The position numbers and the translations under genes were made by a program. From Rhodothermales bacterium (lineage in GTDB: Bacteria > Bacteroidota > Rhodothermia > Rhodothermales > UBA10348): a stretch of 64,000 nt of DNA. The notes below the pieces were generated by a model. It searched no databases and had not been told where the DNA came from. It saw nothing but the letters and a program-made list of their open reading frames with translations. The first letter of the stretch is position 1. Each line of letters begins with the position of its first letter. Location: the NCBI GenBank assembly GCA_040221055.1, contig JAVJVN010000014.1:301001-365000 (forward strand). The letters are read 5' to 3'. Shown here in pieces: positions 1 through 64,000 of this stretch.

Positions 1-2148
1 ATTGGCACGGAAGGTGCAGCTACGTTCCCGTTCAATGGCACAGAGGCTGATAAATCAGCGTGGTATACGGCGAATGCTGAATTGTGGGCAACGGGCCACG
101 TGGTAATCGAAGAAGGCGTAAGGTCGAATCGCGCGACGGTTAGTGTCACCCAGACCGGAGCCTACCAGAACCAGCCGATTCAGCTTGAGTCGCCGCTAAA
201 CACAACGCTTGAAGCCGTGCAGAGCACGACCAATCCGTCTCCCAAGCCGCTTCCTGCGGGCGTGGAGTCGCCCGTCGGATTCCTGCGATTCAATATCACC
301 AACGTTCAGAACGGTGCCGCGCGGGTCGCAGTGACACTTCCACCCGGCGCTACGGTGTCGGAGTATTGGAAATACGGTCCTCGCGTGGGAGCCAATGTTG
401 AATGTCCTGCCGCCGCCGCATCTGCCGCCAATAGCGCCTGTGAGAAGGGGAAGGAAGCCAACTGGTATAAATGGGACTACGACGAGGCCAAGGGTTACGG
501 CGCAAGGCAGGAGTCAATCCCAGGCGGCAAAGTACTCGCCTTGTACTTCAAGGATGGCCAGCTCGGCGACTTCGACATGGAAGTCAACGGCGTCATCGTT
601 GACCCGGGTGTGCCGGTATTCACGACCAATGTCGCTCCCGTCGTCGTATTGGACAGCGCAGTCGTTGTGGAAGACAACGCGGTCGATATCGACTTCCTGA
701 CCAATGATTCAGACGCTGATGGCGATGCGTTGGTCTATGCCATTACAACCGATCCTGCCAATGGTACATGGTCCGATAACGGTGACGGCACGGGTACCTA
801 CACACCGAACGCCGACTTCTTCGGCACGGACTCATTCACGTACACGATTGACGATGGCTACGCCAACGCTGAAGTTGGTACAGTGACTATCGAGGTGACC
901 GGCACGCCGGACCTTCCGATTGCCATTGATGATGCCGCAACGACCGCTTCGGGCGTCAAGGTGTCGGTGAATGTCTTCGCCAACGACTACGACCCGGACG
1001 GAGACGAGCCGTTCTACCTGTCGGCCATCAGCAATCCAGCGAACGGTGTGGCGGCTTTCATGTCGGATGGAACGGTGACCTACACGCCGAACACCGGCTT
1101 TGTGGGCCAGGACACGATAACGTATTCCATCACGGACGGCGTATCGGGCATCTTTGCGCAGGCTACAGTGTCGATCACGGTAACCGGTACCGCGGCAGGC
1201 CCCGTGGCGTCTGCTGATGTATCCACGACCGCCGAGGAAACGGCGGTCAATGTGGATGTATTGGCGAACGACATCAATCCGCAGGGAAATGCCCTGGCAG
1301 TCGCGTCGTTCACGCAGGGCGCCAACGGTACGGTCACGGCAGGAGAGGGCGGAACGCTCGTCTACACGCCGGCGGCTGACTTCAACGGCACGGACACGTT
1401 TACCTACACGGTCACGGATGGCGGAGTCACGAGCGGCGCGGTCACGGTTACCATTTCCGTTACGGCGGTGAACGATGCACCGGTCTTTGAGACCGGCGCT
1501 GCCATATCCGGTACGGAAGGTGGGGTCGTGATTGGCGGCGCGGTGCATCCAGAAGCATCTGAAGCCCAATATCAGGTGACGTTCTCTGGAACTGCCAGCG
1601 ACGTGGACGACGCGGAGCTGACGTACAGCTACCAGTTGGCCTCGCGGACAGACTTCACGGAAGTGCTCCTGACGGCACCCGCATCGGCCGAGGGAGCGTC
1701 CATTCCCTGGACGGACATCCTGGATGCGCTCGCCGCAGCCAATATGGTGCCCGGAGCCGAGATCACGATCGCCCAGCGCATGGTGGTGACGGATACCGGA
1801 GGACTTTCCGCACGCACGGAAGCCCAGGAAATCACGTTCATCCGCGGATTCATAACGGCCAACGGAGAGATCGGGGAGTTGCCGACGGAATACTTCCTTG
1901 ATGGCAACTACCCGAATCCATTCAATCCAGTGACGACCATTCGTTTTGGATTACCCGCATCGGGCGATGTCAGCGTGGTGGTCTACGATTTAATGGGTCG
2001 CCAGGTGGCCATGCTCGTTGCCGGCACGCTGCCGGCGGGTGTCCACGAGGTGCGGTTCGATGCGTCGAACCTGCCGAGCGGCGCGTACATCTACCGGCTT
2101 GCAACGCCTGCCGGGCAGTACGTCAAAACCATGATGCTGTTGAAGTAG
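1..2148 (+). CDS. T9SS-secreted surface protein with choice-of-anchor U and cadherin/Ig-like repeats (5' truncated)
   Basis: The reading frame is open to the first base of the window, so the true start lies upstream; the TTG at 82 is only the first start-like codon inside. Near 270-610 is a segment like the choice-of-anchor U domain (GFLRF..VTLPPGA..YWKYG). Three tandem cadherin/Ig-like repeats of about 95 residues follow (about 634-900, 901-1190, 1192-1476), each ending in a YTPxxxFxGxDxxTYxxxDG pattern. A fourth, divergent ectodomain runs to about 1850. The last 85 residues (from about 1894) are a Por/T9SS sorting domain with the NYPNPFNPVTTIRF signature. The protein should cross the outer membrane by type IX secretion and be attached or released at the surface. 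The repeats suggest adhesion or a structural role; no catalytic motif is visible. Confidence 0.85.
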   Translation: MGTEGAATFPFNGTEADKSAWYTANAELWATGHVVIEEGVRSNRATVSVTQTGAYQNQPIQLESPLNTTLEAVQSTTNPSPKPLPAGVESPVGFLRFNITNVQNGAARVAVTLPPGATVSEYWKYGPRVGANVECPAAAASAANSACEKGKEANWYKWDYDEAKGYGARQESIPGGKVLALYFKDGQLGDFDMEVNGVIVDPGVPVFTTNVAPVVVLDSAVVVEDNAVDIDFLTNDSDADGDALVYAITTDPANGTWSDNGDGTGTYTPNADFFGTDSFTYTIDDGYANAEVGTVTIEVTGTPDLPIAIDDAATTASGVKVSVNVFANDYDPDGDEPFYLSAISNPANGVAAFMSDGTVTYTPNTGFVGQDTITYSITDGVSGIFAQATVSITVTGTAAGPVASADVSTTAEETAVNVDVLANDINPQGNALAVASFTQGANGTVTAGEGGTLVYTPAADFNGTDTFTYTVTDGGVTSGAVTVTISVTAVNDAPVFETGAAISGTEGGVVIGGAVHPEASEAQYQVTFSGTASDVDDAELTYSYQLASRTDFTEVLLTAPASAEGASIPWTDILDALAAANMVPGAEITIAQRMVVTDTGGLSARTEAQEITFIRGFITANGEIGELPTEYFLDGNYPNPFNPVTTIRFGLPASGDVSVVVYDLMGRQVAMLVAGTLPAGVHEVRFDASNLPSGAYIYRLATPAGQYVKTMMLLK

Positions 2149-2162
2149 ACGGTTCGACGGCC

Positions 2163-2222
2163 GGAGCCGCCTCAGCCAATCTCAACCGATCGTCCGGTTC
2201 AGGTAGGCCTTGAGGCGGCTCC
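2163..2222. repeat. 12-bp perfect inverted repeat at convergent gene ends
   Basis: GGAGCCGCCTCA (2163-2174) and TGAGGCGGCTCC (2211-2222) are perfect reverse complements separated by 36 bases. The repeat sits between the convergent stops of the surface-protein gene and the dienelactone hydrolase gene and reaches into the last codons of the latter. It could form a long-stem RNA structure in either transcript. There is no U-tract, so intrinsic termination is only a possibility. Confidence 0.4.
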
Positions 2223-3003
2223 AGGCGTCTGCGGCGGGGGCGGTCCGGACGTCCGGATCTTCGTCGACCCGCAGCCAGAAACCGTGGTTGACGGCATCGT
2301 AGATGTGCAGGTCGTGCTCCACGCCAACCGAGTCGAGCGCGGCTTCGAAGCGGGCAACGCTTTCGGGAGCGGGTCCATTATCCAAGGCGGCAAATGTGCC
2401 ATAGACTTCGTGGTCCATGGTGGCGAGCACAGCCGGATCTTCAACCAGGCGTCCGTAGAAAATGGCGGTGGCGTCATGATCGTCTCCGTCCAGTCCGTAG
2501 GACAACACAATGCCGCCGCCGAAGCACCAACCCACGGTGCCGACCTTGCCGGTAACGTCGCCACGCGACTTGAGGCTGGCCACGGCGGCGTTCAGATTGG
2601 CGACTACGGCGGGCATGTTGCCCGTCGCTTCGGTCATGAGGGCCACGTTTTCTTCCCGGTTCGATCCCGTGCTTCCCCCGTACAGGTCGGCAGCCAGGGT
2701 GACGTAGCCCTCGGCGGCGAAATCATCGGCCATTTGCCGCACCCGGTCCGTCAGACCGTTCCATTCGTGGACCAGGACCAGCGACGGGAAAGGACCATCG
2801 CCTTCGGGCACGGCCAAATAGCCGGTCGTAGCACTGTCTCCATCCACGTAATGGAAGTCCTGACCCGTCAGGGCACCTCCTTCACCGATGATGGCCGGTG
2901 GCAGGTCCACGGCCGGTTCAATCGGGGTGTCCGGAGTCGGCTCAGCGCATGCACCGATGAAAAGGACCATCAGTAGGACAGCGATTGTTCGCAGGAGGGG
3001 CAT
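2182..3003 (-). CDS. Dienelactone hydrolase family lipoprotein
   Basis: Alpha/beta hydrolase of the dienelactone hydrolase family, 273 aa from the chosen start. The start at 3003 gives a clean lipoprotein signal (MPLLRTIAVLLMVLFIGAC) with Cys in a FIGAC lipobox; a longer frame back to 3138 adds an unlikely N-terminus, and 3027 is another option. The nucleophile elbow is GWCFGGG, with the Cys typical of this family instead of Ser. The catalytic His is in AVNHGFW near the C-terminus. Family members hydrolyse lactones or esters; the substrate here is unknown. The signal places it in the cell envelope, unlike the usual cytoplasmic enzyme. The gene diverges from nirK across about 240 bases. Confidence 0.85.
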   Translation of the reverse strand: MPLLRTIAVLLMVLFIGACAEPTPDTPIEPAVDLPPAIIGEGGALTGQDFHYVDGDSATTGYLAVPEGDGPFPSLVLVHEWNGLTDRVRQMADDFAAEGYVTLAADLYGGSTGSNREENVALMTEATGNMPAVVANLNAAVASLKSRGDVTGKVGTVGWCFGGGIVLSYGLDGDDHDATAIFYGRLVEDPAVLATMDHEVYGTFAALDNGPAPESVARFEAALDSVGVEHDLHIYDAVNHGFWLRVDEDPDVRTAPAADAWSRLKAYLNRTIG

Positions 3004-3242
3004 ATAAATGGGGACGAGCGAGGTCATGGGAGTCGGCACGGGTATGAGAACAGGCATGGGATCGGCAATCGGGAAAAAGGAGACGGAATTCGGGTTCTGG
3101 TAAATCGAAGTATCGCATATACGTACCCGGAATCGCAATCCATGTAAGCAAAATGCTCTGCGTTTGATTTTGGGTAAATTCGTTCATTGATTGGATTTGT
3201 GTATCCTCGTCGAACCCAGACACCTCCAATCCCGGTCCAATC

Positions 3243-4646
3243 ATGCCCCGTTCCGGCATCATTCCCATCGTCCTGTTGTTCGCCCTTACGTCGGTCCATT
3301 GCGGCCCGGAAACCCTGCAGGGCGAGGAAATCGCCCTACTGACATCCGCCCCGGCGGTGCCTCCGCCCATCACGCGATCGCATCCCACGAAAGTCATCGT
3401 GGAATTGGAGACCACCGAGGAAGTGGGCCGTCTTTCCGACGGCGTCGAGTACACCTTCTGGACCTTCGGGGGGGAGGTCCCGGGCAAGTTCATCCGGGTC
3501 CGGGAGGGAGACCTGGTGGAGTTCCACCTGAACAATCATCCGTCCAGCAAAATGCCCCACAATATCGACCTTCATGCCGTCACGGGACCCGGCGGTGGTG
3601 CAGCGGCATCGTTCACGGCACCGGGCACGGGAACGACGTTCTCGTTCACCGCCCTCAATCCGGGACTGTACATCTATCATTGCGCCACGGCCCCGGTGGG
3701 CATGCATATCGCCAATGGCATGTACGGACTTATCCTGGTCGAACCGAAGGAAGGATTGCCGCCTGTTGACCGGGAGTACTATGTGGTGCAGAGTGAATTC
3801 TATACCAGGGGCGACTATGGCGCACCGGGCCTGCAGCCGTTCGACATGGAAAAGGCCATTGAAGAAGATGCCGACTATGTGGTCTTCAACGGATCGGTCG
3901 GTGCACTGTCGGGGGACAATGCCCTGACGGCGAATGTCGGAGAACGGATCCGATTGTACGTCGGCAACGGCGGTCCGAATCTGATTTCATCGTTCCATGT
4001 GATCGGGGAAATTTTCGATAACGTCTATACGGAGGGGGGGACGGAGATCAACCAGCACAACGTACAGACCACCCTGGTGCCGGCCGGCGGGGCGGCCATG
4101 GTCGAGTTCACGGTGGATGTGCCCGGCAACCTGATCCTGGTTGACCACGCCATCTTCCGCGCGTTCAACAAGGGCGCCTTGGCCATGATGACCGTGCACG
4201 GCAATGAAAATCCTGACGTGTATTCAGGTCTGCAGGAAGAGACCGTGTATCTGCCGGAGGGCGGCGCCATCCAGGAGATGCCAAGCGCCGATACAACCGG
4301 CGGGGTAGCCCTGGACGAGGATCCGATGGTCGCCGGGGCCCGGCTCTTCGCATCCAATTGTGCGGCCTGCCATCAGCCCGAAGGCCAGGGTCTGGCCGGA
4401 GTCTTTCCACCGCTTGCCGGATCGGACTACCTGCTGCAGGATCCGACGCGGGCCATCAATGCCGTGGTACACGGACTGTCAGGCGAGATCGTCGTCAATG
4501 GGGAGACGTACAACGGCGTCATGCCCGGTGTCCGCCTGAGCGATTCCGAAGTGGCGGCCGTCATGACCTACGTGCTGAACTCCTGGGGCAACGATGGCCC
4601 GGAAATCACACCGATGGATGTGACGCGGGTGCGCAGTCAGCATTAG
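3243..4646 (+). CDS. nirK: Copper-containing nitrite reductase with C-terminal cytochrome c domain
   Basis: Reduces nitrite to nitric oxide in the periplasm. Two cupredoxin domains span about residues 50-330. Type 1 copper ligands visible by family pattern are His106, Cys147, His155 and Met160. Type 2 ligands are His111, His146 and His302, with catalytic Asp109 and His252. The [17 protein letters not shown] stretch is the class II (AniA-like) form. A linker (about 335-360) leads to a class I cytochrome c domain with CAACH at 373-377 and a likely axial Met427 (GVMPG). Fused haem-c NirK is known from a minority of bacteria, for example Ralstonia pickettii; the tethered haem should deliver electrons. 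The N-terminus is a signal peptide with Cys20, a poor lipobox. No NO reductase gene is in the window. The 3' end overlaps the convergent nitronate monooxygenase gene by 41 bases. Confidence 0.93.
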
Positions 4647-6060
4647 CACTGAGGACATCCAAGACGTCCAACGCCGAATACGAGAGGGATCCCGGCTTCT
4701 GGAAGTCCCCGATGAACCGGGTTTCGTCACCCAGCGTGACGATGGGGGCCTCCACATAGCCGTCCTTCCGGGGCTTGGCCATTCCGCCCGTCGCCAACAG
4801 GTTGTTGCACAGGCACGTCCGACCGGCGGTGTCGTCCGTAACGCCGCCTTTCCGGGCATAGTCGTCCACGGGCTCGGCCGGGCATCGGTATTCCATGCGA
4901 CCATCCTCCGTCACGGACAGGGTCCGGAGCAGGCCGACATCGCAGAGCCGGGGCCGTTCGGCGTAAACGTCCGGACGGGACATGGTGGCGGGCAAATCAA
5001 CCACCTTGAACGGAAACCCGGTGGGGGACGTGACTGGACTCGTGTGCACGACCCCTGTCGGTTGGTTGGAAATCCATTCCAGGGTCGCCGCCTTCAGCGT
5101 CGGCTCCATGCCGGACTCCTCACACAGGGCGAAGGCCGTTCCGACCTGAATGCCTGCGGCCCCTTCCGCCATCGCTTCGGCCAGACCACCCGGGCGGCCG
5201 AATCCCCCGGCCAGCCAGAACGGTTTTCCGAGGGCGCGCATGCCGGCAAGGTCCACGTCATCCTTGGGACCATAGATGGGTTCTCCGGCTTCGGAGAGGG
5301 TCAGTTTCCCGCGGGGAGGTGCATTGTGTCCGCCAGCCGTCGGACGCTCCACGATGAACCCGTGGATTTCACCCTCGCTGCGTTTCAGGAGCGCCTGCGC
5401 CAGAACAACGGATGACACGATGGGGATGAACTTCGGGCGTTTCAGCGGCCCCAACCGTTCCCGTGCGCCCGGAAATACACGCTCTGGGTCGAATGCGATG
5501 GTGGCATTGCCGCCCGCGACATCCAGCCGGTACTCGACGGGCTCGTGTCTGGCCAGGCGGTCCAGCAGCCCGGCGATCTGGGTCGGTATGCCGGCACCCA
5601 TCAGGACGTAGTCGACCCCGGCCAGCATGGCCCCGTAGAGCGACGCCGCGGTCGGCATCTGGATTTTTTCAAGCAGGTTGAGCCCCACTGGATTCCCATG
5701 ACCCCGTTTGGCCAGGTGGATTTCCACAAAGTTGCCCAACGCAGTCAGCCGGTCCAGGAAACGGGCCGGCTTGATGGTATACATGGGATGCGCCACGTAG
5801 GGCGTTCCTTCCTGACGTCCTCCCGGCACGAAATACCGGTCGAGGACGCCCCTGACCGGCTCGGCGAATGGAAACGCGGCGAGGGCCTGGCGCATGCGTT
5901 CCAAGGGATCGCCGTCCTGGAGGCGCGCCGTCAGCAAGTGGCTGATGCCGGTTCCGGAAACCACCCCGAGCTGTCCGCGGCCGGAAACGGCCGCCGCCAA
6001 TTGCCAGTTGGAAATGCCCACACCCATGCCGCCCTGGATGATGGAAGGAAAAGTGCTCAT
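4606..6060 (-). CDS. Nitronate monooxygenase (2-nitropropane dioxygenase) family protein
   Basis: FMN-dependent TIM-barrel enzyme, 484 aa. The start at 6060 puts the family N-terminus ([16 protein letters not shown]) at residue 2; the frame continues 12 codons further without recognisable sequence. The barrel carries QGGMG near the N-terminus, YVLMGAGIP, and [13 protein letters not shown] with the conserved active-site His, then [22 protein letters not shown] for phosphate binding of FMN. The C-terminal 130 residues extend beyond the minimal family and contain [11 protein letters not shown], whose cysteines could bind metal. Classic members oxidise alkyl nitronates to carbonyl plus nitrite; this longer subgroup is poorly characterised. 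It is the last gene of a minus-strand run starting at 10488. Confidence 0.85.
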
Positions 6061-6137
6061 CGGGATCCCAAGTATTGTGGAGTAAAAAGTCCGCAATACA
6101 ACGACGCATCACCACGAAGGTTGCACGCGTACCGGTC

Positions 6138-6860
6138 CTATCGGTACTCCGGGTTCGGGTGGTCGAATCGCTGCCCGGCATCCCAGGCCGTGCGCTGGTT
6201 TCCATGGGCCGGCACGCCGCCCGCATCCTTCAGCATCCGCGCCATGTGCATCAGATTCCACGTCATGAACGTGGTATTGCGCTGCGTGAACGCGTTGCCG
6301 AATCCGGCGCGCGTACCGTCGTCGAGCGTATCGCCATAGCTCGGGCCCGGACCGGCCTCGCCAATCCAGCCGGCATCGGCCTGCGGCGGGATGGTGTATC
6401 CAAGATGTTGCAGCGCATAGAGTACGCCCATGGACACATGCTTGATGCCGTCTTCGTTTCCAGTCACCAGACAGCCCCCGACCTTGCCGTAGTAGATGTA
6501 CTGACCCTTGTCGTTCGTCTGGGCGGACTGGGCATACAGCCGCTCAATGACCCGGGAGCACACTGAAGACCGTTCCCCGAGCCAGATCGGCGTGCCGAGA
6601 ACCAGAATATCGGATTCGCGGACAATGTCGAAGAGGGAAGGCCAGTCGTCTTGGTCGGCCCCGTGCTCGCGCATGTCCGGTTGGACGCCCGGTGCAAGAA
6701 CGTGGTCCACGGCCCGGATCCGCCGCACATTCACCCCTTGTTTCTCCATGATGCCCGCCGAAACGTCAATCAGCAGATCGGTATGCGACGGTTCGGGGGA
6801 GCGCTTGAGCGTGGTGTTGATGAATACGGCAGTGAGGTTGGAATAATCGGCCATGGTCAC
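6138..6860 (-). CDS. Flavodoxin-fold NAD(P)H-dependent oxidoreductase
   Basis: 240 aa with the flavodoxin-like fold: an N-terminal beta strand and phosphate loop (FINTTLKRSPEPSHTD) that should hold the FMN phosphate, DILVLGTPIWLGERSS as the second flavin-contact loop, and YYGKVGGCLVTGNEDG as the third. Relatives include WrbA-like quinone reductases and NADPH-dependent FMN reductases. It is likely cytoplasmic. ATG at 6860 or 6854 are both possible starts. The gene lies 77 bases upstream of the nitronate monooxygenase gene on the same strand, so the two flavoenzymes may be cotranscribed. The physiological electron acceptor cannot be read from the sequence. Confidence 0.8.
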   Translation of the reverse strand: MTMADYSNLTAVFINTTLKRSPEPSHTDLLIDVSAGIMEKQGVNVRRIRAVDHVLAPGVQPDMREHGADQDDWPSLFDIVRESDILVLGTPIWLGERSSVCSRVIERLYAQSAQTNDKGQYIYYGKVGGCLVTGNEDGIKHVSMGVLYALQHLGYTIPPQADAGWIGEAGPGPSYGDTLDDGTRAGFGNAFTQRNTTFMTWNLMHMARMLKDAGGVPAHGNQRTAWDAGQRFDHPNPEYR

Positions 6861-6896
6861 TTTTTCCTGCTTTTCCTCTTGGTGTCTGGACCCGAC

Positions 6897-7457
6897 TTAT
6901 CGTTTCACATGCTGTTCCACGCGTTGGAGCGCATCCCGGATATCCGACAGAAGGGCGATCACGGACGGATCGGACGACACAAGCGTTTCACCGGCCGACG
7001 CCAACGATCGTGCGTGCGAGGAGGGTACATCTCCCGCCAGCTTGTCCCGCTGCGCGATCACGGCTTCCTGGAAGGCATGCACATCCCGGATGCCGACCAA
7101 CTTGGCATCGGCCTGTCCCTGTGGGCCACTGCTGCCCGCCGTCTCGATCTGCAGGCTTGTAATGCCCAGCCAGCGCTGGAACGGACCGTGGTGCAGGCTC
7201 ATGTCCTGGATCTTGTCCAGCATGATGGTCTTGTCCTTCCGGAACACCACGCCACGGGAAATGCGCAGCCGCCGCTCGGTCAGTTCGCACCGGATGGAGT
7301 CGAAATAGCGCCCGGCCCACCACCACCCGGCGAACAGCCATATGGGCAGGATGGCAATGCCGATTACGCTGATGAACAGGATACCCAGGCTGCTCAGGAA
7401 CAGATACAGCTTGAGTTTGGTGTCGAACGTGGCTTTCGCCAGCACGGGTTCAGACAT
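6897..7457 (-). CDS. PH domain-containing membrane protein (bacterial PH, YdbS-like)
   Basis: 186 aa. Two adjacent hydrophobic segments span about residues 17-47 (LYLFLSSLGILFISVIGIAI and the following WLFAGWWWAG). A bacterial PH/DUF304 domain follows at about 50-130, recognisable from CELTERRLRISRGVVFRKDK and the TIMLDKIQDMSLHHGPFQR stretch. The C-terminus (about 140-186) is predicted helical with many charged residues and may form a coiled coil. Function is unknown; family members are thought to act at the membrane. It is spaced 36 bases from both neighbours on the same strand, consistent with an operon. Confidence 0.8.
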   Translation of the reverse strand: MSEPVLAKATFDTKLKLYLFLSSLGILFISVIGIAILPIWLFAGWWWAGRYFDSIRCELTERRLRISRGVVFRKDKTIMLDKIQDMSLHHGPFQRWLGITSLQIETAGSSGPQGQADAKLVGIRDVHAFQEAVIAQRDKLAGDVPSSHARSLASAGETLVSSDPSVIALLSDIRDALQRVEQHVKR

Positions 7458-7493
7458 GATGCACTCCGGATGGGTTTTCGCCGAAGATACGCG

Positions 7494-8027
7494 TCAGAGC
7501 GTGTACCGGACCTGCACAAAGCCGTTATCGGATGCGTCGCAGCCCGTCAAGGTGAGTTGCGCTTCTGGAATTCCCGAAGCAAACAGCGGAATACCGTCCC
7601 CCAGTACCACCGGAATGACGGTGATGGTGATGTCGTCAATCAGTCCGGCAGAGAAGAACCGCTGGATGGTCACACCGCCGTCAATGTACAGGTGCTGCTT
7701 TCCTTCGGCCGCCAGGGCATTCACGACCGTGGTCGGTTCGCCGGCCATGACGCGAACGTGGTCCGTCAAGTGCCGGGGGATGGACACGGCGCTGTCCGAA
7801 AGGACAACCAGAGGGGTACCGGCGTACGGCCAGGGTTCGAACGTGAGGACCTTTTCGAAGGTGTTGCGGCCCATGACGATCGTGTCGATGGTTCGGATGA
7901 AATCAGTGTACTGCACGCCTTTCATGGGCGACGCAGAATATTCGGGGCGGTGCAACCAGGAAATGTCACCGTCGGAACGGGCGATGTAGCCGTCCAGGCT
8001 GGTGGCGATGTAAACGGAACAGGTCAT
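7494..8027 (-). CDS. Dihydrofolate reductase (RibD C-terminal) family protein
   Basis: 177 aa. The start at 8027 is set by MTCSVYIATSLDGYIA, the usual N-terminal strand of this family, and by the ATGA overlap with the stop of the upstream GNAT gene. Visible motifs are SLDGYIAR, DTIVMGRNTFEKV (nucleotide contact), PLVVLSD, and HLYIDGGVTIQRFF with the GG that binds the NADPH phosphate. These proteins resemble DHFR and the reductase domain of RibD. Most stand-alone members have no assigned substrate, so neither folate nor riboflavin synthesis should be assumed. It probably uses NADPH in the cytoplasm. Confidence 0.85.
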   Translation of the reverse strand: MTCSVYIATSLDGYIARSDGDISWLHRPEYSASPMKGVQYTDFIRTIDTIVMGRNTFEKVLTFEPWPYAGTPLVVLSDSAVSIPRHLTDHVRVMAGEPTTVVNALAAEGKQHLYIDGGVTIQRFFSAGLIDDITITVIPVVLGDGIPLFASGIPEAQLTLTGCDASDNGFVQVRYTL

Positions 8028-9040
8028 GACTGCCAGATCATGTCGGTGGGGGATTCGTGCGCGAGATGGAATCCGAGCCGCCGCGCCACGGCCACGCTCG
8101 GGGCGTTGGCCGGATCGCATCGGATTTCAAGGGTCGTGAGGCCGGGCCAGGGTGTCGCCACACCCGGAATGGCGCGGATGGCCTCTGTAGCATATCCCTT
8201 GCCCGTGGCATCGTTCCGCAGCCAGTAGCCGATTTCCAATCGGTCCGCTTCAGAAATCCGGGTTCGGTGGTCCCGAGTCCGGGGGAACAGGCTGATTTCG
8301 CCGAGCGGCAATAGTGGGCCCTCTGCCTCGAATATCGCCCATCGGAATGCCTGCCCGGCGGCGAAATCCGCACGCCAGTCCGCAATCCGGGCTTCCAGTT
8401 CGGGGATCGTGCCCGGCCTGGAGACCCGTGCCGGGATCCATCCTGTCAGATGCTCCTGGTTCACGGCCAGGACACGGGCGAGCCCTTCGGCATGATGCGT
8501 GTCCCACGGACATAATAGAAGCCGGGAGGTCTCCACGAAGGTATTGAACGCCGGGCGCTCCATGTAGGTCAGATCGGGAAACACGGGCTCGTCGTGCGGC
8601 CGGGATTGCTCCACAAAGCCAAGGGCGGAATACAGCCGGATTGCGGCTTCGTTGGCCGGATCCACATTCAGGCTTATGCCGGACGCGCCCTGCTCCACGG
8701 CATGATCCATGAGCGCCATCACCAGCCGTCTCCCGAATCCCTGTCCGCGCAGGTCGGGCGCTACAATGAGCCGGCCGAGGTGGAAGCGATGCCTCTCCTT
8801 GCGGACCAATTGTCCGAATGCAACGAGATCACCTCCGTCCGTGTCACGGTGGCCGGTCGTGTTGTTTTCACGCCTTGCGCAAAATGCCAAGGATGTGTAC
8901 CGGTCAAAACCGATTTCTTCGGACAACTCCGCCAGGGTGAAGGGCCAGGAAATACGCGGGCCCGCCCAGCGTCGGCAATCGTCTTCGGATCCAATCCAGC
9001 CGGCAACGGTGGCGAGATCGGCGTGCGTGGCGGGACGCAT
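8024..9040 (-). CDS. Tandem GNAT acetyltransferase
   Basis: 338 aa made of two GNAT domains in one chain. The N-terminal domain (about 1-155) has the acetyl-CoA loop in VAPDLRGQGFGRRL and the late motif NEAAIRLYSALGF. The C-terminal domain (about 165-338) is of the RimJ/RimL type, with EIGYWLRNDATGKGYATEA and ANAPSVAVARRLGF. Both domains keep their CoA-binding glycines, so both may be active. It starts one base inside the stop codon of the upstream decarboxylase (TGATG) and ends with an ATGA overlap onto the DHFR-like gene, so translation is tightly coupled. The acceptor is unknown; an amine made by the decarboxylase is one possibility. Confidence 0.85.
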   Translation of the reverse strand: MRPATHADLATVAGWIGSEDDCRRWAGPRISWPFTLAELSEEIGFDRYTSLAFCARRENNTTGHRDTDGGDLVAFGQLVRKERHRFHLGRLIVAPDLRGQGFGRRLVMALMDHAVEQGASGISLNVDPANEAAIRLYSALGFVEQSRPHDEPVFPDLTYMERPAFNTFVETSRLLLCPWDTHHAEGLARVLAVNQEHLTGWIPARVSRPGTIPELEARIADWRADFAAGQAFRWAIFEAEGPLLPLGEISLFPRTRDHRTRISEADRLEIGYWLRNDATGKGYATEAIRAIPGVATPWPGLTTLEIRCDPANAPSVAVARRLGFHLAHESPTDMIWQS

Positions 9041-10488
9041 CAGGCAGCCTCTTCCACAATCGCGGCGCCCAGACGAAGCACGCCGTCCATCAGTGCATCG
9101 GCATCGGCGAGCGTGGTCCGGTGGCCAACGAACGCTGCACGGATGGCGTTCCGACCGCCAATCCGGGTGCTGGACGGGACGGCAATGCCCTTTTCCTGCA
9201 ATTGAAGAAGGATTTCCCGGTTGAGTTCGTCCAGAGCGTTGTCAGAAAGTGCTCGGTCCGAAGGCCGGTAGCGGAAGCATACGATGTTGAGGGGGGCCGG
9301 GGCGAGGCGTTCCAGATCGGCATGTGCGTCCACCCGGCCCGCCACATGCTGTGCTTGTTCAACGTTGCGCTCCACGGCCTCCACGAACCGGTCCATTCCG
9401 TAGGCCTTCAGCGACATCCACACCTTGAGCGCCTTGAACCCGCGGGTCAAATCCACGCCCCGGTCGGCAAAGGGCAGTCCGCCAGCCATGACGCCGCGCT
9501 CGTACGGGGTGAGATACGCTGCAGGCGCCGCAAACGCCTGTCGATGCGCCGCGGCATCCCGCACCAGTACGCACGCGCAATCAAACGGCATGGAGCCCCA
9601 TTTGTGGACATCGAAGGCCAGGGAATCGGCCCGCTCCATTCCGGCAACCTGGGGTCGCAGGGCCTCGGACGTCCAGGCCCAGGCGCCGAACGCCCCGTCC
9701 ACGTGGAACCACAGGTCCTCCTCGGCCGCCAGGTCGGCAAGCGCCACCAGATCGTCCGATGCCCCGGTATTCACGGTCCCGGCCGTTCCCATGATGCAGA
9801 ACGGCACCCGTCCGGCGGCGCGGTCCTCCTGGATGGCGGTGCGCATGGCGGCCACGTCCACGCGGAATTCCGCGTCGGACGGAATCCGGCGGAACGCCCG
9901 ATCGCCGAGCCCGAGCAACTCCATGGCCTTGCGTGCCCAGCCGTGCGTCTCATCGCTGCCGTAGACCATCAATTCCGGTCCGGCGCGAAGGCCGTCCGCG
10001 CGCGCATCGAAAGGCGCCTTTGTGCGAAGGGCCGTGGCCAGCGCGAGCGTGTTGGCCATGGATCCGCCCGTGACCAGCAGGCCGCTCGCATCGTCCGGAA
10101 AACCCATGGCCTCGGCGAGCCACCGGATGACTTCCATTTCCACCAGCTTGGGGGCGTGGTTGAAGCCCGCCAGATGGGCATTGAGGGCCGACGCCAGCAT
10201 GTCGCAGAGGGCGGCGAAGGCCGTCCCGTTGCCCTGCACCCAGCCGAAGAACCGGGGGTGCAGATTCCCGCTCGGATAGGGACGGACCCGCTCCAGGAAC
10301 GCACTGTACGCGGCCTCCTCGCCTTCGCCGGTGCGCGGAAGGGGCGCCTGGAACGAGGCGGCCACCTCGTCCGGCATGGCCTGCCACGCGGGCGTGTCGG
10401 ACAGCCCCTGCAGATGGTCGAGCGTTTGGTCCACCATCCGGTGGGCAAGACGGCGGAAATCGTCCCAGTTCGCAGGATCAAGGCTCAT
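9040..10488 (-). CDS. PLP-dependent group II decarboxylase (aromatic amino acid / glutamate decarboxylase family)
   Basis: 482 aa, full length for the family. The substrate and PLP regions are recognisable: NLHPRFFGWVQGNGT near residue 76, LLVTGGSMANTLAL (about 137-150), HVDGAFGAW with Asp264 facing the pyridine nitrogen, and FDVHKWG with the Schiff-base Lys at about residue 296. Family members decarboxylate tyrosine, DOPA, tryptophan, diaminobutyrate or glutamate; the substrate cannot be chosen from sequence alone. It is the first gene of a six-gene minus-strand run and overlaps the tandem GNAT gene by one base. It diverges from uup with about 100 bases between the starts. Confidence 0.88.
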   Translation of the reverse strand: MSLDPANWDDFRRLAHRMVDQTLDHLQGLSDTPAWQAMPDEVAASFQAPLPRTGEGEEAAYSAFLERVRPYPSGNLHPRFFGWVQGNGTAFAALCDMLASALNAHLAGFNHAPKLVEMEVIRWLAEAMGFPDDASGLLVTGGSMANTLALATALRTKAPFDARADGLRAGPELMVYGSDETHGWARKAMELLGLGDRAFRRIPSDAEFRVDVAAMRTAIQEDRAAGRVPFCIMGTAGTVNTGASDDLVALADLAAEEDLWFHVDGAFGAWAWTSEALRPQVAGMERADSLAFDVHKWGSMPFDCACVLVRDAAAHRQAFAAPAAYLTPYERGVMAGGLPFADRGVDLTRGFKALKVWMSLKAYGMDRFVEAVERNVEQAQHVAGRVDAHADLERLAPAPLNIVCFRYRPSDRALSDNALDELNREILLQLQEKGIAVPSSTRIGGRNAIRAAFVGHRTTLADADALMDGVLRLGAAIVEEAA

Positions 10489-10590
10489 TTTGGACCGGTG
10501 TTTGGCGTGCGGCGTGCAGGGGCGGCTGAATTTTGTATGCGAACGCTGCGCGGCGGGTGTGTTCCAGTCGCGGGCGTGCTAACCTGTGGC

Positions 10591-12552
10591 ATGAACATCC
10601 TCACTGTAGACGAACTCCGCAAGAGCTTCGGCGTGAAGCCGCTCCTGGAAGGGGTCACTTTTGGCCTGGCGGACGATGAGAAAATGGGCCTCATCGGCGC
10701 CAACGGCTCCGGCAAGACCACGCTCATGCGCATTATTGGCGGTCTTGAACCGGCCGATGCGGGACGCATAATCATCCCGAAAACCGCCCGTGTGGCCTAT
10801 TTGCCCCAGGATCCCGAGTTCGATCCCACCATGTCGGTCCTCGATGCGGTGTTCGACCAGGGCGACCCGACGCTCCGGTTGCTGCACGATTATGAAGAAG
10901 TATCCCGGAAGCTCTCGGCCGGTGAGGATCCGGACGGGAAGATCCTGGCGCGGATGAGCGAGCTGAGCCACCGGTTGGACGTGACGGGCGCGTGGGATCG
11001 GGAGGCCGAGGCGCATGCCATTCTGGACCGGCTGGGTATTGAGGATACCGACGCCAAGGTCGGGACCCTGTCCGGCGGGCAGCGGAAGCGGGTGGCACTG
11101 GCGCGGGCGCTGCTCATCCAACCCGAGCTGTTGCTGCTTGACGAGCCCACGAACCACCTGGACACGGAGACCATTGCGTGGCTGGAAGCGTATCTGGCAC
11201 GATTCCCGGGGGCGCTGCTGCTCGTGACGCATGACCGGTACTTCCTGGACCGGGTCACGAACCGGATGCTGGAAGTGCATCCGGGTGGGGTATCGAAGTA
11301 CGTTGGCAATTACTCCCGGTATCTGGAACTGAAGGAGGAGCAGGAACGGCTGGAGTCGGCCACCGAGCAGACGCGGCGCAACCTGGCGCGACGGGAACTG
11401 GAGTGGCTCCGGCGGGGCCCGAAGGCCCGGACGTCGAAGGCCAAGTACCGCGTGGAGCGGGCCCAGGCGTTGCAGGAAGACGGCAAGACGGGCCCCGATG
11501 CCTCTTTGGAATTATCGGCCGCTGTGTCACGTCTGGGCAAGAAGGTCATTGAGCTGCACGACGTCCGGAAGGCGTGGGACGGGCAGGTGGTTGTGGACGG
11601 CTATTCGCGCCTGTTCACGAAGGATGACCGGATTGGCATCATCGGACCGAACGGTGCGGGCAAGACGACGCTGCTGGAAATGATTGCCGGTCGCCTGGAG
11701 CCTGACTCCGGAACGGTGGAGGTCGGATCCACCGTCGTGGTCGGGTACTTCGATCAGGAAGTCCGCACGTTGAACCCGGCGCTGCGCGTCATAGAGACGG
11801 TGACCGAGGTGGCGGACCACGTCAAGACGGCCGATGGCCAGGTGATTTCCGCCAGCCAGATGCTCGAGCGGTTCCTGTTTGCACCGGCCGTGCAGTACAC
11901 GCCGGTGGCGAAGTTGTCGGGTGGGGAGCGGCGCCGATTGCACCTGCTGCTGGTGCTCATGGCGGCCCCGAACGTGCTCCTCCTCGACGAACCGACCAAC
12001 GACCTGGACATTCCGACACTGGCCGCACTGGAAGAGTATCTGGATTCCTTTGCGGGTGTGGTACTCGCGGTATCGCATGACCGCTGGTTCCTGGACCGCA
12101 CGGTCGACACCATCCTGCACTTCGAGGGAGACGGGCATATCAAGGAATACCCCGGCAACTATTCGGCGTGGTTGGAGCGGGTGGGCGAAGAGGAGGCAGA
12201 GGCCGCGTCTGCCGCTGCGTCTGCGTCTGCCGCCCCTGCGGCGCCGAAGTCGGCCGCCCAGCCCACGCCACAGTCGAAAAAGGCTGGTTCAGACGCGAAG
12301 GCGACCCCACCGAAGCCAACCCAGCCGATGACGAAGCTCTCCTTTAAGGAGCGCAAGGAAATGGGCGAGCTGGAGGAGCGGATTGCCGCCGCGGAGGCCC
12401 GTATGGCCGTAATCGACGCAGAAATTGCGGAGAATGCGTCGGATTTCGAGCGGGTAGCGGCCTTGACGGAGGAATTGGGCGCGATTACGACCCGCCTGGA
12501 GAAGGATGTGGAGCGATGGGGCGAACTCGCGGAGCGGGATCAGTCGGCGTGA
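10591..12552 (+). CDS. uup: ABC-F family ATPase, Uup-like
   Basis: 653 aa soluble ABC-F protein with two ATPase domains and no membrane segment. Domain 1 has Walker A GANGSGKTTL, signature LSGGQRKR and Walker B LLLLDEPTNHLD. Domain 2 has GPNGAGKTTL, LSGGERRR and LLLDEPTNDLD. An Ala/Pro-rich linker (about 535-580) leads to a C-terminal coiled-coil domain (about 590-650) typical of Uup, which binds DNA or ribosomes in studied cases. Members act on ribosomes, or in Uup's case affect precise transposon excision. The chosen ATG at 10591 begins MNILTVDELRKSFG; the open frame extends far upstream, but only as sequence antisense to the decarboxylase. The 3' end overlaps the next gene by 13 bases. Confidence 0.92.
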   Translation: MNILTVDELRKSFGVKPLLEGVTFGLADDEKMGLIGANGSGKTTLMRIIGGLEPADAGRIIIPKTARVAYLPQDPEFDPTMSVLDAVFDQGDPTLRLLHDYEEVSRKLSAGEDPDGKILARMSELSHRLDVTGAWDREAEAHAILDRLGIEDTDAKVGTLSGGQRKRVALARALLIQPELLLLDEPTNHLDTETIAWLEAYLARFPGALLLVTHDRYFLDRVTNRMLEVHPGGVSKYVGNYSRYLELKEEQERLESATEQTRRNLARRELEWLRRGPKARTSKAKYRVERAQALQEDGKTGPDASLELSAAVSRLGKKVIELHDVRKAWDGQVVVDGYSRLFTKDDRIGIIGPNGAGKTTLLEMIAGRLEPDSGTVEVGSTVVVGYFDQEVRTLNPALRVIETVTEVADHVKTADGQVISASQMLERFLFAPAVQYTPVAKLSGGERRRLHLLLVLMAAPNVLLLDEPTNDLDIPTLAALEEYLDSFAGVVLAVSHDRWFLDRTVDTILHFEGDGHIKEYPGNYSAWLERVGEEEAEAASAAASASAAPAAPKSAAQPTPQSKKAGSDAKATPPKPTQPMTKLSFKERKEMGELEERIAAAEARMAVIDAEIAENASDFERVAALTEELGAITTRLEKDVERWGELAERDQSA

Positions 12553-12992
12553 CCCGAGTCATAAGGTTCTGAGGGTTGGGACGTTGATTGTGCCCGCAGG
12601 CCCCACAGGGACAGCCCCGCGGCAGCGAACGAGAGGACAGCGGTAATCCCGAGCAGGGTGGCAACGAGTGCCTCTGCCGCCGGGGATGCCGAGGCGCCGG
12701 CCGACGCAACCGGGGTCATATTGCCGGCACCCAGCAGTGCCCCGGCCATGCATCCGGCCCAGTTGGCCCAGCTGGAACCGATCCAGGACCATTCCAGAAC
12801 AGACCGGTTGCGCGCGGAAAGGCGGAAGCGGGGCCATATGATTCCCACCCCCAACAGCAATGCGGCACTCAGGATGCCGATGGTATGCGCCGACAGCCCG
12901 AGTCGCGGAATGGGCATGGCAGGAACGAACAGTCCCCCGACGAGGGCGACCAGGAACAGGGCGAAGGCGTGTCGCAGCAGTCGATCATTCAT
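12540..12992 (-). CDS. Four-helix membrane protein similar to hydroxylaminobenzene mutase (HabA-like)
   Basis: 150 aa with four predicted transmembrane helices. By eye it follows the HabA family pattern: an N-terminal RLLRHAFALFLVALVGGL helix, VPAMPIPRLGLSAH, an ANWAGCMAGALLGAGNMTP block and a late TLLGITAVLSFAAAGLSLWGLR helix. HabA proteins rearrange hydroxylaminobenzene to 2-aminophenol in nitroarene degradation. Most homologues are only annotated by similarity, so the reaction is unproven here. The start at 12992 is preferred over 13046, since it places the first helix at the N-terminus. It converges with uup. Confidence 0.6.
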   Translation of the reverse strand: MNDRLLRHAFALFLVALVGGLFVPAMPIPRLGLSAHTIGILSAALLLGVGIIWPRFRLSARNRSVLEWSWIGSSWANWAGCMAGALLGAGNMTPVASAGASASPAAEALVATLLGITAVLSFAAAGLSLWGLRAQSTSQPSEPYDSGHAD

Positions 12993-13066
12993 GGAAAGAA
13001 TGTACGGATGCTCCAGCGTATCTTTCATGTTCTGTACTCCGTCCATTTTTCGGCCCCAAGACTCGC

Positions 13067-15889
13067 ATGCACACCATCTCCTATTCGCCGCTGACGCTGC
13101 CCCGGACCCTTGTCCGTTTGTCTCGATTGGCCTTTACTCAGGCTGAAGGTACCCGTCAGGCAGGCGTTCTTGCCGTGGTATTGGTTCTGTCTCTGGCCAT
13201 GTGTATGTCTGTCGTGAATCCTGCACATGCCCAGCAACAGGTCGCCAAGTCGGGCGCGGCCGAGGGGGTCGCGGACGGGAAGCAGATGGCAACACAGGAG
13301 GCCAATCAATTCGGGTGGGCCCTGGCGGTGGACGGTGAATGGGCGTTCGTCGGTGAACCCCAGTCGCGATTCTTTCAGTCGAACGCGGTCATGGTGTTCC
13401 GTCACGACGGCAGCGCGTGGGCGCCGGTCGATACGCTCACCGGTCCGAACCGAGGCGCGCGCTTCGGTGCCGCATTGGCGTTGTCCGGCGGGTCGCTGTA
13501 CGTCGGTGCGCCCGACGACGACGGAACGGGCGGCGTCCATGTCTACACGTTGGAAGGGGACACCTGGACGTGGTCTTCGGTGGTGCGTCCTGACCCGTCG
13601 GTCCCGGGAGCCGGCTTCGGCACGGCCCTGGATGTGGACGGAGACCTGCTGCTCGCCGGCGCCCCCTACGAGAACGGCAACAACGGTGCCATCTACACCT
13701 TTTCGCGCCAGGCCGGCAGTGGATCCGGATCGACCTGGGAGCAACAGGCCCGGTTGGAAGGCACGCTGTCCGGTGAGGCCCTCTTCGGATTTTCGGTCAC
13801 CTTGGCCGGGGAAGGGGCCGTGGTCGGTGCCCAGTACAGCGCGGGGCGCGCGGGTGTGGCCTACTACTTCAAGCGGGATGCATCCACCGGCTCCTGGACG
13901 CTCGAGCAGGAATTCACGGGATCCGGCGTCGTGAGCGGCGGTCGGTTCGGCCGATCCGTATCGGGCGGTCCGACGGCGCTCGCCGTCGGTGCTCCGGCAT
14001 TCGAGGGCGGACGCGGGCGCATCTTCACGTACTCCTACAAACCGAGCATCTCGCGGTGGGTTGAATCCCAGGGACTTTCCATGTCCGGCGGATCGTCCAC
14101 AGGCTACTTCGGGTGGCACGTCGCCCTGCACGGAGATCGCTTGATGGCCGGAAGTTTCTCGAATGGACGGACCCAGGTATACCGCGTGGACGCCGAGGTC
14201 TGGAGTCTGGAGCAGGACATGGCCGTGCCGGTCCAGACGTCCAACGTCCAGTTCGGTTACGTCACGGCCCTGTCCGCGGACGCGGCGCTGGTCAGTGGTG
14301 GCAATGCGGAAACCGTGTATTTCTATGACCGGAGTACGCCGCAGTCCGGACTCGCGTTTTCGGGCAGCTGGGGCATTGAGTCGGACCTGCCATCGGCCAT
14401 TACGGGAGGCGCTGCGTGCCAGGACGGTACGGCTGCAGGATTTCCTTGCGAAGGGGTGGATCTGTTGTCCTTCCTGCCCATCGAACAAATCGGTGGAGCG
14501 GCAGGGACCCGCCTGAATGACATCTGGGGATGGACGGATCCGGCCACCGGTACGGACTATGCGCTCGTTGGTCGTACCGACGGAACGGCGTTCGTCGATC
14601 TGGCCGATCCACGTGAGCCCCGCTATGTAGGCACGCTGCAGACGCGCACGAACGCATCCACCTGGCGCGACATCAAAGTGATCAACGATCATGCCGTCAT
14701 CGTGGCAGACAATGCGGGCAGTCACGGCATGCAGGTGTTTGATCTGGCCAACCTGCGGAATGCCACCGGCGCCCCGGTCAACTTCCAGCCGACCACCGTC
14801 TATACGGCGTTCGGTTCGGCCCACAATGTGGCCGTGAACGAGGCATCGGGCCACGCGATTGCCGTGGGCATTTCGGGTGCCCAGAGTGTGCCGGCGGGGG
14901 CGGTCTGCGGCCCCGGCCCGCATCTCATCGACATGTCCAATCCGGCGTCACCCGTTTTTGCCGGCTGCTACCTTCCGGGTCACGGCCGCAGCTACTCGCA
15001 CGACGTGCAGTGTGTCCGGTACAACGGACCGGACACCGCCCACGCCGGCAAGGACATCTGCGTGGGCTCGGATGAGGTCGGCATTTCCGTCACCGATGTG
15101 TCCAATACGACGGTGGGCAAGGAGCTCAGTCGCCTGGCCTATCCGGCGGTCGCCTACGCCCACCAGGGCTGGTTGACCGAAGACCACCGCTATTTCTTCC
15201 TGGGCGACGAACTGGATGAGTCCCGGGGACTGGCCTCCAACACGCGGACACTGCTGTTCGACCTGGAGGACCTGGACGAGCCCGTGCTGGTCGGTGAAAT
15301 CCTGGGCGCATCGGCCTCCATCGACCACAACATGTACACGCACGGCGGTTTGTTGTACCAGGCGAACTATGCCAGCGGACTGGTCATCCTGGACCTGAAC
15401 GCGACATCCACCCTTTCTCCGCAGAGCATCTCACAGGTGGCCTCATTCGATGTGTACCCGGGTGACGACGGTACGGCATTCGTTGGGGCATGGAGCGTCT
15501 ACCCGTACTTCGACAGCGGCGTGGTCCTGGTTTCGGGGATCGAAAGTGGACTCTACGTGCTGAAGCTCTCGAGCAACACGTCTACGGCCGTCGCGCCCCG
15601 TCCGGACACGCGTCCAATTCGTCCGGGAGATGTCCGCCTGCAGGTCTATCCGAATCCATCCCAGGATGGGGTCACCGTGTCGTTCGAAACGAACGGAACC
15701 GGCCCGGTCCGCGTCGATCTGTATGACGGGCTTGGCCGCCGCGTCCGCCACATCCATGACGGCGTGGGAGGCACCAATGGCCCGACGACGGTCCGTATCC
15801 TGACCGACGGTCTGCCGGGCGGTATCTACTTCGTTCGCGCCCTGTCCGCCGGGAAGGTGGTCTCGACGCCACTCGTTGTAGCCCGGTAA
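13067..15889 (+). CDS. Choice-of-anchor B / FG-GAP repeat protein with T9SS sorting domain
   Basis: 940 aa. The start at 13067 gives a long signal peptide ending in NPAHAQQQ near residue 57. Residues about 65-430 are FG-GAP-like beta-propeller repeats recurring as FGxALAVDGEWAFVGEP or GAPxxxxxxGAVYTF. Residues about 440-830 match the choice-of-anchor B family: LNDIWGWTDPATG, HNVAVNEASGHA, YSHDVQCV and IDHNMYTHGGLLYQANYASG. The last about 80 residues are a T9SS sorting domain (VYPNPSQDGVTVSFE). It should be exported and attached to or released from the outer membrane. No enzymatic function can be assigned. The 3' end overlaps the convergent small membrane protein gene by 64 bases. Confidence 0.88.
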   Translation: MHTISYSPLTLPRTLVRLSRLAFTQAEGTRQAGVLAVVLVLSLAMCMSVVNPAHAQQQVAKSGAAEGVADGKQMATQEANQFGWALAVDGEWAFVGEPQSRFFQSNAVMVFRHDGSAWAPVDTLTGPNRGARFGAALALSGGSLYVGAPDDDGTGGVHVYTLEGDTWTWSSVVRPDPSVPGAGFGTALDVDGDLLLAGAPYENGNNGAIYTFSRQAGSGSGSTWEQQARLEGTLSGEALFGFSVTLAGEGAVVGAQYSAGRAGVAYYFKRDASTGSWTLEQEFTGSGVVSGGRFGRSVSGGPTALAVGAPAFEGGRGRIFTYSYKPSISRWVESQGLSMSGGSSTGYFGWHVALHGDRLMAGSFSNGRTQVYRVDAEVWSLEQDMAVPVQTSNVQFGYVTALSADAALVSGGNAETVYFYDRSTPQSGLAFSGSWGIESDLPSAITGGAACQDGTAAGFPCEGVDLLSFLPIEQIGGAAGTRLNDIWGWTDPATGTDYALVGRTDGTAFVDLADPREPRYVGTLQTRTNASTWRDIKVINDHAVIVADNAGSHGMQVFDLANLRNATGAPVNFQPTTVYTAFGSAHNVAVNEASGHAIAVGISGAQSVPAGAVCGPGPHLIDMSNPASPVFAGCYLPGHGRSYSHDVQCVRYNGPDTAHAGKDICVGSDEVGISVTDVSNTTVGKELSRLAYPAVAYAHQGWLTEDHRYFFLGDELDESRGLASNTRTLLFDLEDLDEPVLVGEILGASASIDHNMYTHGGLLYQANYASGLVILDLNATSTLSPQSISQVASFDVYPGDDGTAFVGAWSVYPYFDSGVVLVSGIESGLYVLKLSSNTSTAVAPRPDTRPIRPGDVRLQVYPNPSQDGVTVSFETNGTGPVRVDLYDGLGRRVRHIHDGVGGTNGPTTVRILTDGLPGGIYFVRALSAGKVVSTPLVVAR

Positions 15890-16239
15890 GCCAGGAGGAA
15901 GAGAACGGCCAGGACGAGATCAATGAGCACCGGTGGCAACATGTCGGCGGTGACGCGGCCACCCGCAATCATGTACAGCACAGGCACGCCGAACAACAGC
16001 TTTTCGGCGATGGCGGGCAGCATCATGGGCCGGAAGCGGAAGACGTCCCATGAAATCAGGAGGAACGCCAGCTGCCAGGCCAAGGCGACACCGACAAAGC
16101 CGTAGTACTGCTCGGGTCGGTTCGTGACCGGTTGCATGTATTCGGCCAGCGCCGATTCGAACAGGTAGAGCGGTAGCAGGGTGACCAGGCCGTAGATTCC
16201 GGCCCAGAAGAACACCCGTCGGGCGAATTGGGGCGACAT
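15826..16239 (-). CDS. Small four-helix membrane protein, function unknown
   Basis: 137 aa, not recognised. Four hydrophobic segments are visible: FWAGIYGLVTLLPLYLF, FVGVALAWQLAFLLI, MMLPAIAEKLLFGVPVLYMI and VLIDLVLAVLFLLAY. The N-terminus has a few positive charges and the tail is charged, consistent with an inner-membrane protein. Its last 64 bases overlap the end of the choice-of-anchor B gene. It lies 29 bases downstream of the orphan permease gene on the same strand and may be cotranscribed with it. The 29-base gap carries a G-rich run on the plus strand (about 16242-16266). Confidence 0.7.
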   Translation of the reverse strand: MSPQFARRVFFWAGIYGLVTLLPLYLFESALAEYMQPVTNRPEQYYGFVGVALAWQLAFLLISWDVFRFRPMMLPAIAEKLLFGVPVLYMIAGGRVTADMLPPVLIDLVLAVLFLLAYRATTSGVETTFPADRARTK

Positions 16240-16268
16240 GGAGGTCAGGGGTCAGGGGTCGGGGTGAT

Positions 16269-18635
16269 TTATTCCGTTCGCAGCGAGTCGGCCGGATTGG
16301 CCAGGGCGGCGCGGATGGATTGATAACTGACGGTCAGCCAGGCAATCGCGAGGGTTGCCAGGCCGGCCATCACCAGGAGTCCCACACCCAGGTCGGTGTG
16401 ATACTCGAATTCATCGAGCCACTTGTTCATGACAAGATACGCCACGGGCGCGGCCACCAGAAACGCGCCGCCTACCAGGATGAGGTAGTCGCGGGACAGC
16501 AACCCCACGATTCCGGGTACCGATGCGCCGAGCACTTTCCGTACCCCGATTTCCTTGGTCCGCCGCTCGGCAGTATAGGAGGCCAGGCCGAAGAGGCCCA
16601 GACACGCTATGAAAATGGCGACGAAGGCGAACACGTTGGACAGGGAGCCCAGTACGGCCTCGCTCCGGTACATCTCGTCGAACTGCTCGTCCAGGAAACG
16701 GGCCGTGAAGGCATATTCGGGGTTGAACTGCTTGTAGACGTCGGTCAGCCCGGCCATGGCTTCCTTGGTGCGTGCGCCATCCATCCGGACGAACAGGATG
16801 CTCGTGTTGTCGGGCTGCAGGCGGAAGATGACCGGCGTGATGGGCCTGTACATCGAACTCAGATGGAAGTCTTCCATGACGCCCACAATGGTCCCCGGCG
16901 TTCCCCAGAACGAAATCTGCTGCCCGACCGGATCGTCCATGCCCATGGCTTCGGCCGCCTGCCAGTTCACCAGGTAATTGGTGGAATCCGATGCGAAATC
17001 GCGGGAAAACGACCGCCCGGCGGCCATCCCGATGCCCATGGTTTCCACGAAATCGTGGCCTACGGCAGCGTTCCAGAACAGGGTGTTGTCGTCCGGATCC
17101 TTCCCGTCCCATTCAACGCCGATGGTGTCGTTGCCGATCTGCAACGGGTTGTTGTTGGCGGTGGTAACGCCGGTAACGCCCTCGACCTGCATCAATTGGT
17201 TGCGGAAGGCCTCGTACTGGTTGGCAATGCCGCCCTCAAGCCGCACCATGGCTACGTTCTCACGGTTCATGCCGAGGTCCTTGGTCCGGATGAATTCCAA
17301 TTGGCGGTACACGGTCAACGTGCCGACAATCAGGACAATTGACATGGCGAACTGCGCCACGACCAGCGCTTTCCGGAGCCCGGAGCCTTTGCCCGCCGAT
17401 CCCGAGCGTTTGTCGAATACGCCCACGACGGAGAAGGAGGACAGGTACAGCGCCGGGTACGAGCCGGCGAGCAGACCCGTTACCAGGGCAAGACCCGCAA
17501 AAAGCGCCCAAAGGGCCGGGTCCAGCGTACCCAGGGTGACGGATTTCTGCGTAAGGGAGTTGAACGCGGGCAGCAGGACCATGACGAGACCGGCGGCCAA
17601 CACGAAGGCAATCATGGCCTTCAGCAGCGACTCCCCGATGAACTGGAACGCCAGGGACTTCCGCGTCGCGCCCACGGTCTTGCGGACCCCGATTTCCCGG
17701 GCCCGCTGCGAACTGCGGGCGGTGGCCAGGTTCATGAAGTTGATGCTGGCAATCAGGATGATGAGCAGCGCGACGATCCCGAACATGCGGACATACTCAA
17801 TCCGGCCACCAACCAGCACGCCGTTCTCGAAATCCCCGTGCAGGTACCGGTCGGCGAACGGGTAAAGGAAAACGTCCGATTCGTAGGAGTCATTGTGCTG
17901 GTCGATGATGTCCTTTATCCGGGCGTTGAAAGCGGCAACATCGGCACCGGGGACCAGGGTCGCATTCAGGCGGAGGCCATTGTTGTTCCAGGCCTCCACC
18001 CATTCGTTCCGTCGGATGTATTCCTCAATGGGGATGATGTATTCGAACTGAAGTGAGGATGCGGCAGGCACGTTCTCGAACACACCGGTGACCGTAAGAT
18101 CTGTCCGATTGTCCAGCCGGATGGTGGAGCCCACGACGTCATTCCGATTCCGCCAATCGGTGCCGAAAAACCGTTCCGTCGCCGATTCGGACAGTACGAT
18201 GGACTCCGGGACCTCCAGGACCGTGGCCGGATCGCCCACCACCAGAGGGAAGCTGAACATGCGGAAAAAGTCGACGCCCGCCCAGTGACCGTCCAGCCGG
18301 TAGACGTCGTTCCCGCGTGCCAGCATGGAGGTCATTTCCCATGAAATGAGGGCAGAATACTCGATTTCGGCCCAGTCACTCCGGAGCGCATCGTCCAGCG
18401 GTTTCGGCATGGATGGGGTCGTACCCCGCTGACCGCCGAAGGTGGAATGCCGCATGACCGAATACAACCGGTCCGAGTTCTCGTGGAACTGATCCACCTG
18501 CAACTCATCGTGCATCCAGATGAAAATCATGAACGCGCAGGCAAACCCGACGGCAAGACCCAGAATGTTCAGTGCAGAATAGCCCTTGTGGCGCATGATG
18601 TTGCGCAGGGCAATGGTAAAGAAATTGCGGAGCAT
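16269..18635 (-). CDS. Orphan MacB/FtsX-type ABC transporter permease (duplicated form) 1
   Basis: 788 aa. Layout: one N-terminal transmembrane helix, a large periplasmic MacB-type domain (about 45-275), a three-helix FtsX core (about 280-425), a helix near 430-450, a second periplasmic domain (about 455-670), and a second three-helix FtsX core to the end. The doubling matches ADOP-type (duplicated orphan) permeases. RAREIGVRKTVGA and RTKEIGVRKVLGA mark the two cytoplasmic coupling regions. No ATPase gene is adjacent, so it must borrow one from elsewhere or act as an orphan. MacB-like proteins use periplasmic movement to drive efflux or lipoprotein handling without passing substrate through the membrane. 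Confidence 0.85.
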   Translation of the reverse strand: MLRNFFTIALRNIMRHKGYSALNILGLAVGFACAFMIFIWMHDELQVDQFHENSDRLYSVMRHSTFGGQRGTTPSMPKPLDDALRSDWAEIEYSALISWEMTSMLARGNDVYRLDGHWAGVDFFRMFSFPLVVGDPATVLEVPESIVLSESATERFFGTDWRNRNDVVGSTIRLDNRTDLTVTGVFENVPAASSLQFEYIIPIEEYIRRNEWVEAWNNNGLRLNATLVPGADVAAFNARIKDIIDQHNDSYESDVFLYPFADRYLHGDFENGVLVGGRIEYVRMFGIVALLIILIASINFMNLATARSSQRAREIGVRKTVGATRKSLAFQFIGESLLKAMIAFVLAAGLVMVLLPAFNSLTQKSVTLGTLDPALWALFAGLALVTGLLAGSYPALYLSSFSVVGVFDKRSGSAGKGSGLRKALVVAQFAMSIVLIVGTLTVYRQLEFIRTKDLGMNRENVAMVRLEGGIANQYEAFRNQLMQVEGVTGVTTANNNPLQIGNDTIGVEWDGKDPDDNTLFWNAAVGHDFVETMGIGMAAGRSFSRDFASDSTNYLVNWQAAEAMGMDDPVGQQISFWGTPGTIVGVMEDFHLSSMYRPITPVIFRLQPDNTSILFVRMDGARTKEAMAGLTDVYKQFNPEYAFTARFLDEQFDEMYRSEAVLGSLSNVFAFVAIFIACLGLFGLASYTAERRTKEIGVRKVLGASVPGIVGLLSRDYLILVGGAFLVAAPVAYLVMNKWLDEFEYHTDLGVGLLVMAGLATLAIAWLTVSYQSIRAALANPADSLRTE

Positions 18636-18690
18636 CGATGTGCGGCGGTGTCGCGGATGAGGACGAGTTGCCTATTCGACACGGAAAAGC

Positions 18691-18721
18691 CGGAAAAGGG
18701 TTGCACGGAATGCCCTTTCCG
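18691..18721 (-). terminator. Possible intrinsic terminator after the glutaminase gene
   Basis: On the minus strand, just past the glsA stop, CGGAAAGGG pairs with CCCTTTTCCG (one bulge) around a 12-base loop, followed by GCTTTTCC. The U-tract is short, so efficiency is uncertain. Confidence 0.45.
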
Positions 18722-19642
18722 TCAAAAAATGGAGAGTCCCGACTTCGTCGTCAGCAACTCCAGTGCCATCGTTCCGGCCACCGAATTGCCCTTGGGACTG
18801 AGGCCGGGCGACCACACGGCCGCTACGAACTCACCGGGCATGACCGCGACAACACCACCTCCGACCCCGCTTTTCGCCGGCAACCCGACCCGATAGGCAT
18901 AGTCGCCGGCTTCGTCATACACACCACAGGTCAACATCACCGCATTTACGCGCTTGGTTTGCTGTCGGGTTGCCATTCGTTTTCCCTGCGGGGTCAAACC
19001 TTCCGACGCCAGATAGTACATGGCAGCCGCCAGCTCCTCACAGTTCATGCTCAGGGAGCACAGACGGAAATAGGCGTCGAGCACATCGTCGGGATCGTTT
19101 TGCAGATTGTCAAAGGACTTCAGGAAGTGGGCCAGGGCGCGGTTTCGGTAGCCGGCCCTGCTCTCCTCTCGGGCGACCTCGACGTCGTATCCTACATCCG
19201 CTCCGGTATTCGACCGCACGAAATCCAGAATGAGGTCCTCCGCATCGGTGGCGTGCGCAAGGACGGCATCGAGAACGACCAGCGCTCCGGCATTGATGAA
19301 TGGATTCCGGGGAATACCCCGTTCCAGTTCCAATTGAACCAGTGAGTTGAATGAATTCCCCGACGGCTCCCGGCCCACTCGCTTCCAGACGGAATCCCCT
19401 TCGCGCTCAATGGCCACGGACAGGTTGAAGACCTTGGCAATACTCTGGATGGAGAATCGTCGCGTGGCATTGCCGACGCTGAACTGGCGGCCGTCCAGCG
19501 TCCGGACCGTCATTCCGAACTGTTCGAGCGGGACCGCAGCAAGCGGGGCGATGTAATCAGCCACGCGGCCGACCGACAGCAACGGACGGACTTCTTCTTC
19601 AATCTCGTGCAGGATTCCTTTATAATCGGGCGTGCTTTGCAT
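18722..19642 (-). CDS. glsA: Glutaminase
   Basis: 306 aa, the usual length for serine-dependent bacterial glutaminases, which hydrolyse L-glutamine to glutamate and ammonia. The catalytic Ser67-x-x-Lys70 lies in FSIQSIAK. Other family motifs are NPFINAGAL, the MNCEELAAAMYYLASEG stretch and PAKSGVGGG near the C-terminus. The fold is that of class A beta-lactamases, and the enzyme is cytoplasmic. Its start ATG shares one base with the stop of the upstream DDAH gene (TAATG), so the two are translationally coupled and probably form a short amino-acid nitrogen operon. Confidence 0.93.
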   Translation of the reverse strand: MQSTPDYKGILHEIEEEVRPLLSVGRVADYIAPLAAVPLEQFGMTVRTLDGRQFSVGNATRRFSIQSIAKVFNLSVAIEREGDSVWKRVGREPSGNSFNSLVQLELERGIPRNPFINAGALVVLDAVLAHATDAEDLILDFVRSNTGADVGYDVEVAREESRAGYRNRALAHFLKSFDNLQNDPDDVLDAYFRLCSLSMNCEELAAAMYYLASEGLTPQGKRMATRQQTKRVNAVMLTCGVYDEAGDYAYRVGLPAKSGVGGGVVAVMPGEFVAAVWSPGLSPKGNSVAGTMALELLTTKSGLSIF

Positions 19643-20460
19643 TATTCGGCGTGCGCAAGAAGGATGCTCATGCAGGTCAGTCCGGCCTCAGCCTTGAGGA
19701 ATTCGGAAATGTCCGTGGACATCACGCGGTACCCCCGGGCGTCCAATCGTTCGCGCGTTTCTGTGAATCCCGCGTGCATACAAATGGCCTGGCCCACCCG
19801 CAGGACGTTGGCGGCAAACGGCTCCGCGGTCGGTACGTGGATGCATTGGAAATCCCGGAAACAGGCGGCATCGACCCAGTCAGGGTTGATCAGCACGGTG
19901 CCATCGTCGACTGCGGTCACGCCCGTTTTCAGGTGAAGGCATCCGGTCACCGCCACGGGCACAATGGTGTAGCCGAATGGCGCAACGACCGCTTCCAAAG
20001 CCTTCAGTCCTGCTGTGTCGGTGCGGGACCCCTGGCCGACAAACAACGTGCGGTCCACCCGAAGCACATCGCCTCCTTCAAGTTTACCGGGGCCGGCGAG
20101 TCGGTGGACCGGTCGAAAAGCCTTCAGCGCGTGTTCAATGGCGGTCGTTTCCGGTCGACGCGATGCCGTTCCCATGGGGGTCACGACCGCCACTTCGTCC
20201 AGGACGACCGCGGTGTCTTCGACGAAGACACCGTCGGGAAACGCCTCATTGCCCTGCACCTGGACCACGCGCGCGCCGCATTCCCGGAGCAGGGTGCAGT
20301 AGGCCGTGTGCTGCGCCTCGGCACGTCGTTGGTCAATGCGTTGCACCGGCAGGAAGGTCAACTCGCATCCATCCAATCGGGGCGATGGAGCGTGGGTCAG
20401 CGCAATCAATGAACGGGCATCCGTGTGCGGAGTGGTTGTTACGTGGACGGATTGCACCAT
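19642..20460 (-). CDS. Dimethylarginine dimethylaminohydrolase / arginine deiminase family amidinotransferase
   Basis: 272 aa with the pentein fold. The substrate Glu/Asp pair is in FVEDTAVV (residues 79-86), a second acidic contact follows LEGGD (to Asp131), the catalytic His176 is in GCLHLKTG, and the nucleophile Cys263 is in GLTCMSI near the C-terminus. DDAH converts methylated arginines to citrulline and methylamines; related enzymes hydrolyse arginine itself, and sequence alone does not separate them with certainty. It is cytoplasmic. It is coupled by a TAATG junction to glutaminase, and starts 60 bases from the divergent osmC gene. Confidence 0.85.
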   Translation of the reverse strand: MVQSVHVTTTPHTDARSLIALTHAPSPRLDGCELTFLPVQRIDQRRAEAQHTAYCTLLRECGARVVQVQGNEAFPDGVFVEDTAVVLDEVAVVTPMGTASRRPETTAIEHALKAFRPVHRLAGPGKLEGGDVLRVDRTLFVGQGSRTDTAGLKALEAVVAPFGYTIVPVAVTGCLHLKTGVTAVDDGTVLINPDWVDAACFRDFQCIHVPTAEPFAANVLRVGQAICMHAGFTETRERLDARGYRVMSTDISEFLKAEAGLTCMSILLAHAE

Positions 20461-20520
20461 GAGTTCATATGGGCGATGTTACTTTGCATCAACATCAATA
20501 AACCAATAAACGGTAATCCC

Positions 20521-20943
20521 ATGAAACGCCACGCATCGGCCGTCTGGAAAGGCGGCATCAAGGACGGAAAAGGAACCATTTCAACAGAAACCGGCGTCCT
20601 TTCGGACACGCAGTACTCCTTCAGCGCCCGGTTCGAGGACGGCATCGGCACGAATCCCGAGGAACTCATTGCCGCAGCGCACGCCGGCTGCTTTGCGATG
20701 GCCCTCTCCGGACAGCTTGGCGCTGCCGACATGACGGCGGAGCAGATTGACGTGAAGGCCACCGTGACCCTGGAAAAAGGAGAAGGCGGATTTGCCATCA
20801 CGGCCGTCCACCTGGACCTCGAGGCCCGGATTCCCGGCGCCGACCCGGACGCGTTCAACACGGCGGCCAACAATGCCAAGAAGGGCTGTCCCGTCTCGAA
20901 AGTCCTGAATGCGGACATTACCCTCGACGCACGGTTGGTCTGA
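20521..20943 (+). CDS. osmC: OsmC family peroxiredoxin
   Basis: 140 aa. The chosen ATG gives the family N-terminus MKRHASAVWKGGIKDGKG; the frame runs 32 codons upstream into the divergent promoter region. The two redox cysteines are in AHAGCFAMAL and KKGCPVSKVL, the pattern of OsmC enzymes, which reduce organic hydroperoxides through a dithiol cycle. These act as cytoplasmic dimers, often induced by osmotic or oxidative stress. The stop TGA overlaps the ATG of the DUF885 gene by one base, so the two should be cotranscribed, although a functional link is not obvious. Confidence 0.92.
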   Translation: MKRHASAVWKGGIKDGKGTISTETGVLSDTQYSFSARFEDGIGTNPEELIAAAHAGCFAMALSGQLGAADMTAEQIDVKATVTLEKGEGGFAITAVHLDLEARIPGADPDAFNTAANNAKKGCPVSKVLNADITLDARLV

Positions 20944-22701
20944 TGGCTCGAACCCTTCGCCGCTCGTTGCGCATCCTCACACTGGTCCTGTTCGCCGGAT
21001 CCACCGCCGGAACCGCTGCCGCCCAGGACGGGCTCGGCTCGCCGCCGGAACTGGCCGCCCTCGTGGAATTCAGTCAGACGCAGAGTGATTTCCGCGTGGC
21101 GGTGGACCGGTACGAGGAGGACCGGAGCGCGCTGCTCCGCCGGTATGACGTTCCGCTGTCGCCCGTCCGGCGGGAGCGCATGGACGCCTTCTACGGGGAC
21201 TGGCTGCAACAGCTCTCCGCGCTGGATTTCAACGCGCTGAACCGCGAAGGGCAGATCGATTACATCCTGCTGCGCAACGAGATGGAGTTTCAGCGGGAAC
21301 TGCTCCGGCAAGAGGCGGAGACCGTCGCGCGCATGGCACCCCTCATGCCGTACGCTCGCGACCTGGAGCGCCTGCAGGAAGCGCGGCGCGACCGGCTATC
21401 CGTGGACGCCCGGGTGACCGCCGACCTGCTGGACCGGGTTGCTGGCGAGATCGAGGCCCTCGTGGCGCATCTGAACAGTGGAGGCGCCGTGGACCCGGCG
21501 CCGAAAGCCGTTGACGCGGAGCGGGCCGCGGCCCATGTAGAAACGTTGTCGCGCATCCTTGAATCCTGGAACCGGTATTTCGACGGATACGATCCGCTTT
21601 TCACCTGGTGGGTCCCCGAGCCGTATGCACGCGTGCAGGCGGCGCTCGAAGCCCACGCCGCAGCCATCCGGAAGCGGTTCGTGGGCGATGCCGTGAACGG
21701 GCCCGTGATCGGTGATCCGATCGGCGAGGAGGGCCTGCGGGCGCATCTGGTGCGGGAGATGATTCCGTATTCGGCCGATGAGCTCATTGCCATTGCCGAG
21801 GCGGAATTCGCCTGGATGGAGGACGCGCTCAAGGATGCGTCGCGCCGCATGGGATACGGCGACGACTGGAAGGCCGCCCAGGAGGCCGTGAAGCAGCTTG
21901 CCGTCGACCCCGGGGAGAAGCCGGGTGTGGTCCTGGACCTGGAGCGGCAGTCCATCGACTTCATCGAAGCGCGGGACTGGATTACGCTGCCGCCCTTGGC
22001 CCACGAGGTCTGGCGCATGGAAATGATGTCGCCCGAACGCCAACGCGTGGCGCCGTTCTTCCTGGGCGGGGAGACCATCCAGATATCGTATCCGACGGAC
22101 GAGATGACCCATGCCGAGAAACTCATGAGCATGCGGGGCAACAATCCGCACTTCAACCGGGCCACGGTGCATCATGAATTGATTCCGGGACACCATCTGC
22201 AGCAGTTCATGACGCGCCGGTTCAACGACCACCGGAGCGCGTTCGGAACGCCGTTCTGGACGGAAGGGTGGGCGCTGTACTGGGAAATGGTGTTGTGGGA
22301 TGCCGGCTTCCCGCGCGGCCCCGAGGACGAAATCGGCATGCTGTTCTGGCGGATGCATCGGGCGGCGCGCATCATTTTCTCGCTCAGCTTCCACCTGGAG
22401 CGCATGACGCCGCAGGAGGCCGTGGACTTTCTGGTGGACCGTGTCGGTCACGAACGTGCCAACGCCGAGGCCGAAGTCCGACGCTCGTTCGCGGGATCGT
22501 ATCCGCCCCTGTACCAGGTGGCGTACATGATGGGCGGCATCCAATTCCGGGCCCTGCACAAGGAGCTGGTGGACTCCGGACAGATGACGGACCGGGAATT
22601 CCACGACGCCATCATGAAGGGGGGCAGCATGCCCGTCGAGATGGTGCGCGCCCGACTCACCGCCGAGCCCCTCACTCCCGACTACACCACGCGCTGGCGC
22701 T

Positions 22702-22712
<11 letters not shown>
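20943..22712 (+). CDS. DUF885 family exported putative metallopeptidase
   Basis: 589 aa. The signal peptide runs to about residue 28 (LTLVLFAGSTAGTAAAQ). The rest is a mostly helical DUF885 domain. The HHELIPGHHLQQFMTRR block supplies an HExxxH-like metal-binding pair, and the following FWTEGWALYWE supplies the third ligand Glu, the arrangement proposed for these zinc carboxypeptidase-like proteins. Substrates are unknown for most members. It is translationally coupled to osmC by TGATG, and its last 11 bases overlap the convergent antiporter gene. Confidence 0.87.
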
Positions 22713-23667
<955 letters not shown>

Positions 23668-23685
23668 GGGTGCGGGTGGTTGTAC

Positions 23686-23790
23686 GCGGCCGGTCCTACG
23701 GCGCGGGGAAACGGATGGCGGTGATCTTTGCCTTGAAGAAGGGAAACCAGTCGTCTGTTCCAATGGGGTTGCCGGCGTCGACGGCCGCCC
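23686..23790 (-). pseudogene. Internally deleted duplicate of the 3' end of the gene at 27521-28378
   Basis: Bases 23686-23780 match 27511-27605 with four mismatches (95 bp, about 96% identical), in the same orientation. On the minus strand they encode AGNPIGTDDWFPFFKAKI and on to the stop, against AGNHIGTDD in the intact gene. Just upstream in the same frame, 23774-23790 matches 27806-27822 exactly, so the copy joins AAVDA to GNPIG and skips about 200 bases. The junction falls in the shared string ggcgtcg, the mark of a microhomology deletion. No start codon or the remaining 200 residues are present. Confidence 0.8.
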
Positions 23791-23809
23791 GTGAGGGTTT
23801 CCCTCACGG
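23789..23809. other. Perfect 9-bp hairpin at the edge of the duplicated tail
   Basis: CCGTGAGGG and CCCTCACGG flank a TTT loop. It begins exactly where similarity to the intact gene stops. No run of T follows on either strand within a few bases, so it is not a standard terminator. It may be a scar or a small structured element. Confidence 0.5.
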
Positions 23810-23866
23810 CATCGACTTTGCAGGCATCGTACACTGGATGCAATGGTCAATAATACGGCGGACATC

Positions 23867-25699
23867 ATGAAGCACGTTCTCATTCTGGTATTCCTTCTCC
23901 AGGCCTGCGGGCCTGCCGGAGACGATCGCCCCGATACGATCGATTTCGATGTTGAGGCGAATTACACGAAGAAAGAGGTCCAGATACCCATGCGCGACGG
24001 GGTGCATCTGTTTGCGACCATCTATACCCCGCGCGATACCACGCAGCACTATCCGTTTCTCATCCGACGGTCACCGTACGGATCCGGCCCATACGAACCG
24101 GGTGAATACCTGAACCATGTGGGGCCCAACGGAACACCCCGGTTTGCTGAGGAAGGCTACATTTTTGTCTACCAGGACGTCCGGGGACGATTCATGTCGG
24201 AGGGCACATTCACCAACATGACGCCGAACCATCCGGGAAACAGGCCGGATACGCCTCCGGATGAGAGCAGCGACATGCACGATACGGCCGAATGGTTGCT
24301 GGAAAACGTACACCCGAACAATGGGAAAATCGGCCTGTGGGGCATTTCCTACCCGGGTTTCTATGCTGCGGCCAGTGTTATCGATACCCACCCGGCCGTG
24401 AAGGCGAGTTCACCTCAGGCACCCATAGGAGATTGGTTCATTGGAGACGACTTCCACCACAATGGAGCGTTCTTCCTGCAGGATGCATTCCGGTTTTTCT
24501 ACCGGTTCGACCACATAGAGCCCACACCCACCCAGGCCAGACGGGAGCCGGCCTTTGATTTCGGGACCGACTCGGCCTACGAGTTCTTCCAGGCGCTCGG
24601 GCCAATCAAAAATGCCAACGAGCGGTATTTCCACAACCAGGTTCCCTCCTGGGATTCACTCATGACGCACGGCACCTACAATGCCTATTGGCAAGCACGC
24701 AATATTGTCCCGCACATGGAGAATGTGACCTCGAGCATGCTCACCGTCGCGGGTCTGTTTGACGCCGAGGATCCGTATGGTCCGATCGCGATCTACCAAA
24801 GCACGGAGGCCCGCAATCCCGGGATCGACAACAAACTGATTCTGGGTCCGTGGTATCACGGAGGTTGGGTACGTGCCGATGGGGACAGCCTGGGAGCAGT
24901 GGGTTTCGGACAGAAGACATCCCTGTACTATCAGGAGAATATTGATCTGGCCTGGTTCAACCAGCAGCTCAAAGGCAAGGGAAACGCGGGTCTGCCGGAA
25001 GTCATGGCCTATGGTTCGGGCACTGACGCATGGCGGGAATTCGACGCATGGCCGCCGCCCGATGCCACGCCCGTTTCCTTCTGGTTCGGACCCGAGGGGT
25101 CGTTGAAAACGGAGGTGCCCGTCGAAGTCGAGGGCAAGGACAGTTGGGTAAGCAATCCCGCCAATCCCGTGCCATACACGGGTGAACGAAGTATAGCCCG
25201 GTCCCGTGAGTACATGGTCGAGGACCAGCGCTTCCTCCAGGGACGGGAAGACGTATTGACGTTCGCGTCCAAGGAAATGACGATGCCCTCCACGTTTGCA
25301 GGCCCCGTGGATGTCGAACTTTTCGTGTCCACCACCGGCACGGATGCCGATTTCGTAGTGAAGGTGATTGACGAATATCCGGATGGATTCCAGATGCTCG
25401 TGCGGGCCGAAGTGTTCAGGGGGAAATTCCGGAACAGCATGTCTGCTCCGGAGCCCTTTATTCCCGGACAGGTCGCCCGGGTGTCGTTCAGTACACCGCA
25501 TATCCTGCACACGTTCAAGCCCGGCCACAGAATGCTTGTGCAGGTACAAAGCAGCTGGTTTCCGTTGGTCGACATGAACCCGCAGACGTTCACGGACATC
25601 TATACGGCGGACGAAAGTGCCTTCCAGTCGGCTACCCATTCGCTGCACCGTGCGGCAGGTCAAGCCTCGCGGATTACCCTGCATCGTATTCCGGAATAA
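23867..25699 (+). CDS. CocE/NonD family (peptidase S15-like) lipoprotein hydrolase
   Basis: 610 aa from the chosen start, which gives the lipoprotein signal MKHVLILVFLLQACG (Cys14); an ATG at 23843 adds eight residues before it. The alpha/beta hydrolase domain carries the family opening VQIPMRDGVHLFATIYTP, the strand YQDVRGRFMSEG, and the nucleophile Ser161 in GISYPG. Candidate partners are the Asp in LFDAEDPYGP and the His in PWYHGGW. The C-terminal third is the jelly-roll X-Pro dipeptidyl-peptidase-type domain. Members hydrolyse acyl esters, cephalosporin-type esters or X-Pro peptides. It is followed after 19 bases by an M1 peptidase, which suggests a peptide-degrading pair in the periplasm. 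Confidence 0.9.
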   Translation: MKHVLILVFLLQACGPAGDDRPDTIDFDVEANYTKKEVQIPMRDGVHLFATIYTPRDTTQHYPFLIRRSPYGSGPYEPGEYLNHVGPNGTPRFAEEGYIFVYQDVRGRFMSEGTFTNMTPNHPGNRPDTPPDESSDMHDTAEWLLENVHPNNGKIGLWGISYPGFYAAASVIDTHPAVKASSPQAPIGDWFIGDDFHHNGAFFLQDAFRFFYRFDHIEPTPTQARREPAFDFGTDSAYEFFQALGPIKNANERYFHNQVPSWDSLMTHGTYNAYWQARNIVPHMENVTSSMLTVAGLFDAEDPYGPIAIYQSTEARNPGIDNKLILGPWYHGGWVRADGDSLGAVGFGQKTSLYYQENIDLAWFNQQLKGKGNAGLPEVMAYGSGTDAWREFDAWPPPDATPVSFWFGPEGSLKTEVPVEVEGKDSWVSNPANPVPYTGERSIARSREYMVEDQRFLQGREDVLTFASKEMTMPSTFAGPVDVELFVSTTGTDADFVVKVIDEYPDGFQMLVRAEVFRGKFRNSMSAPEPFIPGQVARVSFSTPHILHTFKPGHRMLVQVQSSWFPLVDMNPQTFTDIYTADESAFQSATHSLHRAAGQASRITLHRIPE

Positions 25700-25718
25700 G
25701 ACTCGGCAGGTGCCGTAC

Positions 25719-27386
25719 ATGAAGACGCTGATCGTTCTGTTTACCGGCCTTCTGCTCGCACAAACCGGTTGTGCACAGGAACGGGCACCGTGGACCGCAC
25801 CATCGTTTACGCAACAGGATTCGTTGCGCGGGTCCATCACGCCCGAGAGGGCATGGTGGGACCTCACCTATTACCATCTGGACGTCACTGTGGACCCGGA
25901 AGGCAAATCCCTTGAAGGGCGGAACGCCATCCACTACAGGGTTCTGGAGCCGGCTTCTCGCATGCAAATTGATCTCCAAGCACCCTTGGAGCTGCGACAC
26001 GCCGAGCAGGACGGGCGCGCCCTGTCGTTCACCCGCGACGGTAACGTGTACTGGCTGGACCTGGTGGCACCCCAGGTAGTCGGTGAAGTCCGGAGTGTGG
26101 TGCTTTCCTACGGAGGCATCCCCAAGCCCGCCGAGAATGCACCTTGGGATGGCGGATTCAGCTGGGCACAGGATGAACTGGGCAATCCGTTCGTGGCCAC
26201 GTCGTGTCAGGGTCTTGGAGCGAGTGTCTGGTGGCCATGCAAGGATCACATGTACGATGAAGCAGACAGCATGCTCGTGAGTGTGACGGTGCCACCGGGG
26301 CTCATGGGTGTCTCGAACGGGAGACTGCGAAGCCAGGATACGCGGGATGATGGATGGACGACGTTCCATTGGTTCGTATCGAACCCCATCAACAACTACG
26401 GCGTGAATGTGAATATCGGAGATTACGCATCGTGGCACGAGGTGTACGACGGTGAGGCGGGCCCGCTCGATCTGTCGTTCCATGTGCTTCGCCCGAATGA
26501 GGATCGGGCCCGCCTCCATTTCCGTGATGTACATCGGATGCTGGAGGCCTTCGAGCACTGGTTTGGACCCTATCCCTTCCGTGAGGACGGGTACAAACTG
26601 GTGGAAGTGCCCTATCTGGGAATGGAGCATCAGAGCTCCATCACATACGGAAACGGTTTTCAGGACGGCTACCGGGGCCGAGACCTGAGCGGTTCAGGTT
26701 GGGGGCTCAAATTCGACTTCATCATCATCCATGAATCGGGTCACGAGTGGTTCGCCAACAACATCACCTACCGCGACATCGCGGACATGTGGATACATGA
26801 GAGCTTTACAGCCTATTCGGAAAATCTGTTTGTGGACTACTGGTACGGGACCGAGGCGAGTGCCGAATACGTGATCGGGACCCGCTCCAATATCCGCAAT
26901 GACCGTCCGATAATCGGAGAGTACGATGTCAATTTTGCCGGGTCCGGGGACATGTACTACAAAGGCGCCAACATGCTGCACACCATCCGGACGGTGCTCG
27001 GCGACGACGATCACTGGCGACGCATGCTTCGAGGTTTGAACGAAACGTTCTGGCATCAGACGGTCACGACTGAGCAAATCGAGTCGTGGATGATCCAGGA
27101 GTCGGGCCTGGACCTCGCGCCCATCTTTGACCAGTATCTTCGCGATACGCGCATTCCGTTATTGAAAACGGAATGGGACGGCAACATGCTGGCCTACAAG
27201 TGGGACGACGTGGTCGAGGGGTTCAATATGCCCATCGAAATCCGGGTCGACGAGGGGCAATCGGTCCGCCTGGTACCAACTACGACGTGGCAGTCCATGC
27301 GCATGGATGCATCCGGCACGGTCACCGTAGACAAGAATTACTACGTGCGAACAGTTCAGGCCGCTGAAGCAGGGTATTCACGTTGA
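25719..27386 (+). CDS. M1 family metallopeptidase (aminopeptidase), exported
   Basis: 555 aa. Signal sequence MKTLIVLFTGLLLAQTGCAQ with Cys18 in an imperfect lipobox, so it is probably a lipoprotein. Beta-sandwich domain about 45-240. In the thermolysin-like domain the exopeptidase motif appears as GMEHQ (301-305, a GxMEN variant), HESGH at 338-342 binds zinc and Glu361 is the third ligand, the HExxHx18E spacing. The C-terminal ERAP-like region ends at about 550. The last 14 codons run antisense to an esterase-like remnant, so the natural C-terminus has probably been replaced. The start at 25719 is preferred over 25617, which would overlap the S15 gene. Confidence 0.88.
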   Translation: MKTLIVLFTGLLLAQTGCAQERAPWTAPSFTQQDSLRGSITPERAWWDLTYYHLDVTVDPEGKSLEGRNAIHYRVLEPASRMQIDLQAPLELRHAEQDGRALSFTRDGNVYWLDLVAPQVVGEVRSVVLSYGGIPKPAENAPWDGGFSWAQDELGNPFVATSCQGLGASVWWPCKDHMYDEADSMLVSVTVPPGLMGVSNGRLRSQDTRDDGWTTFHWFVSNPINNYGVNVNIGDYASWHEVYDGEAGPLDLSFHVLRPNEDRARLHFRDVHRMLEAFEHWFGPYPFREDGYKLVEVPYLGMEHQSSITYGNGFQDGYRGRDLSGSGWGLKFDFIIIHESGHEWFANNITYRDIADMWIHESFTAYSENLFVDYWYGTEASAEYVIGTRSNIRNDRPIIGEYDVNFAGSGDMYYKGANMLHTIRTVLGDDDHWRRMLRGLNETFWHQTVTTEQIESWMIQESGLDLAPIFDQYLRDTRIPLLKTEWDGNMLAYKWDDVVEGFNMPIEIRVDEGQSVRLVPTTTWQSMRMDASGTVTVDKNYYVRTVQAAEAGYSR

Positions 27387-27430
27387 ACAATCCGCCATAC
27401 GAATGTCCGACCAGAGTCCGGTAGGGCGTG
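27346..27430 (-). pseudogene. Remnant of an alpha/beta esterase (nucleophile elbow only)
   Basis: The minus strand encodes TPYRTLVGHSYGGLFNVNT followed by LLQRPELFA. This is the nucleophile-elbow region (GHSYGG at 27408-27391) of Fes/IroE/COG2819-type esterases, which typically read PYRTLIGHSxGGLFAxxTLL.RPELF. The frame lacks the rest of the fold on both sides: upstream it runs into unrelated sequence and then the DUF gene tail, downstream it stops at 27322. It overlaps the 3' end of the M1 peptidase gene by about 40 bases. It is best read as a decayed fragment left by a rearrangement. Confidence 0.65.
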
Positions 27431-27510
27431 GGAATACATGTAATACGACAGCAAGGACTTCGGAGCGCAGGCTGTCCGGCTCGCCAATGGTCAGGAGGGG
27501 TGAATAAGGG

Positions 27511-27605
27511 GCGGCCGGCGCTACGGCGCGGGGAAACGGATGGCGGTGATCTTTGCCTTGAAGAAGGGAAACCAGTCATCTGTTCCAATGTGGTTGCCGG
27601 CGTCG
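27511..27605. repeat. Intact copy of the 95-bp direct repeat
   Basis: Partner of 23686-23780. It includes the last 27 codons and stop of the 27521-28378 gene plus ten bases beyond. The two copies flank the S15/M1 gene pair in direct orientation, 3.8 kb apart. Confidence 0.85.
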
Positions 27606-28378
27606 GCTTGGAAGGGCAGCATGAATCCGTCCACGTTCCGGAAATCCGAGAGCAGGCCCCCGAACGGCTGCAACCGGAAGACGTTCTCCGGATTGGCATT
27701 GGTCCAGCGCATGAACGAAACCCGATGTGGGCGGCCGTCGACGTCCACCGCGACATCCACGGCTTGCGTGAAGCCGCCGTGGGTGACGGTCACGCGAGCG
27801 GTGTTGGCGTCGACGGCCGCCCACGAAACGCCCGGTCCCGGCAACAGCGCCGCGGGGGTCCAGAAAACGGCTTCCGCAACGTATCGGCCAAACGCTGAGC
27901 GGGCATGATCCTCGGAGCCGCCTGCGCGGGCCACGGGAATCAATCCCAGGATCCGGAATCGGGTCCAGGTCCCGGCATCGGACCCGGATATGGGGACGGG
28001 GCCGGGGAGGGTCAGTTTCCATACGAATCCATGCGGTGCGGCCAGGATCTGGTTGGCGCGCATGACCTTGTAAGCGGGGTTTTCCCGGGTCCCCAGACTG
28101 AATTCACCTTCCATGGTGAGTTCGGCCACGGTGCGGAGTGGCGTACCCGGCTGGATGGCGAACAGGAAGAACCGGCGGGCCGGTTCGGGCAGGTCTGCGA
28201 CCATGTCGGGCGTGAACAGGGCGGGCACAGCGGGCTGCGTTGCCCGCAGGCGCTGCCATTCCGCGCGGTCGGCTCGGGCATCCATCCAGCGCAGCGCGAG
28301 CAGGGCACCCACCCCGAGCAGCAGCACCAGGGCGAACGCGTAGAGGAGCATGGTGGGCCATGAAACGGCGACGGTCAT
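27521..28378 (-). CDS. Membrane-anchored DUF6544/DUF6920-like protein
   Basis: 285 aa. One N-terminal transmembrane helix (about 10-30, LLYAFALVLLLGVGALLALRW) is followed by a soluble domain rich in beta strands. Characteristic blocks are LPEPARRFFLFAI, LTMEGEFSLG, YKVMRANQILAAPHGFVWKL, GRYVAEAVFWTPAALLPGPG and the C-terminal GTDDWFPFFKAKITAIRF. I place it in the DUF6544/DUF6920 group by memory of this pattern; function is unknown and this call is tentative. It starts four bases after the stop of the EEP gene, so the two are probably cotranscribed. A deleted duplicate of its 3' end lies at 23686-23790. Confidence 0.7.
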   Translation of the reverse strand: MTVAVSWPTMLLYAFALVLLLGVGALLALRWMDARADRAEWQRLRATQPAVPALFTPDMVADLPEPARRFFLFAIQPGTPLRTVAELTMEGEFSLGTRENPAYKVMRANQILAAPHGFVWKLTLPGPVPISGSDAGTWTRFRILGLIPVARAGGSEDHARSAFGRYVAEAVFWTPAALLPGPGVSWAAVDANTARVTVTHGGFTQAVDVAVDVDGRPHRVSFMRWTNANPENVFRLQPFGGLLSDFRNVDGFMLPFQADAGNHIGTDDWFPFFKAKITAIRFPAP

Positions 28379-28382
28379 GGGT

Positions 28383-29189
28383 TCAGCGCAGGATGAAGTC
28401 GATGACGACCGGCCGATGATCCGAAATGACGGGCTCGTCCAGGAGCTCGTGCCGGATGACTTCGAACGCGTCCCGGGGGCGCAGCAGGATGAAGTCGATT
28501 TCCTTGACCGGATTGAACGACGAAAACGTCAGGTTGTCGTCGCCTTTGGGCACGATATGCCAGCGCTCCGCCAACCACCCCATGACCGTTCCGCCGGGTT
28601 CGGAGTTGAAATCACCTGCCAGGATGGTGGGCCGGGTTTCTTCCGAAAGATGCGCCTCGAGCTCCTGCGCCTGTGCCAGGCGTTCCTCTTCGGTGCGGTA
28701 GAAATGGATGCCGACCAGGCGGAGTTCGCGGCCCGTTTCGGGCGATGCGACAACAGCAGACAGGGCCGTTCTGGGCTCATCCCCGTCCGGCAGGCGGATG
28801 TTTTCGGTCGCGACAATCGGCCATGCGGAGAGCAGTGCCATCCCGTATTTGCCGCCCTGGTAGGGCATGAATTCCCCGAACACCGGCGCCATACCGGTCA
28901 GTTCGCCGAGGACGGTCGCCTGGTCCACGCCGCCCGTCCGCTCGACCACGCTGTCCACTTCCTGGAGCGTGACCAGATCCGGCTGGACCTCCCGGATGAG
29001 CGCGGCAATCCGCTCCAGGTCCGTGACGCCGTCCATGCCCTCGCCGTGATGGATGTTGTAGGCGAGGACGCGGACGGTGTCGGCCGACGGCTGGGCCGGT
29101 TGGGGCGGCCGCTGCGTTTCCGCGCCGCACGCCGAGAGCACAAGGATCAGCAAGACGACAAAAGGGGCAGTGGTAGTACGAATACTCAT
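28383..29189 (-). CDS. Endonuclease/exonuclease/phosphatase (EEP) family lipoprotein
   Basis: 268 aa. The start at 29189 gives a lipoprotein signal, MSIRTTTAPFVVLLILVLSAC. The EEP fold is clear: VLAYNIHHGEGMDG (catalytic Asn), LVTLQEVD (Mg-binding Glu), LVGIHFYRTEEE, ILAGDFNSEPGG (Asp and Asn of the active site) and ISDHRPVVIDF with the catalytic His at the end. Members are Mg-dependent phosphodiesterases acting on DNA, phosphoinositides or sphingomyelin; an exported lipoprotein form may scavenge extracellular phosphodiesters. It lies upstream of the DUF6544-like gene and diverges from the TacA/TacT locus. Confidence 0.87.
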   Translation of the reverse strand: MSIRTTTAPFVVLLILVLSACGAETQRPPQPAQPSADTVRVLAYNIHHGEGMDGVTDLERIAALIREVQPDLVTLQEVDSVVERTGGVDQATVLGELTGMAPVFGEFMPYQGGKYGMALLSAWPIVATENIRLPDGDEPRTALSAVVASPETGRELRLVGIHFYRTEEERLAQAQELEAHLSEETRPTILAGDFNSEPGGTVMGWLAERWHIVPKGDDNLTFSSFNPVKEIDFILLRPRDAFEVIRHELLDEPVISDHRPVVIDFILR

Positions 29190-29228
29190 GGGTGACGACG
29201 TTTCGGAAACCGTATAGATGGCATGGGA

Positions 29229-29256
29229 TATAATTGTACGGCAAAATACCGTACAA
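29229..29256 (+). promoter_or_regulatory. Promoter -10 and palindromic operator of the toxin-antitoxin operon
   Basis: TATAAT at 29229-29234 is a consensus -10 element. The perfect inverted repeat TTGTACGG (29234-29241) and CCGTACAA (29249-29256), with a 7-base spacer, sits right after it and about 20 bases before the antitoxin ATG. This is the expected place for autorepression by a ribbon-helix-helix antitoxin. Confidence 0.7.
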
Positions 29257-29275
29257 AAGGACAAGGTCTGATGTC

Positions 29276-29560
29276 ATGAAGCCCGAAGACGCACCCAAAA
29301 CGGCCCGAATGGAACTTCGCGCCACAGAATATCAGAAATCCGTCATTGAAATGGCGGCGTCCCTCGTGGGCGAGTCCGTAACGTCGTACGTCCTGTCAAA
29401 GGCGCTGGACGATGCCCACCGGATCATCCGGGAGAACCATGTCACGGAGCTTTCATTGGCCGACTGGGAACGGTTTTCGGCCCTCCTGGCAGAAGACGCC
29501 GCGCCGAATGAGCACCTGAAGAACGCCCTCAGGGCGTACCGGGAGCAGGTAGCAGAATAG
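29276..29560 (+). CDS. DUF1778 ribbon-helix-helix antitoxin (TacA-like)
   Basis: 94 aa. The N-terminal ribbon-helix-helix domain is visible as ARMELRATEYQKSVIEMAAS followed by SVTSYVLSKALDDAHRIIR, the DUF1778 pattern. The C-terminal part (about 55-94, LSLADWERFSALLAE..) is the toxin-wrapping segment. The antitoxin should neutralise the GNAT toxin encoded three bases downstream and, as a dimer or complex, repress the operon at the palindrome at 29234-29256. The ATG at 29276 is preferred over an in-frame start at 29234, which would lie inside the operator. Confidence 0.88.
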   Translation: MKPEDAPKTARMELRATEYQKSVIEMAASLVGESVTSYVLSKALDDAHRIIRENHVTELSLADWERFSALLAEDAAPNEHLKNALRAYREQVAE

Positions 29561-29563
29561 GAC

Positions 29564-30085
29564 ATGCTGGATTCGCTCCAAACGGCCCCTCTCCGCATCC
29601 AAAAACTCTCACCCCGGCACAATCGAAAAGGATTCGATTGCGGCGTCGAGCCGTTGAACGAATACATTCAGGCCTACGCCAGACAGAATGAACGACTGGG
29701 GATTAGCGTGACCCGTGTGGCCGTGCGGGGGGACAGCCCCGAAATCCTGGGCTTTTATTCGCTTTCGTCTGGTCACGTCACGTGTGGCGAATTGCCTGAG
29801 CAGGAGGCTCGGCGCCTGCCCAACTATCCGATTCCCGTTGTCCGGATGGGTCGTCTGGCGACAAGTTTGGCTGCGCGCGGCACCGGAGTCGGTGCACATT
29901 TGTTGATCGATGCGCTCCGTATTTCGCTGGGTGTGTCGAAGGACATTGGCATTTACGCGATTGAAGTCGATGCCAAATCAACGCAGGCCAGGGAATTCTA
30001 TCGCCACTACGGATTCGCCCCGCTCAGCGACCATCCACTCCACATGTATTTGACCATGAAGACGGTTCAGGCGCTCTTCGGGTAG
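29564..30085 (+). CDS. GNAT toxin of a type II toxin-antitoxin system (TacT-like)
   Basis: 173 aa GNAT acetyltransferase of the toxin type: LSPRHNRKGFDCGVEPLNEY near the N-terminus is the hallmark opening (HxxxxFxCGxxxLNxY), MGRLATSLAARGTGVGAHLL contains the acetyl-CoA loop, and AREFYRHYGFAPL carries the conserved catalytic-region Tyr. Characterised members acetylate the amino group of charged tRNAs and block translation. It follows the DUF1778 antitoxin by three bases. All family hallmarks are present, so it is probably active. Confidence 0.9.
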   Translation: MLDSLQTAPLRIQKLSPRHNRKGFDCGVEPLNEYIQAYARQNERLGISVTRVAVRGDSPEILGFYSLSSGHVTCGELPEQEARRLPNYPIPVVRMGRLATSLAARGTGVGAHLLIDALRISLGVSKDIGIYAIEVDAKSTQAREFYRHYGFAPLSDHPLHMYLTMKTVQALFG

Positions 30086-30099
30086 GGCACGTCTGCCCG

Positions 30100-31056
30100 T
30101 CAGGGGTTCGGTTTTTCAGCCGGATTGCTGGTACGGGATTCTTCCTCCAATCGTTGCGCGAGACGGGTACGGCCTGCTTCGGCATATCGAAGGCAGGCTT
30201 CCCGGTCGATGAGCGGCTCGGCGCCTTCCATCCGATCCCAGAATGAGGAGGCCGAAGGATGCGGCGTCACCAGGATATCACATGACAGGGACTCCAGTGA
30301 CTGGAAGCCCCGTTCGAAGGCAGGAAGCCCGGCACTGCCGGTGAAATGAAAACCGTCGGCCGACACCGGGGTCTGGCTGTCCGCATAGACGATATCCAGG
30401 CAGGTGGCGTCCGTGCAGGACGACCAACTCCACGTGGTTCCGCCCGGCGCATGACCTTCGGTCAGCCACGGTACGAGTTCCAGGTCGCCCAGACGTACGG
30501 GATCACCTTCGGAAACCGTCTCGACGTCGGCCACCGACGGAAATGCCAGATGAATGGCGAACTGCGGGTCGTCCGGGCCCGCATTGCCCGCCCGGAGTGC
30601 AGCGGCACCCGCCGCCACGGCGGCTACACGCGCACCCGTGACCTGCTGCAGCGCGGCAATGCCACCGGCATGATCGAAATGCGGGTGGGAGTGGAGAATG
30701 AGCCCGATATCCTCTGCATGGAATCCCAGCGCGGCAATATTTTCGAGAATGAGAGGTGCGGAATCCGGGAGCCCGCCATCAATCAGGACATGACCCGTAT
30801 CGGATGTGATGAGGATGGATGCCAGCCCCCGCGTCCCGACATACCACGTGTTGCCATGGATATTGAACGGCTCCTGGGGCTCGTTCCACCCGGCACACGC
30901 ACCGCAATCATCCGCGGAATAGGGCTGAGTCAGTTCAGAAAAAGGAACCTCGGGTGCACAAGAAGAGAGAACCAGAAGGGCCGCAACCATTGCCAGGTCA
31001 CGGGCCAGCTTCGAACGAATGTGGGCGGGCCATTCGGCCGATGGGCATATGATCAT
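30100..31056 (-). CDS. Subclass B3-like metallo-beta-lactamase, lipoprotein
   Basis: 318 aa. Lipoprotein signal with Cys33 in MVAALLVLSSC. Zinc ligands of subclass B3 enzymes are all visible: H124-x-H126-x-D128-H129 (HPHFDH), His202 in TEGHAPGGTTW and His266 in TPHPSAS. The first domain strand WYVGTRGLASILITSDTGHVLIDGG also fits B3. Subclass B3 enzymes hydrolyse penicillins, cephalosporins and carbapenems in the periplasm, but environmental relatives can be weak or have other lactone substrates. The start shares four bases (ATGA) with the stop of the beta-propeller lipoprotein gene. Cys51, Cys54, Cys214 and Cys219 could form disulfides. Confidence 0.85.
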   Translation of the reverse strand: MIICPSAEWPAHIRSKLARDLAMVAALLVLSSCAPEVPFSELTQPYSADDCGACAGWNEPQEPFNIHGNTWYVGTRGLASILITSDTGHVLIDGGLPDSAPLILENIAALGFHAEDIGLILHSHPHFDHAGGIAALQQVTGARVAAVAAGAAALRAGNAGPDDPQFAIHLAFPSVADVETVSEGDPVRLGDLELVPWLTEGHAPGGTTWSWSSCTDATCLDIVYADSQTPVSADGFHFTGSAGLPAFERGFQSLESLSCDILVTPHPSASSFWDRMEGAEPLIDREACLRYAEAGRTRLAQRLEEESRTSNPAEKPNP

Positions 31057-32246
31057 GAACGATCCGGGATGGAAAGGGACATCCGCACAAGATACGTTTC
31101 GCCCATTTCGCCGCTCGTTGTAGCCCAGATTTCGTCCAGATTGTACGTCCAGAGGGACACGCCCTCCGGCACGTGGACTTCGCCCAGAAACGTACCGTCA
31201 TCCTGGAACACATCGTACACGACGGGCTCTCGCCAGGTTCGCGGTGGCGGAGCGCCTTCTGGTGGCGCGGGCTCGCCTGCCCGATCGTGCTTCACTGCTT
31301 CTACGTAGCGCCTGACCCAGATACTTCCATCTTTGCCGGAATAGATGGTCCGGTAGAACGGCTTCACGGAGGGTGTAGGCGGTGGAAGCTGGGACATGAA
31401 CTGTCCTTGCGTTTCGATCTGCCACTCCCGAACGGCTTCCCATTCAGCTCGTTCTTCCGAATTGAGTTCGACGCGTTCGAGGTCCCGCGACAAGACGACC
31501 GTACCCTCCGGCTTTCGAAGTTCGATGGCATAAGCGTCGCTTCGACCGACCACGACGTATCCGTCGGGATGCAGGTCCCAATCCACACCGACACTGAAGA
31601 AGCCGGACGGTGGCAGCTCATCTCCGGGCATGCTCGGCGCATGCAGCGTATCGACCGGAAGCCCATTACCATCCAGACGCAGCAGTCCCGTTTCGAAGGG
31701 CTGGTCTTGCTGAGGCCTCGATGTGACAATCCGGGCATAGACCTGTCCTTGCCGATCCACGTACATGGCCCTTGACGTGTACAACCCCGAATCCAGTCCC
31801 CATTGCTCGGAGAACTCCCCGTCCGGGGTATACATCGTGAATCGGCGGTTGCGGGGATCCCGGACAATGAGGCGTCCGTCCGGCAGATGGTCCATGCCCA
31901 GGATGATGTCTTCGTACTCACCGGGCCCGGATCCCTTGGCACCAATCGTTTTGATGTAGGTGCCCTCAGCATTGAAGTGACGGATGGCGGGTACGCGGTC
32001 GTCGAACGCGTAGACTCCGCCTTCACCGTCGGGAACGAGCTCCGTTATGCGCCCCAACATGTAGGCGTCCTCATCGCTTTCCAACGCGCCAATGCGGAGG
32101 TCTTCGGTCAGCGTGGCGGGTTCGCCCCATTCGCCGAGTGACGAGTCGGGTCCGGAGGCGTCACCTCCACAGGCAACGATCGTGCATGCCAGCGTCCCGG
32201 CCAACATGAAAAGCACTGCGGATTGGATCCATCGGGAGGTGTGCAT
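31053..32246 (-). CDS. Six-bladed beta-propeller lipoprotein
   Basis: 397 aa. The start at 32246 gives MHTSRWIQSAVLFMLAGTL.. with a lipoprotein Cys near residue 26 (TIVACGGD). The body is a beta-propeller of the NHL/6-bladed type: EGGVYAFDDRVPAIRHFNAEG, TIGAKGSGPGEYED, MDHLPDGRLIVRDPRNRRF and MYTPDGEFSEQW are typical blade sequences. Such lipoproteins are very common in Bacteroidota and Gemmatimonadota and probably bind ligands or partners; no enzymatic role is known. It is translationally coupled to the downstream metallo-beta-lactamase, which hints at a shared regulator or substrate. Confidence 0.82.
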   Translation of the reverse strand: MHTSRWIQSAVLFMLAGTLACTIVACGGDASGPDSSLGEWGEPATLTEDLRIGALESDEDAYMLGRITELVPDGEGGVYAFDDRVPAIRHFNAEGTYIKTIGAKGSGPGEYEDIILGMDHLPDGRLIVRDPRNRRFTMYTPDGEFSEQWGLDSGLYTSRAMYVDRQGQVYARIVTSRPQQDQPFETGLLRLDGNGLPVDTLHAPSMPGDELPPSGFFSVGVDWDLHPDGYVVVGRSDAYAIELRKPEGTVVLSRDLERVELNSEERAEWEAVREWQIETQGQFMSQLPPPTPSVKPFYRTIYSGKDGSIWVRRYVEAVKHDRAGEPAPPEGAPPPRTWREPVVYDVFQDDGTFLGEVHVPEGVSLWTYNLDEIWATTSGEMGETYLVRMSLSIPDRS

Positions 32247-32299
32247 GGCGGTCCAGGGATGATGAAACGATTCTGGTTCGTGCCCACGACGGGTCGGCA

Positions 32300-32335
32300 A
32301 AGTACAGAATCATCAATTATCCGGCTTCTGTACTT
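32300..32335. promoter_or_regulatory. Perfect 10-bp dyad between divergent genes
   Basis: AAGTACAGAA (32300-32309) and TTCTGTACTT (32326-32335) are perfect reverse complements with a 16-base spacer. The dyad is centred in the 113-base gap between the beta-propeller gene and the ZIP transporter gene and ends 24 bases before the ZIP ATG. It could be a pair of repressor half-sites (a metal-responsive regulator is plausible beside a ZIP gene) or a 5' UTR hairpin. Confidence 0.5.
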
Positions 32336-32359
32336 CCCTTGCCACCCTATCTTGACCGC

Positions 32360-33124
32360 ATGGAACTGCAGGAGTTGCTCATAACGACCTTCGTGGCGGC
32401 GGTGCTGGCCGACGTCTCCATGGTATTCGGTGTCGCGCCGTTTTTTGTCATCAAGAACCTGTCCGACAAGGTGACCGGGACGATGGCGGCGGCGGCAGCC
32501 GGGATGATGGCGGCGGCCAGTCTGGTCCAGTTGGTTGGGGAGGGCCTGGATCGCACTCCGGGCCTGGAGGCGTGGGAGGTCACCGCAGGCCTTGCGGCAG
32601 GATCGCTGATGTATGCGGCCGCATCCCGGTGGATTCGGGACAATCCGAAGTTCGACCTCATGAACCTCCGCAGGACAGGAGGGGCGCAGTCGCTCATGAT
32701 CGTGGCGGCCATGACGGTGCATTCGGCCCCGGAGGGTGTGGCCATCGGGGTGGCGTTCGGTTCGCAGGAGTTGGGTCTCGGATATTCGGTGGTATCTGCG
32801 TTGGCCGTGCACAATATCCCGGAAGCGATCGCCATCACATTGGCGCTCAGGGCCAATGGGGTCTCGGTCTGGGCGTGCATGGGCTGGGCCCTGTTCACCA
32901 GTCTCCCGCAGCCCGTTTTTGCGCCGCTGGCCGCCTGGTTCATCTGGTTGTTTGAACCGCTCCTGCCGGCGGGAATGGGTTTCGCCGCCGGAGCCATGGT
33001 CTACCTGGTCGTTGCCGATCTCCTGCCGGACGCCCTGAAGCAGACGTCCAAAGGCCGTGTCGCGGCCGCATTCATGGGCGGCGTCATCCTGATGATCCTT
33101 CTGGGTCGGGCCGTGGGGTTGTAG
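32360..33124 (+). CDS. ZIP family divalent metal transporter
   Basis: 254 aa, about eight transmembrane helices. Metal-site motifs of the ZIP family are present: VHSAPEGVAIG in helix 4 and VHNIPEAIAI in helix 5. ZIP proteins import Zn2+, Fe2+ or related ions into the cytoplasm. The loop between helices 3 and 4 lacks the usual His-rich stretch. The start at 32360 places helix 1 at the N-terminus. A 10-bp perfect dyad lies just upstream. Which metal is carried cannot be told from the sequence. Confidence 0.9.
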   Translation: MELQELLITTFVAAVLADVSMVFGVAPFFVIKNLSDKVTGTMAAAAAGMMAAASLVQLVGEGLDRTPGLEAWEVTAGLAAGSLMYAAASRWIRDNPKFDLMNLRRTGGAQSLMIVAAMTVHSAPEGVAIGVAFGSQELGLGYSVVSALAVHNIPEAIAITLALRANGVSVWACMGWALFTSLPQPVFAPLAAWFIWLFEPLLPAGMGFAAGAMVYLVVADLLPDALKQTSKGRVAAAFMGGVILMILLGRAVGL

Positions 33125-33129
33125 GCGAC

Positions 33130-33498
33130 TCAGTCGAACGTCAAGCCTTTCAGGACGTGCAGTGCCGTGCCGACGGCGTCCACAGGTACGAAAATGTGGT
33201 CGTGGAAGGCGCCCGCCACCACGTTGCAGGCTACACCTTCATTGGCCAGAGCCGCTGAGAACGCCGCCGTGAGTCCAACGGCATCCAGGTCGGACGGCAT
33301 CCGGAGCGAAATCCACGCCGCGCGGAACAGGATTTCCAGACCTTCGCGAAGGGCTACGGCCTCTGGAACCACCACGGTCACCCCCTCCGACTCCAGGATG
33401 CTGGCGACAGGATGCAAGCTCCGTGCAACATCCGGGTCCTGGACACATGCGAATACGAACGTCCCTTCGTGCAGAAAGGGCTCAAGTGCAGTTTTCAT
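33130..33498 (-). CDS. ACT domain-containing protein (COG3602-like)
   Basis: 122 aa. Two ACT-like halves follow one another. The N-terminal half has LHEGTFVFACVQDP, and the C-terminal half has the conserved ISLRMPSDLDAVGLTAAFSAALA, ACNVVAGAFHDHIFVP and VDAVGTALHVL. This pattern matches the small CASTOR/ACT-like proteins of COG3602, which probably bind amino acids and have no known enzymatic partner. It converges with the ZIP gene five bases away. The 226 bases between this gene's start and the response regulator at 33725 hold no recognisable gene, only the 27-bp element noted at 33622. Confidence 0.82.
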   Translation of the reverse strand: MKTALEPFLHEGTFVFACVQDPDVARSLHPVASILESEGVTVVVPEAVALREGLEILFRAAWISLRMPSDLDAVGLTAAFSAALANEGVACNVVAGAFHDHIFVPVDAVGTALHVLKGLTFD

Positions 33499-33621
33499 TT
33501 CGGCCGTGAGTCAGGTGGCGGCTGGACCAGGAACGGGAAAGATGCGCCGGCCAGCGGGAAGTTTCCGGTATGCGTCTCGCTTCCACGCTTTGATCCCCAT
33601 CCTCCGGGAGTTGTAATCCGT

Positions 33622-33648
33622 ACATGTTGACTCGGCGGGCGGGTGCAC
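33622..33648. repeat. Copy 1 of a 27-bp element shared with the dnaE2 promoter
   Basis: Matches 38485-38511 at 25 of 27 positions with the shared core TTGACTCGGCGGGC. It lies about 75 bases upstream of the LytTR response regulator and is followed by G/C-rich sequence, with no good -10 at the expected distance. Confidence 0.6.
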
Positions 33649-33724
33649 GCCGGAGCAACGGTTCGTCCCAGCCTGCGGGCAACTCATCATCATTTTGGCA
33701 ACATTACGGTGTGACGTACGCATA

Positions 33725-34495
33725 ATGCGCATGCAAAAACACACTCTATGTGCACTGGTTGTCGACGACGAAACGCTCGGGCGCGAGCGGATCCGCATGC
33801 TGGCCGGCAAGCGCGACGATCTTGTGGTAACGCACGAAGTGTCCGATGGCCGGAAGGCGGTCACCCATTTGCAGGATCATCAATTCGACGTCGTCTTCCT
33901 GGATATCGAAATGCCGGAACTGACGGGGCTCGATGTGGTGCGCCAGATCGGCGCGGAACACATGCCACCCGTCATTTTTTGCACGGCGTACGACGCATAC
34001 GCGATTGAGGCATTCACCGTCCATGCGGTCGACTACCTCCTGAAGCCGATCGATCCCGACCGCTTCGACCAGGCCGTTGACCGGGTTGTTGCCCGTGTCG
34101 GGAGTGACAGTCTGCGCCAGATCAATGCCCGGCTGGAAGCACTCGTGACGGAAGATGCATCACGCGCCGCGCCGGTCCAGCGATTCATGATCAAGGAAAC
34201 CAACCAGATCGTTTTCGTGAAGGCCGACGACGTGGATTGGATCGAGGCGTCAGGGAACTACGTGGTGTTGCATGTGGGGCAAAAGCGTCACCTCCTCCGA
34301 CAGACCATGAAGGATATAGAGGGACGGCTCGACAGCCGGCGATTCCTGCGTATCCACCGATCTTCCATCGTCAATCTGGATCGGGTACAGAAAATGCACC
34401 CTACGTACAATGGGGAGTATGAGGTTCGCCTCGAAACCGGGGCCCGGCTGACGTTGAGCCGGTCCTATCGCTCCGCGCTGGAACGCTTCCGGTGA
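33725..34495 (+). CDS. LytTR family response regulator
   Basis: 256 aa. Receiver domain (about 8-125): acidic pocket LVVDDE, phospho-acceptor Asp60 in FLDIEMPEL, switch Thr/Ser region IFCTAYDAYAIEAF and Lys in VDYLLKPID. The LytTR DNA-binding domain (about 150-255) shows FVKADDVDWIEASGNYV and the closing FLRIHRSSIVNLDRVQ. A second ATG six bases later (33731) is equally likely as start. The stop overlaps the GTG of the histidine kinase gene by four bases, so the pair is cotranscribed and forms one two-component system. Targets are unknown. Confidence 0.9.
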   Translation: MRMQKHTLCALVVDDETLGRERIRMLAGKRDDLVVTHEVSDGRKAVTHLQDHQFDVVFLDIEMPELTGLDVVRQIGAEHMPPVIFCTAYDAYAIEAFTVHAVDYLLKPIDPDRFDQAVDRVVARVGSDSLRQINARLEALVTEDASRAAPVQRFMIKETNQIVFVKADDVDWIEASGNYVVLHVGQKRHLLRQTMKDIEGRLDSRRFLRIHRSSIVNLDRVQKMHPTYNGEYEVRLETGARLTLSRSYRSALERFR

Positions 34496-35598
34496 CATCC
34501 CGCCAGCGACATATCCGCGTCTTCGTCGTGTCCGCCGTCGTGGCTACCGTCATTGTGCTTGGATCCACGTTCCAGGACTATTTTGAGTATGGCATGCGGC
34601 AAGGACACGATGTCCGCTTCCTGGACATGCTCATGTGGCCGTTGGTGTTGTGGTATGCCTGGGCATGCCTTGCACCATTCGTTTTCGAGTGGTCGTGGCG
34701 CCATCCGGTTCGACGCCACCGGTTTGCCGGGCCGTTCGGCATGCTCCTTCTGGGACAACTCGTTGCCGTTTCCGCCCACATTGTTGTTCAGGTTGTGGGC
34801 ATGCTGGTACCGCAGTTTGCCGGTGTCCATGACTCGCTCCTGGACACCATCCTGGATCACACAACGGCGTCAGTTCTGCTCGACTCCCTCGTCTACTGGT
34901 GTCTGGCCATCGCCGCGCAATGGGCCCGCATGTACGACGATGCCCAACGAAACCTTCTGAACGCCGCCCGGCTGGAGGCCGAGTTGGCGTCCGTCAGGCT
35001 GGAGATACTGAAGACCCAACTCCATCCGCACTTCCTGTTCAATGCGCTGAACAGTATTTCCGCCCTCATGCATCAGGATGCGGCATTGGCCGATCGCATG
35101 CTGAGCAGGCTGAGTATGTTGGTCCGGACGGCCCTGGAGCGGAGTGGTCGGTCCGAGGTCCGGTTGCGGGAGGAGCTCAAGTTCCTGGAAGAATACGTGG
35201 CGCTCGAGCGCCTCCGGTTCGGGGATGGCCTGAAGATCGATATGGACATCCAGGAAGGTATCGAAAGTTGTCTGGTACCCGGCTTCCTTTTCCAGCCCCT
35301 TGTCGAGAATGCCATCAAGCATGGTTTCTCGGGCGGGAGTCGGGGCGGAACCGTTCGGATCATGGGACGGTCGCTGGAGGGCACGTTGCGGCTTCGGGTC
35401 GAGGACAACGGGCAGGGACCGTCGGAGTCTTATAGTGGCATGTCGACCGGCGTTGGCCTCGCCAACCTGCACGAGCGGCTCAGCCGTCTCTACGGAGCCG
35501 CGTTCACCATGGATGCCGGACCCGGGACCGGCGGCGGTTTCTTCGTCGACATGGTACTTCCCTGCCGGATGCCGTCCCCGGTCCAGGTCGGCCCGTAA
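34492..35598 (+). CDS. LytS/YehU-type sensor histidine kinase
   Basis: 368 aa, GTG start inside the stop of the response regulator gene. Four transmembrane helices (about 9-25, 43-65, 80-105, 115-140) form a small membrane sensor with little outside the membrane. The dimerisation/phospho-acceptor segment is LHPHFLFNALNSIS with His180. The ATPase domain has LVENAIKHGF (N box) and VEDNGQGPS followed by STGVGLANLHERLSRLYG (G boxes). This is the short histidine-kinase type that partners LytTR regulators. The stimulus is unknown, possibly membrane state or a small diffusible molecule. Confidence 0.88.
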   Translation: MTSRQRHIRVFVVSAVVATVIVLGSTFQDYFEYGMRQGHDVRFLDMLMWPLVLWYAWACLAPFVFEWSWRHPVRRHRFAGPFGMLLLGQLVAVSAHIVVQVVGMLVPQFAGVHDSLLDTILDHTTASVLLDSLVYWCLAIAAQWARMYDDAQRNLLNAARLEAELASVRLEILKTQLHPHFLFNALNSISALMHQDAALADRMLSRLSMLVRTALERSGRSEVRLREELKFLEEYVALERLRFGDGLKIDMDIQEGIESCLVPGFLFQPLVENAIKHGFSGGSRGGTVRIMGRSLEGTLRLRVEDNGQGPSESYSGMSTGVGLANLHERLSRLYGAAFTMDAGPGTGGGFFVDMVLPCRMPSPVQVGP

Positions 35599-35678
35599 CG
35601 GTTGGCCGCCACTGGTCACTATCGCTCAACTGTTGCGTGGCGGGGCGGGTATGCTTCGGTGAATCATCCGGAATATTC

Positions 35679-36929
35679 ATGGTCGATCGCCGACATTTTT
35701 TGAAGCGCTCTTTGGGAGCAACGCTGCTCGCAGCGATGCCCGGGCCCCTGAAGTCATTTGCGCGACCACTGCCATCCGGAGCCGACGAGGATGCATTCTG
35801 GGCGTCTGTGCAGCGCGCATTCACGGTTGAGCGAAGCATTATCCATTTGAACAACGGCGGTGTGTGCCCGTCTCCCCGTGTGGTGCAGGAGGCCGAGTTC
35901 GCCATCATGGCAGAGGCCCAGCGTGGTCCATTCTACGCCTTCGAAGGCCAGGTGGCGCCCCAGATTGAAGCCGTCCGTGATCAACTTGCACGTCACCTGG
36001 GATGCACCGGCGATGAAGTGGCTTTCATGCGTAATACGTCGGAAGCCATGGAGACCGTGCAATTCGGACTGTCCCTGGATCGGGGTGACGAAATCGTCAC
36101 CACGATGCATGATTATCCGCGCATGTTGCGCACATGGGAGCAGCGCTCCCGGCGCGATGGCGTGGTGGTCCGGAAAGTCCCGGTACCTGTTCCGCTGGCC
36201 AATCCCGAAGATCTGGTCGGGGCGATCGTGGGGGCGATAACCCCCCGTACCAGGCTCGTCATGTGTTGTCACATGGTGGATTTGACCGGTCAGGTCTTAC
36301 CGGTGCGCGCCATCGCCGATGAGGCGCACGCCCGTGGCGTGCCCGTTCTCGTCGATGGCGCGCAGACGTTCGGGCACCTGCCTTTCACCATGGATGACCT
36401 GGACTGCGACTACTTCGCGACGAGCCTGCACAAGTGGATGATGGGCCCCCAGGGTACCGGAGCACTGTACGTCCGGAAAGACCGGATTGCAGACATTTGG
36501 TCCCTCATGTCGTCGGATGCCTCTTCATCGTCCGATATCCGGAAATTCGAGGACATCGGCACGTCGCCGCCGGCCAGGATCCTTGCCCTGGCCGATGCCA
36601 TGGCCTTCCACGCAGCCATCGGGTCGGAGCGCAAGCGCGACCGGCTCGTAACCCTGCGGAATTACTGGCTGGGCGACGTCCTGCGCTATGACCGCGTCCG
36701 TTTGCTTACAAATACCAATGCAGCCGGCGCCCTCGCCACCATTTCCATCGACGGAATCGATCCACTCGCTCTCCGCAATCATCTGTGGGACCGGCATCGC
36801 ATCCGCGTTCGGCCCATCAGGCAAGAGAATGTGAGCGGGATTCGTGTCTCCGCTGGCATCTACAACACCTTCGACGAACTCGACCACCTGTCGTCCATCC
36901 TTGAACCCATAATCCGATACGGTATATGA
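35679..36929 (+). CDS. Tat-exported aminotransferase class V-fold PLP enzyme
   Basis: 416 aa. The N-terminus VDRRHFLKRSLGATLLAA has a twin-arginine (RRxFLK) Tat motif, so the enzyme is folded with its cofactor before export to the periplasm. The PLP-enzyme fold is of the CsdA/isopenicillin-N-epimerase type: IHLNNGGVCPSPRVV, MRNTSEAME, HMVDLTGQVLPV, VLVDGAQTFGHLPF (Asp to the pyridine nitrogen) and the Schiff-base Lys in SLHKWMMGPQGTGAL. Exported relatives occur in Bacteroidota, but their reaction is not established. Its TGA overlaps the ATG of the phosphatase-like gene (ATGA), so the two are coupled. Confidence 0.85.
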   Translation: MVDRRHFLKRSLGATLLAAMPGPLKSFARPLPSGADEDAFWASVQRAFTVERSIIHLNNGGVCPSPRVVQEAEFAIMAEAQRGPFYAFEGQVAPQIEAVRDQLARHLGCTGDEVAFMRNTSEAMETVQFGLSLDRGDEIVTTMHDYPRMLRTWEQRSRRDGVVVRKVPVPVPLANPEDLVGAIVGAITPRTRLVMCCHMVDLTGQVLPVRAIADEAHARGVPVLVDGAQTFGHLPFTMDDLDCDYFATSLHKWMMGPQGTGALYVRKDRIADIWSLMSSDASSSSDIRKFEDIGTSPPARILALADAMAFHAAIGSERKRDRLVTLRNYWLGDVLRYDRVRLLTNTNAAGALATISIDGIDPLALRNHLWDRHRIRVRPIRQENVSGIRVSAGIYNTFDELDHLSSILEPIIRYGI

Positions 36930-37480
36930 AACCTGCCTCGCTGCTTACCATGCTCCTCTGCCTTTTGACGCCCGGGATCGTCATGGCCCAATCCGACGAC
37001 GCCGTGCGAATGGCGGAGGCCGATCTCGCTACCGTCTTCAACTACATTGAATACGACGACATGCTGTCGTCCGCCGGACAGATACCCTATGACCAAGTCG
37101 CGTCCTTGCGGCAGGCCGGGTTTGAGGTCGTCGTCAACCTGGCTCCCGTGAGCGAATCGGCGAATGCTCTGGAAGGGTTCCTGGTCGTGCAGGAAGGGCT
37201 GACCTTTCTAAACATTCCGGTCTCTTTCCGGGAGCCATCCCTTCAGGATTTGACGGTCTTTTTTGACATGATGAAGGCCAATGAAGGCCGGCGAACGTTC
37301 GTTCACTGTGCGGCGAACATGCGCGCGACGGTGTTTACGTATCTGTACCGGACGTTAATACAAGGAGTCGATGAAGCGTCCGCCCGCGCAGACATGGAAA
37401 AGATCTGGGATCCGAATGGGTCGCCGGCGTGGGCTGCGCTCATTGAAAAAGCAAAGGTTGAATTCGGAGAGGGGAGGTAA
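36926..37480 (+). CDS. Exported protein tyrosine phosphatase-like protein (DUF442/COG3453 type)
   Basis: 184 aa. Signal peptide to about residue 22 (LTMLLCLLTPGIVMAQ). The mature part opens with FNYIEYDDMLSSAGQIPYDQ, the DUF442-type N-terminus with the QP/QIP motif, and has the active-site loop FVHCAANMRATVF with nucleophile Cys128 and Arg133. The loop is CX4R with Asn in place of the common Gly, seen in a subgroup of these proteins. It probably acts in the periplasm on phosphorylated or thiol substrates, unproven. Coupled by ATGA to the upstream Tat-exported PLP enzyme; the next gene follows four bases later. Confidence 0.83.
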   Translation: MKPASLLTMLLCLLTPGIVMAQSDDAVRMAEADLATVFNYIEYDDMLSSAGQIPYDQVASLRQAGFEVVVNLAPVSESANALEGFLVVQEGLTFLNIPVSFREPSLQDLTVFFDMMKANEGRRTFVHCAANMRATVFTYLYRTLIQGVDEASARADMEKIWDPNGSPAWAALIEKAKVEFGEGR

Positions 37481-37484
37481 CGAG

Positions 37485-38156
37485 ATGACATTCATTCGAA
37501 TGGCCGTACGGTGCATGGCCGCGCTCATTGTCATCGCTTTCCTGGCCGAGCCTGGTACCGTGCGGGCTCAGACCGAGCTCTCTTCGCTCGAAGACCGGGA
37601 TGGCGTCCTGTACGCCGCTGGCTCTTCCACTCCCTTCACAGGTGATGTGGTGCAGGGTCCACTCACCGGTCAACTGGTCAATGGCCGACGTGACGGGGAG
37701 TGGGTGCACCGACACGATGCGGGTTGGGTAGACTATCGGGTCTTTTTCGACGCCGGCGAGCGCGTGGCGCAGAAGGTGTTTTTTGAAGACGGGTCCATGC
37801 AGGGAGAGACCTATTACCGGAATGGACGATTCCACGGTCCGTTCAAACGATGGGACCGTCACGGTACGCTGAGGACCCACTTTGCGTATGAGGACGGCCA
37901 GATGCATGGCGTGCAGCGGATCTATGCGACCGACGGAGAAATCCTGCTATCCTCGGAGTATGCCCGAGGTACCGAGCACGGGGCCACCACGTGGTGGTTC
38001 GGGACCGACCGCAAGCGCTGGGAAACCCATTTCAATGCCGGTGCCCGGACGGGTACGTGGACACAGTATGCTACCGACGGGTCTGTCTTGGTGCGCAGCG
38101 AATGGAACGAAGGTCGGTTGGTCTCACGATCCGGAAATCCGCACGGCATGCATTAG
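37485..38156 (+). CDS. Exported MORN-like / YwqK-type repeat protein
   Basis: 223 aa. Signal peptide to about residue 28 (ALIVIAFLAEPGTVRAQ). The rest is a string of short beta repeats with the pattern GxxxGxWxxxxxxG: GRRDGEWVHRHDAGW, DGSMQGETYYRNGRFHGPFKR, EDGQMHGVQRIYATDGE and RTGTWTQYATDGSVL. This resembles MORN/YwqK (MORN_2) repeats, which form beta scaffolds and may bind membrane or carbohydrate. No catalytic residues stand out. The start at 37485 has a strong purine-rich ribosome site (GGAGAGGGGAGG) and follows the phosphatase stop by four bases. Confidence 0.8.
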   Translation: MTFIRMAVRCMAALIVIAFLAEPGTVRAQTELSSLEDRDGVLYAAGSSTPFTGDVVQGPLTGQLVNGRRDGEWVHRHDAGWVDYRVFFDAGERVAQKVFFEDGSMQGETYYRNGRFHGPFKRWDRHGTLRTHFAYEDGQMHGVQRIYATDGEILLSSEYARGTEHGATTWWFGTDRKRWETHFNAGARTGTWTQYATDGSVLVRSEWNEGRLVSRSGNPHGMH

Positions 38157-38184
38157 CCTCAAAGGCAACCCTCAAAACAAGGTG

Positions 38185-38388
38185 TCAGACGGGGACCACA
38201 TTATTGGCGCAAGGTCCTTTTTGGCCCTGGCCTACTTCAAACTCAACCTCTTGTCCTTCATCAAGCGTGGCGAAGCCGCCCGTCTTGATCTCGGAGTGGT
38301 GGACGAAAAGGTCCTTGCCGCCGTCGTCGGGCGTAATGAAACCAAATCCCTTGTCCGGGTTGAACCACTTCACTTTTCCGCTGCTCAT
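38185..38388 (-). CDS. Cold shock domain protein (CspA family)
   Basis: 67 aa, full-length single cold-shock domain. RNA-binding motifs RNP1 (KGFGFI) and RNP2 (LFVHHS) are intact, and [10 protein letters not shown] is the usual N-terminus. These proteins bind single-stranded RNA/DNA and melt structured mRNA. A purine-rich site (GAAGGAAC) precedes the ATG, and a TATACT -10-like element lies about 40 bases upstream on the minus strand (38423-38428). The 136 bases to dnaE2 serve as a divergent control region. It converges with the MORN-like gene 28 bases away. Confidence 0.93.
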
Positions 38389-38481
38389 GCTGTTCCTTCA
38401 AATAATCTTGGAATGAACAGATAGTATAGTCCTCAGCAGCGGTAGGAAATGCGAAGAGGCGTCGTATATCGCCATTCTCCT

Positions 38482-38525
38482 TGCACATATTGACTCGGCG
38501 GGCAGGTGCACATAAGTTGCACATA
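38482..38525 (+). promoter_or_regulatory. dnaE2 promoter with three TGCACATA direct repeats
   Basis: TGCACATA occurs at 38482-38489, 38507-38514 and 38518-38525; the last two are 11 bases apart, one helical turn, and the last overlaps the ATG. A -35-like TTGACT (38490-38495) and -10-like TAAGTT (38513-38518) have a 17-base spacer. Transcription from this site would begin at or very near the start codon, giving a leaderless or almost leaderless mRNA. The repeats are good candidates for a damage-responsive repressor site. Confidence 0.55.
38485..38511. repeat. Copy 2 of the 27-bp element
   Basis: Matches 33622-33648 with two mismatches. Here it forms the -35 region of the candidate dnaE2 promoter. 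On the minus strand both copies read ARRVNM in one frame, but neither continues as a related protein. Confidence 0.6.
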
Positions 38526-41500
38526 TGCCCGCATCATCCCGAAATCCTCTCCCGTTCGCGCACCTCCACGCGCGCAGCTGGTTCTCCTTCCTGGCGGGCG
38601 CATCGCCGCCGGAAGCCCTTGTGGCAGAAGCCCATCGGCAGGGTGTCCGCGCGCTGGCGCTGACCGATCGGAACGGCGTGTATGGGGCGGTACGCTTCCA
38701 GAAAGCGTGCAAAATGGTGGGAATCAAGCCGCTTTTCGGCGCCGAGGTGACGGTCGAGGAGCAGCCGCTGGTCCTGATTGCCGAAAACCAGGAGGGCTTT
38801 TCGAACCTGAACCGCATGCTCACGGCCGCCCACCAACGCAGCCGCGAGGCGCCGAGCGTGACCCTGATGGAGTTGATGCAGCATGCCGAGGGCCTGTTCT
38901 GCCTGACAGGCGCCTACGGCAGCCATCTCTACGGCCTGATTGACGGGTTGAAGCGGGAGGATGCGTTCCGCTGGGTCCAACACCTGCACAGCCTGTTCGG
39001 GGATCGGCTGTCCATTGAAATAGCCACGCATGTGCATCCGGGCGACCGTCGGCGCATGGCCGTACTCGAGCGGCTCTCGCGGGAAACCGGTGTGTCCCTG
39101 GCAGCTACGGCGGCGGCGCTGCACGCCCGTCCCGAGGAGTACCGGCGGTATGACCTCATGACGTGCATCCGCCACAACATCACCATTTTCGACGACCACC
39201 CGGAGCGCCCCCGGAACGCGGAGGCGTTCCTGCGCGCACCGGGTGCGCTGCAGAAGCTCATTCCATATCCACAGGCCTTCCTGCGGACGCAGGAAATTGC
39301 CGACCGCTGCACGCTGGACCTCATTCCGGGCTACATCACGCCACCGGCCGCGGCCGTTCCGCCGCCGCACACGGCCCGCGCCTGGTTGCATTCGCTCTGC
39401 CGGGAGGCGTTCGCCCGGAGGTATCCAGAAAGCCCCAGGAATGCCGAAAACGTACGGAAAAAGGCCGCCGTACAGCTCCGGAAGGAGCTCGACGTCATCG
39501 GGCGGCTGGAATTGGACGAGTTCTTCCTGGTGGTCCACGAAATCGTGGACAAGGCGCGGGAGCTCGGCATCCGGTGTGCGGGGCGGGGCTCGGCGGCGAA
39601 TTCCATTGTGGCGTATCTGCTGGGCATAACCGGTGTGGATCCGGTGCGCAACAAACTGCTGTTCGAACGTTTCCTGCACGCTGGCCGGAAGGGCACGCCC
39701 GACATCGATGTGGATTTCGATTCCGACCGCCGCGACGAAATCATTGCCTGGATGGAGGAGCGGTTCGGCATGGAGCAGACGGCCATGACCGCCACGCTCA
39801 TTACCTACCGGGTGCGCTCGGCGGTGAGGGATGTCGCCAAGGCGTTCGGGTGGCCCATGGATACGGTGAACCGGCTCTCGAAGGCCGTGCCGCCCTACGG
39901 CAGCCGGATTCCGGACGACCACCGGGTGCGGCTTGAACGGATTGTGGGGGCCAGTCCGCTCCTGGACAAGCTCCTGGAAATGGCGCAGGACCTGATGGGA
40001 GCCCCCCGGCACCTGGGGCTGCACTCGGGCGGCATGATCCTTTCGCGCACGCCGCTGTCCGAATTCACGCCGGTGCAGGTATCGGCCAACGGGGTGAAGG
40101 TGGTGCAGTTCGACAAGGACGACGTGGAGGCGCTGGGGCTGGTCAAGTTCGATGTGCTCGGCCTGCGCATGCTCGCCACGCTGAGTGAGGCCGATGAGCT
40201 CATCCAGCGGCACACGCCGCCCGGACCCGATATCGACGAATTGCCGCTCGATGACATCCGCACCTTCAACATGATTCGCGCATCGAAAACGCTCGGCGTG
40301 TTCCAGATCGAGTCGCAGGGACAGTTGCACCTGCTGGCACAGCATCAACCCGAGGACTTCCAGGATCTCATCAACGAGATCGCGCTGTTCCGGCCGGGGC
40401 CGCTGCAGAGTGGCATGGTGCATCCATTTGTGCGGCGGCGGCGGGGGTTGGAGCCCGTGACCTATCCGCATCCGCTCATGGAGCCGCTGCTGCGTGACAC
40501 CTACGGCGTCATTGTGTACCAGGAGCAGGTACTGGAGGTGGCGCACAAGTTCGCCCACATGTCCCTCGAAGAGGCCGATGAATTCCGGCGTCTCATGTCC
40601 AAATTCCGGGATCCGGGGGAAATGGAGGGGATGCGCGACAGGTTCGTGGCGGGGGCCATGAAGAACGGCGTGGACCGGGAAACGGCTACGGCGGTGTTCG
40701 AGAACGTGGCCAATTTCGTGGGATACGGTTTCTGCCGCAGCCACGCGGCGGCGTTTGCGAAGACCGTCTACCAGTCGGCGTACCTGAAGCGGCACCACAC
40801 GGCGGCCTACCTGGCGGCGTTCATGCAGCACCGGCCCGGCATGTACAATCTGATGACGCTGGAGGAGGAGGCGCGGCGGTTCGGGGTCCGGACGTTGCTG
40901 CCGGACATCAACCGGTCCATGGCCCGTTACGACCTGGAATGGGTGCCGAAGCCGGACCCCGGGCGCACGCGGCATGATGGCGAGGCGGCCGACCGTGCGG
41001 CGCGTCCGCCGGCGCGGCCGGTGCCCACTGAGCTGGCCATCCGGAAGCCTTTGTCATCCGTCCAGACCGTGACGCAGGAAAGTGCCCGCGACATCGTGTG
41101 GGAGCGGCTGAACGGGCCGTACACCAGCGTGCGGGATCTGTACGAGCGCGTGCCACTCACGCTCGACCAGTTCCGGAACCTGGCCCGATCGGGCGCGCTC
41201 GACGGCCTGGCGGGGGACAGCCGCCGGGCGCTCTGGGAAGTGGGGCTGCTCCACAAGAAGCTGCCTACGCCGGGCCGGCGCCGGGCGAACCTGCTGTTTG
41301 ATTTGCCGCCGTTCACGGAGGACGACGTCCCGGACCTGCCGTCCCTGACGCTCGACGAACGCCTGTCATGGGATTACGAATCGCACCACGCGGCGCGCAT
41401 CCACCCCATGGCGCTGGCCCGGCGCACGCTCAACGAATACGAAATCCGCCCCATTGCCTCGTGCTTCGACCTGGGCCGGGTGGGCAGTACGGAAGGAGCC

Positions 41501-41851
41501 CGCAACGATTCCCGGGACGGCCCGGTGGTAACGGTGGCGGGCATTGCCATGCTCCGCCAGCGACCCAAGACCGCGAACGGGGTCATGTTTCTCACGCTGG
41601 AGGACGAAACCGGCTTCGTGCAGACGGTCATCTATGCCACCGTGCTGGATGCCCTGGAGCATATTTTCAGCCAGTCGGCCATGATCGTGCGGGGGCAGCT
41701 GCAGGTCATGGGCAACTGGCGGGGGCTGGTCGTGCAGCACGCCTGGGCGCTCGACGGCATTCTGGGCGGCTACGAGGGCCACCCATCCATGGGCGGCGGC
41801 CGAGACAAACACGTCAAACGGGTGGGGTCGGCGGGCAGATCGCAACTTTGA
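38525..41851 (+). CDS. dnaE2: Error-prone DNA polymerase III alpha subunit DnaE2
   Basis: 1108 aa C-family polymerase. The N-terminal PHP domain (about 10-210) opens with HLHARSWFSFLAGASPPE and ALTDRNGVYG. The palm carries the catalytic acidic motif PDIDVDFDSDRRDEII (about residue 390) and RCAGRGSAANSIVAYLLGI. The fingers and little-finger region include GFCRSHAAAFAKTVYQSAYLK, then a helix-hairpin-helix, and an OB domain (about 990-1080, VAGIAMLRQRPKTANGVMFL). Length and the lack of a clear dnaE1-type C-terminal tau-binding region fit DnaE2, the translesion polymerase of SOS mutagenesis. The usual partners ImuA and ImuB are not in the window. Confidence 0.92.
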   Translation: MPASSRNPLPFAHLHARSWFSFLAGASPPEALVAEAHRQGVRALALTDRNGVYGAVRFQKACKMVGIKPLFGAEVTVEEQPLVLIAENQEGFSNLNRMLTAAHQRSREAPSVTLMELMQHAEGLFCLTGAYGSHLYGLIDGLKREDAFRWVQHLHSLFGDRLSIEIATHVHPGDRRRMAVLERLSRETGVSLAATAAALHARPEEYRRYDLMTCIRHNITIFDDHPERPRNAEAFLRAPGALQKLIPYPQAFLRTQEIADRCTLDLIPGYITPPAAAVPPPHTARAWLHSLCREAFARRYPESPRNAENVRKKAAVQLRKELDVIGRLELDEFFLVVHEIVDKARELGIRCAGRGSAANSIVAYLLGITGVDPVRNKLLFERFLHAGRKGTPDIDVDFDSDRRDEIIAWMEERFGMEQTAMTATLITYRVRSAVRDVAKAFGWPMDTVNRLSKAVPPYGSRIPDDHRVRLERIVGASPLLDKLLEMAQDLMGAPRHLGLHSGGMILSRTPLSEFTPVQVSANGVKVVQFDKDDVEALGLVKFDVLGLRMLATLSEADELIQRHTPPGPDIDELPLDDIRTFNMIRASKTLGVFQIESQGQLHLLAQHQPEDFQDLINEIALFRPGPLQSGMVHPFVRRRRGLEPVTYPHPLMEPLLRDTYGVIVYQEQVLEVAHKFAHMSLEEADEFRRLMSKFRDPGEMEGMRDRFVAGAMKNGVDRETATAVFENVANFVGYGFCRSHAAAFAKTVYQSAYLKRHHTAAYLAAFMQHRPGMYNLMTLEEEARRFGVRTLLPDINRSMARYDLEWVPKPDPGRTRHDGEAADRAARPPARPVPTELAIRKPLSSVQTVTQESARDIVWERLNGPYTSVRDLYERVPLTLDQFRNLARSGALDGLAGDSRRALWEVGLLHKKLPTPGRRRANLLFDLPPFTEDDVPDLPSLTLDERLSWDYESHHAARIHPMALARRTLNEYEIRPIASCFDLGRVGSTEGARNDSRDGPVVTVAGIAMLRQRPKTANGVMFLTLEDETGFVQTVIYATVLDALEHIFSQSAMIVRGQLQVMGNWRGLVVQHAWALDGILGGYEGHPSMGGGRDKHVKRVGSAGRSQL

Positions 41852-41890
41852 TGCGGAAGTCACGTTTCGGACGGGACTATATTGATGCAT

Positions 41891-41913
41891 GGTATAGCTC
41901 CAAGTCATATACC
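41891..41913. promoter_or_regulatory. Candidate PadR operator
   Basis: GGTATA (41891-41896) and TATACC (41908-41913) form a perfect inverted repeat with an 11-base spacer, starting 45 bases before the padR ATG. PadR regulators commonly bind such dyads in their own promoter, so autoregulation of padR and its permease is likely. Confidence 0.5.
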
Positions 41914-41935
41914 GGTCCCAACCGAACGAAATCGA

Positions 41936-42283
41936 ATGCTCCCCAAAACTCTGACAGCCGCTGCACTGCGACCCATGGTGTTGGCCACGCTTGCGGCAGG
42001 AGAAGCGTACGGTTACCAACTCAGCCAACGAATCGAATGGATTTCCGGAGGGGCCATTGAATGGAATGCCGGGACGCTGTATCCCGTACTCCACCGCCTT
42101 GAAACCGAAAGCCTGATTGAATCCATCTGGCGCCCATCGGACGCAGGTCCGCGGCGCAAGTACTACCGGCTCACCATGAAAGGAAAGAAAGCCGTCGAAA
42201 CCGAGAAGGCACAGTGGATGACGGTTCACGACGTTCTGTTGCGGCTGTGGCAGCCCGACGTTTCATTCGGGACGGGCACATGA
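41936..42283 (+). CDS. PadR family transcriptional regulator
   Basis: 115 aa winged-helix repressor. Family motifs are AALRPMVLATLAAGEAYGYQL, EWNAGTLYPVLHRLE (recognition helix and wing) and RRKYYRLTMKGKKAV. The C-terminal helix for dimerisation is short, as in PadR subgroup 2. The ATG at 41936 is favoured: it begins MLPKTLTAAAL and lies after the operator dyad, whereas 41882 would lie before it. The TGA overlaps the ATG of the permease by four bases (ATGA), the standard PadR/permease arrangement seen with ADOP-type proteins. Confidence 0.9.
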   Translation: MLPKTLTAAALRPMVLATLAAGEAYGYQLSQRIEWISGGAIEWNAGTLYPVLHRLETESLIESIWRPSDAGPRRKYYRLTMKGKKAVETEKAQWMTVHDVLLRLWQPDVSFGTGT

Positions 42284-45009
42284 GAACGCGGAACGCCTTC
42301 GATTTGGAGACAGCCATTGCGACCTGGAGGGCTTTCTTTCAGCAGCGCCGTGCATTTTTTACGGAAGACCTGGAAGAGTTGGAGCTGCATCTGCGCGAGC
42401 ACACCGCCCACCTCATGGAGTGCGGCCTCTCGGAGGAGGAAGCATTTCGACAGGCCACCGCGCATCTGGGAAACGTGGTGCTCCTGGACGATGCCTTCAA
42501 AGAGGTGTTCTGGTCAAAAATCAAACACAAAGGCCGGTTGCTCCGCACTCTGGCATTCCAATACGCCATGTTCAACAATTACCTGAAAACGGCACTCCGG
42601 AATCTGCTGAGACACAAAGGATACAGCGCCCTGAACATCTCGGGCCTGGTGGTTGGAATGGCCAGTGCCTTTCTGATCCTGATATGGATATCGAATGAGC
42701 TCGGTGTGGATCAATTCCACGAGCATGCCGATCGGTTGTACCAGGTGAAGGTGAACAGTGTGGAGGACGCAGGGATTGCAACGTGGTCGAACGCACCCAT
42801 GCCGCTTGCGGCGGCGCTTGAACAGGACGTTCCCGACGTCCGGTCGGCCGTGCTCATGCTGCCCGTCAAGGCTGTCCTCCAACGGGACGATTACGTCGGC
42901 CGCGAGGAAGGGTACCATGCCGGACCGGCCTTCTTCGAGATGTTCACGTTCCCCCTGTTGGCCGGAGATCCGGCCAGCGCACTGGATGCGCCGGGCAGCA
43001 TCGTGATTTCCGAGCAAATGGCCATCGACTATTTTGGAGCGGGGTGGGACCATGCCGTGGGCAGCACCCTCACGTTGCATTCCTGGCAGTCGAATGGCGG
43101 CGTATTGGGCAATGCCATTCACGTGGAAGCGGGCCGCGAATACCTCGTAACGGGTGTGCTCAAGGACGTTCCGGCGAACTCATCGCTGGACTTCGACTTC
43201 ATTCTGCCGGTGCAGGAAGTCGCGAACGCATTTCCGCACATCACATCGTGGGGCCCCCGCTGGTTCGAACTATACGTCCTGTTCGAAGCGGAAACGGCAA
43301 TGGACGGGTTGCAGGCCACCCTGGCACCCTTGCTCACTCGTCACGTAGAGGACGCAACGAATCAAGCGCTCATCATCCAGCCGTTCGTCGAAACGTATTT
43401 GCATGGGTCCTTCGTGGACGGGCGCGCAGCCGGGGGCAGAATACAACGGATATACCTGATCGGACTCACGGGTTTGGCGATCCTGTTGATTGCCTGCATC
43501 AACTTCACCAACCTGATTACCGCGCGTTCCAACCTGCGTGCCCGGGAGATCGGTGTACGCAAATCGTTGGGAGCCACACCGGGGTTCCTCGTGCAACAGT
43601 TCCTCGGTGAATCGGTCATCACGGCACTCCTGTCCATGATCGGAGCCGTGGTATTGATGCTGGCATTGCTTCCGACGTTCTCAGGCATAACGGGTACCGC
43701 GCTGACAGCGGCGGACCTGACATCCGGGCACTGGATGTTGTTCATTCTGGTCGCCCTGCTGACCGGCCTCCTGGCTGGAGGCTATCCGGCGTTCCGATTG
43801 TCGAACATGCAGGCCATCCGGAACCTGAGGGGGCAATCGGGTGGCCAAGTCCGGAACGGCCGGAGCGGAACGTCGGCACGGGAAAGCCTGGTCGTGGTGC
43901 AATTTGCCATTTCAGCCTTCCTGATTGTCGGAACGCTCACCATTCATGATCAGATTCAGTACCTGCAATCCGCCGACCTGGGGCTGGACAAGGAGAACGT
44001 GCTCATGATGCCGGTGGAGGGAGCTCTGGCCAACAACCGGGAGGGCGTACGTGCGCAATTGCTCCAGTCCACGGCCATCGAAAGCACCGCGCTGTCCAGT
44101 GCCAACCCGCTTGGAGTGGCCATGATGAACAGCAATGTGCGGTGGGAAGGCAAGGAAGAGGGAGAGGATGTCCTGTTCACGGTTCTGGAGACCGATGAAC
44201 ACATGGCGACCACCATGGCCATGACCATCACGGACGGACGATTCTTCGACCCCGGCAAGGACACCGGTCAATTGCACTACGTCGTCAATGAAACGGCTGT
44301 CCGCGCGTTGGGGCTCGATGCGCCGGTCGGTCACCCGTTCGCCCTCGGTTATGAGGTGGATGGGCCCGGCACCGGAAGCGGCATCATCGTCGGCGTCGTG
44401 GAGGATTTCCATTCAGGGTCCATGGCTGACCAATACATCATGCCGCTCGTCATGACATTCGACGCGGAGGCCGCCAATGTAATGCTGGTTCGTTACGAAC
44501 CCGGCCAGACGACCGAAGCCCTGGGTGCACTGCGGAACACCGTACGGCAGTTCAATCCGGGGACGCCATTCGAGTATGCGTTCCTGAACGCCGAGTGGAG
44601 TGCCAACTATGCGGACGAAACGGTTCTGGCAACGCTGTCACGGCTCTTCGCATTCATGGCCGTGTTGCTGGCGTGCCTCGGGCTGCTGGGCCTGGCGGCA
44701 TTTTCCGTACAGCTTCGGACGAAGGAAATCGGGGTGCGTCGCGTGCTGGGTGCCACCAGTCAGCACGTGGTCTTCATCCTGTCCCGCGAGTTCATCAAGC
44801 CGGTGGCTGTGGCGCTCGTATTGGCACTGCCGGTATCGTGGTGGATCATGCGCGATTGGTTGTCATCGTTCGCGTATCGCGTCGACATGAGCGTCGGAAC
44901 ACTTGTCCTTGCCGGCACCCTGGCGCTGATGGTTGCGTTGGCCACGGTGGGAATGCAAGCCTGGCGCGCTACCCGGCAGCGTCCCGTTGTGCTGCTGCGG
45001 CACGACTGA
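42280..45009 (+). CDS. Orphan MacB/FtsX-type permease with N-terminal PadR-linked prefix domain
   Basis: 909 aa. The first about 90 residues (RAFFTEDLEELELHLREHTAHLMECGLSEEEAFRQA at 42344-42450 contains the pattern) form the small helical prefix domain found on permeases paired with PadR. Then comes a duplicated MacB/FtsX permease: a helix near 115-135, a periplasmic domain to about 385, a three-helix FtsX core, a second periplasmic domain (about 570-780), and a final three-helix core. Coupling segments are RAREIGVRKSLGA and RTKEIGVRRVLGA. No ATPase gene is adjacent. Its coupling to PadR suggests that expression responds to a membrane or toxic compound. Confidence 0.87.
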   Translation: MRTRNAFDLETAIATWRAFFQQRRAFFTEDLEELELHLREHTAHLMECGLSEEEAFRQATAHLGNVVLLDDAFKEVFWSKIKHKGRLLRTLAFQYAMFNNYLKTALRNLLRHKGYSALNISGLVVGMASAFLILIWISNELGVDQFHEHADRLYQVKVNSVEDAGIATWSNAPMPLAAALEQDVPDVRSAVLMLPVKAVLQRDDYVGREEGYHAGPAFFEMFTFPLLAGDPASALDAPGSIVISEQMAIDYFGAGWDHAVGSTLTLHSWQSNGGVLGNAIHVEAGREYLVTGVLKDVPANSSLDFDFILPVQEVANAFPHITSWGPRWFELYVLFEAETAMDGLQATLAPLLTRHVEDATNQALIIQPFVETYLHGSFVDGRAAGGRIQRIYLIGLTGLAILLIACINFTNLITARSNLRAREIGVRKSLGATPGFLVQQFLGESVITALLSMIGAVVLMLALLPTFSGITGTALTAADLTSGHWMLFILVALLTGLLAGGYPAFRLSNMQAIRNLRGQSGGQVRNGRSGTSARESLVVVQFAISAFLIVGTLTIHDQIQYLQSADLGLDKENVLMMPVEGALANNREGVRAQLLQSTAIESTALSSANPLGVAMMNSNVRWEGKEEGEDVLFTVLETDEHMATTMAMTITDGRFFDPGKDTGQLHYVVNETAVRALGLDAPVGHPFALGYEVDGPGTGSGIIVGVVEDFHSGSMADQYIMPLVMTFDAEAANVMLVRYEPGQTTEALGALRNTVRQFNPGTPFEYAFLNAEWSANYADETVLATLSRLFAFMAVLLACLGLLGLAAFSVQLRTKEIGVRRVLGATSQHVVFILSREFIKPVAVALVLALPVSWWIMRDWLSSFAYRVDMSVGTLVLAGTLALMVALATVGMQAWRATRQRPVVLLRHD

Positions 45010-45022
45010 GGTCGAGGCCGTC

Positions 45023-45325
45023 TCAGATATACTTCTCCCCGCGGACGACTTCGGCGTCCTGGACGTACACGATGACGGCGTAGTGCTCGAAATACGCATC
45101 CGACACATATTCCACGATGGCATCGGCCACGGCGGGGCTCACGAGCGTTTCAATACGGGTGTCGGGACCTTCCCATTCGTTCGCCCGGACGCCGCGCGAG
45201 CCTTTGCCCCTGGCTTGCGTGAGGGTGTACCCCGTGGCGCCAAGCGCCTCGATCTTGCGCAGCAACCGGTCCTCCAGGATGCGTTCGGTCACGATGGTGA
45301 CCAATTTCAGAATCGTCTTTGACAT
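45023..45325 (-). CDS. sbtB: P-II-like protein SbtB
   Basis: 100 aa. It follows the SbtB pattern: LKLVTIVTERILEDRLLRKI, GYTLTQARGKGSRG, RIETLVSPAVADAIVEYV and the C-terminal YFEHYAVIVYVQDAEVVR. SbtB proteins bind adenyl nucleotides (AMP, cAMP, ATP) and control the bicarbonate transporter SbtA. The C-terminal redox CGPxGC motif of some cyanobacterial forms is absent. One base separates it from the sbtA stop on the same strand, so the two are cotranscribed. A generic P-II (GlnB) assignment is unlikely because the T-loop Tyr motif is missing. Confidence 0.85.
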   Translation of the reverse strand: MSKTILKLVTIVTERILEDRLLRKIEALGATGYTLTQARGKGSRGVRANEWEGPDTRIETLVSPAVADAIVEYVSDAYFEHYAVIVYVQDAEVVRGEKYI

Positions 45326-45326
45326 G

Positions 45327-46268
45327 TCAAGCGGCCATCCAACCGGCCAGTGTGTAATACAACGGAATGCCCAACGTGATGTTGAACGGGAAGGTGATGC
45401 CCAGTGAAGCCGTGAGATAGAACGTGGGGTTGGCTTCCGGCAGGGCAATTCGGACCGCGGCCGGAGCCGCGATGTAACTGGCGCTCGATACCATGGCGCC
45501 CAGCACGGCGCATCCCGCCATGGACAGCCCGGTGAACCCACCCAGCCAAACCGCCAGTGCTCCGTGCAGGATGGGGACCAGGACGCCGAAGGCCACCAGG
45601 AACGGCCCGACCGTCCGCAAGTCCTTCAGGCGCCGTGCCGCCACGATGCCCATCTCCATGAGGAACAGCATGAGCGCGCCCTGGAATCCGGCCACGAAGA
45701 ACGGCTCCACCGGGGCCATGCCTGCCGGTCCCACGGCGAGGCCGATCAGCAGACCGCCCACCAACAAGATGACGCTCCGTCCCGAGAGTACCTCGTGCAG
45801 GGCCTCCTGCCAGGATCCCGCCCGTTTGTCACGGACAAAGGCCAGCATGAGGGCCACCACGATAGCGGGTACCTCGAGGATGGCGACCAGGGCCGGCATG
45901 TATCCTTCCGGCGCGTGACCCATCATGGTGCCGTAGCTGATGGCCACGATGAACGTGACGGCCGATACGGATCCATAGTGGGCCGCGATGGCCGATGCGT
46001 TCACCCGGTCGAACCGACCCAGTCGACGCAGGATATTGTAGGCAATGATGGGCGTCAGGATGCCCAGGAACAGCGTCAGACCGGCCGGCGCCAGGAACTC
46101 AAGGAACGGCGTCTTGGACAGTTCCACGCCCCCCTTCAGGCCGATGGCCAGCAGGAGGTAAATGGACAGGGCGTCATAGAGCGGCGTCGGAAGCCGGAGA
46201 TCGCTGCGCACCAGCGACGCGAACGCGCCGAGGACGAAGGCCAGAATGACCGGGGACAGGAGGCTCAT
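45327..46268 (-). CDS. sbtA: Sodium-dependent bicarbonate transporter SbtA family
   Basis: 313 aa, about ten transmembrane helices. SbtA/DUF897 features: PVILAFVLGAFASLVRSDLR, YLLLAIGLKGGVEL, IAAHYGSVSAVTFIVA, MEMGIVAARRL, and the C-terminal ASYIAAPAAVRIALPEANP and GITFPFNITLGIPLY. The two half-repeats contain the substrate and Na+ sites in cyanobacterial SbtA. The start at 46268 gives MSLLSPVILAFVLG, with helix 1 at the N-terminus. Outside cyanobacteria the family probably still takes up HCO3- (or another monocarboxylate). The directly linked sbtB supports the assignment. Confidence 0.87.
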   Translation of the reverse strand: MSLLSPVILAFVLGAFASLVRSDLRLPTPLYDALSIYLLLAIGLKGGVELSKTPFLEFLAPAGLTLFLGILTPIIAYNILRRLGRFDRVNASAIAAHYGSVSAVTFIVAISYGTMMGHAPEGYMPALVAILEVPAIVVALMLAFVRDKRAGSWQEALHEVLSGRSVILLVGGLLIGLAVGPAGMAPVEPFFVAGFQGALMLFLMEMGIVAARRLKDLRTVGPFLVAFGVLVPILHGALAVWLGGFTGLSMAGCAVLGAMVSSASYIAAPAAVRIALPEANPTFYLTASLGITFPFNITLGIPLYYTLAGWMAA

Positions 46269-46348
46269 GGCGGGACGGAATGGGTGGGACGCCCCATGAT
46301 AGGGCCTGCGCGCCAAACCGACATGCCACCCGACTTCTGGACGGAGCG

Positions 46349-46606
46349 TCAATCCCGTGGGATCCTCCGCAAGGTGCGAACAAATGAAAACGTAACGATC
46401 AAAACCGTGACCACGAGGAAAGTCGGCCACCACCAGCTCCAGAAGGTTTCTCCGACAATCGCCCAGGCTGTCCCGGAACCATCGCGGAAGAGGCCACCGG
46501 GATTCGACACCCAATCCAGCCCGGTAAACAGGCTGGCAACGGTGAACGCGATGACGGCCGCTGCCCATGCGGCGCGGCGTGCGGAGGTCATGATCGTACG
46601 GTTCAT
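46349..46606 (-). CDS. Small two-helix membrane protein, function unknown
   Basis: 85 aa, not recognised. Two hydrophobic helices (AAWAAAVIAFTVASLFTGL and TFLVVTVLIVTFSFV) are separated by a loop with SNPGGLFRDG and SWWWP; the ends are positively charged (MNRTIMTSARRA and RTLRRIPRD). The start at 46606 is chosen because upstream codons lie in the terminator of the beta-barrel gene. It may be cotranscribed with sbtA, 80 bases downstream. A role in transport assembly is speculation. Confidence 0.6.
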   Translation of the reverse strand: MNRTIMTSARRAAWAAAVIAFTVASLFTGLDWVSNPGGLFRDGSGTAWAIVGETFWSWWWPTFLVVTVLIVTFSFVRTLRRIPRD

Positions 46607-46615
46607 GTCGAGCGG

Positions 46616-46659
46616 AAAAAAAGCGTTTGGGCCGGCGGCTGGAAGCCGCCGGCCCAAAC
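46616..46659 (-). terminator. Strong intrinsic terminator after the beta-barrel gene
   Basis: A 16-bp perfect stem (46625-46640 with 46644-46659; arm GTTTGGGCCGGCGGCT) closes a GGA loop and is followed on the minus strand by GC and a run of seven T (46616-46622). It lies 23 bases past the stop at 46683. This is the clearest terminator in the window. Confidence 0.88.
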
Positions 46660-46682
46660 CGGGTCAACTGATGTGGTTGGAT

Positions 46683-47309
46683 TCATCGGAAGGGATAGAA
46701 CGAGACGCCTACCGTCATGCGGACGCTGGCCATGCCGATGTCCACGCTGTTGTCCTGGTTGCCGACACTGCGGTCCGAAAGGTTGCCCGGTACAAACGAT
46801 GCCGCACCTTCCACCGCAAATTTCGGAGTGACAAAATACATGACTCCGCCACCGAAACTGCCACCCAGGCCACCGTAGGTCACCTCTGTGCCATTCGTGG
46901 TCTGGTCCTTTTCATAGATGACTCCCATGATGGCCAGGGAGGCGTCGGCAAAAGGGACCAGTCGTTCCTGGGGCCGGAAGTGGTAGCGACCGCCGAGTTC
47001 AAAGAATGCGACGCTGAATTCGTCGCCCGCTGCGAATTCCTCGAATTCCATGTCGCCTTTCATACCTGCGACTTCCATGCCCAGATACATCGTAAACCGC
47101 TTGTTGAAGCCGTAACCCAGGCGCAATCCGCTGCCCAAGCCTTCGCCGTCATCGTCGTTCTCGAAGGCAACACCGTGCCCGCCGGCTCGAATGTTCAAAA
47201 AGGCTCCGTGGGTGTTGGCGTCCGACTGGGCAACGACCATTCCCGGAGATCCTGCGAGCACGAGCAAGAGGGCTATGAAGGTTGCGTAGGGAATATTGAT
47301 ATGTTTCAT
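46683..47309 (-). CDS. Outer membrane beta-barrel protein
   Basis: 208 aa. Signal peptide MKHINIPYATFIALLLVLAG.. cleaved near residue 28 (VVAQSDA). The rest is a string of amphipathic strands with Gly and aromatic endings (GSGLRLGYGFNKRFTMYLGM, FFELGGRYHFRPQERLVPFADASLA, GGLGGSFGGGVMYFV, KFAVEGAASFVPG), closing in an outer-membrane type terminal strand MTVGVSFYPFR with a C-terminal aromatic pattern. It probably forms an eight-stranded OmpX/OmpW-like barrel. Function is unknown. Transcription should stop at the hairpin at 46616-46659. The 136 bases upstream, to the regulator gene's end, show no gene. Confidence 0.8.
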   Translation of the reverse strand: MKHINIPYATFIALLLVLAGSPGMVVAQSDANTHGAFLNIRAGGHGVAFENDDDGEGLGSGLRLGYGFNKRFTMYLGMEVAGMKGDMEFEEFAAGDEFSVAFFELGGRYHFRPQERLVPFADASLAIMGVIYEKDQTTNGTEVTYGGLGGSFGGGVMYFVTPKFAVEGAASFVPGNLSDRSVGNQDNSVDIGMASVRMTVGVSFYPFR

Positions 47310-47445
47310 GGTGAAGTTCTCCTGTTTGTTCGGGGGTGAATGAATGCGTATCCAACCTACCCCGGCAGGTCACCATGCCGAATCAGCCAAAAGGTGTAAT
47401 CGGGGGTGCAAAATGGGGATGTAAACCCTCTGCGGCGACAGCCTT

Positions 47446-50103
47446 CTAGAGGATGCCGGTTTCCCGGGCTTTGATGATGGCATCCGTCCGGTGGGATGCC
47501 TCCAGTTTGCCATAGATGTTGGCGATGTGCCGTTTTACGGTCGCAAGGCTGATGAACAGCTGATCGGCTATATCCTGATTGCGGAGCCCGGCTGCAATCA
47601 GTCGCAGGACTTCCAGCTCGCGGGGCGACAACAGGTCGGCATTGGTTCGCGTGGAGACATCCGGTTTCTCATCACGGGCCGTGAGTGCGCTCAGTACATG
47701 GATGGCATGATCCCGGCCGAGGCCCTTCGCCACCATATCCGGAAGCAACGTGCCCACCATGTCCGATTCCCGCAGGAACGGGGCAACAAAACCGTCCGGT
47801 GCTGCGCGATCCAAAGCGTCTGCCAGTCGCGTCCGGGTCTCCTCGGTATCACCCGATTCCCATGAACACCGTGCCTGCTGCAAATTCACGTCGACCAGCA
47901 ATCCCGTTCGACCACTTCGCTCCGCTTCATTGGCCAGAACGTCCAGGAGGTTGCGGACGTCTCCGATTCCCGACGCAAGGCACCAACGCGCGTATGCGGC
48001 CAGGTCGTACGCGGTCGAGAACGAAGGCGAGTCATCCAGGGAAAGACCGGACGCGCGGGCCCAGATACCGACCTCCTCCAGACGTCCTGCCTGGAGGAGC
48101 AGTCGGGCACGATGGGACGCAGCCGGCATCCACGACGGTATGCGTTCCGAAGCCGGTGCCGAGACGGCCTCGTCCATCACCGCTACCGCTCGTTCCAGAT
48201 CGCCACTGAGTGCAGCGATGTCTGCCTCGACTTGATACCATCGTGCACTGGCTCGTTCATACGTGCTGTTTTCCGTCATCAATGCCTCCGCGCCGACGAG
48301 GTCACCGCGTTCCAGCATCACGCGCGCCACGCCACGCCGCACGTCGGGTCCACCGGAATCGTAGTTGTCTGCTGCGGCCCGTTCGTAGGAAGCCAGACCC
48401 TCGGTCAATCGCCCCTGACACAGACGCAACTCGGCGAGTGCATAGTGACAACGCTGTGCATAGATGAGGTTGTCGGCAAACTCGAAGCGTTCCAAAGCCT
48501 CGGACATGGACGTCCATGCCTCATTCAGGTCCCCTCTTCGCCACTGCGCCAGTCCCAGGGTAACCAGCGGGATGGCCCGATAAAAATGATCATCCGGAGG
48601 GAGCAGCTCCAACGTTTTCCGGGCGTATTGCTCCGTCGCCTCGATATCGCCCTTGGCCTGCGCGAGATAGGCCCTGGCGGCGGCGATGGTGGCTGGCAAG
48701 GAGGCGTATTCGCGTTCGTCGGCTACGACAACCGGGACATCGGACGCGCGGTCGAGAAGGTCTTCCGCATGGTCCACCCATTTCTCAGCGCGATCAAATT
48801 GCAGCGTGTCCAGGAGTGCCCAGCCATAGCAGGCGCTCAGCACGGGACGACCGAGGATGATGTTTTCCGGAATGCACTCGGCCCACGAAAGCCACGTATC
48901 GGCCTGGAAACTCCGGTCCATTCGGCGCCACGAACGTTCTACAAGATCTGCGGCGTGTACGTTGTCCTTTGCGGCCAGCGCATGACGGATGGCATCGGCC
49001 TCGTGCCCCTCCGATTCGAACCATGCACAGGCCCGCCGGTGAAGGGCGGGCACAAGCACCGGCTTTTCTGATTGGAGCAAGGATGCCAGGACGTCGCCGA
49101 ACAAATGGTGGTACCGGTACCAGTACCGTTTATCGTCCAGGGGAATGACAAACAGTTGTTGCTGTTCAAGCATCGACAGGATGTCGGCACTTCCGGTTCG
49201 GTCCATGACGGCATCACAAAGTGGGCCACATAGCCGTTGCAGGTGGGCAGATTGAAGCAGGAACTCCCTCACCTCTACCGGCTGACCCTGCAGCACTTCC
49301 TCCAACAGGAAATCGGCGATGTATCGGTGGTCACCAGAGAAGGTCGACAGGAATCCATCCGTATCCTCCCGGCCCTGCATGGACAAAGCCGCAAGTTTCA
49401 ATCCGGCAATCCACCCTTCCGTGCGACGCTCCAACTCGGATATGGTCTGCGTTGAAACGGGTACCTGCACGGCGCCGGAAAAGAACTCCGCGGTTTCATC
49501 CACCGTGAATCGGAGGTCTCCGGCCGGAATCTCCGTCAGTTTACCCTGCCCCCTGAGTCGGGCCAGTGGCAAAGAGGGTTCTGCTCTGGACACGAGGACC
49601 AGGTGGAGATGGGGGGGCATTCGGTCGATGAAGAACGACATGCCCTCGTGGATCTCGGGGCGCTCAATGATATGGTAGTCGTCCAGGACAACGACCATGT
49701 CGCCCTGCACCGCATTGACATCATTGATGAGTGTCGAAAGAAAGGCTTGCGCAGGCAACGGCTCCAGAGAGTGCAGCATGGCCAACGCCAGATCGCCGAC
49801 GCCCTCCTCGAACCGTTGCAGCGCAGCCACGAAATAGGCCCAGAACAAGGACGGGTCGTTATCGGCTTGATCCAGGGACAGCCATGAGGCTTCTCCCTCC
49901 CGGGAATGGAGCCATTCGGCCAGGAGCGTCGATTTCCCCGATCCTGCCGGTGCGGAGACCAGGGTCACCGCGCCATGGACACCCGTGTCAATCCGATCGA
50001 CCAGGCGCGTTCGCTCCACCATCCCCTCCTTCCAGACCGGAGGATAGAATTTCGTGGACAGCAGCTGAGCCGTCTCGACCAAGTTGGGGTGGTTTCTGCG
50101 CAC
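47446..50103 (-). CDS. MalT-like LuxR family (LAL) transcriptional regulator
   Basis: 885 aa, the usual size for large ATP-binding regulators of the LuxR family. N-terminal STAND-type ATPase domain: Walker A APAGSGKSTL (GSGKST at 54-59), Walker B VVVLDDYHII. The central part (about 400-800) is helical TPR-like repeats. The C-terminal LuxR HTH (about 820-885) has LSPRELEVLRLIAAGLRNQDIADQLFISLATVKRHIANIYGK, beginning at SPRE. The model is ATP-dependent oligomerisation on sensing a small ligand, as with MalT and maltotriose; the ligand here is unknown. It is followed by the outer-membrane barrel gene on the same strand, a possible target. Confidence 0.88.
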   Translation of the reverse strand: MRRNHPNLVETAQLLSTKFYPPVWKEGMVERTRLVDRIDTGVHGAVTLVSAPAGSGKSTLLAEWLHSREGEASWLSLDQADNDPSLFWAYFVAALQRFEEGVGDLALAMLHSLEPLPAQAFLSTLINDVNAVQGDMVVVLDDYHIIERPEIHEGMSFFIDRMPPHLHLVLVSRAEPSLPLARLRGQGKLTEIPAGDLRFTVDETAEFFSGAVQVPVSTQTISELERRTEGWIAGLKLAALSMQGREDTDGFLSTFSGDHRYIADFLLEEVLQGQPVEVREFLLQSAHLQRLCGPLCDAVMDRTGSADILSMLEQQQLFVIPLDDKRYWYRYHHLFGDVLASLLQSEKPVLVPALHRRACAWFESEGHEADAIRHALAAKDNVHAADLVERSWRRMDRSFQADTWLSWAECIPENIILGRPVLSACYGWALLDTLQFDRAEKWVDHAEDLLDRASDVPVVVADEREYASLPATIAAARAYLAQAKGDIEATEQYARKTLELLPPDDHFYRAIPLVTLGLAQWRRGDLNEAWTSMSEALERFEFADNLIYAQRCHYALAELRLCQGRLTEGLASYERAAADNYDSGGPDVRRGVARVMLERGDLVGAEALMTENSTYERASARWYQVEADIAALSGDLERAVAVMDEAVSAPASERIPSWMPAASHRARLLLQAGRLEEVGIWARASGLSLDDSPSFSTAYDLAAYARWCLASGIGDVRNLLDVLANEAERSGRTGLLVDVNLQQARCSWESGDTEETRTRLADALDRAAPDGFVAPFLRESDMVGTLLPDMVAKGLGRDHAIHVLSALTARDEKPDVSTRTNADLLSPRELEVLRLIAAGLRNQDIADQLFISLATVKRHIANIYGKLEASHRTDAIIKARETGIL

Positions 50104-50175
50104 GTCTGCAGGCGGCCAGGCGGATAATCAGGAAAACGTACGCTGCATGGACCCTGGAGATTCACTCCGGCCATC

Positions 50176-50997
50176 CTATTCGCGGGATCGTTGGCGCGGG
50201 GCGGAGTCGGACAGGGTTTCCGAGTCGGACTCAGATTCGAATTCGGATCCGGAAGATGCGTCCAGATCCTTCAGCAGATCCCGGGACTCCGGGGCAAGGC
50301 GCTCCTGAAGGGTTTCCGATGCGCCGAGCCCGGTCCCCGAACGCGCTATGGCCCGGTCGGCGATCAGCGCCATCTGGCGTTCCCGGTCCTGGATCCAATT
50401 GCGGCCATGCAGGATTCCTGCCCCGGTCAACAGCAACCCGATGGGGGCCATGATGCCACCGATCACGATGAAGTCGGGATCCACGCCGAAGGCCATCGTC
50501 AGGAACATGAGCGCCATGACGAGCGGTCCGAGGCCGCCCCCAATGAGACCGGGAATGGTGTCGTTGCGCGAGCCCATGTGCAACACGGTCCGCGTTCCGT
50601 CAATGGACGGTTCGGCGGACACGAACAGGTTGCCGTTCCGCCAGACGCGATGGTTTCCCTCCATTGATTGCTCACCCCGTGCATTGAATTGATGCCGGCA
50701 ATCGGATACGATGGCGGCCCACTGTGCGTCCGAAAGCGGGCCGTTCATGACCGCCCGGTGTCCGACCCGCCAGCGTACGCCGGCGTATGTCCGGAACGTC
50801 TCCGGACCCGATGCCGAGTCGAGTTTCGCGGCAGCCGCGCGGATGGTAGCCGCGTCCAGCCCATGCTCGACGGCCATGGTCTCCAGTTCGGCCAGTGTCA
50901 ATCCCGGGCCCTGGTTCTCCCGCTCGGTCCCGTCGGCCAGGCGGTAGGCCTCCTTCAGGATGGCGGTAACTTCGTCTTGGGAGTAGGTTCGGGACAT
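50176..50997 (-). CDS. Predicted membrane protein with C-terminal acidic Ser-rich tail, function unknown
   Basis: 273 aa, not assigned. The start at 50997 is preferred: it begins MSRTYSQDEVTAILKEAYRL, whereas the upstream frame to 51549 contains no recognisable sequence. The N-terminal 60 residues look like a small helical domain (EVTAILKEAYRLADG.., LAELETMAVEHGLDAATIRAAAAKL). A beta-rich middle carries GNHRVWRNGNLFVSAEPS. Two hydrophobic helices at about 155-200 (GGLGPLVMALMFLTMAFGV and FIVIGGIMAPIGLLLTGAG) form a hairpin. The tail is acidic and serine-rich (SGSEFESESDSETLSDSAP). It lies upstream of the MalT-like gene on the same strand. Confidence 0.65.
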   Translation of the reverse strand: MSRTYSQDEVTAILKEAYRLADGTERENQGPGLTLAELETMAVEHGLDAATIRAAAAKLDSASGPETFRTYAGVRWRVGHRAVMNGPLSDAQWAAIVSDCRHQFNARGEQSMEGNHRVWRNGNLFVSAEPSIDGTRTVLHMGSRNDTIPGLIGGGLGPLVMALMFLTMAFGVDPDFIVIGGIMAPIGLLLTGAGILHGRNWIQDRERQMALIADRAIARSGTGLGASETLQERLAPESRDLLKDLDASSGSEFESESDSETLSDSAPRQRSRE

Positions 50998-51087
50998 GGG
51001 CGTGGGGGCGGAAACGGCGCTTACGCATGCGTCGGCGATAAAGTTTTCCCATATTGATGCTACCCAGACATCACGAAAGGCACTACC

Positions 51088-52239
51088 ATGAAGACTACCA
51101 CCCCGACTTTTCCATCCGCCGGCATCACACGGAGCGGAGGTGCTGTCGCCCTTCTCGCCGTCCTTTTCCTGCTGGCCGGATGCGCCGAGCAGCCCTGGAG
51201 TCCGTCTCAGGATGAGGCCCGGACTTGGGTGTCCACGCTCGGCGCGGACACGGTGGCTGTCGAACAGTTCACGGTTGAAGGACAGACCCTGACGGGAACG
51301 CAGATTGAACGCGCGCCGAGCACGTCCCGGATTGATTACACGGTCATGTTGGACGACGCCGGTCACGTGGCGTCGCTGGAATCCACCAATTTCAACGTGA
51401 TCATCCAGGATTCGGTGGCCATCCTGAATGGCGCGGACACGGTCCGCGTCCCGACGGGCGTCATACCGACGCTTGGGCGGATGCCGCACTCCCTGTATGT
51501 CGTAAATCAGGTCCTGGCGCAGAAACGGGCCGGTCAGGACAGCATCCACCTGTTGTTTCCCAACGGCAGCGTCAACGAACGCATGGTGACGTGGCAGTCA
51601 CCGGACCAATTCGCCCTCGACTTCTTCGGCAGTCCCATTACCGGCGTCTTCGATGAAAGCGGCCAATTGATCGGTACCTCCGGCGTCGAAACAACCGTCA
51701 AGCGGGACGTCCATCGCGTGGAGCCGTTCGATCTCGACGCATCGGAAGCGCGGTGGATGGCCATGGATGCCGCAGGCGAAGGGCTTGGCGTGCCGTCGCC
51801 ACCGGCCGTGGCCAGCGCAGACGTGGACGGCGCATCCATCGACATCCAGTATGCCCAGCCCGCTGTCCGTGGACGGACCATCTGGGGCGGCATCGTGCCG
51901 TTCAACGACGTCTGGCGTACGGGCGCCAACGCGGCGACGCACCTGACCACCGACCGGGCACTCGTGCTGGGTGGCCAGACGGTGCCGGCTGGCACGTATA
52001 CGCTGTGGAGCATCTTCGAGAGCGCTGACGCCGGGCAGCTCATAGTGAACGCCCAGACAAACCAGTGGGGCACCAGTTACGATGCCGCGCAGGACGTGCT
52101 CCGGGTCGACATGACCGCTGTCACGACCGCCGAGCCAGCCGAGCGGTTCACCATCCACATCCGGGATACGGATGCGGGAGGCGAACTGGTCCTGGCCTGG
52201 GATACCACGGAATGGACCGTACCGTTCGAGGTGGAATAG
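51088..52239 (+). CDS. DUF2911 domain lipoprotein
   Basis: 383 aa. Lipoprotein signal GAVALLAVLFLLAGC with Cys near residue 32. The middle carries beta-rich sequence. The C-terminal part (about 245-383) is the DUF2911 domain: IDIQYAQPAVRGRTIWGG, VPFNDVWRTGANAATHL, VPAGTYTLWSI and a final LAWDTTEWTVPFEV. DUF2911 proteins are common in Bacteroidota with unknown function; the fold is probably a beta sandwich. The stop lies two bases from the convergent permease gene end. Confidence 0.85.
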   Translation: MKTTTPTFPSAGITRSGGAVALLAVLFLLAGCAEQPWSPSQDEARTWVSTLGADTVAVEQFTVEGQTLTGTQIERAPSTSRIDYTVMLDDAGHVASLESTNFNVIIQDSVAILNGADTVRVPTGVIPTLGRMPHSLYVVNQVLAQKRAGQDSIHLLFPNGSVNERMVTWQSPDQFALDFFGSPITGVFDESGQLIGTSGVETTVKRDVHRVEPFDLDASEARWMAMDAAGEGLGVPSPPAVASADVDGASIDIQYAQPAVRGRTIWGGIVPFNDVWRTGANAATHLTTDRALVLGGQTVPAGTYTLWSIFESADAGQLIVNAQTNQWGTSYDAAQDVLRVDMTAVTTAEPAERFTIHIRDTDAGGELVLAWDTTEWTVPFEVE

Positions 52240-52241
52240 CG

Positions 52242-54677
52242 CTATTCGTACCGCAAACTGTCCACCGGGTCGGCCTGGGCTGCCCGGACGGCATGCCACG
52301 AGACGGTGACGAGGGCTACGCCGAGCGCCAGCAGCCCGGCGGCGACCGGTGTCGTCCAGCCGATCTCGGTGCGGTAGGCAAAGCCGTCGAGCCAGCGCTC
52401 CATCTGGATCCATGCCAGCGGGACCGCCAGGATGACGGCCACCATCGTGAGTCCGACGAACTCGAGTGAGAGCAGCCGGACAATCGAGAACGTGCCCGCG
52501 CCTACGACCTTGCGGATGCCGATTTCACGGGTACGGCGTTCAGCGGCATAGGCGGCCAGCCCGAAGAGGCCCAGGCAGGCAATGAGGACGGCGAGCAACG
52601 CGGCGGCGCCCATCAGGCGCTGCGCCCGGCGCTCCGACGCATACTGGACATTCAGGTCGTCCTCCAGGAAGGACCACGTAAAGGGCGATTCGGGGACTTC
52701 GGCGCGCCAGGCGGCCTCCAGGTCTGCGAGTATGCGTTGCGCGGATGAGGATGCGGATGCCGGTGCGCCCTCGCCCGCCAGGCGGACAAACAGATACCGG
52801 TACGGCGCATTGCCCCGGTCGGCGAGCGTCAGCAACATGGGCTCGACCGCGGAATGGAGCGACTGGAAGTGGTAGTCCTCCACGACGCCCGCTACGCGGC
52901 CATAATTGTTCACGGGCTCGCCAATGGGGTTTTCCCACCCGAATTCCCGGACCAGCGCCTCGTTCACGAGTACGAACGACGTGTCGTTTCCGGGAAAATC
53001 GGATGTGAACGCCTGGCCGTCGGTGGTTTCGACACCCAGGGCGGCCAGCCAGTCCCGGTCAATCCGGTTGGTGTAGATGGTGTGCGCCTCGCCGTCGGCG
53101 CTGCCGAATGCCCCCCAACTCAGGAATTTGTTCATCCCTGAGGACGACGCGGCCACGGACGCCACGCCGGGTATGTCGCGCCAGGCTTCCTTGAGCGTGG
53201 CCACGCGGCGCTCGGACGCCTTCACGTCCGTGGTCATGGTCTCCACGACGAGGACCTGGTCGTTGTGGAAGCCGAGGTCGGCCTGCTGCATGAAGGACAC
53301 CTGGTCCTGGACGACCATCACCGCCATGATGAAGCTGATGGACAGGGTGAACTGGAGCACGACAAGCGCTTGCATCCAGCGGGCATTGCCACCCGACAGC
53401 GGACCGCCCTTCAGCACCACAATGGGTCGGAATCCGGACAGGAATACGGCGGGCCACGCTCCGGCCAGGAGGCCGGTCAACAGCGCCAGCCCGATGAGCC
53501 ACAGCATGCCCTCGGCCGAGTATTCCAGCGTCATGGAGGCTCCGATGAGGGACGAGAAGAAGGGAAGCGCCATTTCGGCCATGGCGAGCGCTGCCACCAG
53601 GGCGAGCGCACTGAGCAGGATGGCTTCGCCCCAGAATTGCCGCATGAGTTGTGCCCGGCCGGCGCCAAGGGCTTTGCGCATGCCCACCTCGCGGGCGCGC
53701 CGGGAGGCGCGCCCGATGGAGAGGGTGGTAAAATTGATGCAGGCTACCCCGAGCACAGCGAGGGCCAGCCCCAGCAGGAATCCGGGCCAGCGCGGGTCGG
53801 TGGTGGGGGTCTGGGACTGCTGGACCTCGGGCGTGAAGTGGATACGCGTGAGGGGTTGGGTTTCAAGGCTGAAATCCCCCTCATCCCGACCAATCCATTG
53901 CAGGATCTGCCAGGTCTGGATCATGGGAGCGTAATTCGTTTCGGCGAACGCCGGCAGGCGCGCGCGGACCGATTCCAGGGAGGCATCCGGCGCCAGGCGG
54001 AAGAAGGTGTTGGACAACCAACTCGTCCAGGCATCGGCATACCGGGTCCACGTCGTGTGGTCCTGGAGCGGCAGCAGGAGGTCATACTGGATGCTCGAAT
54101 TGGCCGGGACATCCGCGGCCACCCCGGTCACGCGGAATTCCCGGAACGTCTCTCCGTTACGGATGCGCAGCGTTTCACCCACGACGTCGGTATGTCCCCA
54201 GACCTGCTCGGCGGTCGTCCGGGAGACGACCGCCGAGCCCGGTTCGGCCAGCGCCCGGTCTGTATCTCCGGCCAGCAGCGGGAAGGAGAAGACCGCGAAA
54301 AAGCCGGGCTCCACGAACAGGACATCGTTCCGCTGCGATTCAGATCCGACCATGAGTTGCATGGACGGGGCCGCGACCACGCTGGTGGCGGCCGATATCT
54401 CCGGAAAGGACTCCGTGAGCGTTCGGGCCAGCGGCAACGGCTGTCCCGCCTTGACTTCGACATCGTCCCCCGGCGTCACGGCCCGGATGTTTACCCGATG
54501 AATGCGATCGGCCTCCTCGTGGAACTGATCGTAGGCCCATTCACTCCGGGCATACGTCAGTATGAGCAGGCAACTGGCCATACCGACGGCCAGGCCGAAT
54601 ACGTTGATGGCGGTGTAACCGGGACGACGGCGCAGGTTGCGCACGGCAAGCTTCAGGTGACTCCGGGTCATGGGCAT
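52242..54677 (-). CDS. Orphan MacB/FtsX-type permease (duplicated form) 2
   Basis: 811 aa. Same architecture as the permease at 16269: an N-terminal helix (YTAINVFGLAVGMASCLLIL), a periplasmic MacB-type domain, a FtsX core (about 290-440), a second periplasmic domain and a final three-helix core. The two coupling segments read RAREVGMRKALGA and RTREIGIRKVVGA. MTRSHLKLAVRNLRRRPGYTA at the N-terminus is the typical opening (an alternative ATG is at 54671). No ATPase gene is adjacent. The three orphan permeases of this window diverge in their periplasmic domains. Confidence 0.86.
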   Translation of the reverse strand: MPMTRSHLKLAVRNLRRRPGYTAINVFGLAVGMASCLLILTYARSEWAYDQFHEEADRIHRVNIRAVTPGDDVEVKAGQPLPLARTLTESFPEISAATSVVAAPSMQLMVGSESQRNDVLFVEPGFFAVFSFPLLAGDTDRALAEPGSAVVSRTTAEQVWGHTDVVGETLRIRNGETFREFRVTGVAADVPANSSIQYDLLLPLQDHTTWTRYADAWTSWLSNTFFRLAPDASLESVRARLPAFAETNYAPMIQTWQILQWIGRDEGDFSLETQPLTRIHFTPEVQQSQTPTTDPRWPGFLLGLALAVLGVACINFTTLSIGRASRRAREVGMRKALGAGRAQLMRQFWGEAILLSALALVAALAMAEMALPFFSSLIGASMTLEYSAEGMLWLIGLALLTGLLAGAWPAVFLSGFRPIVVLKGGPLSGGNARWMQALVVLQFTLSISFIMAVMVVQDQVSFMQQADLGFHNDQVLVVETMTTDVKASERRVATLKEAWRDIPGVASVAASSSGMNKFLSWGAFGSADGEAHTIYTNRIDRDWLAALGVETTDGQAFTSDFPGNDTSFVLVNEALVREFGWENPIGEPVNNYGRVAGVVEDYHFQSLHSAVEPMLLTLADRGNAPYRYLFVRLAGEGAPASASSSAQRILADLEAAWRAEVPESPFTWSFLEDDLNVQYASERRAQRLMGAAALLAVLIACLGLFGLAAYAAERRTREIGIRKVVGAGTFSIVRLLSLEFVGLTMVAVILAVPLAWIQMERWLDGFAYRTEIGWTTPVAAGLLALGVALVTVSWHAVRAAQADPVDSLRYE

Positions 54678-54795
54678 GGCTCAACACGCGGATGGTTGTG
54701 CGGTACCCCTTGCAAGTGCTGTGCCAAGTGGACGCCATCGGTCGGGGACGGGCCGGCAGGGCATTCATCCGCCCGGTGTCTGTCCAAAGGAGAAC

Positions 54796-54823
54796 GCCCG
54801 GTGTCCGCAAACGGACACCGGGC
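54796..54823 (-). terminator. Possible terminator hairpin in the 186-base gap
   Basis: A perfect 12-bp stem (GCCCGGTGTCCG with CGGACACCGGGC) closes a CAAA loop, 41-68 bases past the stop of the minus-strand gene at 54864. A short T3 follows on the minus strand, so termination is uncertain. The left arm repeats a nearby string (CGCCCGGTGTC at 54770-54780 and 54795-54805). No gene is seen in 54678-54863. Confidence 0.45.
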
Positions 54824-54863
54824 CGGGCTCTCGATTCAGGATGCAGGGTTCAGATGAACGGGT

Positions 54864-55301
54864 TCAGGTCAGTACGCCCGTATCCCGCATGCGACGGGCA
54901 TAAATGAAGAGGAAAACGGCCACGATGAAGATGACCATCGAGAAAACCAGCACCCCGATGCCGCCCATGACGGCCATGCCGTCTTCGATGAAGTAGTTGT
55001 GGATGGTCGTGCCCATCATGCAGACCAGGCTTGCTCCGAAAACTGGAACCGCCCAGGCCTTGCGCAGGAGCAGCCCGAGGGAGCCCAGGACAGACCCCCA
55101 GACGGCGATGGCCCAGAGGGCATCCAGCCACCACGGGAACCCATAGAAGAATTCCAGCTGCTCCGGCGTGAAATTGGACATGTAGCTTTCCACCTGGAAC
55201 TGGGTCATGCTGTAATCGAACGCACCCATGGCGTTCCAGAGGAGACTCAGGATACCGACAATCCAGAGGTGGCGCGGGGTCGAGGACGTTGTGCTTTCCA
55301 T
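54864..55301 (-). CDS. Conserved four-helix membrane protein, function unknown
   Basis: 145 aa with four hydrophobic helices (LWIVGILSLLWNAMGAFDY, LDALWAIAVWGSVLGSLGLLL, AVPVFGASLVCMMGTTI and GIGVLVFSMVIFIVAVFLFI). It begins with HLWIVGILSLLWNAMGAFDY and contains FTPEQLEFFYGFPWWLDALWA, a pattern I recall from widespread conserved hypothetical proteins of proteobacteria and Bacteroidota. The start at 55301 (MESTTSSTPRHL) is well supported; a long upstream frame is an artefact. It diverges from the sugar transporter gene with 43 bases between starts. Confidence 0.78.
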   Translation of the reverse strand: MESTTSSTPRHLWIVGILSLLWNAMGAFDYSMTQFQVESYMSNFTPEQLEFFYGFPWWLDALWAIAVWGSVLGSLGLLLRKAWAVPVFGASLVCMMGTTIHNYFIEDGMAVMGGIGVLVFSMVIFIVAVFLFIYARRMRDTGVLT

Positions 55302-55329
55302 AGGGGGACTCCGAAGGTTGTGGATTTGC

Positions 55330-55341
55330 GGAGTATACTCC
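55330..55341. promoter_or_regulatory. 12-bp perfect palindrome before the sugar transporter
   Basis: GGAGTATACTCC ends three bases before the ATG at 55345, in the 43-base gap between divergent starts. It does not match the LacI operator elsewhere in this locus. It could be an operator or part of a leaderless promoter. Confidence 0.35.
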
Positions 55342-55344
55342 AGT

Positions 55345-56907
55345 ATGGACACCAATGCCCGGCATACCCTGTTCACCGCCCTTGCGGTGTCGCTGGGAGG
55401 ATTCCTGTTCGGCTTCGATGCATCGGTCATATCCGGGGTCATCCGGTTCATCCGTCCGGAATTCGGGCTGACGGATATCCAGCTTGGCTGGGTGGTGAGT
55501 TCGCCGTCCATCTCTGCCATGGTATCCATGCTGGCGGCCGGCCCCGTGAGTGATCGGCTGGGGCGCAAGCATGTGCTGCTGTTGGTGGCGTTCCTGTACG
55601 TGGTGTCAGCGGTCATGTCGGCCATGGCGGTCAGTTTCACCATGCTCGTGGCCGCGCGGATGCTCGGGGGCGTGGCCTTCGGAGCGGCGCTCGTCCTGGC
55701 GCCCATGTACATCGCCGAGATCGCGCCGTCGAACAACCGGGGATTCCTGGTATCGGTCCAGCAGCTGAACATTGTACTGGGGTTCTCGGTCGCCTACTTC
55801 TCGAATTACCTCATCCTGACCGGCATTGAAGGGGACGGGGTGATTGCTGGACTCATCCACGACGGAAATGCCTGGCGCTGGATGCTCGGCGTGGAGGCCA
55901 TTCCGGCCGTTGCCTATTTCTTCCTGCTGTTCACCGTACCCCAGAGTCCGCGATGGCTCTATGCATCCGGTCGAACAAGCGAAGCGCTGGCCGTGCTGAC
56001 CGAGTTGCACGGAAAGGACGCAGCCTCCCTGGAAGCCTCCGAACTCGAGCGGGTCCTCCAGTTGGGCGAACCGCGGAGGGCTCCGTTCCGGGCCTTGCTG
56101 CATCCATCGGTCCGGTATGTGCTCGGTGTGGCGCTGCTGCTGGGTGTGCTCCAGCAGATCACGGGCGTCAACGCCATCTATTTCTATGTGACCATCATCT
56201 TCGAGCAGTCCGGAATCGGGGCGAATGCATCGTTTGCCCAAGCGGTCTGGGTGGGCATAGTCAATGTGGTGTTCACCATCCTGGCCATGTTGCTGATTGA
56301 CCGGATGGGGCGGAGGCCGCTCATGCTCGCCGGCCTCGCGGGGATCGCGGTGGCCATGTGCATTACCGCGTACGGCTTCAGTGGGGCCACCTATTCCCTG
56401 TCGGCGGACGATCTGGACGCGTTTCCGGTGGAGGTCCAGGAAAAACTGGAACGGATGGAGGGAAAGGTCTTCGAGGGAGACGTCGCGTTCAAACAGACGG
56501 CCCGGGCGGTGTTGGGTGAGACGCTGTACCGGAACCACGAGGCCCGGCTGGTGGAGCAGTCCATTTCCATGAATCCGTATGTCGTGTTGTTCGGGGTGCT
56601 GCTGTTCGTGGCTGCGTTCGCCGCATCGCTCGGTCCGGTCATGTGGGTCATGTTGTCGGAGTTGTTTCCGACACGCCTGCGGGCCGTCGGCCTCTCGGTC
56701 ACGGGATTCCTGAACTCGTTTGTCAGCTGGATGGTGCAGTTCATCTTTCCCTGGGAGTTGTCTGTCCTCGGCAATACCGGCACGTTCCTGCTGTATGGCG
56801 TGTTCGCCTTGATCGGTCTGGGAATCCTGTATGCCGTGATGCCGGAGACGAAAGGAAAGTCCCTGGAAGAGCTGGAAGCCCACTTCTCATCGGGAGCGCG
56901 CGGCTGA
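55345..56907 (+). CDS. MFS sugar porter (XylE/GLUT-like proton symporter)
   Basis: 520 aa, twelve transmembrane helices. Sugar-porter signatures: DRLGRKHVLLL after helix 2, FVPQSPRWLYASGR as PQSPRWL at the end of helix 6, the QQITGVNAIYFY motif in helix 7, DRMGRRPLM after helix 8, and PETKGKSLEELE at the C-terminus. It imports hexose or pentose with H+. The exoplasmic loop between helices 9 and 10 carries an unusual insertion of about 60 residues, charged and helical (DAFPVEVQEKLERMEGKV..). A terminator follows at 56927. It is the first gene of the carbohydrate locus. Confidence 0.9.
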   Translation: MDTNARHTLFTALAVSLGGFLFGFDASVISGVIRFIRPEFGLTDIQLGWVVSSPSISAMVSMLAAGPVSDRLGRKHVLLLVAFLYVVSAVMSAMAVSFTMLVAARMLGGVAFGAALVLAPMYIAEIAPSNNRGFLVSVQQLNIVLGFSVAYFSNYLILTGIEGDGVIAGLIHDGNAWRWMLGVEAIPAVAYFFLLFTVPQSPRWLYASGRTSEALAVLTELHGKDAASLEASELERVLQLGEPRRAPFRALLHPSVRYVLGVALLLGVLQQITGVNAIYFYVTIIFEQSGIGANASFAQAVWVGIVNVVFTILAMLLIDRMGRRPLMLAGLAGIAVAMCITAYGFSGATYSLSADDLDAFPVEVQEKLERMEGKVFEGDVAFKQTARAVLGETLYRNHEARLVEQSISMNPYVVLFGVLLFVAAFAASLGPVMWVMLSELFPTRLRAVGLSVTGFLNSFVSWMVQFIFPWELSVLGNTGTFLLYGVFALIGLGILYAVMPETKGKSLEELEAHFSSGARG

Positions 56908-56926
56908 ACGGACGCCTGGCCTGTTT

Positions 56927-56951
56927 GCCACGACGCTTCCGTGGCCTTTTT
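56927..56951 (+). terminator. Intrinsic terminator after the sugar porter gene
   Basis: GCCACG (56927-56932) pairs with CGTGGC (56940-56945) around a 7-base loop, followed by C and five T (56947-56951). It separates the two MFS genes into different transcripts. Confidence 0.65.
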
Positions 56952-57000
56952 CCGGGGTGACTTGTGAGGATACCGTATGAAGACCTACATTTTGCAGTTC

Positions 57001-57014
57001 TGAAAACGTTTTCA
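57001..57014. promoter_or_regulatory. LacI-family operator 1
   Basis: TGAAAACGTTTTCA, a perfect 14-bp palindrome with the central CG typical of LacI family sites. It lies 28 bases before the ATG of the FucP-like transporter. Confidence 0.8.
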
Positions 57015-57041
57015 CGGTCATCCCAACCCGCGAGAGAAGCC

Positions 57042-58349
57042 ATGGCGTCCGAATCACGCAGTTATCGCCTTCCCTTCATCATTGTCACGAGCCTGTTTTT
57101 CCTCTGGGGATTCATCACGGTGCTCGTGGATGCGTTCATCCCCCGACTGAAGGCGGTCTTTGAATTGTCGTTTTTCGAGGCGGGCCTGGCCCAGTTCGCC
57201 TTTTTCATGGCGTACGCCCTGGTTTCCATTCCCGGGGGATACCTGATAGCACGCATCGGATACAAAAAAGGCGTGGTGGTCGGGCTGCTGGGCATGGGTC
57301 TGGGATGCCTGGTCTTCTGGCCCGCCGCGGAGTTCCGCATCTTCGGCATCTTCCTGATGGCCATGTTCCTGTTGGCGGCCGGGATCACGACGCTCCAGGT
57401 AGCGGCCAATCCGTATGTCGCGGCGCTCGGATCGCCGGAAACGGCATCGAGCCGATTGAACCTTGCGCAGGCCTTCAATTCGCTCGGAACCACGCTGGCA
57501 CCGCTCGTCAGCGCGGCATTCATCCTGGGCAGCGTCGTCTTGACGGGCTCGGAAATCGAAGCGCTGGGCGAGACGGCGCGGACGGCATACTACGCCACCG
57601 AGGCGGCGGCGGTACAGGCCCCGTTCCTCATCCTGGCGGGTATTTTCGTGGTCCTGGCGTTCGCGTTTTCCCGATTCAACCTGCCAGCCATCCTGGATAC
57701 CGATCACCACCGGTCCGGCAACTACGCACATGTCCTCCGCTCCCGTCGTCTCATGTTCGGGGCGCTGGGCATTTTCGTGTACGTCGGGGCCGAAGTATCC
57801 ATTGGCAGCTATCTCGTCAATTATTTCCTGGAGACCGGCATGCCGCAGGCCGTGCTGGACTCCGCGCTGCTGTCGGGACTGGCGTCGTGGCTGTCGGGGT
57901 CGGATCCCGGGACCCTCATTCCCGCGCGCCTGGCCGGTACATTCGTGTTCTTCTACTGGGGCGGGGCCATGATGGGGCGGTTCGTAGGTGCGGCCCTCAT
58001 GCAACGGTTCCGGCCGGGGCTCATCCTGTCCCTGTTTGCGGGGGGTGCCGTGACCCTGCTGGTCATTGCGGCATCCACCACGGGCAGCGTGGCCATGTGG
58101 GCGCCGCTATTCGTCGGACTGTGCAACTCGGTCATGTTTCCGACCATCTTCACGCTGGGCATCGAGGGGCTCGACGAGCACACGGCCCAGGGCTCCGGCA
58201 TCCTGTGCACGGCCATTGTGGGAGGTGCCATCATTCCGCCGTTGTTCGGTGCCCTCGGTGACTCCATCGGGCTGCAGATGGCCTTTCTGTTGCCGGCCGC
58301 CTGCTACGTCTACATCAGTTGGTACGGTTACTCGACCAGAGTCCGGTAG
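57042..58349 (+). CDS. FucP-like MFS sugar transporter (glucose/galactose type)
   Basis: 435 aa, twelve transmembrane helices. The FucP/GluP signature is clear: FFLWGFITVLVDAFIPRLKAVFELS (in parts: LFFLWGFITVLVDAF), GGYLIARIGYKKGVVVGL and GITTLQVAANPYVAALG in helix 4. These proteins import hexoses with H+ (fucose, glucose or galactose). The start at 57042 is supported by the LacI operator at 57001-57014, so the longer frame from 56964 would place codons in the operator. It is a likely glucose importer for the sugars released by the GH3 and GH16 enzymes. Its stop overlaps the SGNH gene by 22 bases. Confidence 0.9.
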   Translation: MASESRSYRLPFIIVTSLFFLWGFITVLVDAFIPRLKAVFELSFFEAGLAQFAFFMAYALVSIPGGYLIARIGYKKGVVVGLLGMGLGCLVFWPAAEFRIFGIFLMAMFLLAAGITTLQVAANPYVAALGSPETASSRLNLAQAFNSLGTTLAPLVSAAFILGSVVLTGSEIEALGETARTAYYATEAAAVQAPFLILAGIFVVLAFAFSRFNLPAILDTDHHRSGNYAHVLRSRRLMFGALGIFVYVGAEVSIGSYLVNYFLETGMPQAVLDSALLSGLASWLSGSDPGTLIPARLAGTFVFFYWGGAMMGRFVGAALMQRFRPGLILSLFAGGAVTLLVIAASTTGSVAMWAPLFVGLCNSVMFPTIFTLGIEGLDEHTAQGSGILCTAIVGGAIIPPLFGALGDSIGLQMAFLLPAACYVYISWYGYSTRVR

Positions 58350-60115
58350 CGTTCGAACGCCAGGCGTGCCGCCAGCGTGTCGCCAGCTGCAAGTTCCAGG
58401 CGGGCCAGGTTGTAGTACAGGACCGGATTGTCCGGTTCGACCCGTTGCGTTTCGGCCAATGCCGTGCGTGCGGAGGCGTGCCGCCCTTGCCGGAGTTGCG
58501 TAACGGCCAGCGCATTCCAGAAATAGGCGTCATCGGTACGACCGGCACCGAACAGGGCCAGTTCCTCGACCACGGGGTCCAGGACCGGATTCGACAGTCC
58601 GGCGCTGACGCCGTCCTGCATGAGCGAGGCGTTGAACGATTGCCAATGGAACAGCGACCGGTAGAACCACAGCGCCTCCAGGGTGTCGCCCCGGGCAAGG
58701 GCCAGTTGCACGCCGTCATACAGCCCTTGCTGGGTCGGCAATCCCTGTGTGAGCACGGCGACCGCCAGGGAATCACCCAGCCGGCCCGATGACCGCCGGG
58801 CCGAAATGAGCCGGGCGTACCGTTCCCCCGATACGTCGGCACTGGATTCGGGCTGGAAGGGGTAATCGGCCAAGAGCCGTTCAATCAGGATTTCCGCCTG
58901 GGCCTGGCTGAGCGCATCGGTTCGCCTGGAGGCCGGCCAGGGAATATCCACCGGATTCCGGCGGAAGCCGGGAACGTCGTCAACGGCGTCGGCGAATGCA
59001 TCGGCCATCATCCGATACCCTTCCAGGGTAGGATGCAGGTGGTCGGTGAACAGGTCGTAGCCGGGAATGCCCGATGTGGCACGGGCATTGAACACCGGTT
59101 CCAGATCCACGACCGTCACGCCGGGTCGATCCCGCCAGGACCGGATTTCCGCATTCACGGCAGAGGGCGCCCGGAACCGGATGCCGTCCAGGTCCCGCGC
59201 CAGGGTGTACTGCCGGCGGGCCTCGGCCGTGTCGCCCCGGACTTCGGCTTCCGCGCCCGCACGGAAGACGGCGAGGGCCTCAGCGTCCCGCGACAACGGG
59301 GGTTGGCCGGACAGGTTTGCCACCAGCGTACCGGCAATCACGGGGATGCCGGTATCGTGGAAGGTGTCCAGGACGTCGGCCATGTTGCGGGCGAATTGGC
59401 GGACGCCGGCCTCGTAGTCGGGTCCGTCCAGGGTGATGGCCGCGTTCCGGACCACGCGGGCCATCATGGTGCGTTCATTGGCGGCGGGAGAGAGGCCGTA
59501 ATCGGGCGGCCCGAGCAGCAGCCGCTCCAGTCCGTTGTAAAGCGCGCTCCGCTTGAGCCACAGTTGCATGCGCCCGAACCAGACGCCTTTCGGCATCCAC
59601 TCCGCCGTATTCCCGACGCCGAACGCCCCGTAGAATTCATTGTGGCCCGCATAGATGACCACGGCATCTGGTTGCAGGTCCACGACATGTCGGGACAGGT
59701 CCCAGAGCGTGTAGCTGTTCACCGCGGTCATGCCCAGGTTGATGACTTCCAGTGGCTGCCCGGTAGCGCGCGATGCGAGCCGTCGTTCCAGTGCGGCCGG
59801 AAATCCGTCGTACCATTGATAGGGAAATCCGGCGGCCGACGATCCGCCCAGCACGACCACCCGGAACAGGCTGTCGGGTGGCTCCTGGAGGAACGGGTTG
59901 AATGCCACGGCAGGGAGGAACCCGCGGAAGTAGCGGCTGCCGTATTCCGGATTGAATCCCGTCCAGCCCGGCTCATTCTCAATGGCCTTGGTTGCAGATC
60001 GGGTTTCTTTTGCGACTCCGGCCATCCGGGCCATACCTTCCAGCGTGACCAGCAGCACCACCGGCAGGAGTACGGCGGCGATCGTGAAGATGGATTTCCG
60101 GAGGACAGGGGTCAT
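58328..60115 (-). CDS. Membrane-anchored SGNH/GDSL hydrolase with C-terminal TPR region
   Basis: 595 aa. An N-terminal helix (ILTIAAVLLPVVLLVTLEG, approximately 8-28) anchors or exports it. The SGNH domain (about 85-380) has block I GGSSAAGFPYQW with the nucleophile Ser, the Gly in NLGMTAVNSYT, block III GHNEFYG and block V DHLHPTLEGYRMM with the catalytic Asp-x-x-His. The C-terminal part (about 410-595) is TPR-like helices (NALAVTQLRQGRHASARTAL, YYNLARLELAAGD). Such hydrolases remove acetyl or other acyl groups from carbohydrates. It shares a divergent operator with lacI, so the repressor probably controls it. Confidence 0.84.
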   Translation of the reverse strand: MTPVLRKSIFTIAAVLLPVVLLVTLEGMARMAGVAKETRSATKAIENEPGWTGFNPEYGSRYFRGFLPAVAFNPFLQEPPDSLFRVVVLGGSSAAGFPYQWYDGFPAALERRLASRATGQPLEVINLGMTAVNSYTLWDLSRHVVDLQPDAVVIYAGHNEFYGAFGVGNTAEWMPKGVWFGRMQLWLKRSALYNGLERLLLGPPDYGLSPAANERTMMARVVRNAAITLDGPDYEAGVRQFARNMADVLDTFHDTGIPVIAGTLVANLSGQPPLSRDAEALAVFRAGAEAEVRGDTAEARRQYTLARDLDGIRFRAPSAVNAEIRSWRDRPGVTVVDLEPVFNARATSGIPGYDLFTDHLHPTLEGYRMMADAFADAVDDVPGFRRNPVDIPWPASRRTDALSQAQAEILIERLLADYPFQPESSADVSGERYARLISARRSSGRLGDSLAVAVLTQGLPTQQGLYDGVQLALARGDTLEALWFYRSLFHWQSFNASLMQDGVSAGLSNPVLDPVVEELALFGAGRTDDAYFWNALAVTQLRQGRHASARTALAETQRVEPDNPVLYYNLARLELAAGDTLAARLAFERYRTLVE

Positions 60116-60117
60116 GC

Positions 60118-60165
60118 TTGCGCGAATACGTTGGTTGCAGTATAATTCTGAAAACGTTTTCAGAA
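60118..60165 (+). promoter_or_regulatory. lacI promoter with LacI-family operator 2
   Basis: -35 TTGCGC (60118-60123) and -10 TATAAT (60141-60146) have a 17-base spacer. The perfect 20-bp palindrome TTCTGAAAACGTTTTCAGAA (60146-60165) starts at the -10, so binding would block both lacI and the divergent SGNH gene (minus-strand -10-like TATACT at 60139-60144). This indicates autorepression. Confidence 0.78.
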
Positions 60166-60205
60166 AAGAACCACCGCCGGCGCCACGGCGGTTTGACAGG
60201 GTACC

Positions 60206-61195
60206 ATGGGAGCGACCATCCGTCATGTTGCCGAAAGAGCCGGAGTCTCCATTTCGACGGTGTCCCGCGTGCTCAATGATACGTGCAAGGTATCGGAAGA
60301 CAAACGCAAGCGCGTGGAAGATGCGGCAAAGTCACTGGGATACCTTCCGAATCCGGCCGCGCAAAGCCTGCATTCGCAGCGCACCGGGGGCCTGGGTATC
60401 CTGCTGCCGTTCGTGAGCGGGGAGTTTTTCGCTGAATTCCTGAACGGGGTGGATGAAATGGCCCAGCAGGAAGGTTGGCTGCTGCTCATCTCAACCTCGC
60501 ACAACTCGGAGGAAGAACTCCGGGCGGCCCTGCGGGGCATGTATCGACGGGTGGATGGGCTCATCATCATGGCGCCCAATACGTCGGCCGAGTTGCTGCT
60601 GCGCCGACCCGCCGATGACGTTCCGATCGTGTTCGTCAATACGGAAACGCACCAGCCGACCGTGGATCTGATTACGTTCGACAATTACGGCGGTATGCGT
60701 GAAATGACGCATCACCTGCTCGGACGGGGACACTCGCGGATTGGCCTGATCTGTGGACCGGAACCGGCATTCGATGCCCGGGAACGGCTTCGCGGATACC
60801 TGGACGCCCACGCGCAAGCCGGGGTCGACGTGGATCCCGGGTTGCAGGTCCCCGGAAACTATTCCCAGCAGTCGGGCCACGACGGAGCCGTCCGGTTGTT
60901 GGCATTGCCGGACCGGCCCACAGCCATCATGGCCGCGAACGACGACTCGGCCATTGGTGCACTGAGTGCCATCCGGGACGCCGGACTTCGCATTCCGGAA
61001 GACATCGCACTAACGGGATTCGACGATGTCCCGAGTGCCCGGTTCACCGTACCGCCCCTTTCGACGGTGCATGTGCCCGTCCGTGAATTGGGCGCCCTGT
61101 CCATCCGGCTGCTGCTGGACCGGATTGCGGAACCTGAGGGGCCGCCCTTGCAGCGTGCCCTGCCTGTTGACCTGCGGATCCGCGAGTCCAGCTGA
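60206..61195 (+). CDS. LacI family transcriptional regulator
   Basis: 329 aa. The N-terminal HTH (TIRHVAERAGVSISTVSRVLN) is followed by the hinge helix region NPAAQSLHSQRTGGLGILLP that contacts the central CG of the operator. The periplasmic-binding-protein-like sensor domain (about 62-329) has GLIIMAPNTSAEL, FDNYGGMREMTHHLLGRGH and IMAANDDSAIGALSAI, LTGFDDVPSARF and PPLSTVHVPVRELG. It should bind the palindromes at 57001, 60146 and 61245 and release on a sugar inducer (likely a beta-glucan oligosaccharide or glucose derivative, inferred). It is a self-regulated repressor. Confidence 0.93.
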   Translation: MGATIRHVAERAGVSISTVSRVLNDTCKVSEDKRKRVEDAAKSLGYLPNPAAQSLHSQRTGGLGILLPFVSGEFFAEFLNGVDEMAQQEGWLLLISTSHNSEEELRAALRGMYRRVDGLIIMAPNTSAELLLRRPADDVPIVFVNTETHQPTVDLITFDNYGGMREMTHHLLGRGHSRIGLICGPEPAFDARERLRGYLDAHAQAGVDVDPGLQVPGNYSQQSGHDGAVRLLALPDRPTAIMAANDDSAIGALSAIRDAGLRIPEDIALTGFDDVPSARFTVPPLSTVHVPVRELGALSIRLLLDRIAEPEGPPLQRALPVDLRIRESS

Positions 61196-61244
61196 TCCCC
61201 TCACCTTTTTGATGCTCACCCCACGGGAAGACTTGCCACGATTA

Positions 61245-61258
61245 TGAAAACGTTTTCA
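61245..61258. promoter_or_regulatory. LacI-family operator 3
   Basis: TGAAAACGTTTTCA upstream of the GH3 gene; it overlaps an ATG at 61244, which supports the downstream start at 61322 for the protein. Confidence 0.8.
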
Positions 61259-61321
61259 AACTTACACACAGCCCATGCGCCCCGGCTCATTCATCGGTCC
61301 GTGACGGCTCATCGGGCCGTG

Positions 61322-63556
61322 ATGCGTGTCCGGGCTCTGCTGCTCGCGCTTTTCCTGCTGGTCGGCACGGGCTTCGGCCTGGCGGTTCCGGAGGTCCACG
61401 CCCAGGACGACGTCCGCGCGCTGGTTGAACGGATGACGCTCGAAGAGAAGGTCGGCCAGATGACCCAGTTGACCATTCAGGCGGTCTCGTCCGTCCGGGG
61501 TGTACCGGGGACCTCACAGGTCGTCAGTGACAGCCTGCTGCGCAAGGCGCTGGTGGAACGCCACGTGGGCTCGCTGCTGAACGTCTATGACAAGGCGCTA
61601 ACCCGGGACGAATGGGTGGACCTTACGGATCGCGTGCAATCCATAGCCCGGAATGAAACCCGCCTGGGCATTCCGGTGCTGTATGGTATTGATGCCGTGC
61701 ATGGCAACAACTACATGTACGGCGCCACGATTTTCCCGCAGAACATCGGGATTGCAGCCACATGGAATCTGGATCTCGTCCGGGAAGCCTCCCGGATTAC
61801 GGCGCAGGAGACCCGCGATGCCGGCATGAACTGGAATTTCGCACCGGTCCTTGATGTGGCCCGGACCCCCCTGTGGTCCCGGTTCTTCGAGACCTTCGGG
61901 GAAGACGTGTTTGCGGTTGGCGCCTACGGTCGGGCCTCCATCGAGGCCATGCAGCAACCGGGACCGGACGGGTATCCGTTGTTGGCGGCCACCGGCAAGC
62001 ACTTCCTGGGTTATTCCGCGCCCATTTCCGGTAAAGACCGTACGCCAGCATGGATTCCGGAGCGCCAGTTGCGCGAGCTGTTCCTGCCTCCGTTCCATGA
62101 AGCCATGGACGGCGGGCTCCTGACGGTCATGGTGAACTCGTCCGAAATCAACGGCATTCCCGTCCATTCCGACCCGGAAATGCTCACGGACCTGCTTCGC
62201 ACCGAGTTGGGATTCGAGGGACTGGCGGTGACGGATTGGGAGGACATCGGCAAGTTGGTCTCGCTGCACAGCGTGGCCGCGACGTACAAGGAGGCCGTGT
62301 ACATGAGTGTCCTCGCAGGAATCGACATGGCCATGGTTCCCTATGACTACACCTTCACCGATGCCCTCATCGAACTGGTGCGTGAGGGACGGATTTCCGA
62401 GGCGCGGATTGACGAAAGCGTGTACCGGATCCTTTCCGTCAAACAGCGCCTGGGGCTCATGGCGAATCCGCAATCGGAACCCACCATGGCCGGCGACCCG
62501 GAAACCCGGGCGGCGAGCCAAGCGGCCAGTCTGGACGCGGCACGCCAGTCCATGACACTGCTCAAGAACAACGGGGTATTGCCTGCGCCTCTCACGGGCA
62601 ACATCCTCCTGGCCGGCCCGGCCGCCGAGTACATTCCCATGATGTACGGTTCCTGGACGTACACGTGGCAGGGAAATGATGTCGCCGCCTATCCGGACGA
62701 TATCCCCACGTTGCACGATGTACTGGCGGCCCGGGACAGTGCCACGGTGACGCTGGCTCCCTGGGGTGCATCCCATGAGGCGGACCGGCTGCGTGCCTGG
62801 GCGTACGGCTCGGATGTGGCAGTGCTCGCGCTCGGGGAAGTGCCTTCCGTCGAGAAGCCGGGAGACATCGAAGACCTCGAATTGCCGGCGGACCAGATCG
62901 ACCTGGTCCGGACCGTGGCCGAAACCGGCGTGCCCGTGGTGGTCGTACTCTTCCAGAACCGGCCCCGGATCATCCGGCAGATCGAGCCGATGGTGGATGC
63001 CATCGTGCTGGCGTATCTGCCCGGACCGTTCGGTGCCCAGGCCGTCGTGGAAACCCTGGACGGTACCTGGAATCCGGGAGGGCATCTTCCGTTCACATAT
63101 CCCCGGTTCAGCGGCTCGCTGGTCCCGTACGACCACAAGAATTCCGACCGCAACGATGTGTTCAACGCCTGGAATGCGTTCCAGCCCCAATACCCGTTCG
63201 GTCACGGCTTGAGCTACACTACGTTCGACTACACCGACCTGGAGGTGGACGCGCAGGCCTACAACCGCACGGGCACGATCAAGGTCGGCGTGACCATTAC
63301 GAATACGGGTACACGCGCCGGTCGCGATGCGGCGCTGCTCTTCGTCCGGGATCATGTGGCCTCGGTCACGCCTGCGGTCCGGCGGTTGAAGGCATTCGAA
63401 TCCGTGCATCTCGAGCCGGGTGAGCGCCGCCGCCTGAACTGGACGCTGGACCCATCCGCGCTGTCCTTCATCGGCCGGGATCTTACACCGGTGGTCGAGC
63501 CGGGCGTGTTCTCCATCCATGTCGAGGACCTGGAAGTCCAATTTGAACTGGAATGA
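61322..63556 (+). CDS. bglX: Glycoside hydrolase family 3 beta-glucosidase (BglX-like), exported
   Basis: 744 aa from the chosen start at 61322, which gives a signal peptide MRVRALLLALFLLVGTGFG.. cleaved after HAQ. A start at 61244 lies within the operator and is unlikely. The GH3 N-terminal barrel has MTLEEKVGQM, GIPVLYGIDAVHGNNYM, ATGKHFLGY, and the nucleophile Asp305 in AVTDWED. The alpha/beta sandwich has the typical LLAGPAA and VLALGEVPSVEKPGD stretches. A fibronectin type III-like domain at the C-terminus has GxRAGRDAALLFVRD and LEPGERRRLNW. It hydrolyses beta-linked glucose oligosaccharides in the periplasm. The GH16 gene follows with an ATGA overlap. Confidence 0.92.
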   Translation: MRVRALLLALFLLVGTGFGLAVPEVHAQDDVRALVERMTLEEKVGQMTQLTIQAVSSVRGVPGTSQVVSDSLLRKALVERHVGSLLNVYDKALTRDEWVDLTDRVQSIARNETRLGIPVLYGIDAVHGNNYMYGATIFPQNIGIAATWNLDLVREASRITAQETRDAGMNWNFAPVLDVARTPLWSRFFETFGEDVFAVGAYGRASIEAMQQPGPDGYPLLAATGKHFLGYSAPISGKDRTPAWIPERQLRELFLPPFHEAMDGGLLTVMVNSSEINGIPVHSDPEMLTDLLRTELGFEGLAVTDWEDIGKLVSLHSVAATYKEAVYMSVLAGIDMAMVPYDYTFTDALIELVREGRISEARIDESVYRILSVKQRLGLMANPQSEPTMAGDPETRAASQAASLDAARQSMTLLKNNGVLPAPLTGNILLAGPAAEYIPMMYGSWTYTWQGNDVAAYPDDIPTLHDVLAARDSATVTLAPWGASHEADRLRAWAYGSDVAVLALGEVPSVEKPGDIEDLELPADQIDLVRTVAETGVPVVVVLFQNRPRIIRQIEPMVDAIVLAYLPGPFGAQAVVETLDGTWNPGGHLPFTYPRFSGSLVPYDHKNSDRNDVFNAWNAFQPQYPFGHGLSYTTFDYTDLEVDAQAYNRTGTIKVGVTITNTGTRAGRDAALLFVRDHVASVTPAVRRLKAFESVHLEPGERRRLNWTLDPSALSFIGRDLTPVVEPGVFSIHVEDLEVQFELE

Positions 63557-64000
63557 TGAAACTCCTCGGCATGTTTTTCCTGGGGATGCTGTTCGCAGGC
63601 GTTCCCCACGCTGCGGCCCAACAATGGGAATTGGTATGGTCCGACGAATTCGAGGGCGACGGGCTCGTGGACGCGTCGCTATGGGAATACCAGGTGGGTG
63701 CGTCGGGTTGGGGAAACCGGGAACTGCAATTCTATACGGAGGAACGGTTGGAAAACGTCCGGCGGGAGTCGGGCCGGCTGGTCATTGAGGCCCGACGGGA
63801 AGACTATGAGGGAGCCGCCTACACGTCCGGGCGCATCCGTACGCGGGGGAAGGGGGACTGGTTGTATGGACGGATTGAAGTCCGGGCCAAACTTCCGGCC
63901 GGACTGGGAACGTGGCCGGCCATCTGGATGCTGGCCACGGACAGCGATCATGGGGATGGTGGATGGCCGGATATGGGAGAAATCGACATCATGGAGGCCG
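63553..64000 (+). CDS. Glycoside hydrolase family 16 beta-glucanase, exported (3' truncated by window end)
   Basis: The first 149 residues are visible, open to the window end. Signal peptide MMKLLGMFFLGMLFAGVPHAAAQQ, then the GH16 N-terminus WELVWSDEFEGDG, TSGRIRTRGKGDWLYGRIEVRAKLP and WPAIWML. The catalytic motif EIDIME is at residues 143-148: Glu143 nucleophile, Asp145, Glu148 acid/base. GH16 enzymes of this type are endo-beta-1,3- or 1,3(4)-glucanases (laminarinases, lichenases). ATG at 63553 (ATGA overlap with the GH3 stop) and 63556 are both possible starts. With GH3 it would degrade beta-glucan to glucose. Confidence 0.9.
   Translation, partial: MMKLLGMFFLGMLFAGVPHAAAQQWELVWSDEFEGDGLVDASLWEYQVGASGWGNRELQFYTEERLENVRRESGRLVIEARREDYEGAAYTSGRIRTRGKGDWLYGRIEVRAKLPAGLGTWPAIWMLATDSDHGDGGWPDMGEIDIMEA

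Follow-up and report, generated by a model that had tools for sequence, protein, structure and literature searches.

SbtA and SbtB have been studied in cyanobacterial carbon concentration, and also as crop-engineering tools. What would such a pair do in a Rhodothermales bacterium whose genome lacks RuBisCO? We addressed this question for a gene pair in a stretch of 64,000 nucleotides (the window, meaning the whole stretch of DNA that was analysed). The explanation that we favour, at a probability of roughly 0.62 for the whole, is that the pair forms a co-transcribed two-gene operon for regulated Na+-coupled bicarbonate import that feeds carboxylases, with SbtB serving as an adenylate-sensing plug. 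SbtA would be a trimeric elevator symporter that brings HCO3- in with Na+. SbtB would be a trimeric adenyl-nucleotide sensor whose T-loop blocks the inner opening of SbtA under an unfavourable adenylate state. Imported bicarbonate would pass to PEP carboxylase and biotin-dependent carboxylases, while the genome's beta- and alpha-carbonic anhydrases (CAs) would keep CO2 and HCO3- exchanging and antiporters encoded elsewhere would restore Na+.

The sbtA-sbtB gene pair

The initial annotation described an SbtA gene followed by SbtB at a distance of one base. Direct reading of the junction shows this to be exact, with the genes running in that order along the minus strand (Table 1). Within the window the pair stands alone. 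A gene that Pfam assigns to the FtsX/MacB permeases lies downstream in convergent orientation, and neither a CA nor an antiporter gene adjoins the pair. The short membrane-like ORF just upstream was considered as an SbtC-like candidate and is not counted in the system; a tblastn search at E 1e-3 returned no match to it in the fetched loci outside its own genome. The MalT-like regulator gene lies upstream of an OMP beta-barrel gene, for which tblastn likewise gave no match in the other loci fetched.

Table 1. Features at and upstream of the gene pair, in window coordinates.
Feature	Position	Strand	Remarks
sbtA-like gene, Sbt_1 (Na+-dependent bicarbonate transporter superfamily)	45327..46268	-	313 aa; Pfam and predicted fold
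sbtB-like gene, PII-like regulator	45023..45325	-	100 aa; Pfam P-II and predicted fold; no Cys
Junction: SbtA stop TGA (45329-45327), one base (45326), SbtB ATG (45325-45323)	45323..45329	-	Direct sequence reading
Membrane-like ORF	46349-46606		85 aa
OMP beta-barrel gene	46683-47309	-	
MalT-like LuxR-family regulator gene	47446-50103	-	885 aa

The assignments to SbtA and SbtB are supported by their domain scores, by structure prediction and by the conserved order of the genes. SbtA matches Pfam Sbt_1 (PF05982) at 384.4 bits against a cut-off of 27, over profile positions 1-307 of 308, and SbtB matches Pfam P-II at 79.6 bits against a cut-off of 25; NCBIfam has no family for either protein at E 0.01. 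AlphaFold models were built from alignments of 73 (SbtA) and 63 (SbtB) sequences, which drew on 72 of the 80 named SbtA loci described below and on 62 of the 63 SbtB stretches that these loci yielded. The SbtA model has a mean pLDDT of 95.1, and its first five PDB matches are all SbtA chains (7egl, 8zor, 7egk, 7cyf, 7cye; E 9.8e-16 to 1.4e-12), with TM scores by query length of 0.81-0.92 (0.92 for 8zor, 0.83 for 7egl) at 29-30% identity; bile-acid symporters follow. The SbtB model (mean pLDDT 90.6) matches 2cz4 first and then cyanobacterial SbtB. Compared with PDB sequences, SbtB scores 110.2 bits with 2cz4, 44-51 bits with SbtB and SbtB-like entries (3dfe being next) and at most 18.2 bits with canonical PII, so that by both sequence and fold it is closer to SbtB than to canonical PII.

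The pairing is conserved. We compared 111 loci: the window's own, the 30 best-scoring from a search of the phylum and the best 80 of at least 576 confirmed SbtA relatives from a scan of named genomes. A SbtB-like ORF is present in 88 of them, every one on the SbtA strand, and in 83 of those 88 the SbtB domain starts no more than 60 nt from the SbtA stop. This recurrence, together with models that match solved SbtA and PII-like chains first, rules out a chance juxtaposition. The 23 loci without a SbtB-like ORF include contigs that end beside SbtA (L048, L108). They also include a supported tree branch of six phylum relatives (L008, L021, L025-L028) in which SbtA is present and a SbtB-like ORF was not found. 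One other phylum relative (L030, positions 1-2439) has an SbtA gene on either side of SbtB, the first truncated by the start of the locus, an arrangement that looks like a transporter duplication.

Distribution and gene neighbours in other bacteria

Of 394 genomes from the phylum, 89 match PF05982, and the matches fall in 57 of 170 genera. The best 80 of the at least 576 relatives in named genomes extend over Rhodothermota, Balneolota, Bacteroidota, Deinococcota, Chloroflexota, Planctomycetota, Gemmatimonadota, Verrucomicrobiota, Myxococcota, Bdellovibrionota, Actinomycetota, Bacillota, Armatimonadota and Pseudomonadota. Some of the organisms, Thioalkalivibrio for example, are autotrophs, so not every such pair belongs to a heterotroph. 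Among the matches listed, the nearest named relative of the window's SbtA is from a Rhodothermales metagenome-assembled genome (MAG; 77% identity), and Balneola-type MAGs come next (67-68%). SbtA was found in 18 of 72,556 plasmid records, and a scan of viruses with SbtA found no encoded relative. On a Tritonibacter mobilis plasmid (L122, 1553-4137), an sbtA-like gene that has no annotated SbtB is followed by a DNA photolyase gene.

The initial annotation had presented the pair as out of place in a non-photosynthetic bacterium. It is not: Sbt_1 is widespread in the phylum, SbtA of heterotrophs is already in print, and such pairs are common outside cyanobacteria, which makes this one mostly ordinary. 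Passages of published work mention that many heterotrophs have SbtA-like proteins (PMC10117731), that SAR11 IIIa/LD12 carry Sbt-family genes, with CA and anaplerotic enzymes also noted (PMC10030771), and that toolkit genes occur in both autotrophs and heterotrophs (PMC10880623). A preprint title cited in PMC13360264 speaks of PII proteins as a valve plug for bicarbonate and ammonia in different bacterial phyla.

Flavobacteriia carry sbtA as well, and the portion of PMC5932025 that treats them describes a bias toward proteorhodopsin-bearing members. SbtA working with a rhodopsin in light-powered anaplerosis, as discussed for those Flavobacteriia, is however barely credible here. The window's genome has no rhodopsin match in a search that was positive in 17 of 60 members of the order, and we reject rhodopsin coupling for this genome on that basis. 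Among the 39 genomes covered by both searches, moreover, a rhodopsin accompanies 3 of 17 with Sbt_1 as against 9 of 22 without it.

We identified a beta-CA ORF in 17 of the 111 loci, and Pfam assigns all 17 to Pro_CA. In 15 loci no more than about 220 bp separate it from the SbtA or SbtB ORF (on the same strand in 12), and in the other two it is further off (1.6 kb in L053, 1.1 kb in L108). In L023 the CA and neighbour ORFs are 36 bp apart, a distance of 717 belonging to a partial domain. A fusion protein was considered for the L108 CA and rejected, as Pfam shows a CA domain only. The 15 loci come from Planctomycetota, Gemmatimonadota, Verrucomicrobiota, Sphingomonadales, a Hyphomonadaceae MAG, Pseudomonas and a phylum relative. 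By a rough estimate that assumes about two beta-CAs per 4000 genes, chance would produce a neighbour of this kind about once per thousand loci. The remaining 94 loci show no CA within the stretch examined, flanks being 1.5 kb or shorter in 31 loci. Among six other genomes of the window's family, for which 11-12 kb was read, two have a CA nearby: in G239 it lies 0.25 kb upstream of SbtA, in G179 about 2 kb downstream of SbtB. The codon-position-scored gene map misses genes, including the window's own SbtA and SbtB and those of some other loci, so its absences were not used and the four family genomes without a mapped CA are not firm negatives.

Sodium antiporters are a second kind of neighbour. 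Searches with a single NhaA query and a single CPA2 query placed antiporters beside SbtA in only 7 of the 111 loci. In five genomes of the order (f2), SbtAB sits between NhaA on its upstream side and a CPA2-type antiporter on its downstream side, and two further genomes of the order have one of the two beside the pair (CPA2 in G336, NhaA in G175). An NhaA homologue also lies 3.3 kb from SbtA in an Arthrobacter locus (L061), and an Acaryochloris plasmid carries sbtA near a cation:proton antiporter gene set.

This antiporter linkage, on the Acaryochloris plasmid as in the order, could mean that imported bicarbonate mainly helps to keep cytoplasmic pH and Na+ balanced in an alkaline or saline environment rather than serving carboxylation. 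We regard that as improbable. The window itself has no antiporter beside the pair, and a Na+ symporter that feeds carboxylases needs antiporters too, so that the linkage does not separate the two purposes. It does bear on the substrate: the adjoining beta-CAs, and the antiporters beside SbtAB in seven of the order's genomes, favour bicarbonate. The lack of either neighbour at the window's own pair, the 94 loci in which no CA was found and the low count of antiporter loci weigh the other way.

The SbtA substrate site and the SbtB ligand

In Synechocystis SbtA, bicarbonate has been placed at S114, Y140, S324 and S327 by docking backed by mutants, and each of the alanine mutants brought transport down to about 10-40% (Liu 2021, PMC8352866). 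The equivalent residues of the window SbtA are S102, V128, S264 and A267. Two of the four side chains are thus kept, which counts for bicarbonate, and the valine and alanine at the other two positions count against it.

These differences recur outside cyanobacteria. In an alignment with 113 non-cyanobacterial rows, the S114 and S324 positions are Ser in all 113, S327 is Ala and D325 is Tyr in all 113, and Y140 is replaced by Leu (54), Val (41), Met (16) or Ala (2). The three cyanobacterial rows have S, Y, S and S at the site and D at 325. The motif reads GSVS ... SxSYIA, with Val, Leu or Met for Tyr140, as against GAVS ... SSSDIS in cyanobacteria. The agreement is partly built in for 80 of the 113 rows, because these were retrieved by two peptide patterns; SASYIA forms part of one, and neither fits the cyanobacterial sequence. 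The same replacements appear in the 33 rows that were not selected by motif (the window, 30 phylum loci found by profile and two of 16 non-cyanobacterial plasmid records). In a tree built by a quick method without bootstrap, a long branch (SH-aLRT 100) divides the three cyanobacterial rows from the remaining 113. The window's SbtA groups with four others (SH-aLRT 99), of which three come from its own order and the fourth from a different order in its class. In a literature search that covered mostly papers outside subscription, no paper on this site difference came up, and among the papers listed only PMC8352866 joins SbtA with Tyr140 or Ser327.

The uniformly non-polar replacements of Y140 and S327, the tyrosine at D325 and the long branch would also fit a different substrate, in which case the substrate of this branch of Sbt_1 would be some other small anion, taken up with Na+ under the control of SbtB. 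The loss of two site residues does cast doubt on bicarbonate, as does a remark in PMC11890772 that a Microcystis SbtA-like protein seemingly fails to compensate for SbtA. We nevertheless consider another anion rather unlikely. The adjoining beta-CA genes described above speak against it, and in the small share of neighbours that was scanned, none that was annotated suggests another substrate. Support for bicarbonate also comes from the non-cyanobacterium Thiomicrospira pelophila, for which passages of PMC12628692 describe two Sbt proteins that rescue a CA-null E. coli and raise its internal dissolved inorganic carbon (DIC).

SbtB retains the phosphate-binding motif R43xxR46 as R44-G-V-R47. Among the 88 SbtB-like relatives R47 is kept in 75 and R44 in only 51, the latter counting against the explanation that we favour. 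With no cysteine, the window SbtB has no C-terminal CGPxGC R-loop, a trait of only some SbtBs; the pattern was found in none of the 88 relatives and in one of two cyanobacterial proteins tried as a control. The genome has a single SbtB-like match. The initial annotation suggested that the system could respond to cAMP or AMP, and the cAMP part of this is doubtful: a search limited to class III nucleotidyl cyclases gave no match in the genome and was positive in 5 of 14 control genomes. ATP, ADP, AMP or c-di-AMP are thus likelier ligands than cAMP. Inhibition of SbtA by SbtB is presumed here, and it counts against the favoured explanation that the in vivo effect of SbtB is disputed even in cyanobacteria (PMC8352866, PMC8438413).

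We tentatively suggest a wider picture, which we hold as clearly weaker than bicarbonate import for carboxylases. Non-cyanobacterial Sbt_1 could be a separate branch in which Tyr265 and Glu132 stand in place of the cyanobacterial Tyr140, Ser327 and Asp325. The site might then bind bicarbonate in a new way or hold another anion, and an SbtB without a redox loop might read energy charge and not cAMP.

Host genome and comparison with known systems

The initial annotation had proposed anaplerotic carboxylases as a destination for the bicarbonate and named a Calvin cycle and CAs as things to look for in the genome (3.32 Mb in 22 contigs, 99.52% complete). A search for RuBisCO_large returned no match and was positive in 5 of 14 control genomes; we call the bacterium a heterotroph in the sense of this missing RuBisCO, from a search aimed at the Calvin cycle. 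Carboxylases to feed are indeed encoded: the bicarbonate-using PEP carboxylase appears as one frame in three matched pieces, and the biotin carboxylase C domain has three matches on two contigs. One beta-CA and one alpha-CA are present. Read by eye, the alpha-CA frame shows a hydrophobic segment close to its start, with a lipobox-like AAGC at the end of that segment, and the enzyme may therefore be a lipoprotein located outside the cytoplasm.

SbtAB is known from cyanobacterial CO2-concentrating mechanisms, and a role in an autotrophic mechanism of that kind was considered for the window's pair. Such a role is very unlikely, and we set it aside because the searches for RuBisCO and DabA gave no match in the genome. 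Regulated bicarbonate import that feeds carboxylases remains our preferred reading.

The genome's beta-CA lies about 94 kb from the pair. It stands beside a CPA2-type antiporter homologous to the CPA2 that flanks SbtAB in relatives, with a SulP transporter about 3.4 kb away. The minus-strand run at this site (L124, C14:246000-258000, positions 958-8657) comprises the CPA2-type antiporter, the beta-CA, a 448-aa protein, a DUF1028/hydrolase protein and the SulP transporter, and is possibly a second inorganic-carbon cluster.

The closest characterized counterpart of the pair is SbtA-SbtB of Synechocystis sp. PCC 6803 (7cyf, 7egk, 7egl, 8zor). The two systems share the gene pair and its order, both folds, the S114 and S324 equivalents and RxxR at the base of the T-loop. 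They differ in the low identity of the window SbtA (29-30%), the replacement of Y140 and S327, a T-loop in the window SbtB about five residues shorter by pairwise alignment, the missing R-loop and a genome without RuBisCO. Judged by these sequence features, with two of four site residues replaced, no R-loop and no class III cyclase found, the pair is not of the cyanobacterial form. Cyanobacterial SbtA2-SbtB2 (SbtB-like), known here by description, has a regulation that a review calls unresolved.

The closest solved relative of the window SbtB is TTHA0516 of Thermus thermophilus (2cz4), with 55% identity, a TM score of 0.89 and a match that reaches the C-terminus. Its deposit, released in 2006, calls it a putative PII-like signaling protein and not SbtB. 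A Meiothermus SbtB encoded beside SbtA (L036:4954-5241) scores 135.9 bits with 2cz4, which is thus probably, to judge from sequence, an SbtB of the non-cyanobacterial kind. Four papers returned in a literature search for TTHA0516/2CZ4 were all unrelated.

Likened by description, the Sbt genes of SAR11 IIIa/LD12 and Flavobacteriia and Sbt/Sbt-CS of T. pelophila are further non-cyanobacterial members of the family. DIC transport has been shown for T. pelophila, which, unlike the window's bacterium, is an autotroph. The main text of the T. pelophila study (PMC12628692) makes no mention of SbtB, which in the SAR11 paper (PMC10030771) appears only in a cited title. GlnK-AmtB, a likeness drawn in PMC8352866, offers an analogous PII plug of a transporter, but it involves another transporter family and a canonical PII, a class that scores low against the window SbtB. 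The window's pair is one of many and belongs to a module at home outside cyanobacteria, sometimes next to CA or sodium antiporters. Compared with the cyanobacterial systems, such pairs would offer a simpler setting for SbtB sensing, as RuBisCO is missing and, in this genome, no class III cyclase was detected. They would also allow a natural test of the binding-site residues that bicarbonate transport needs.
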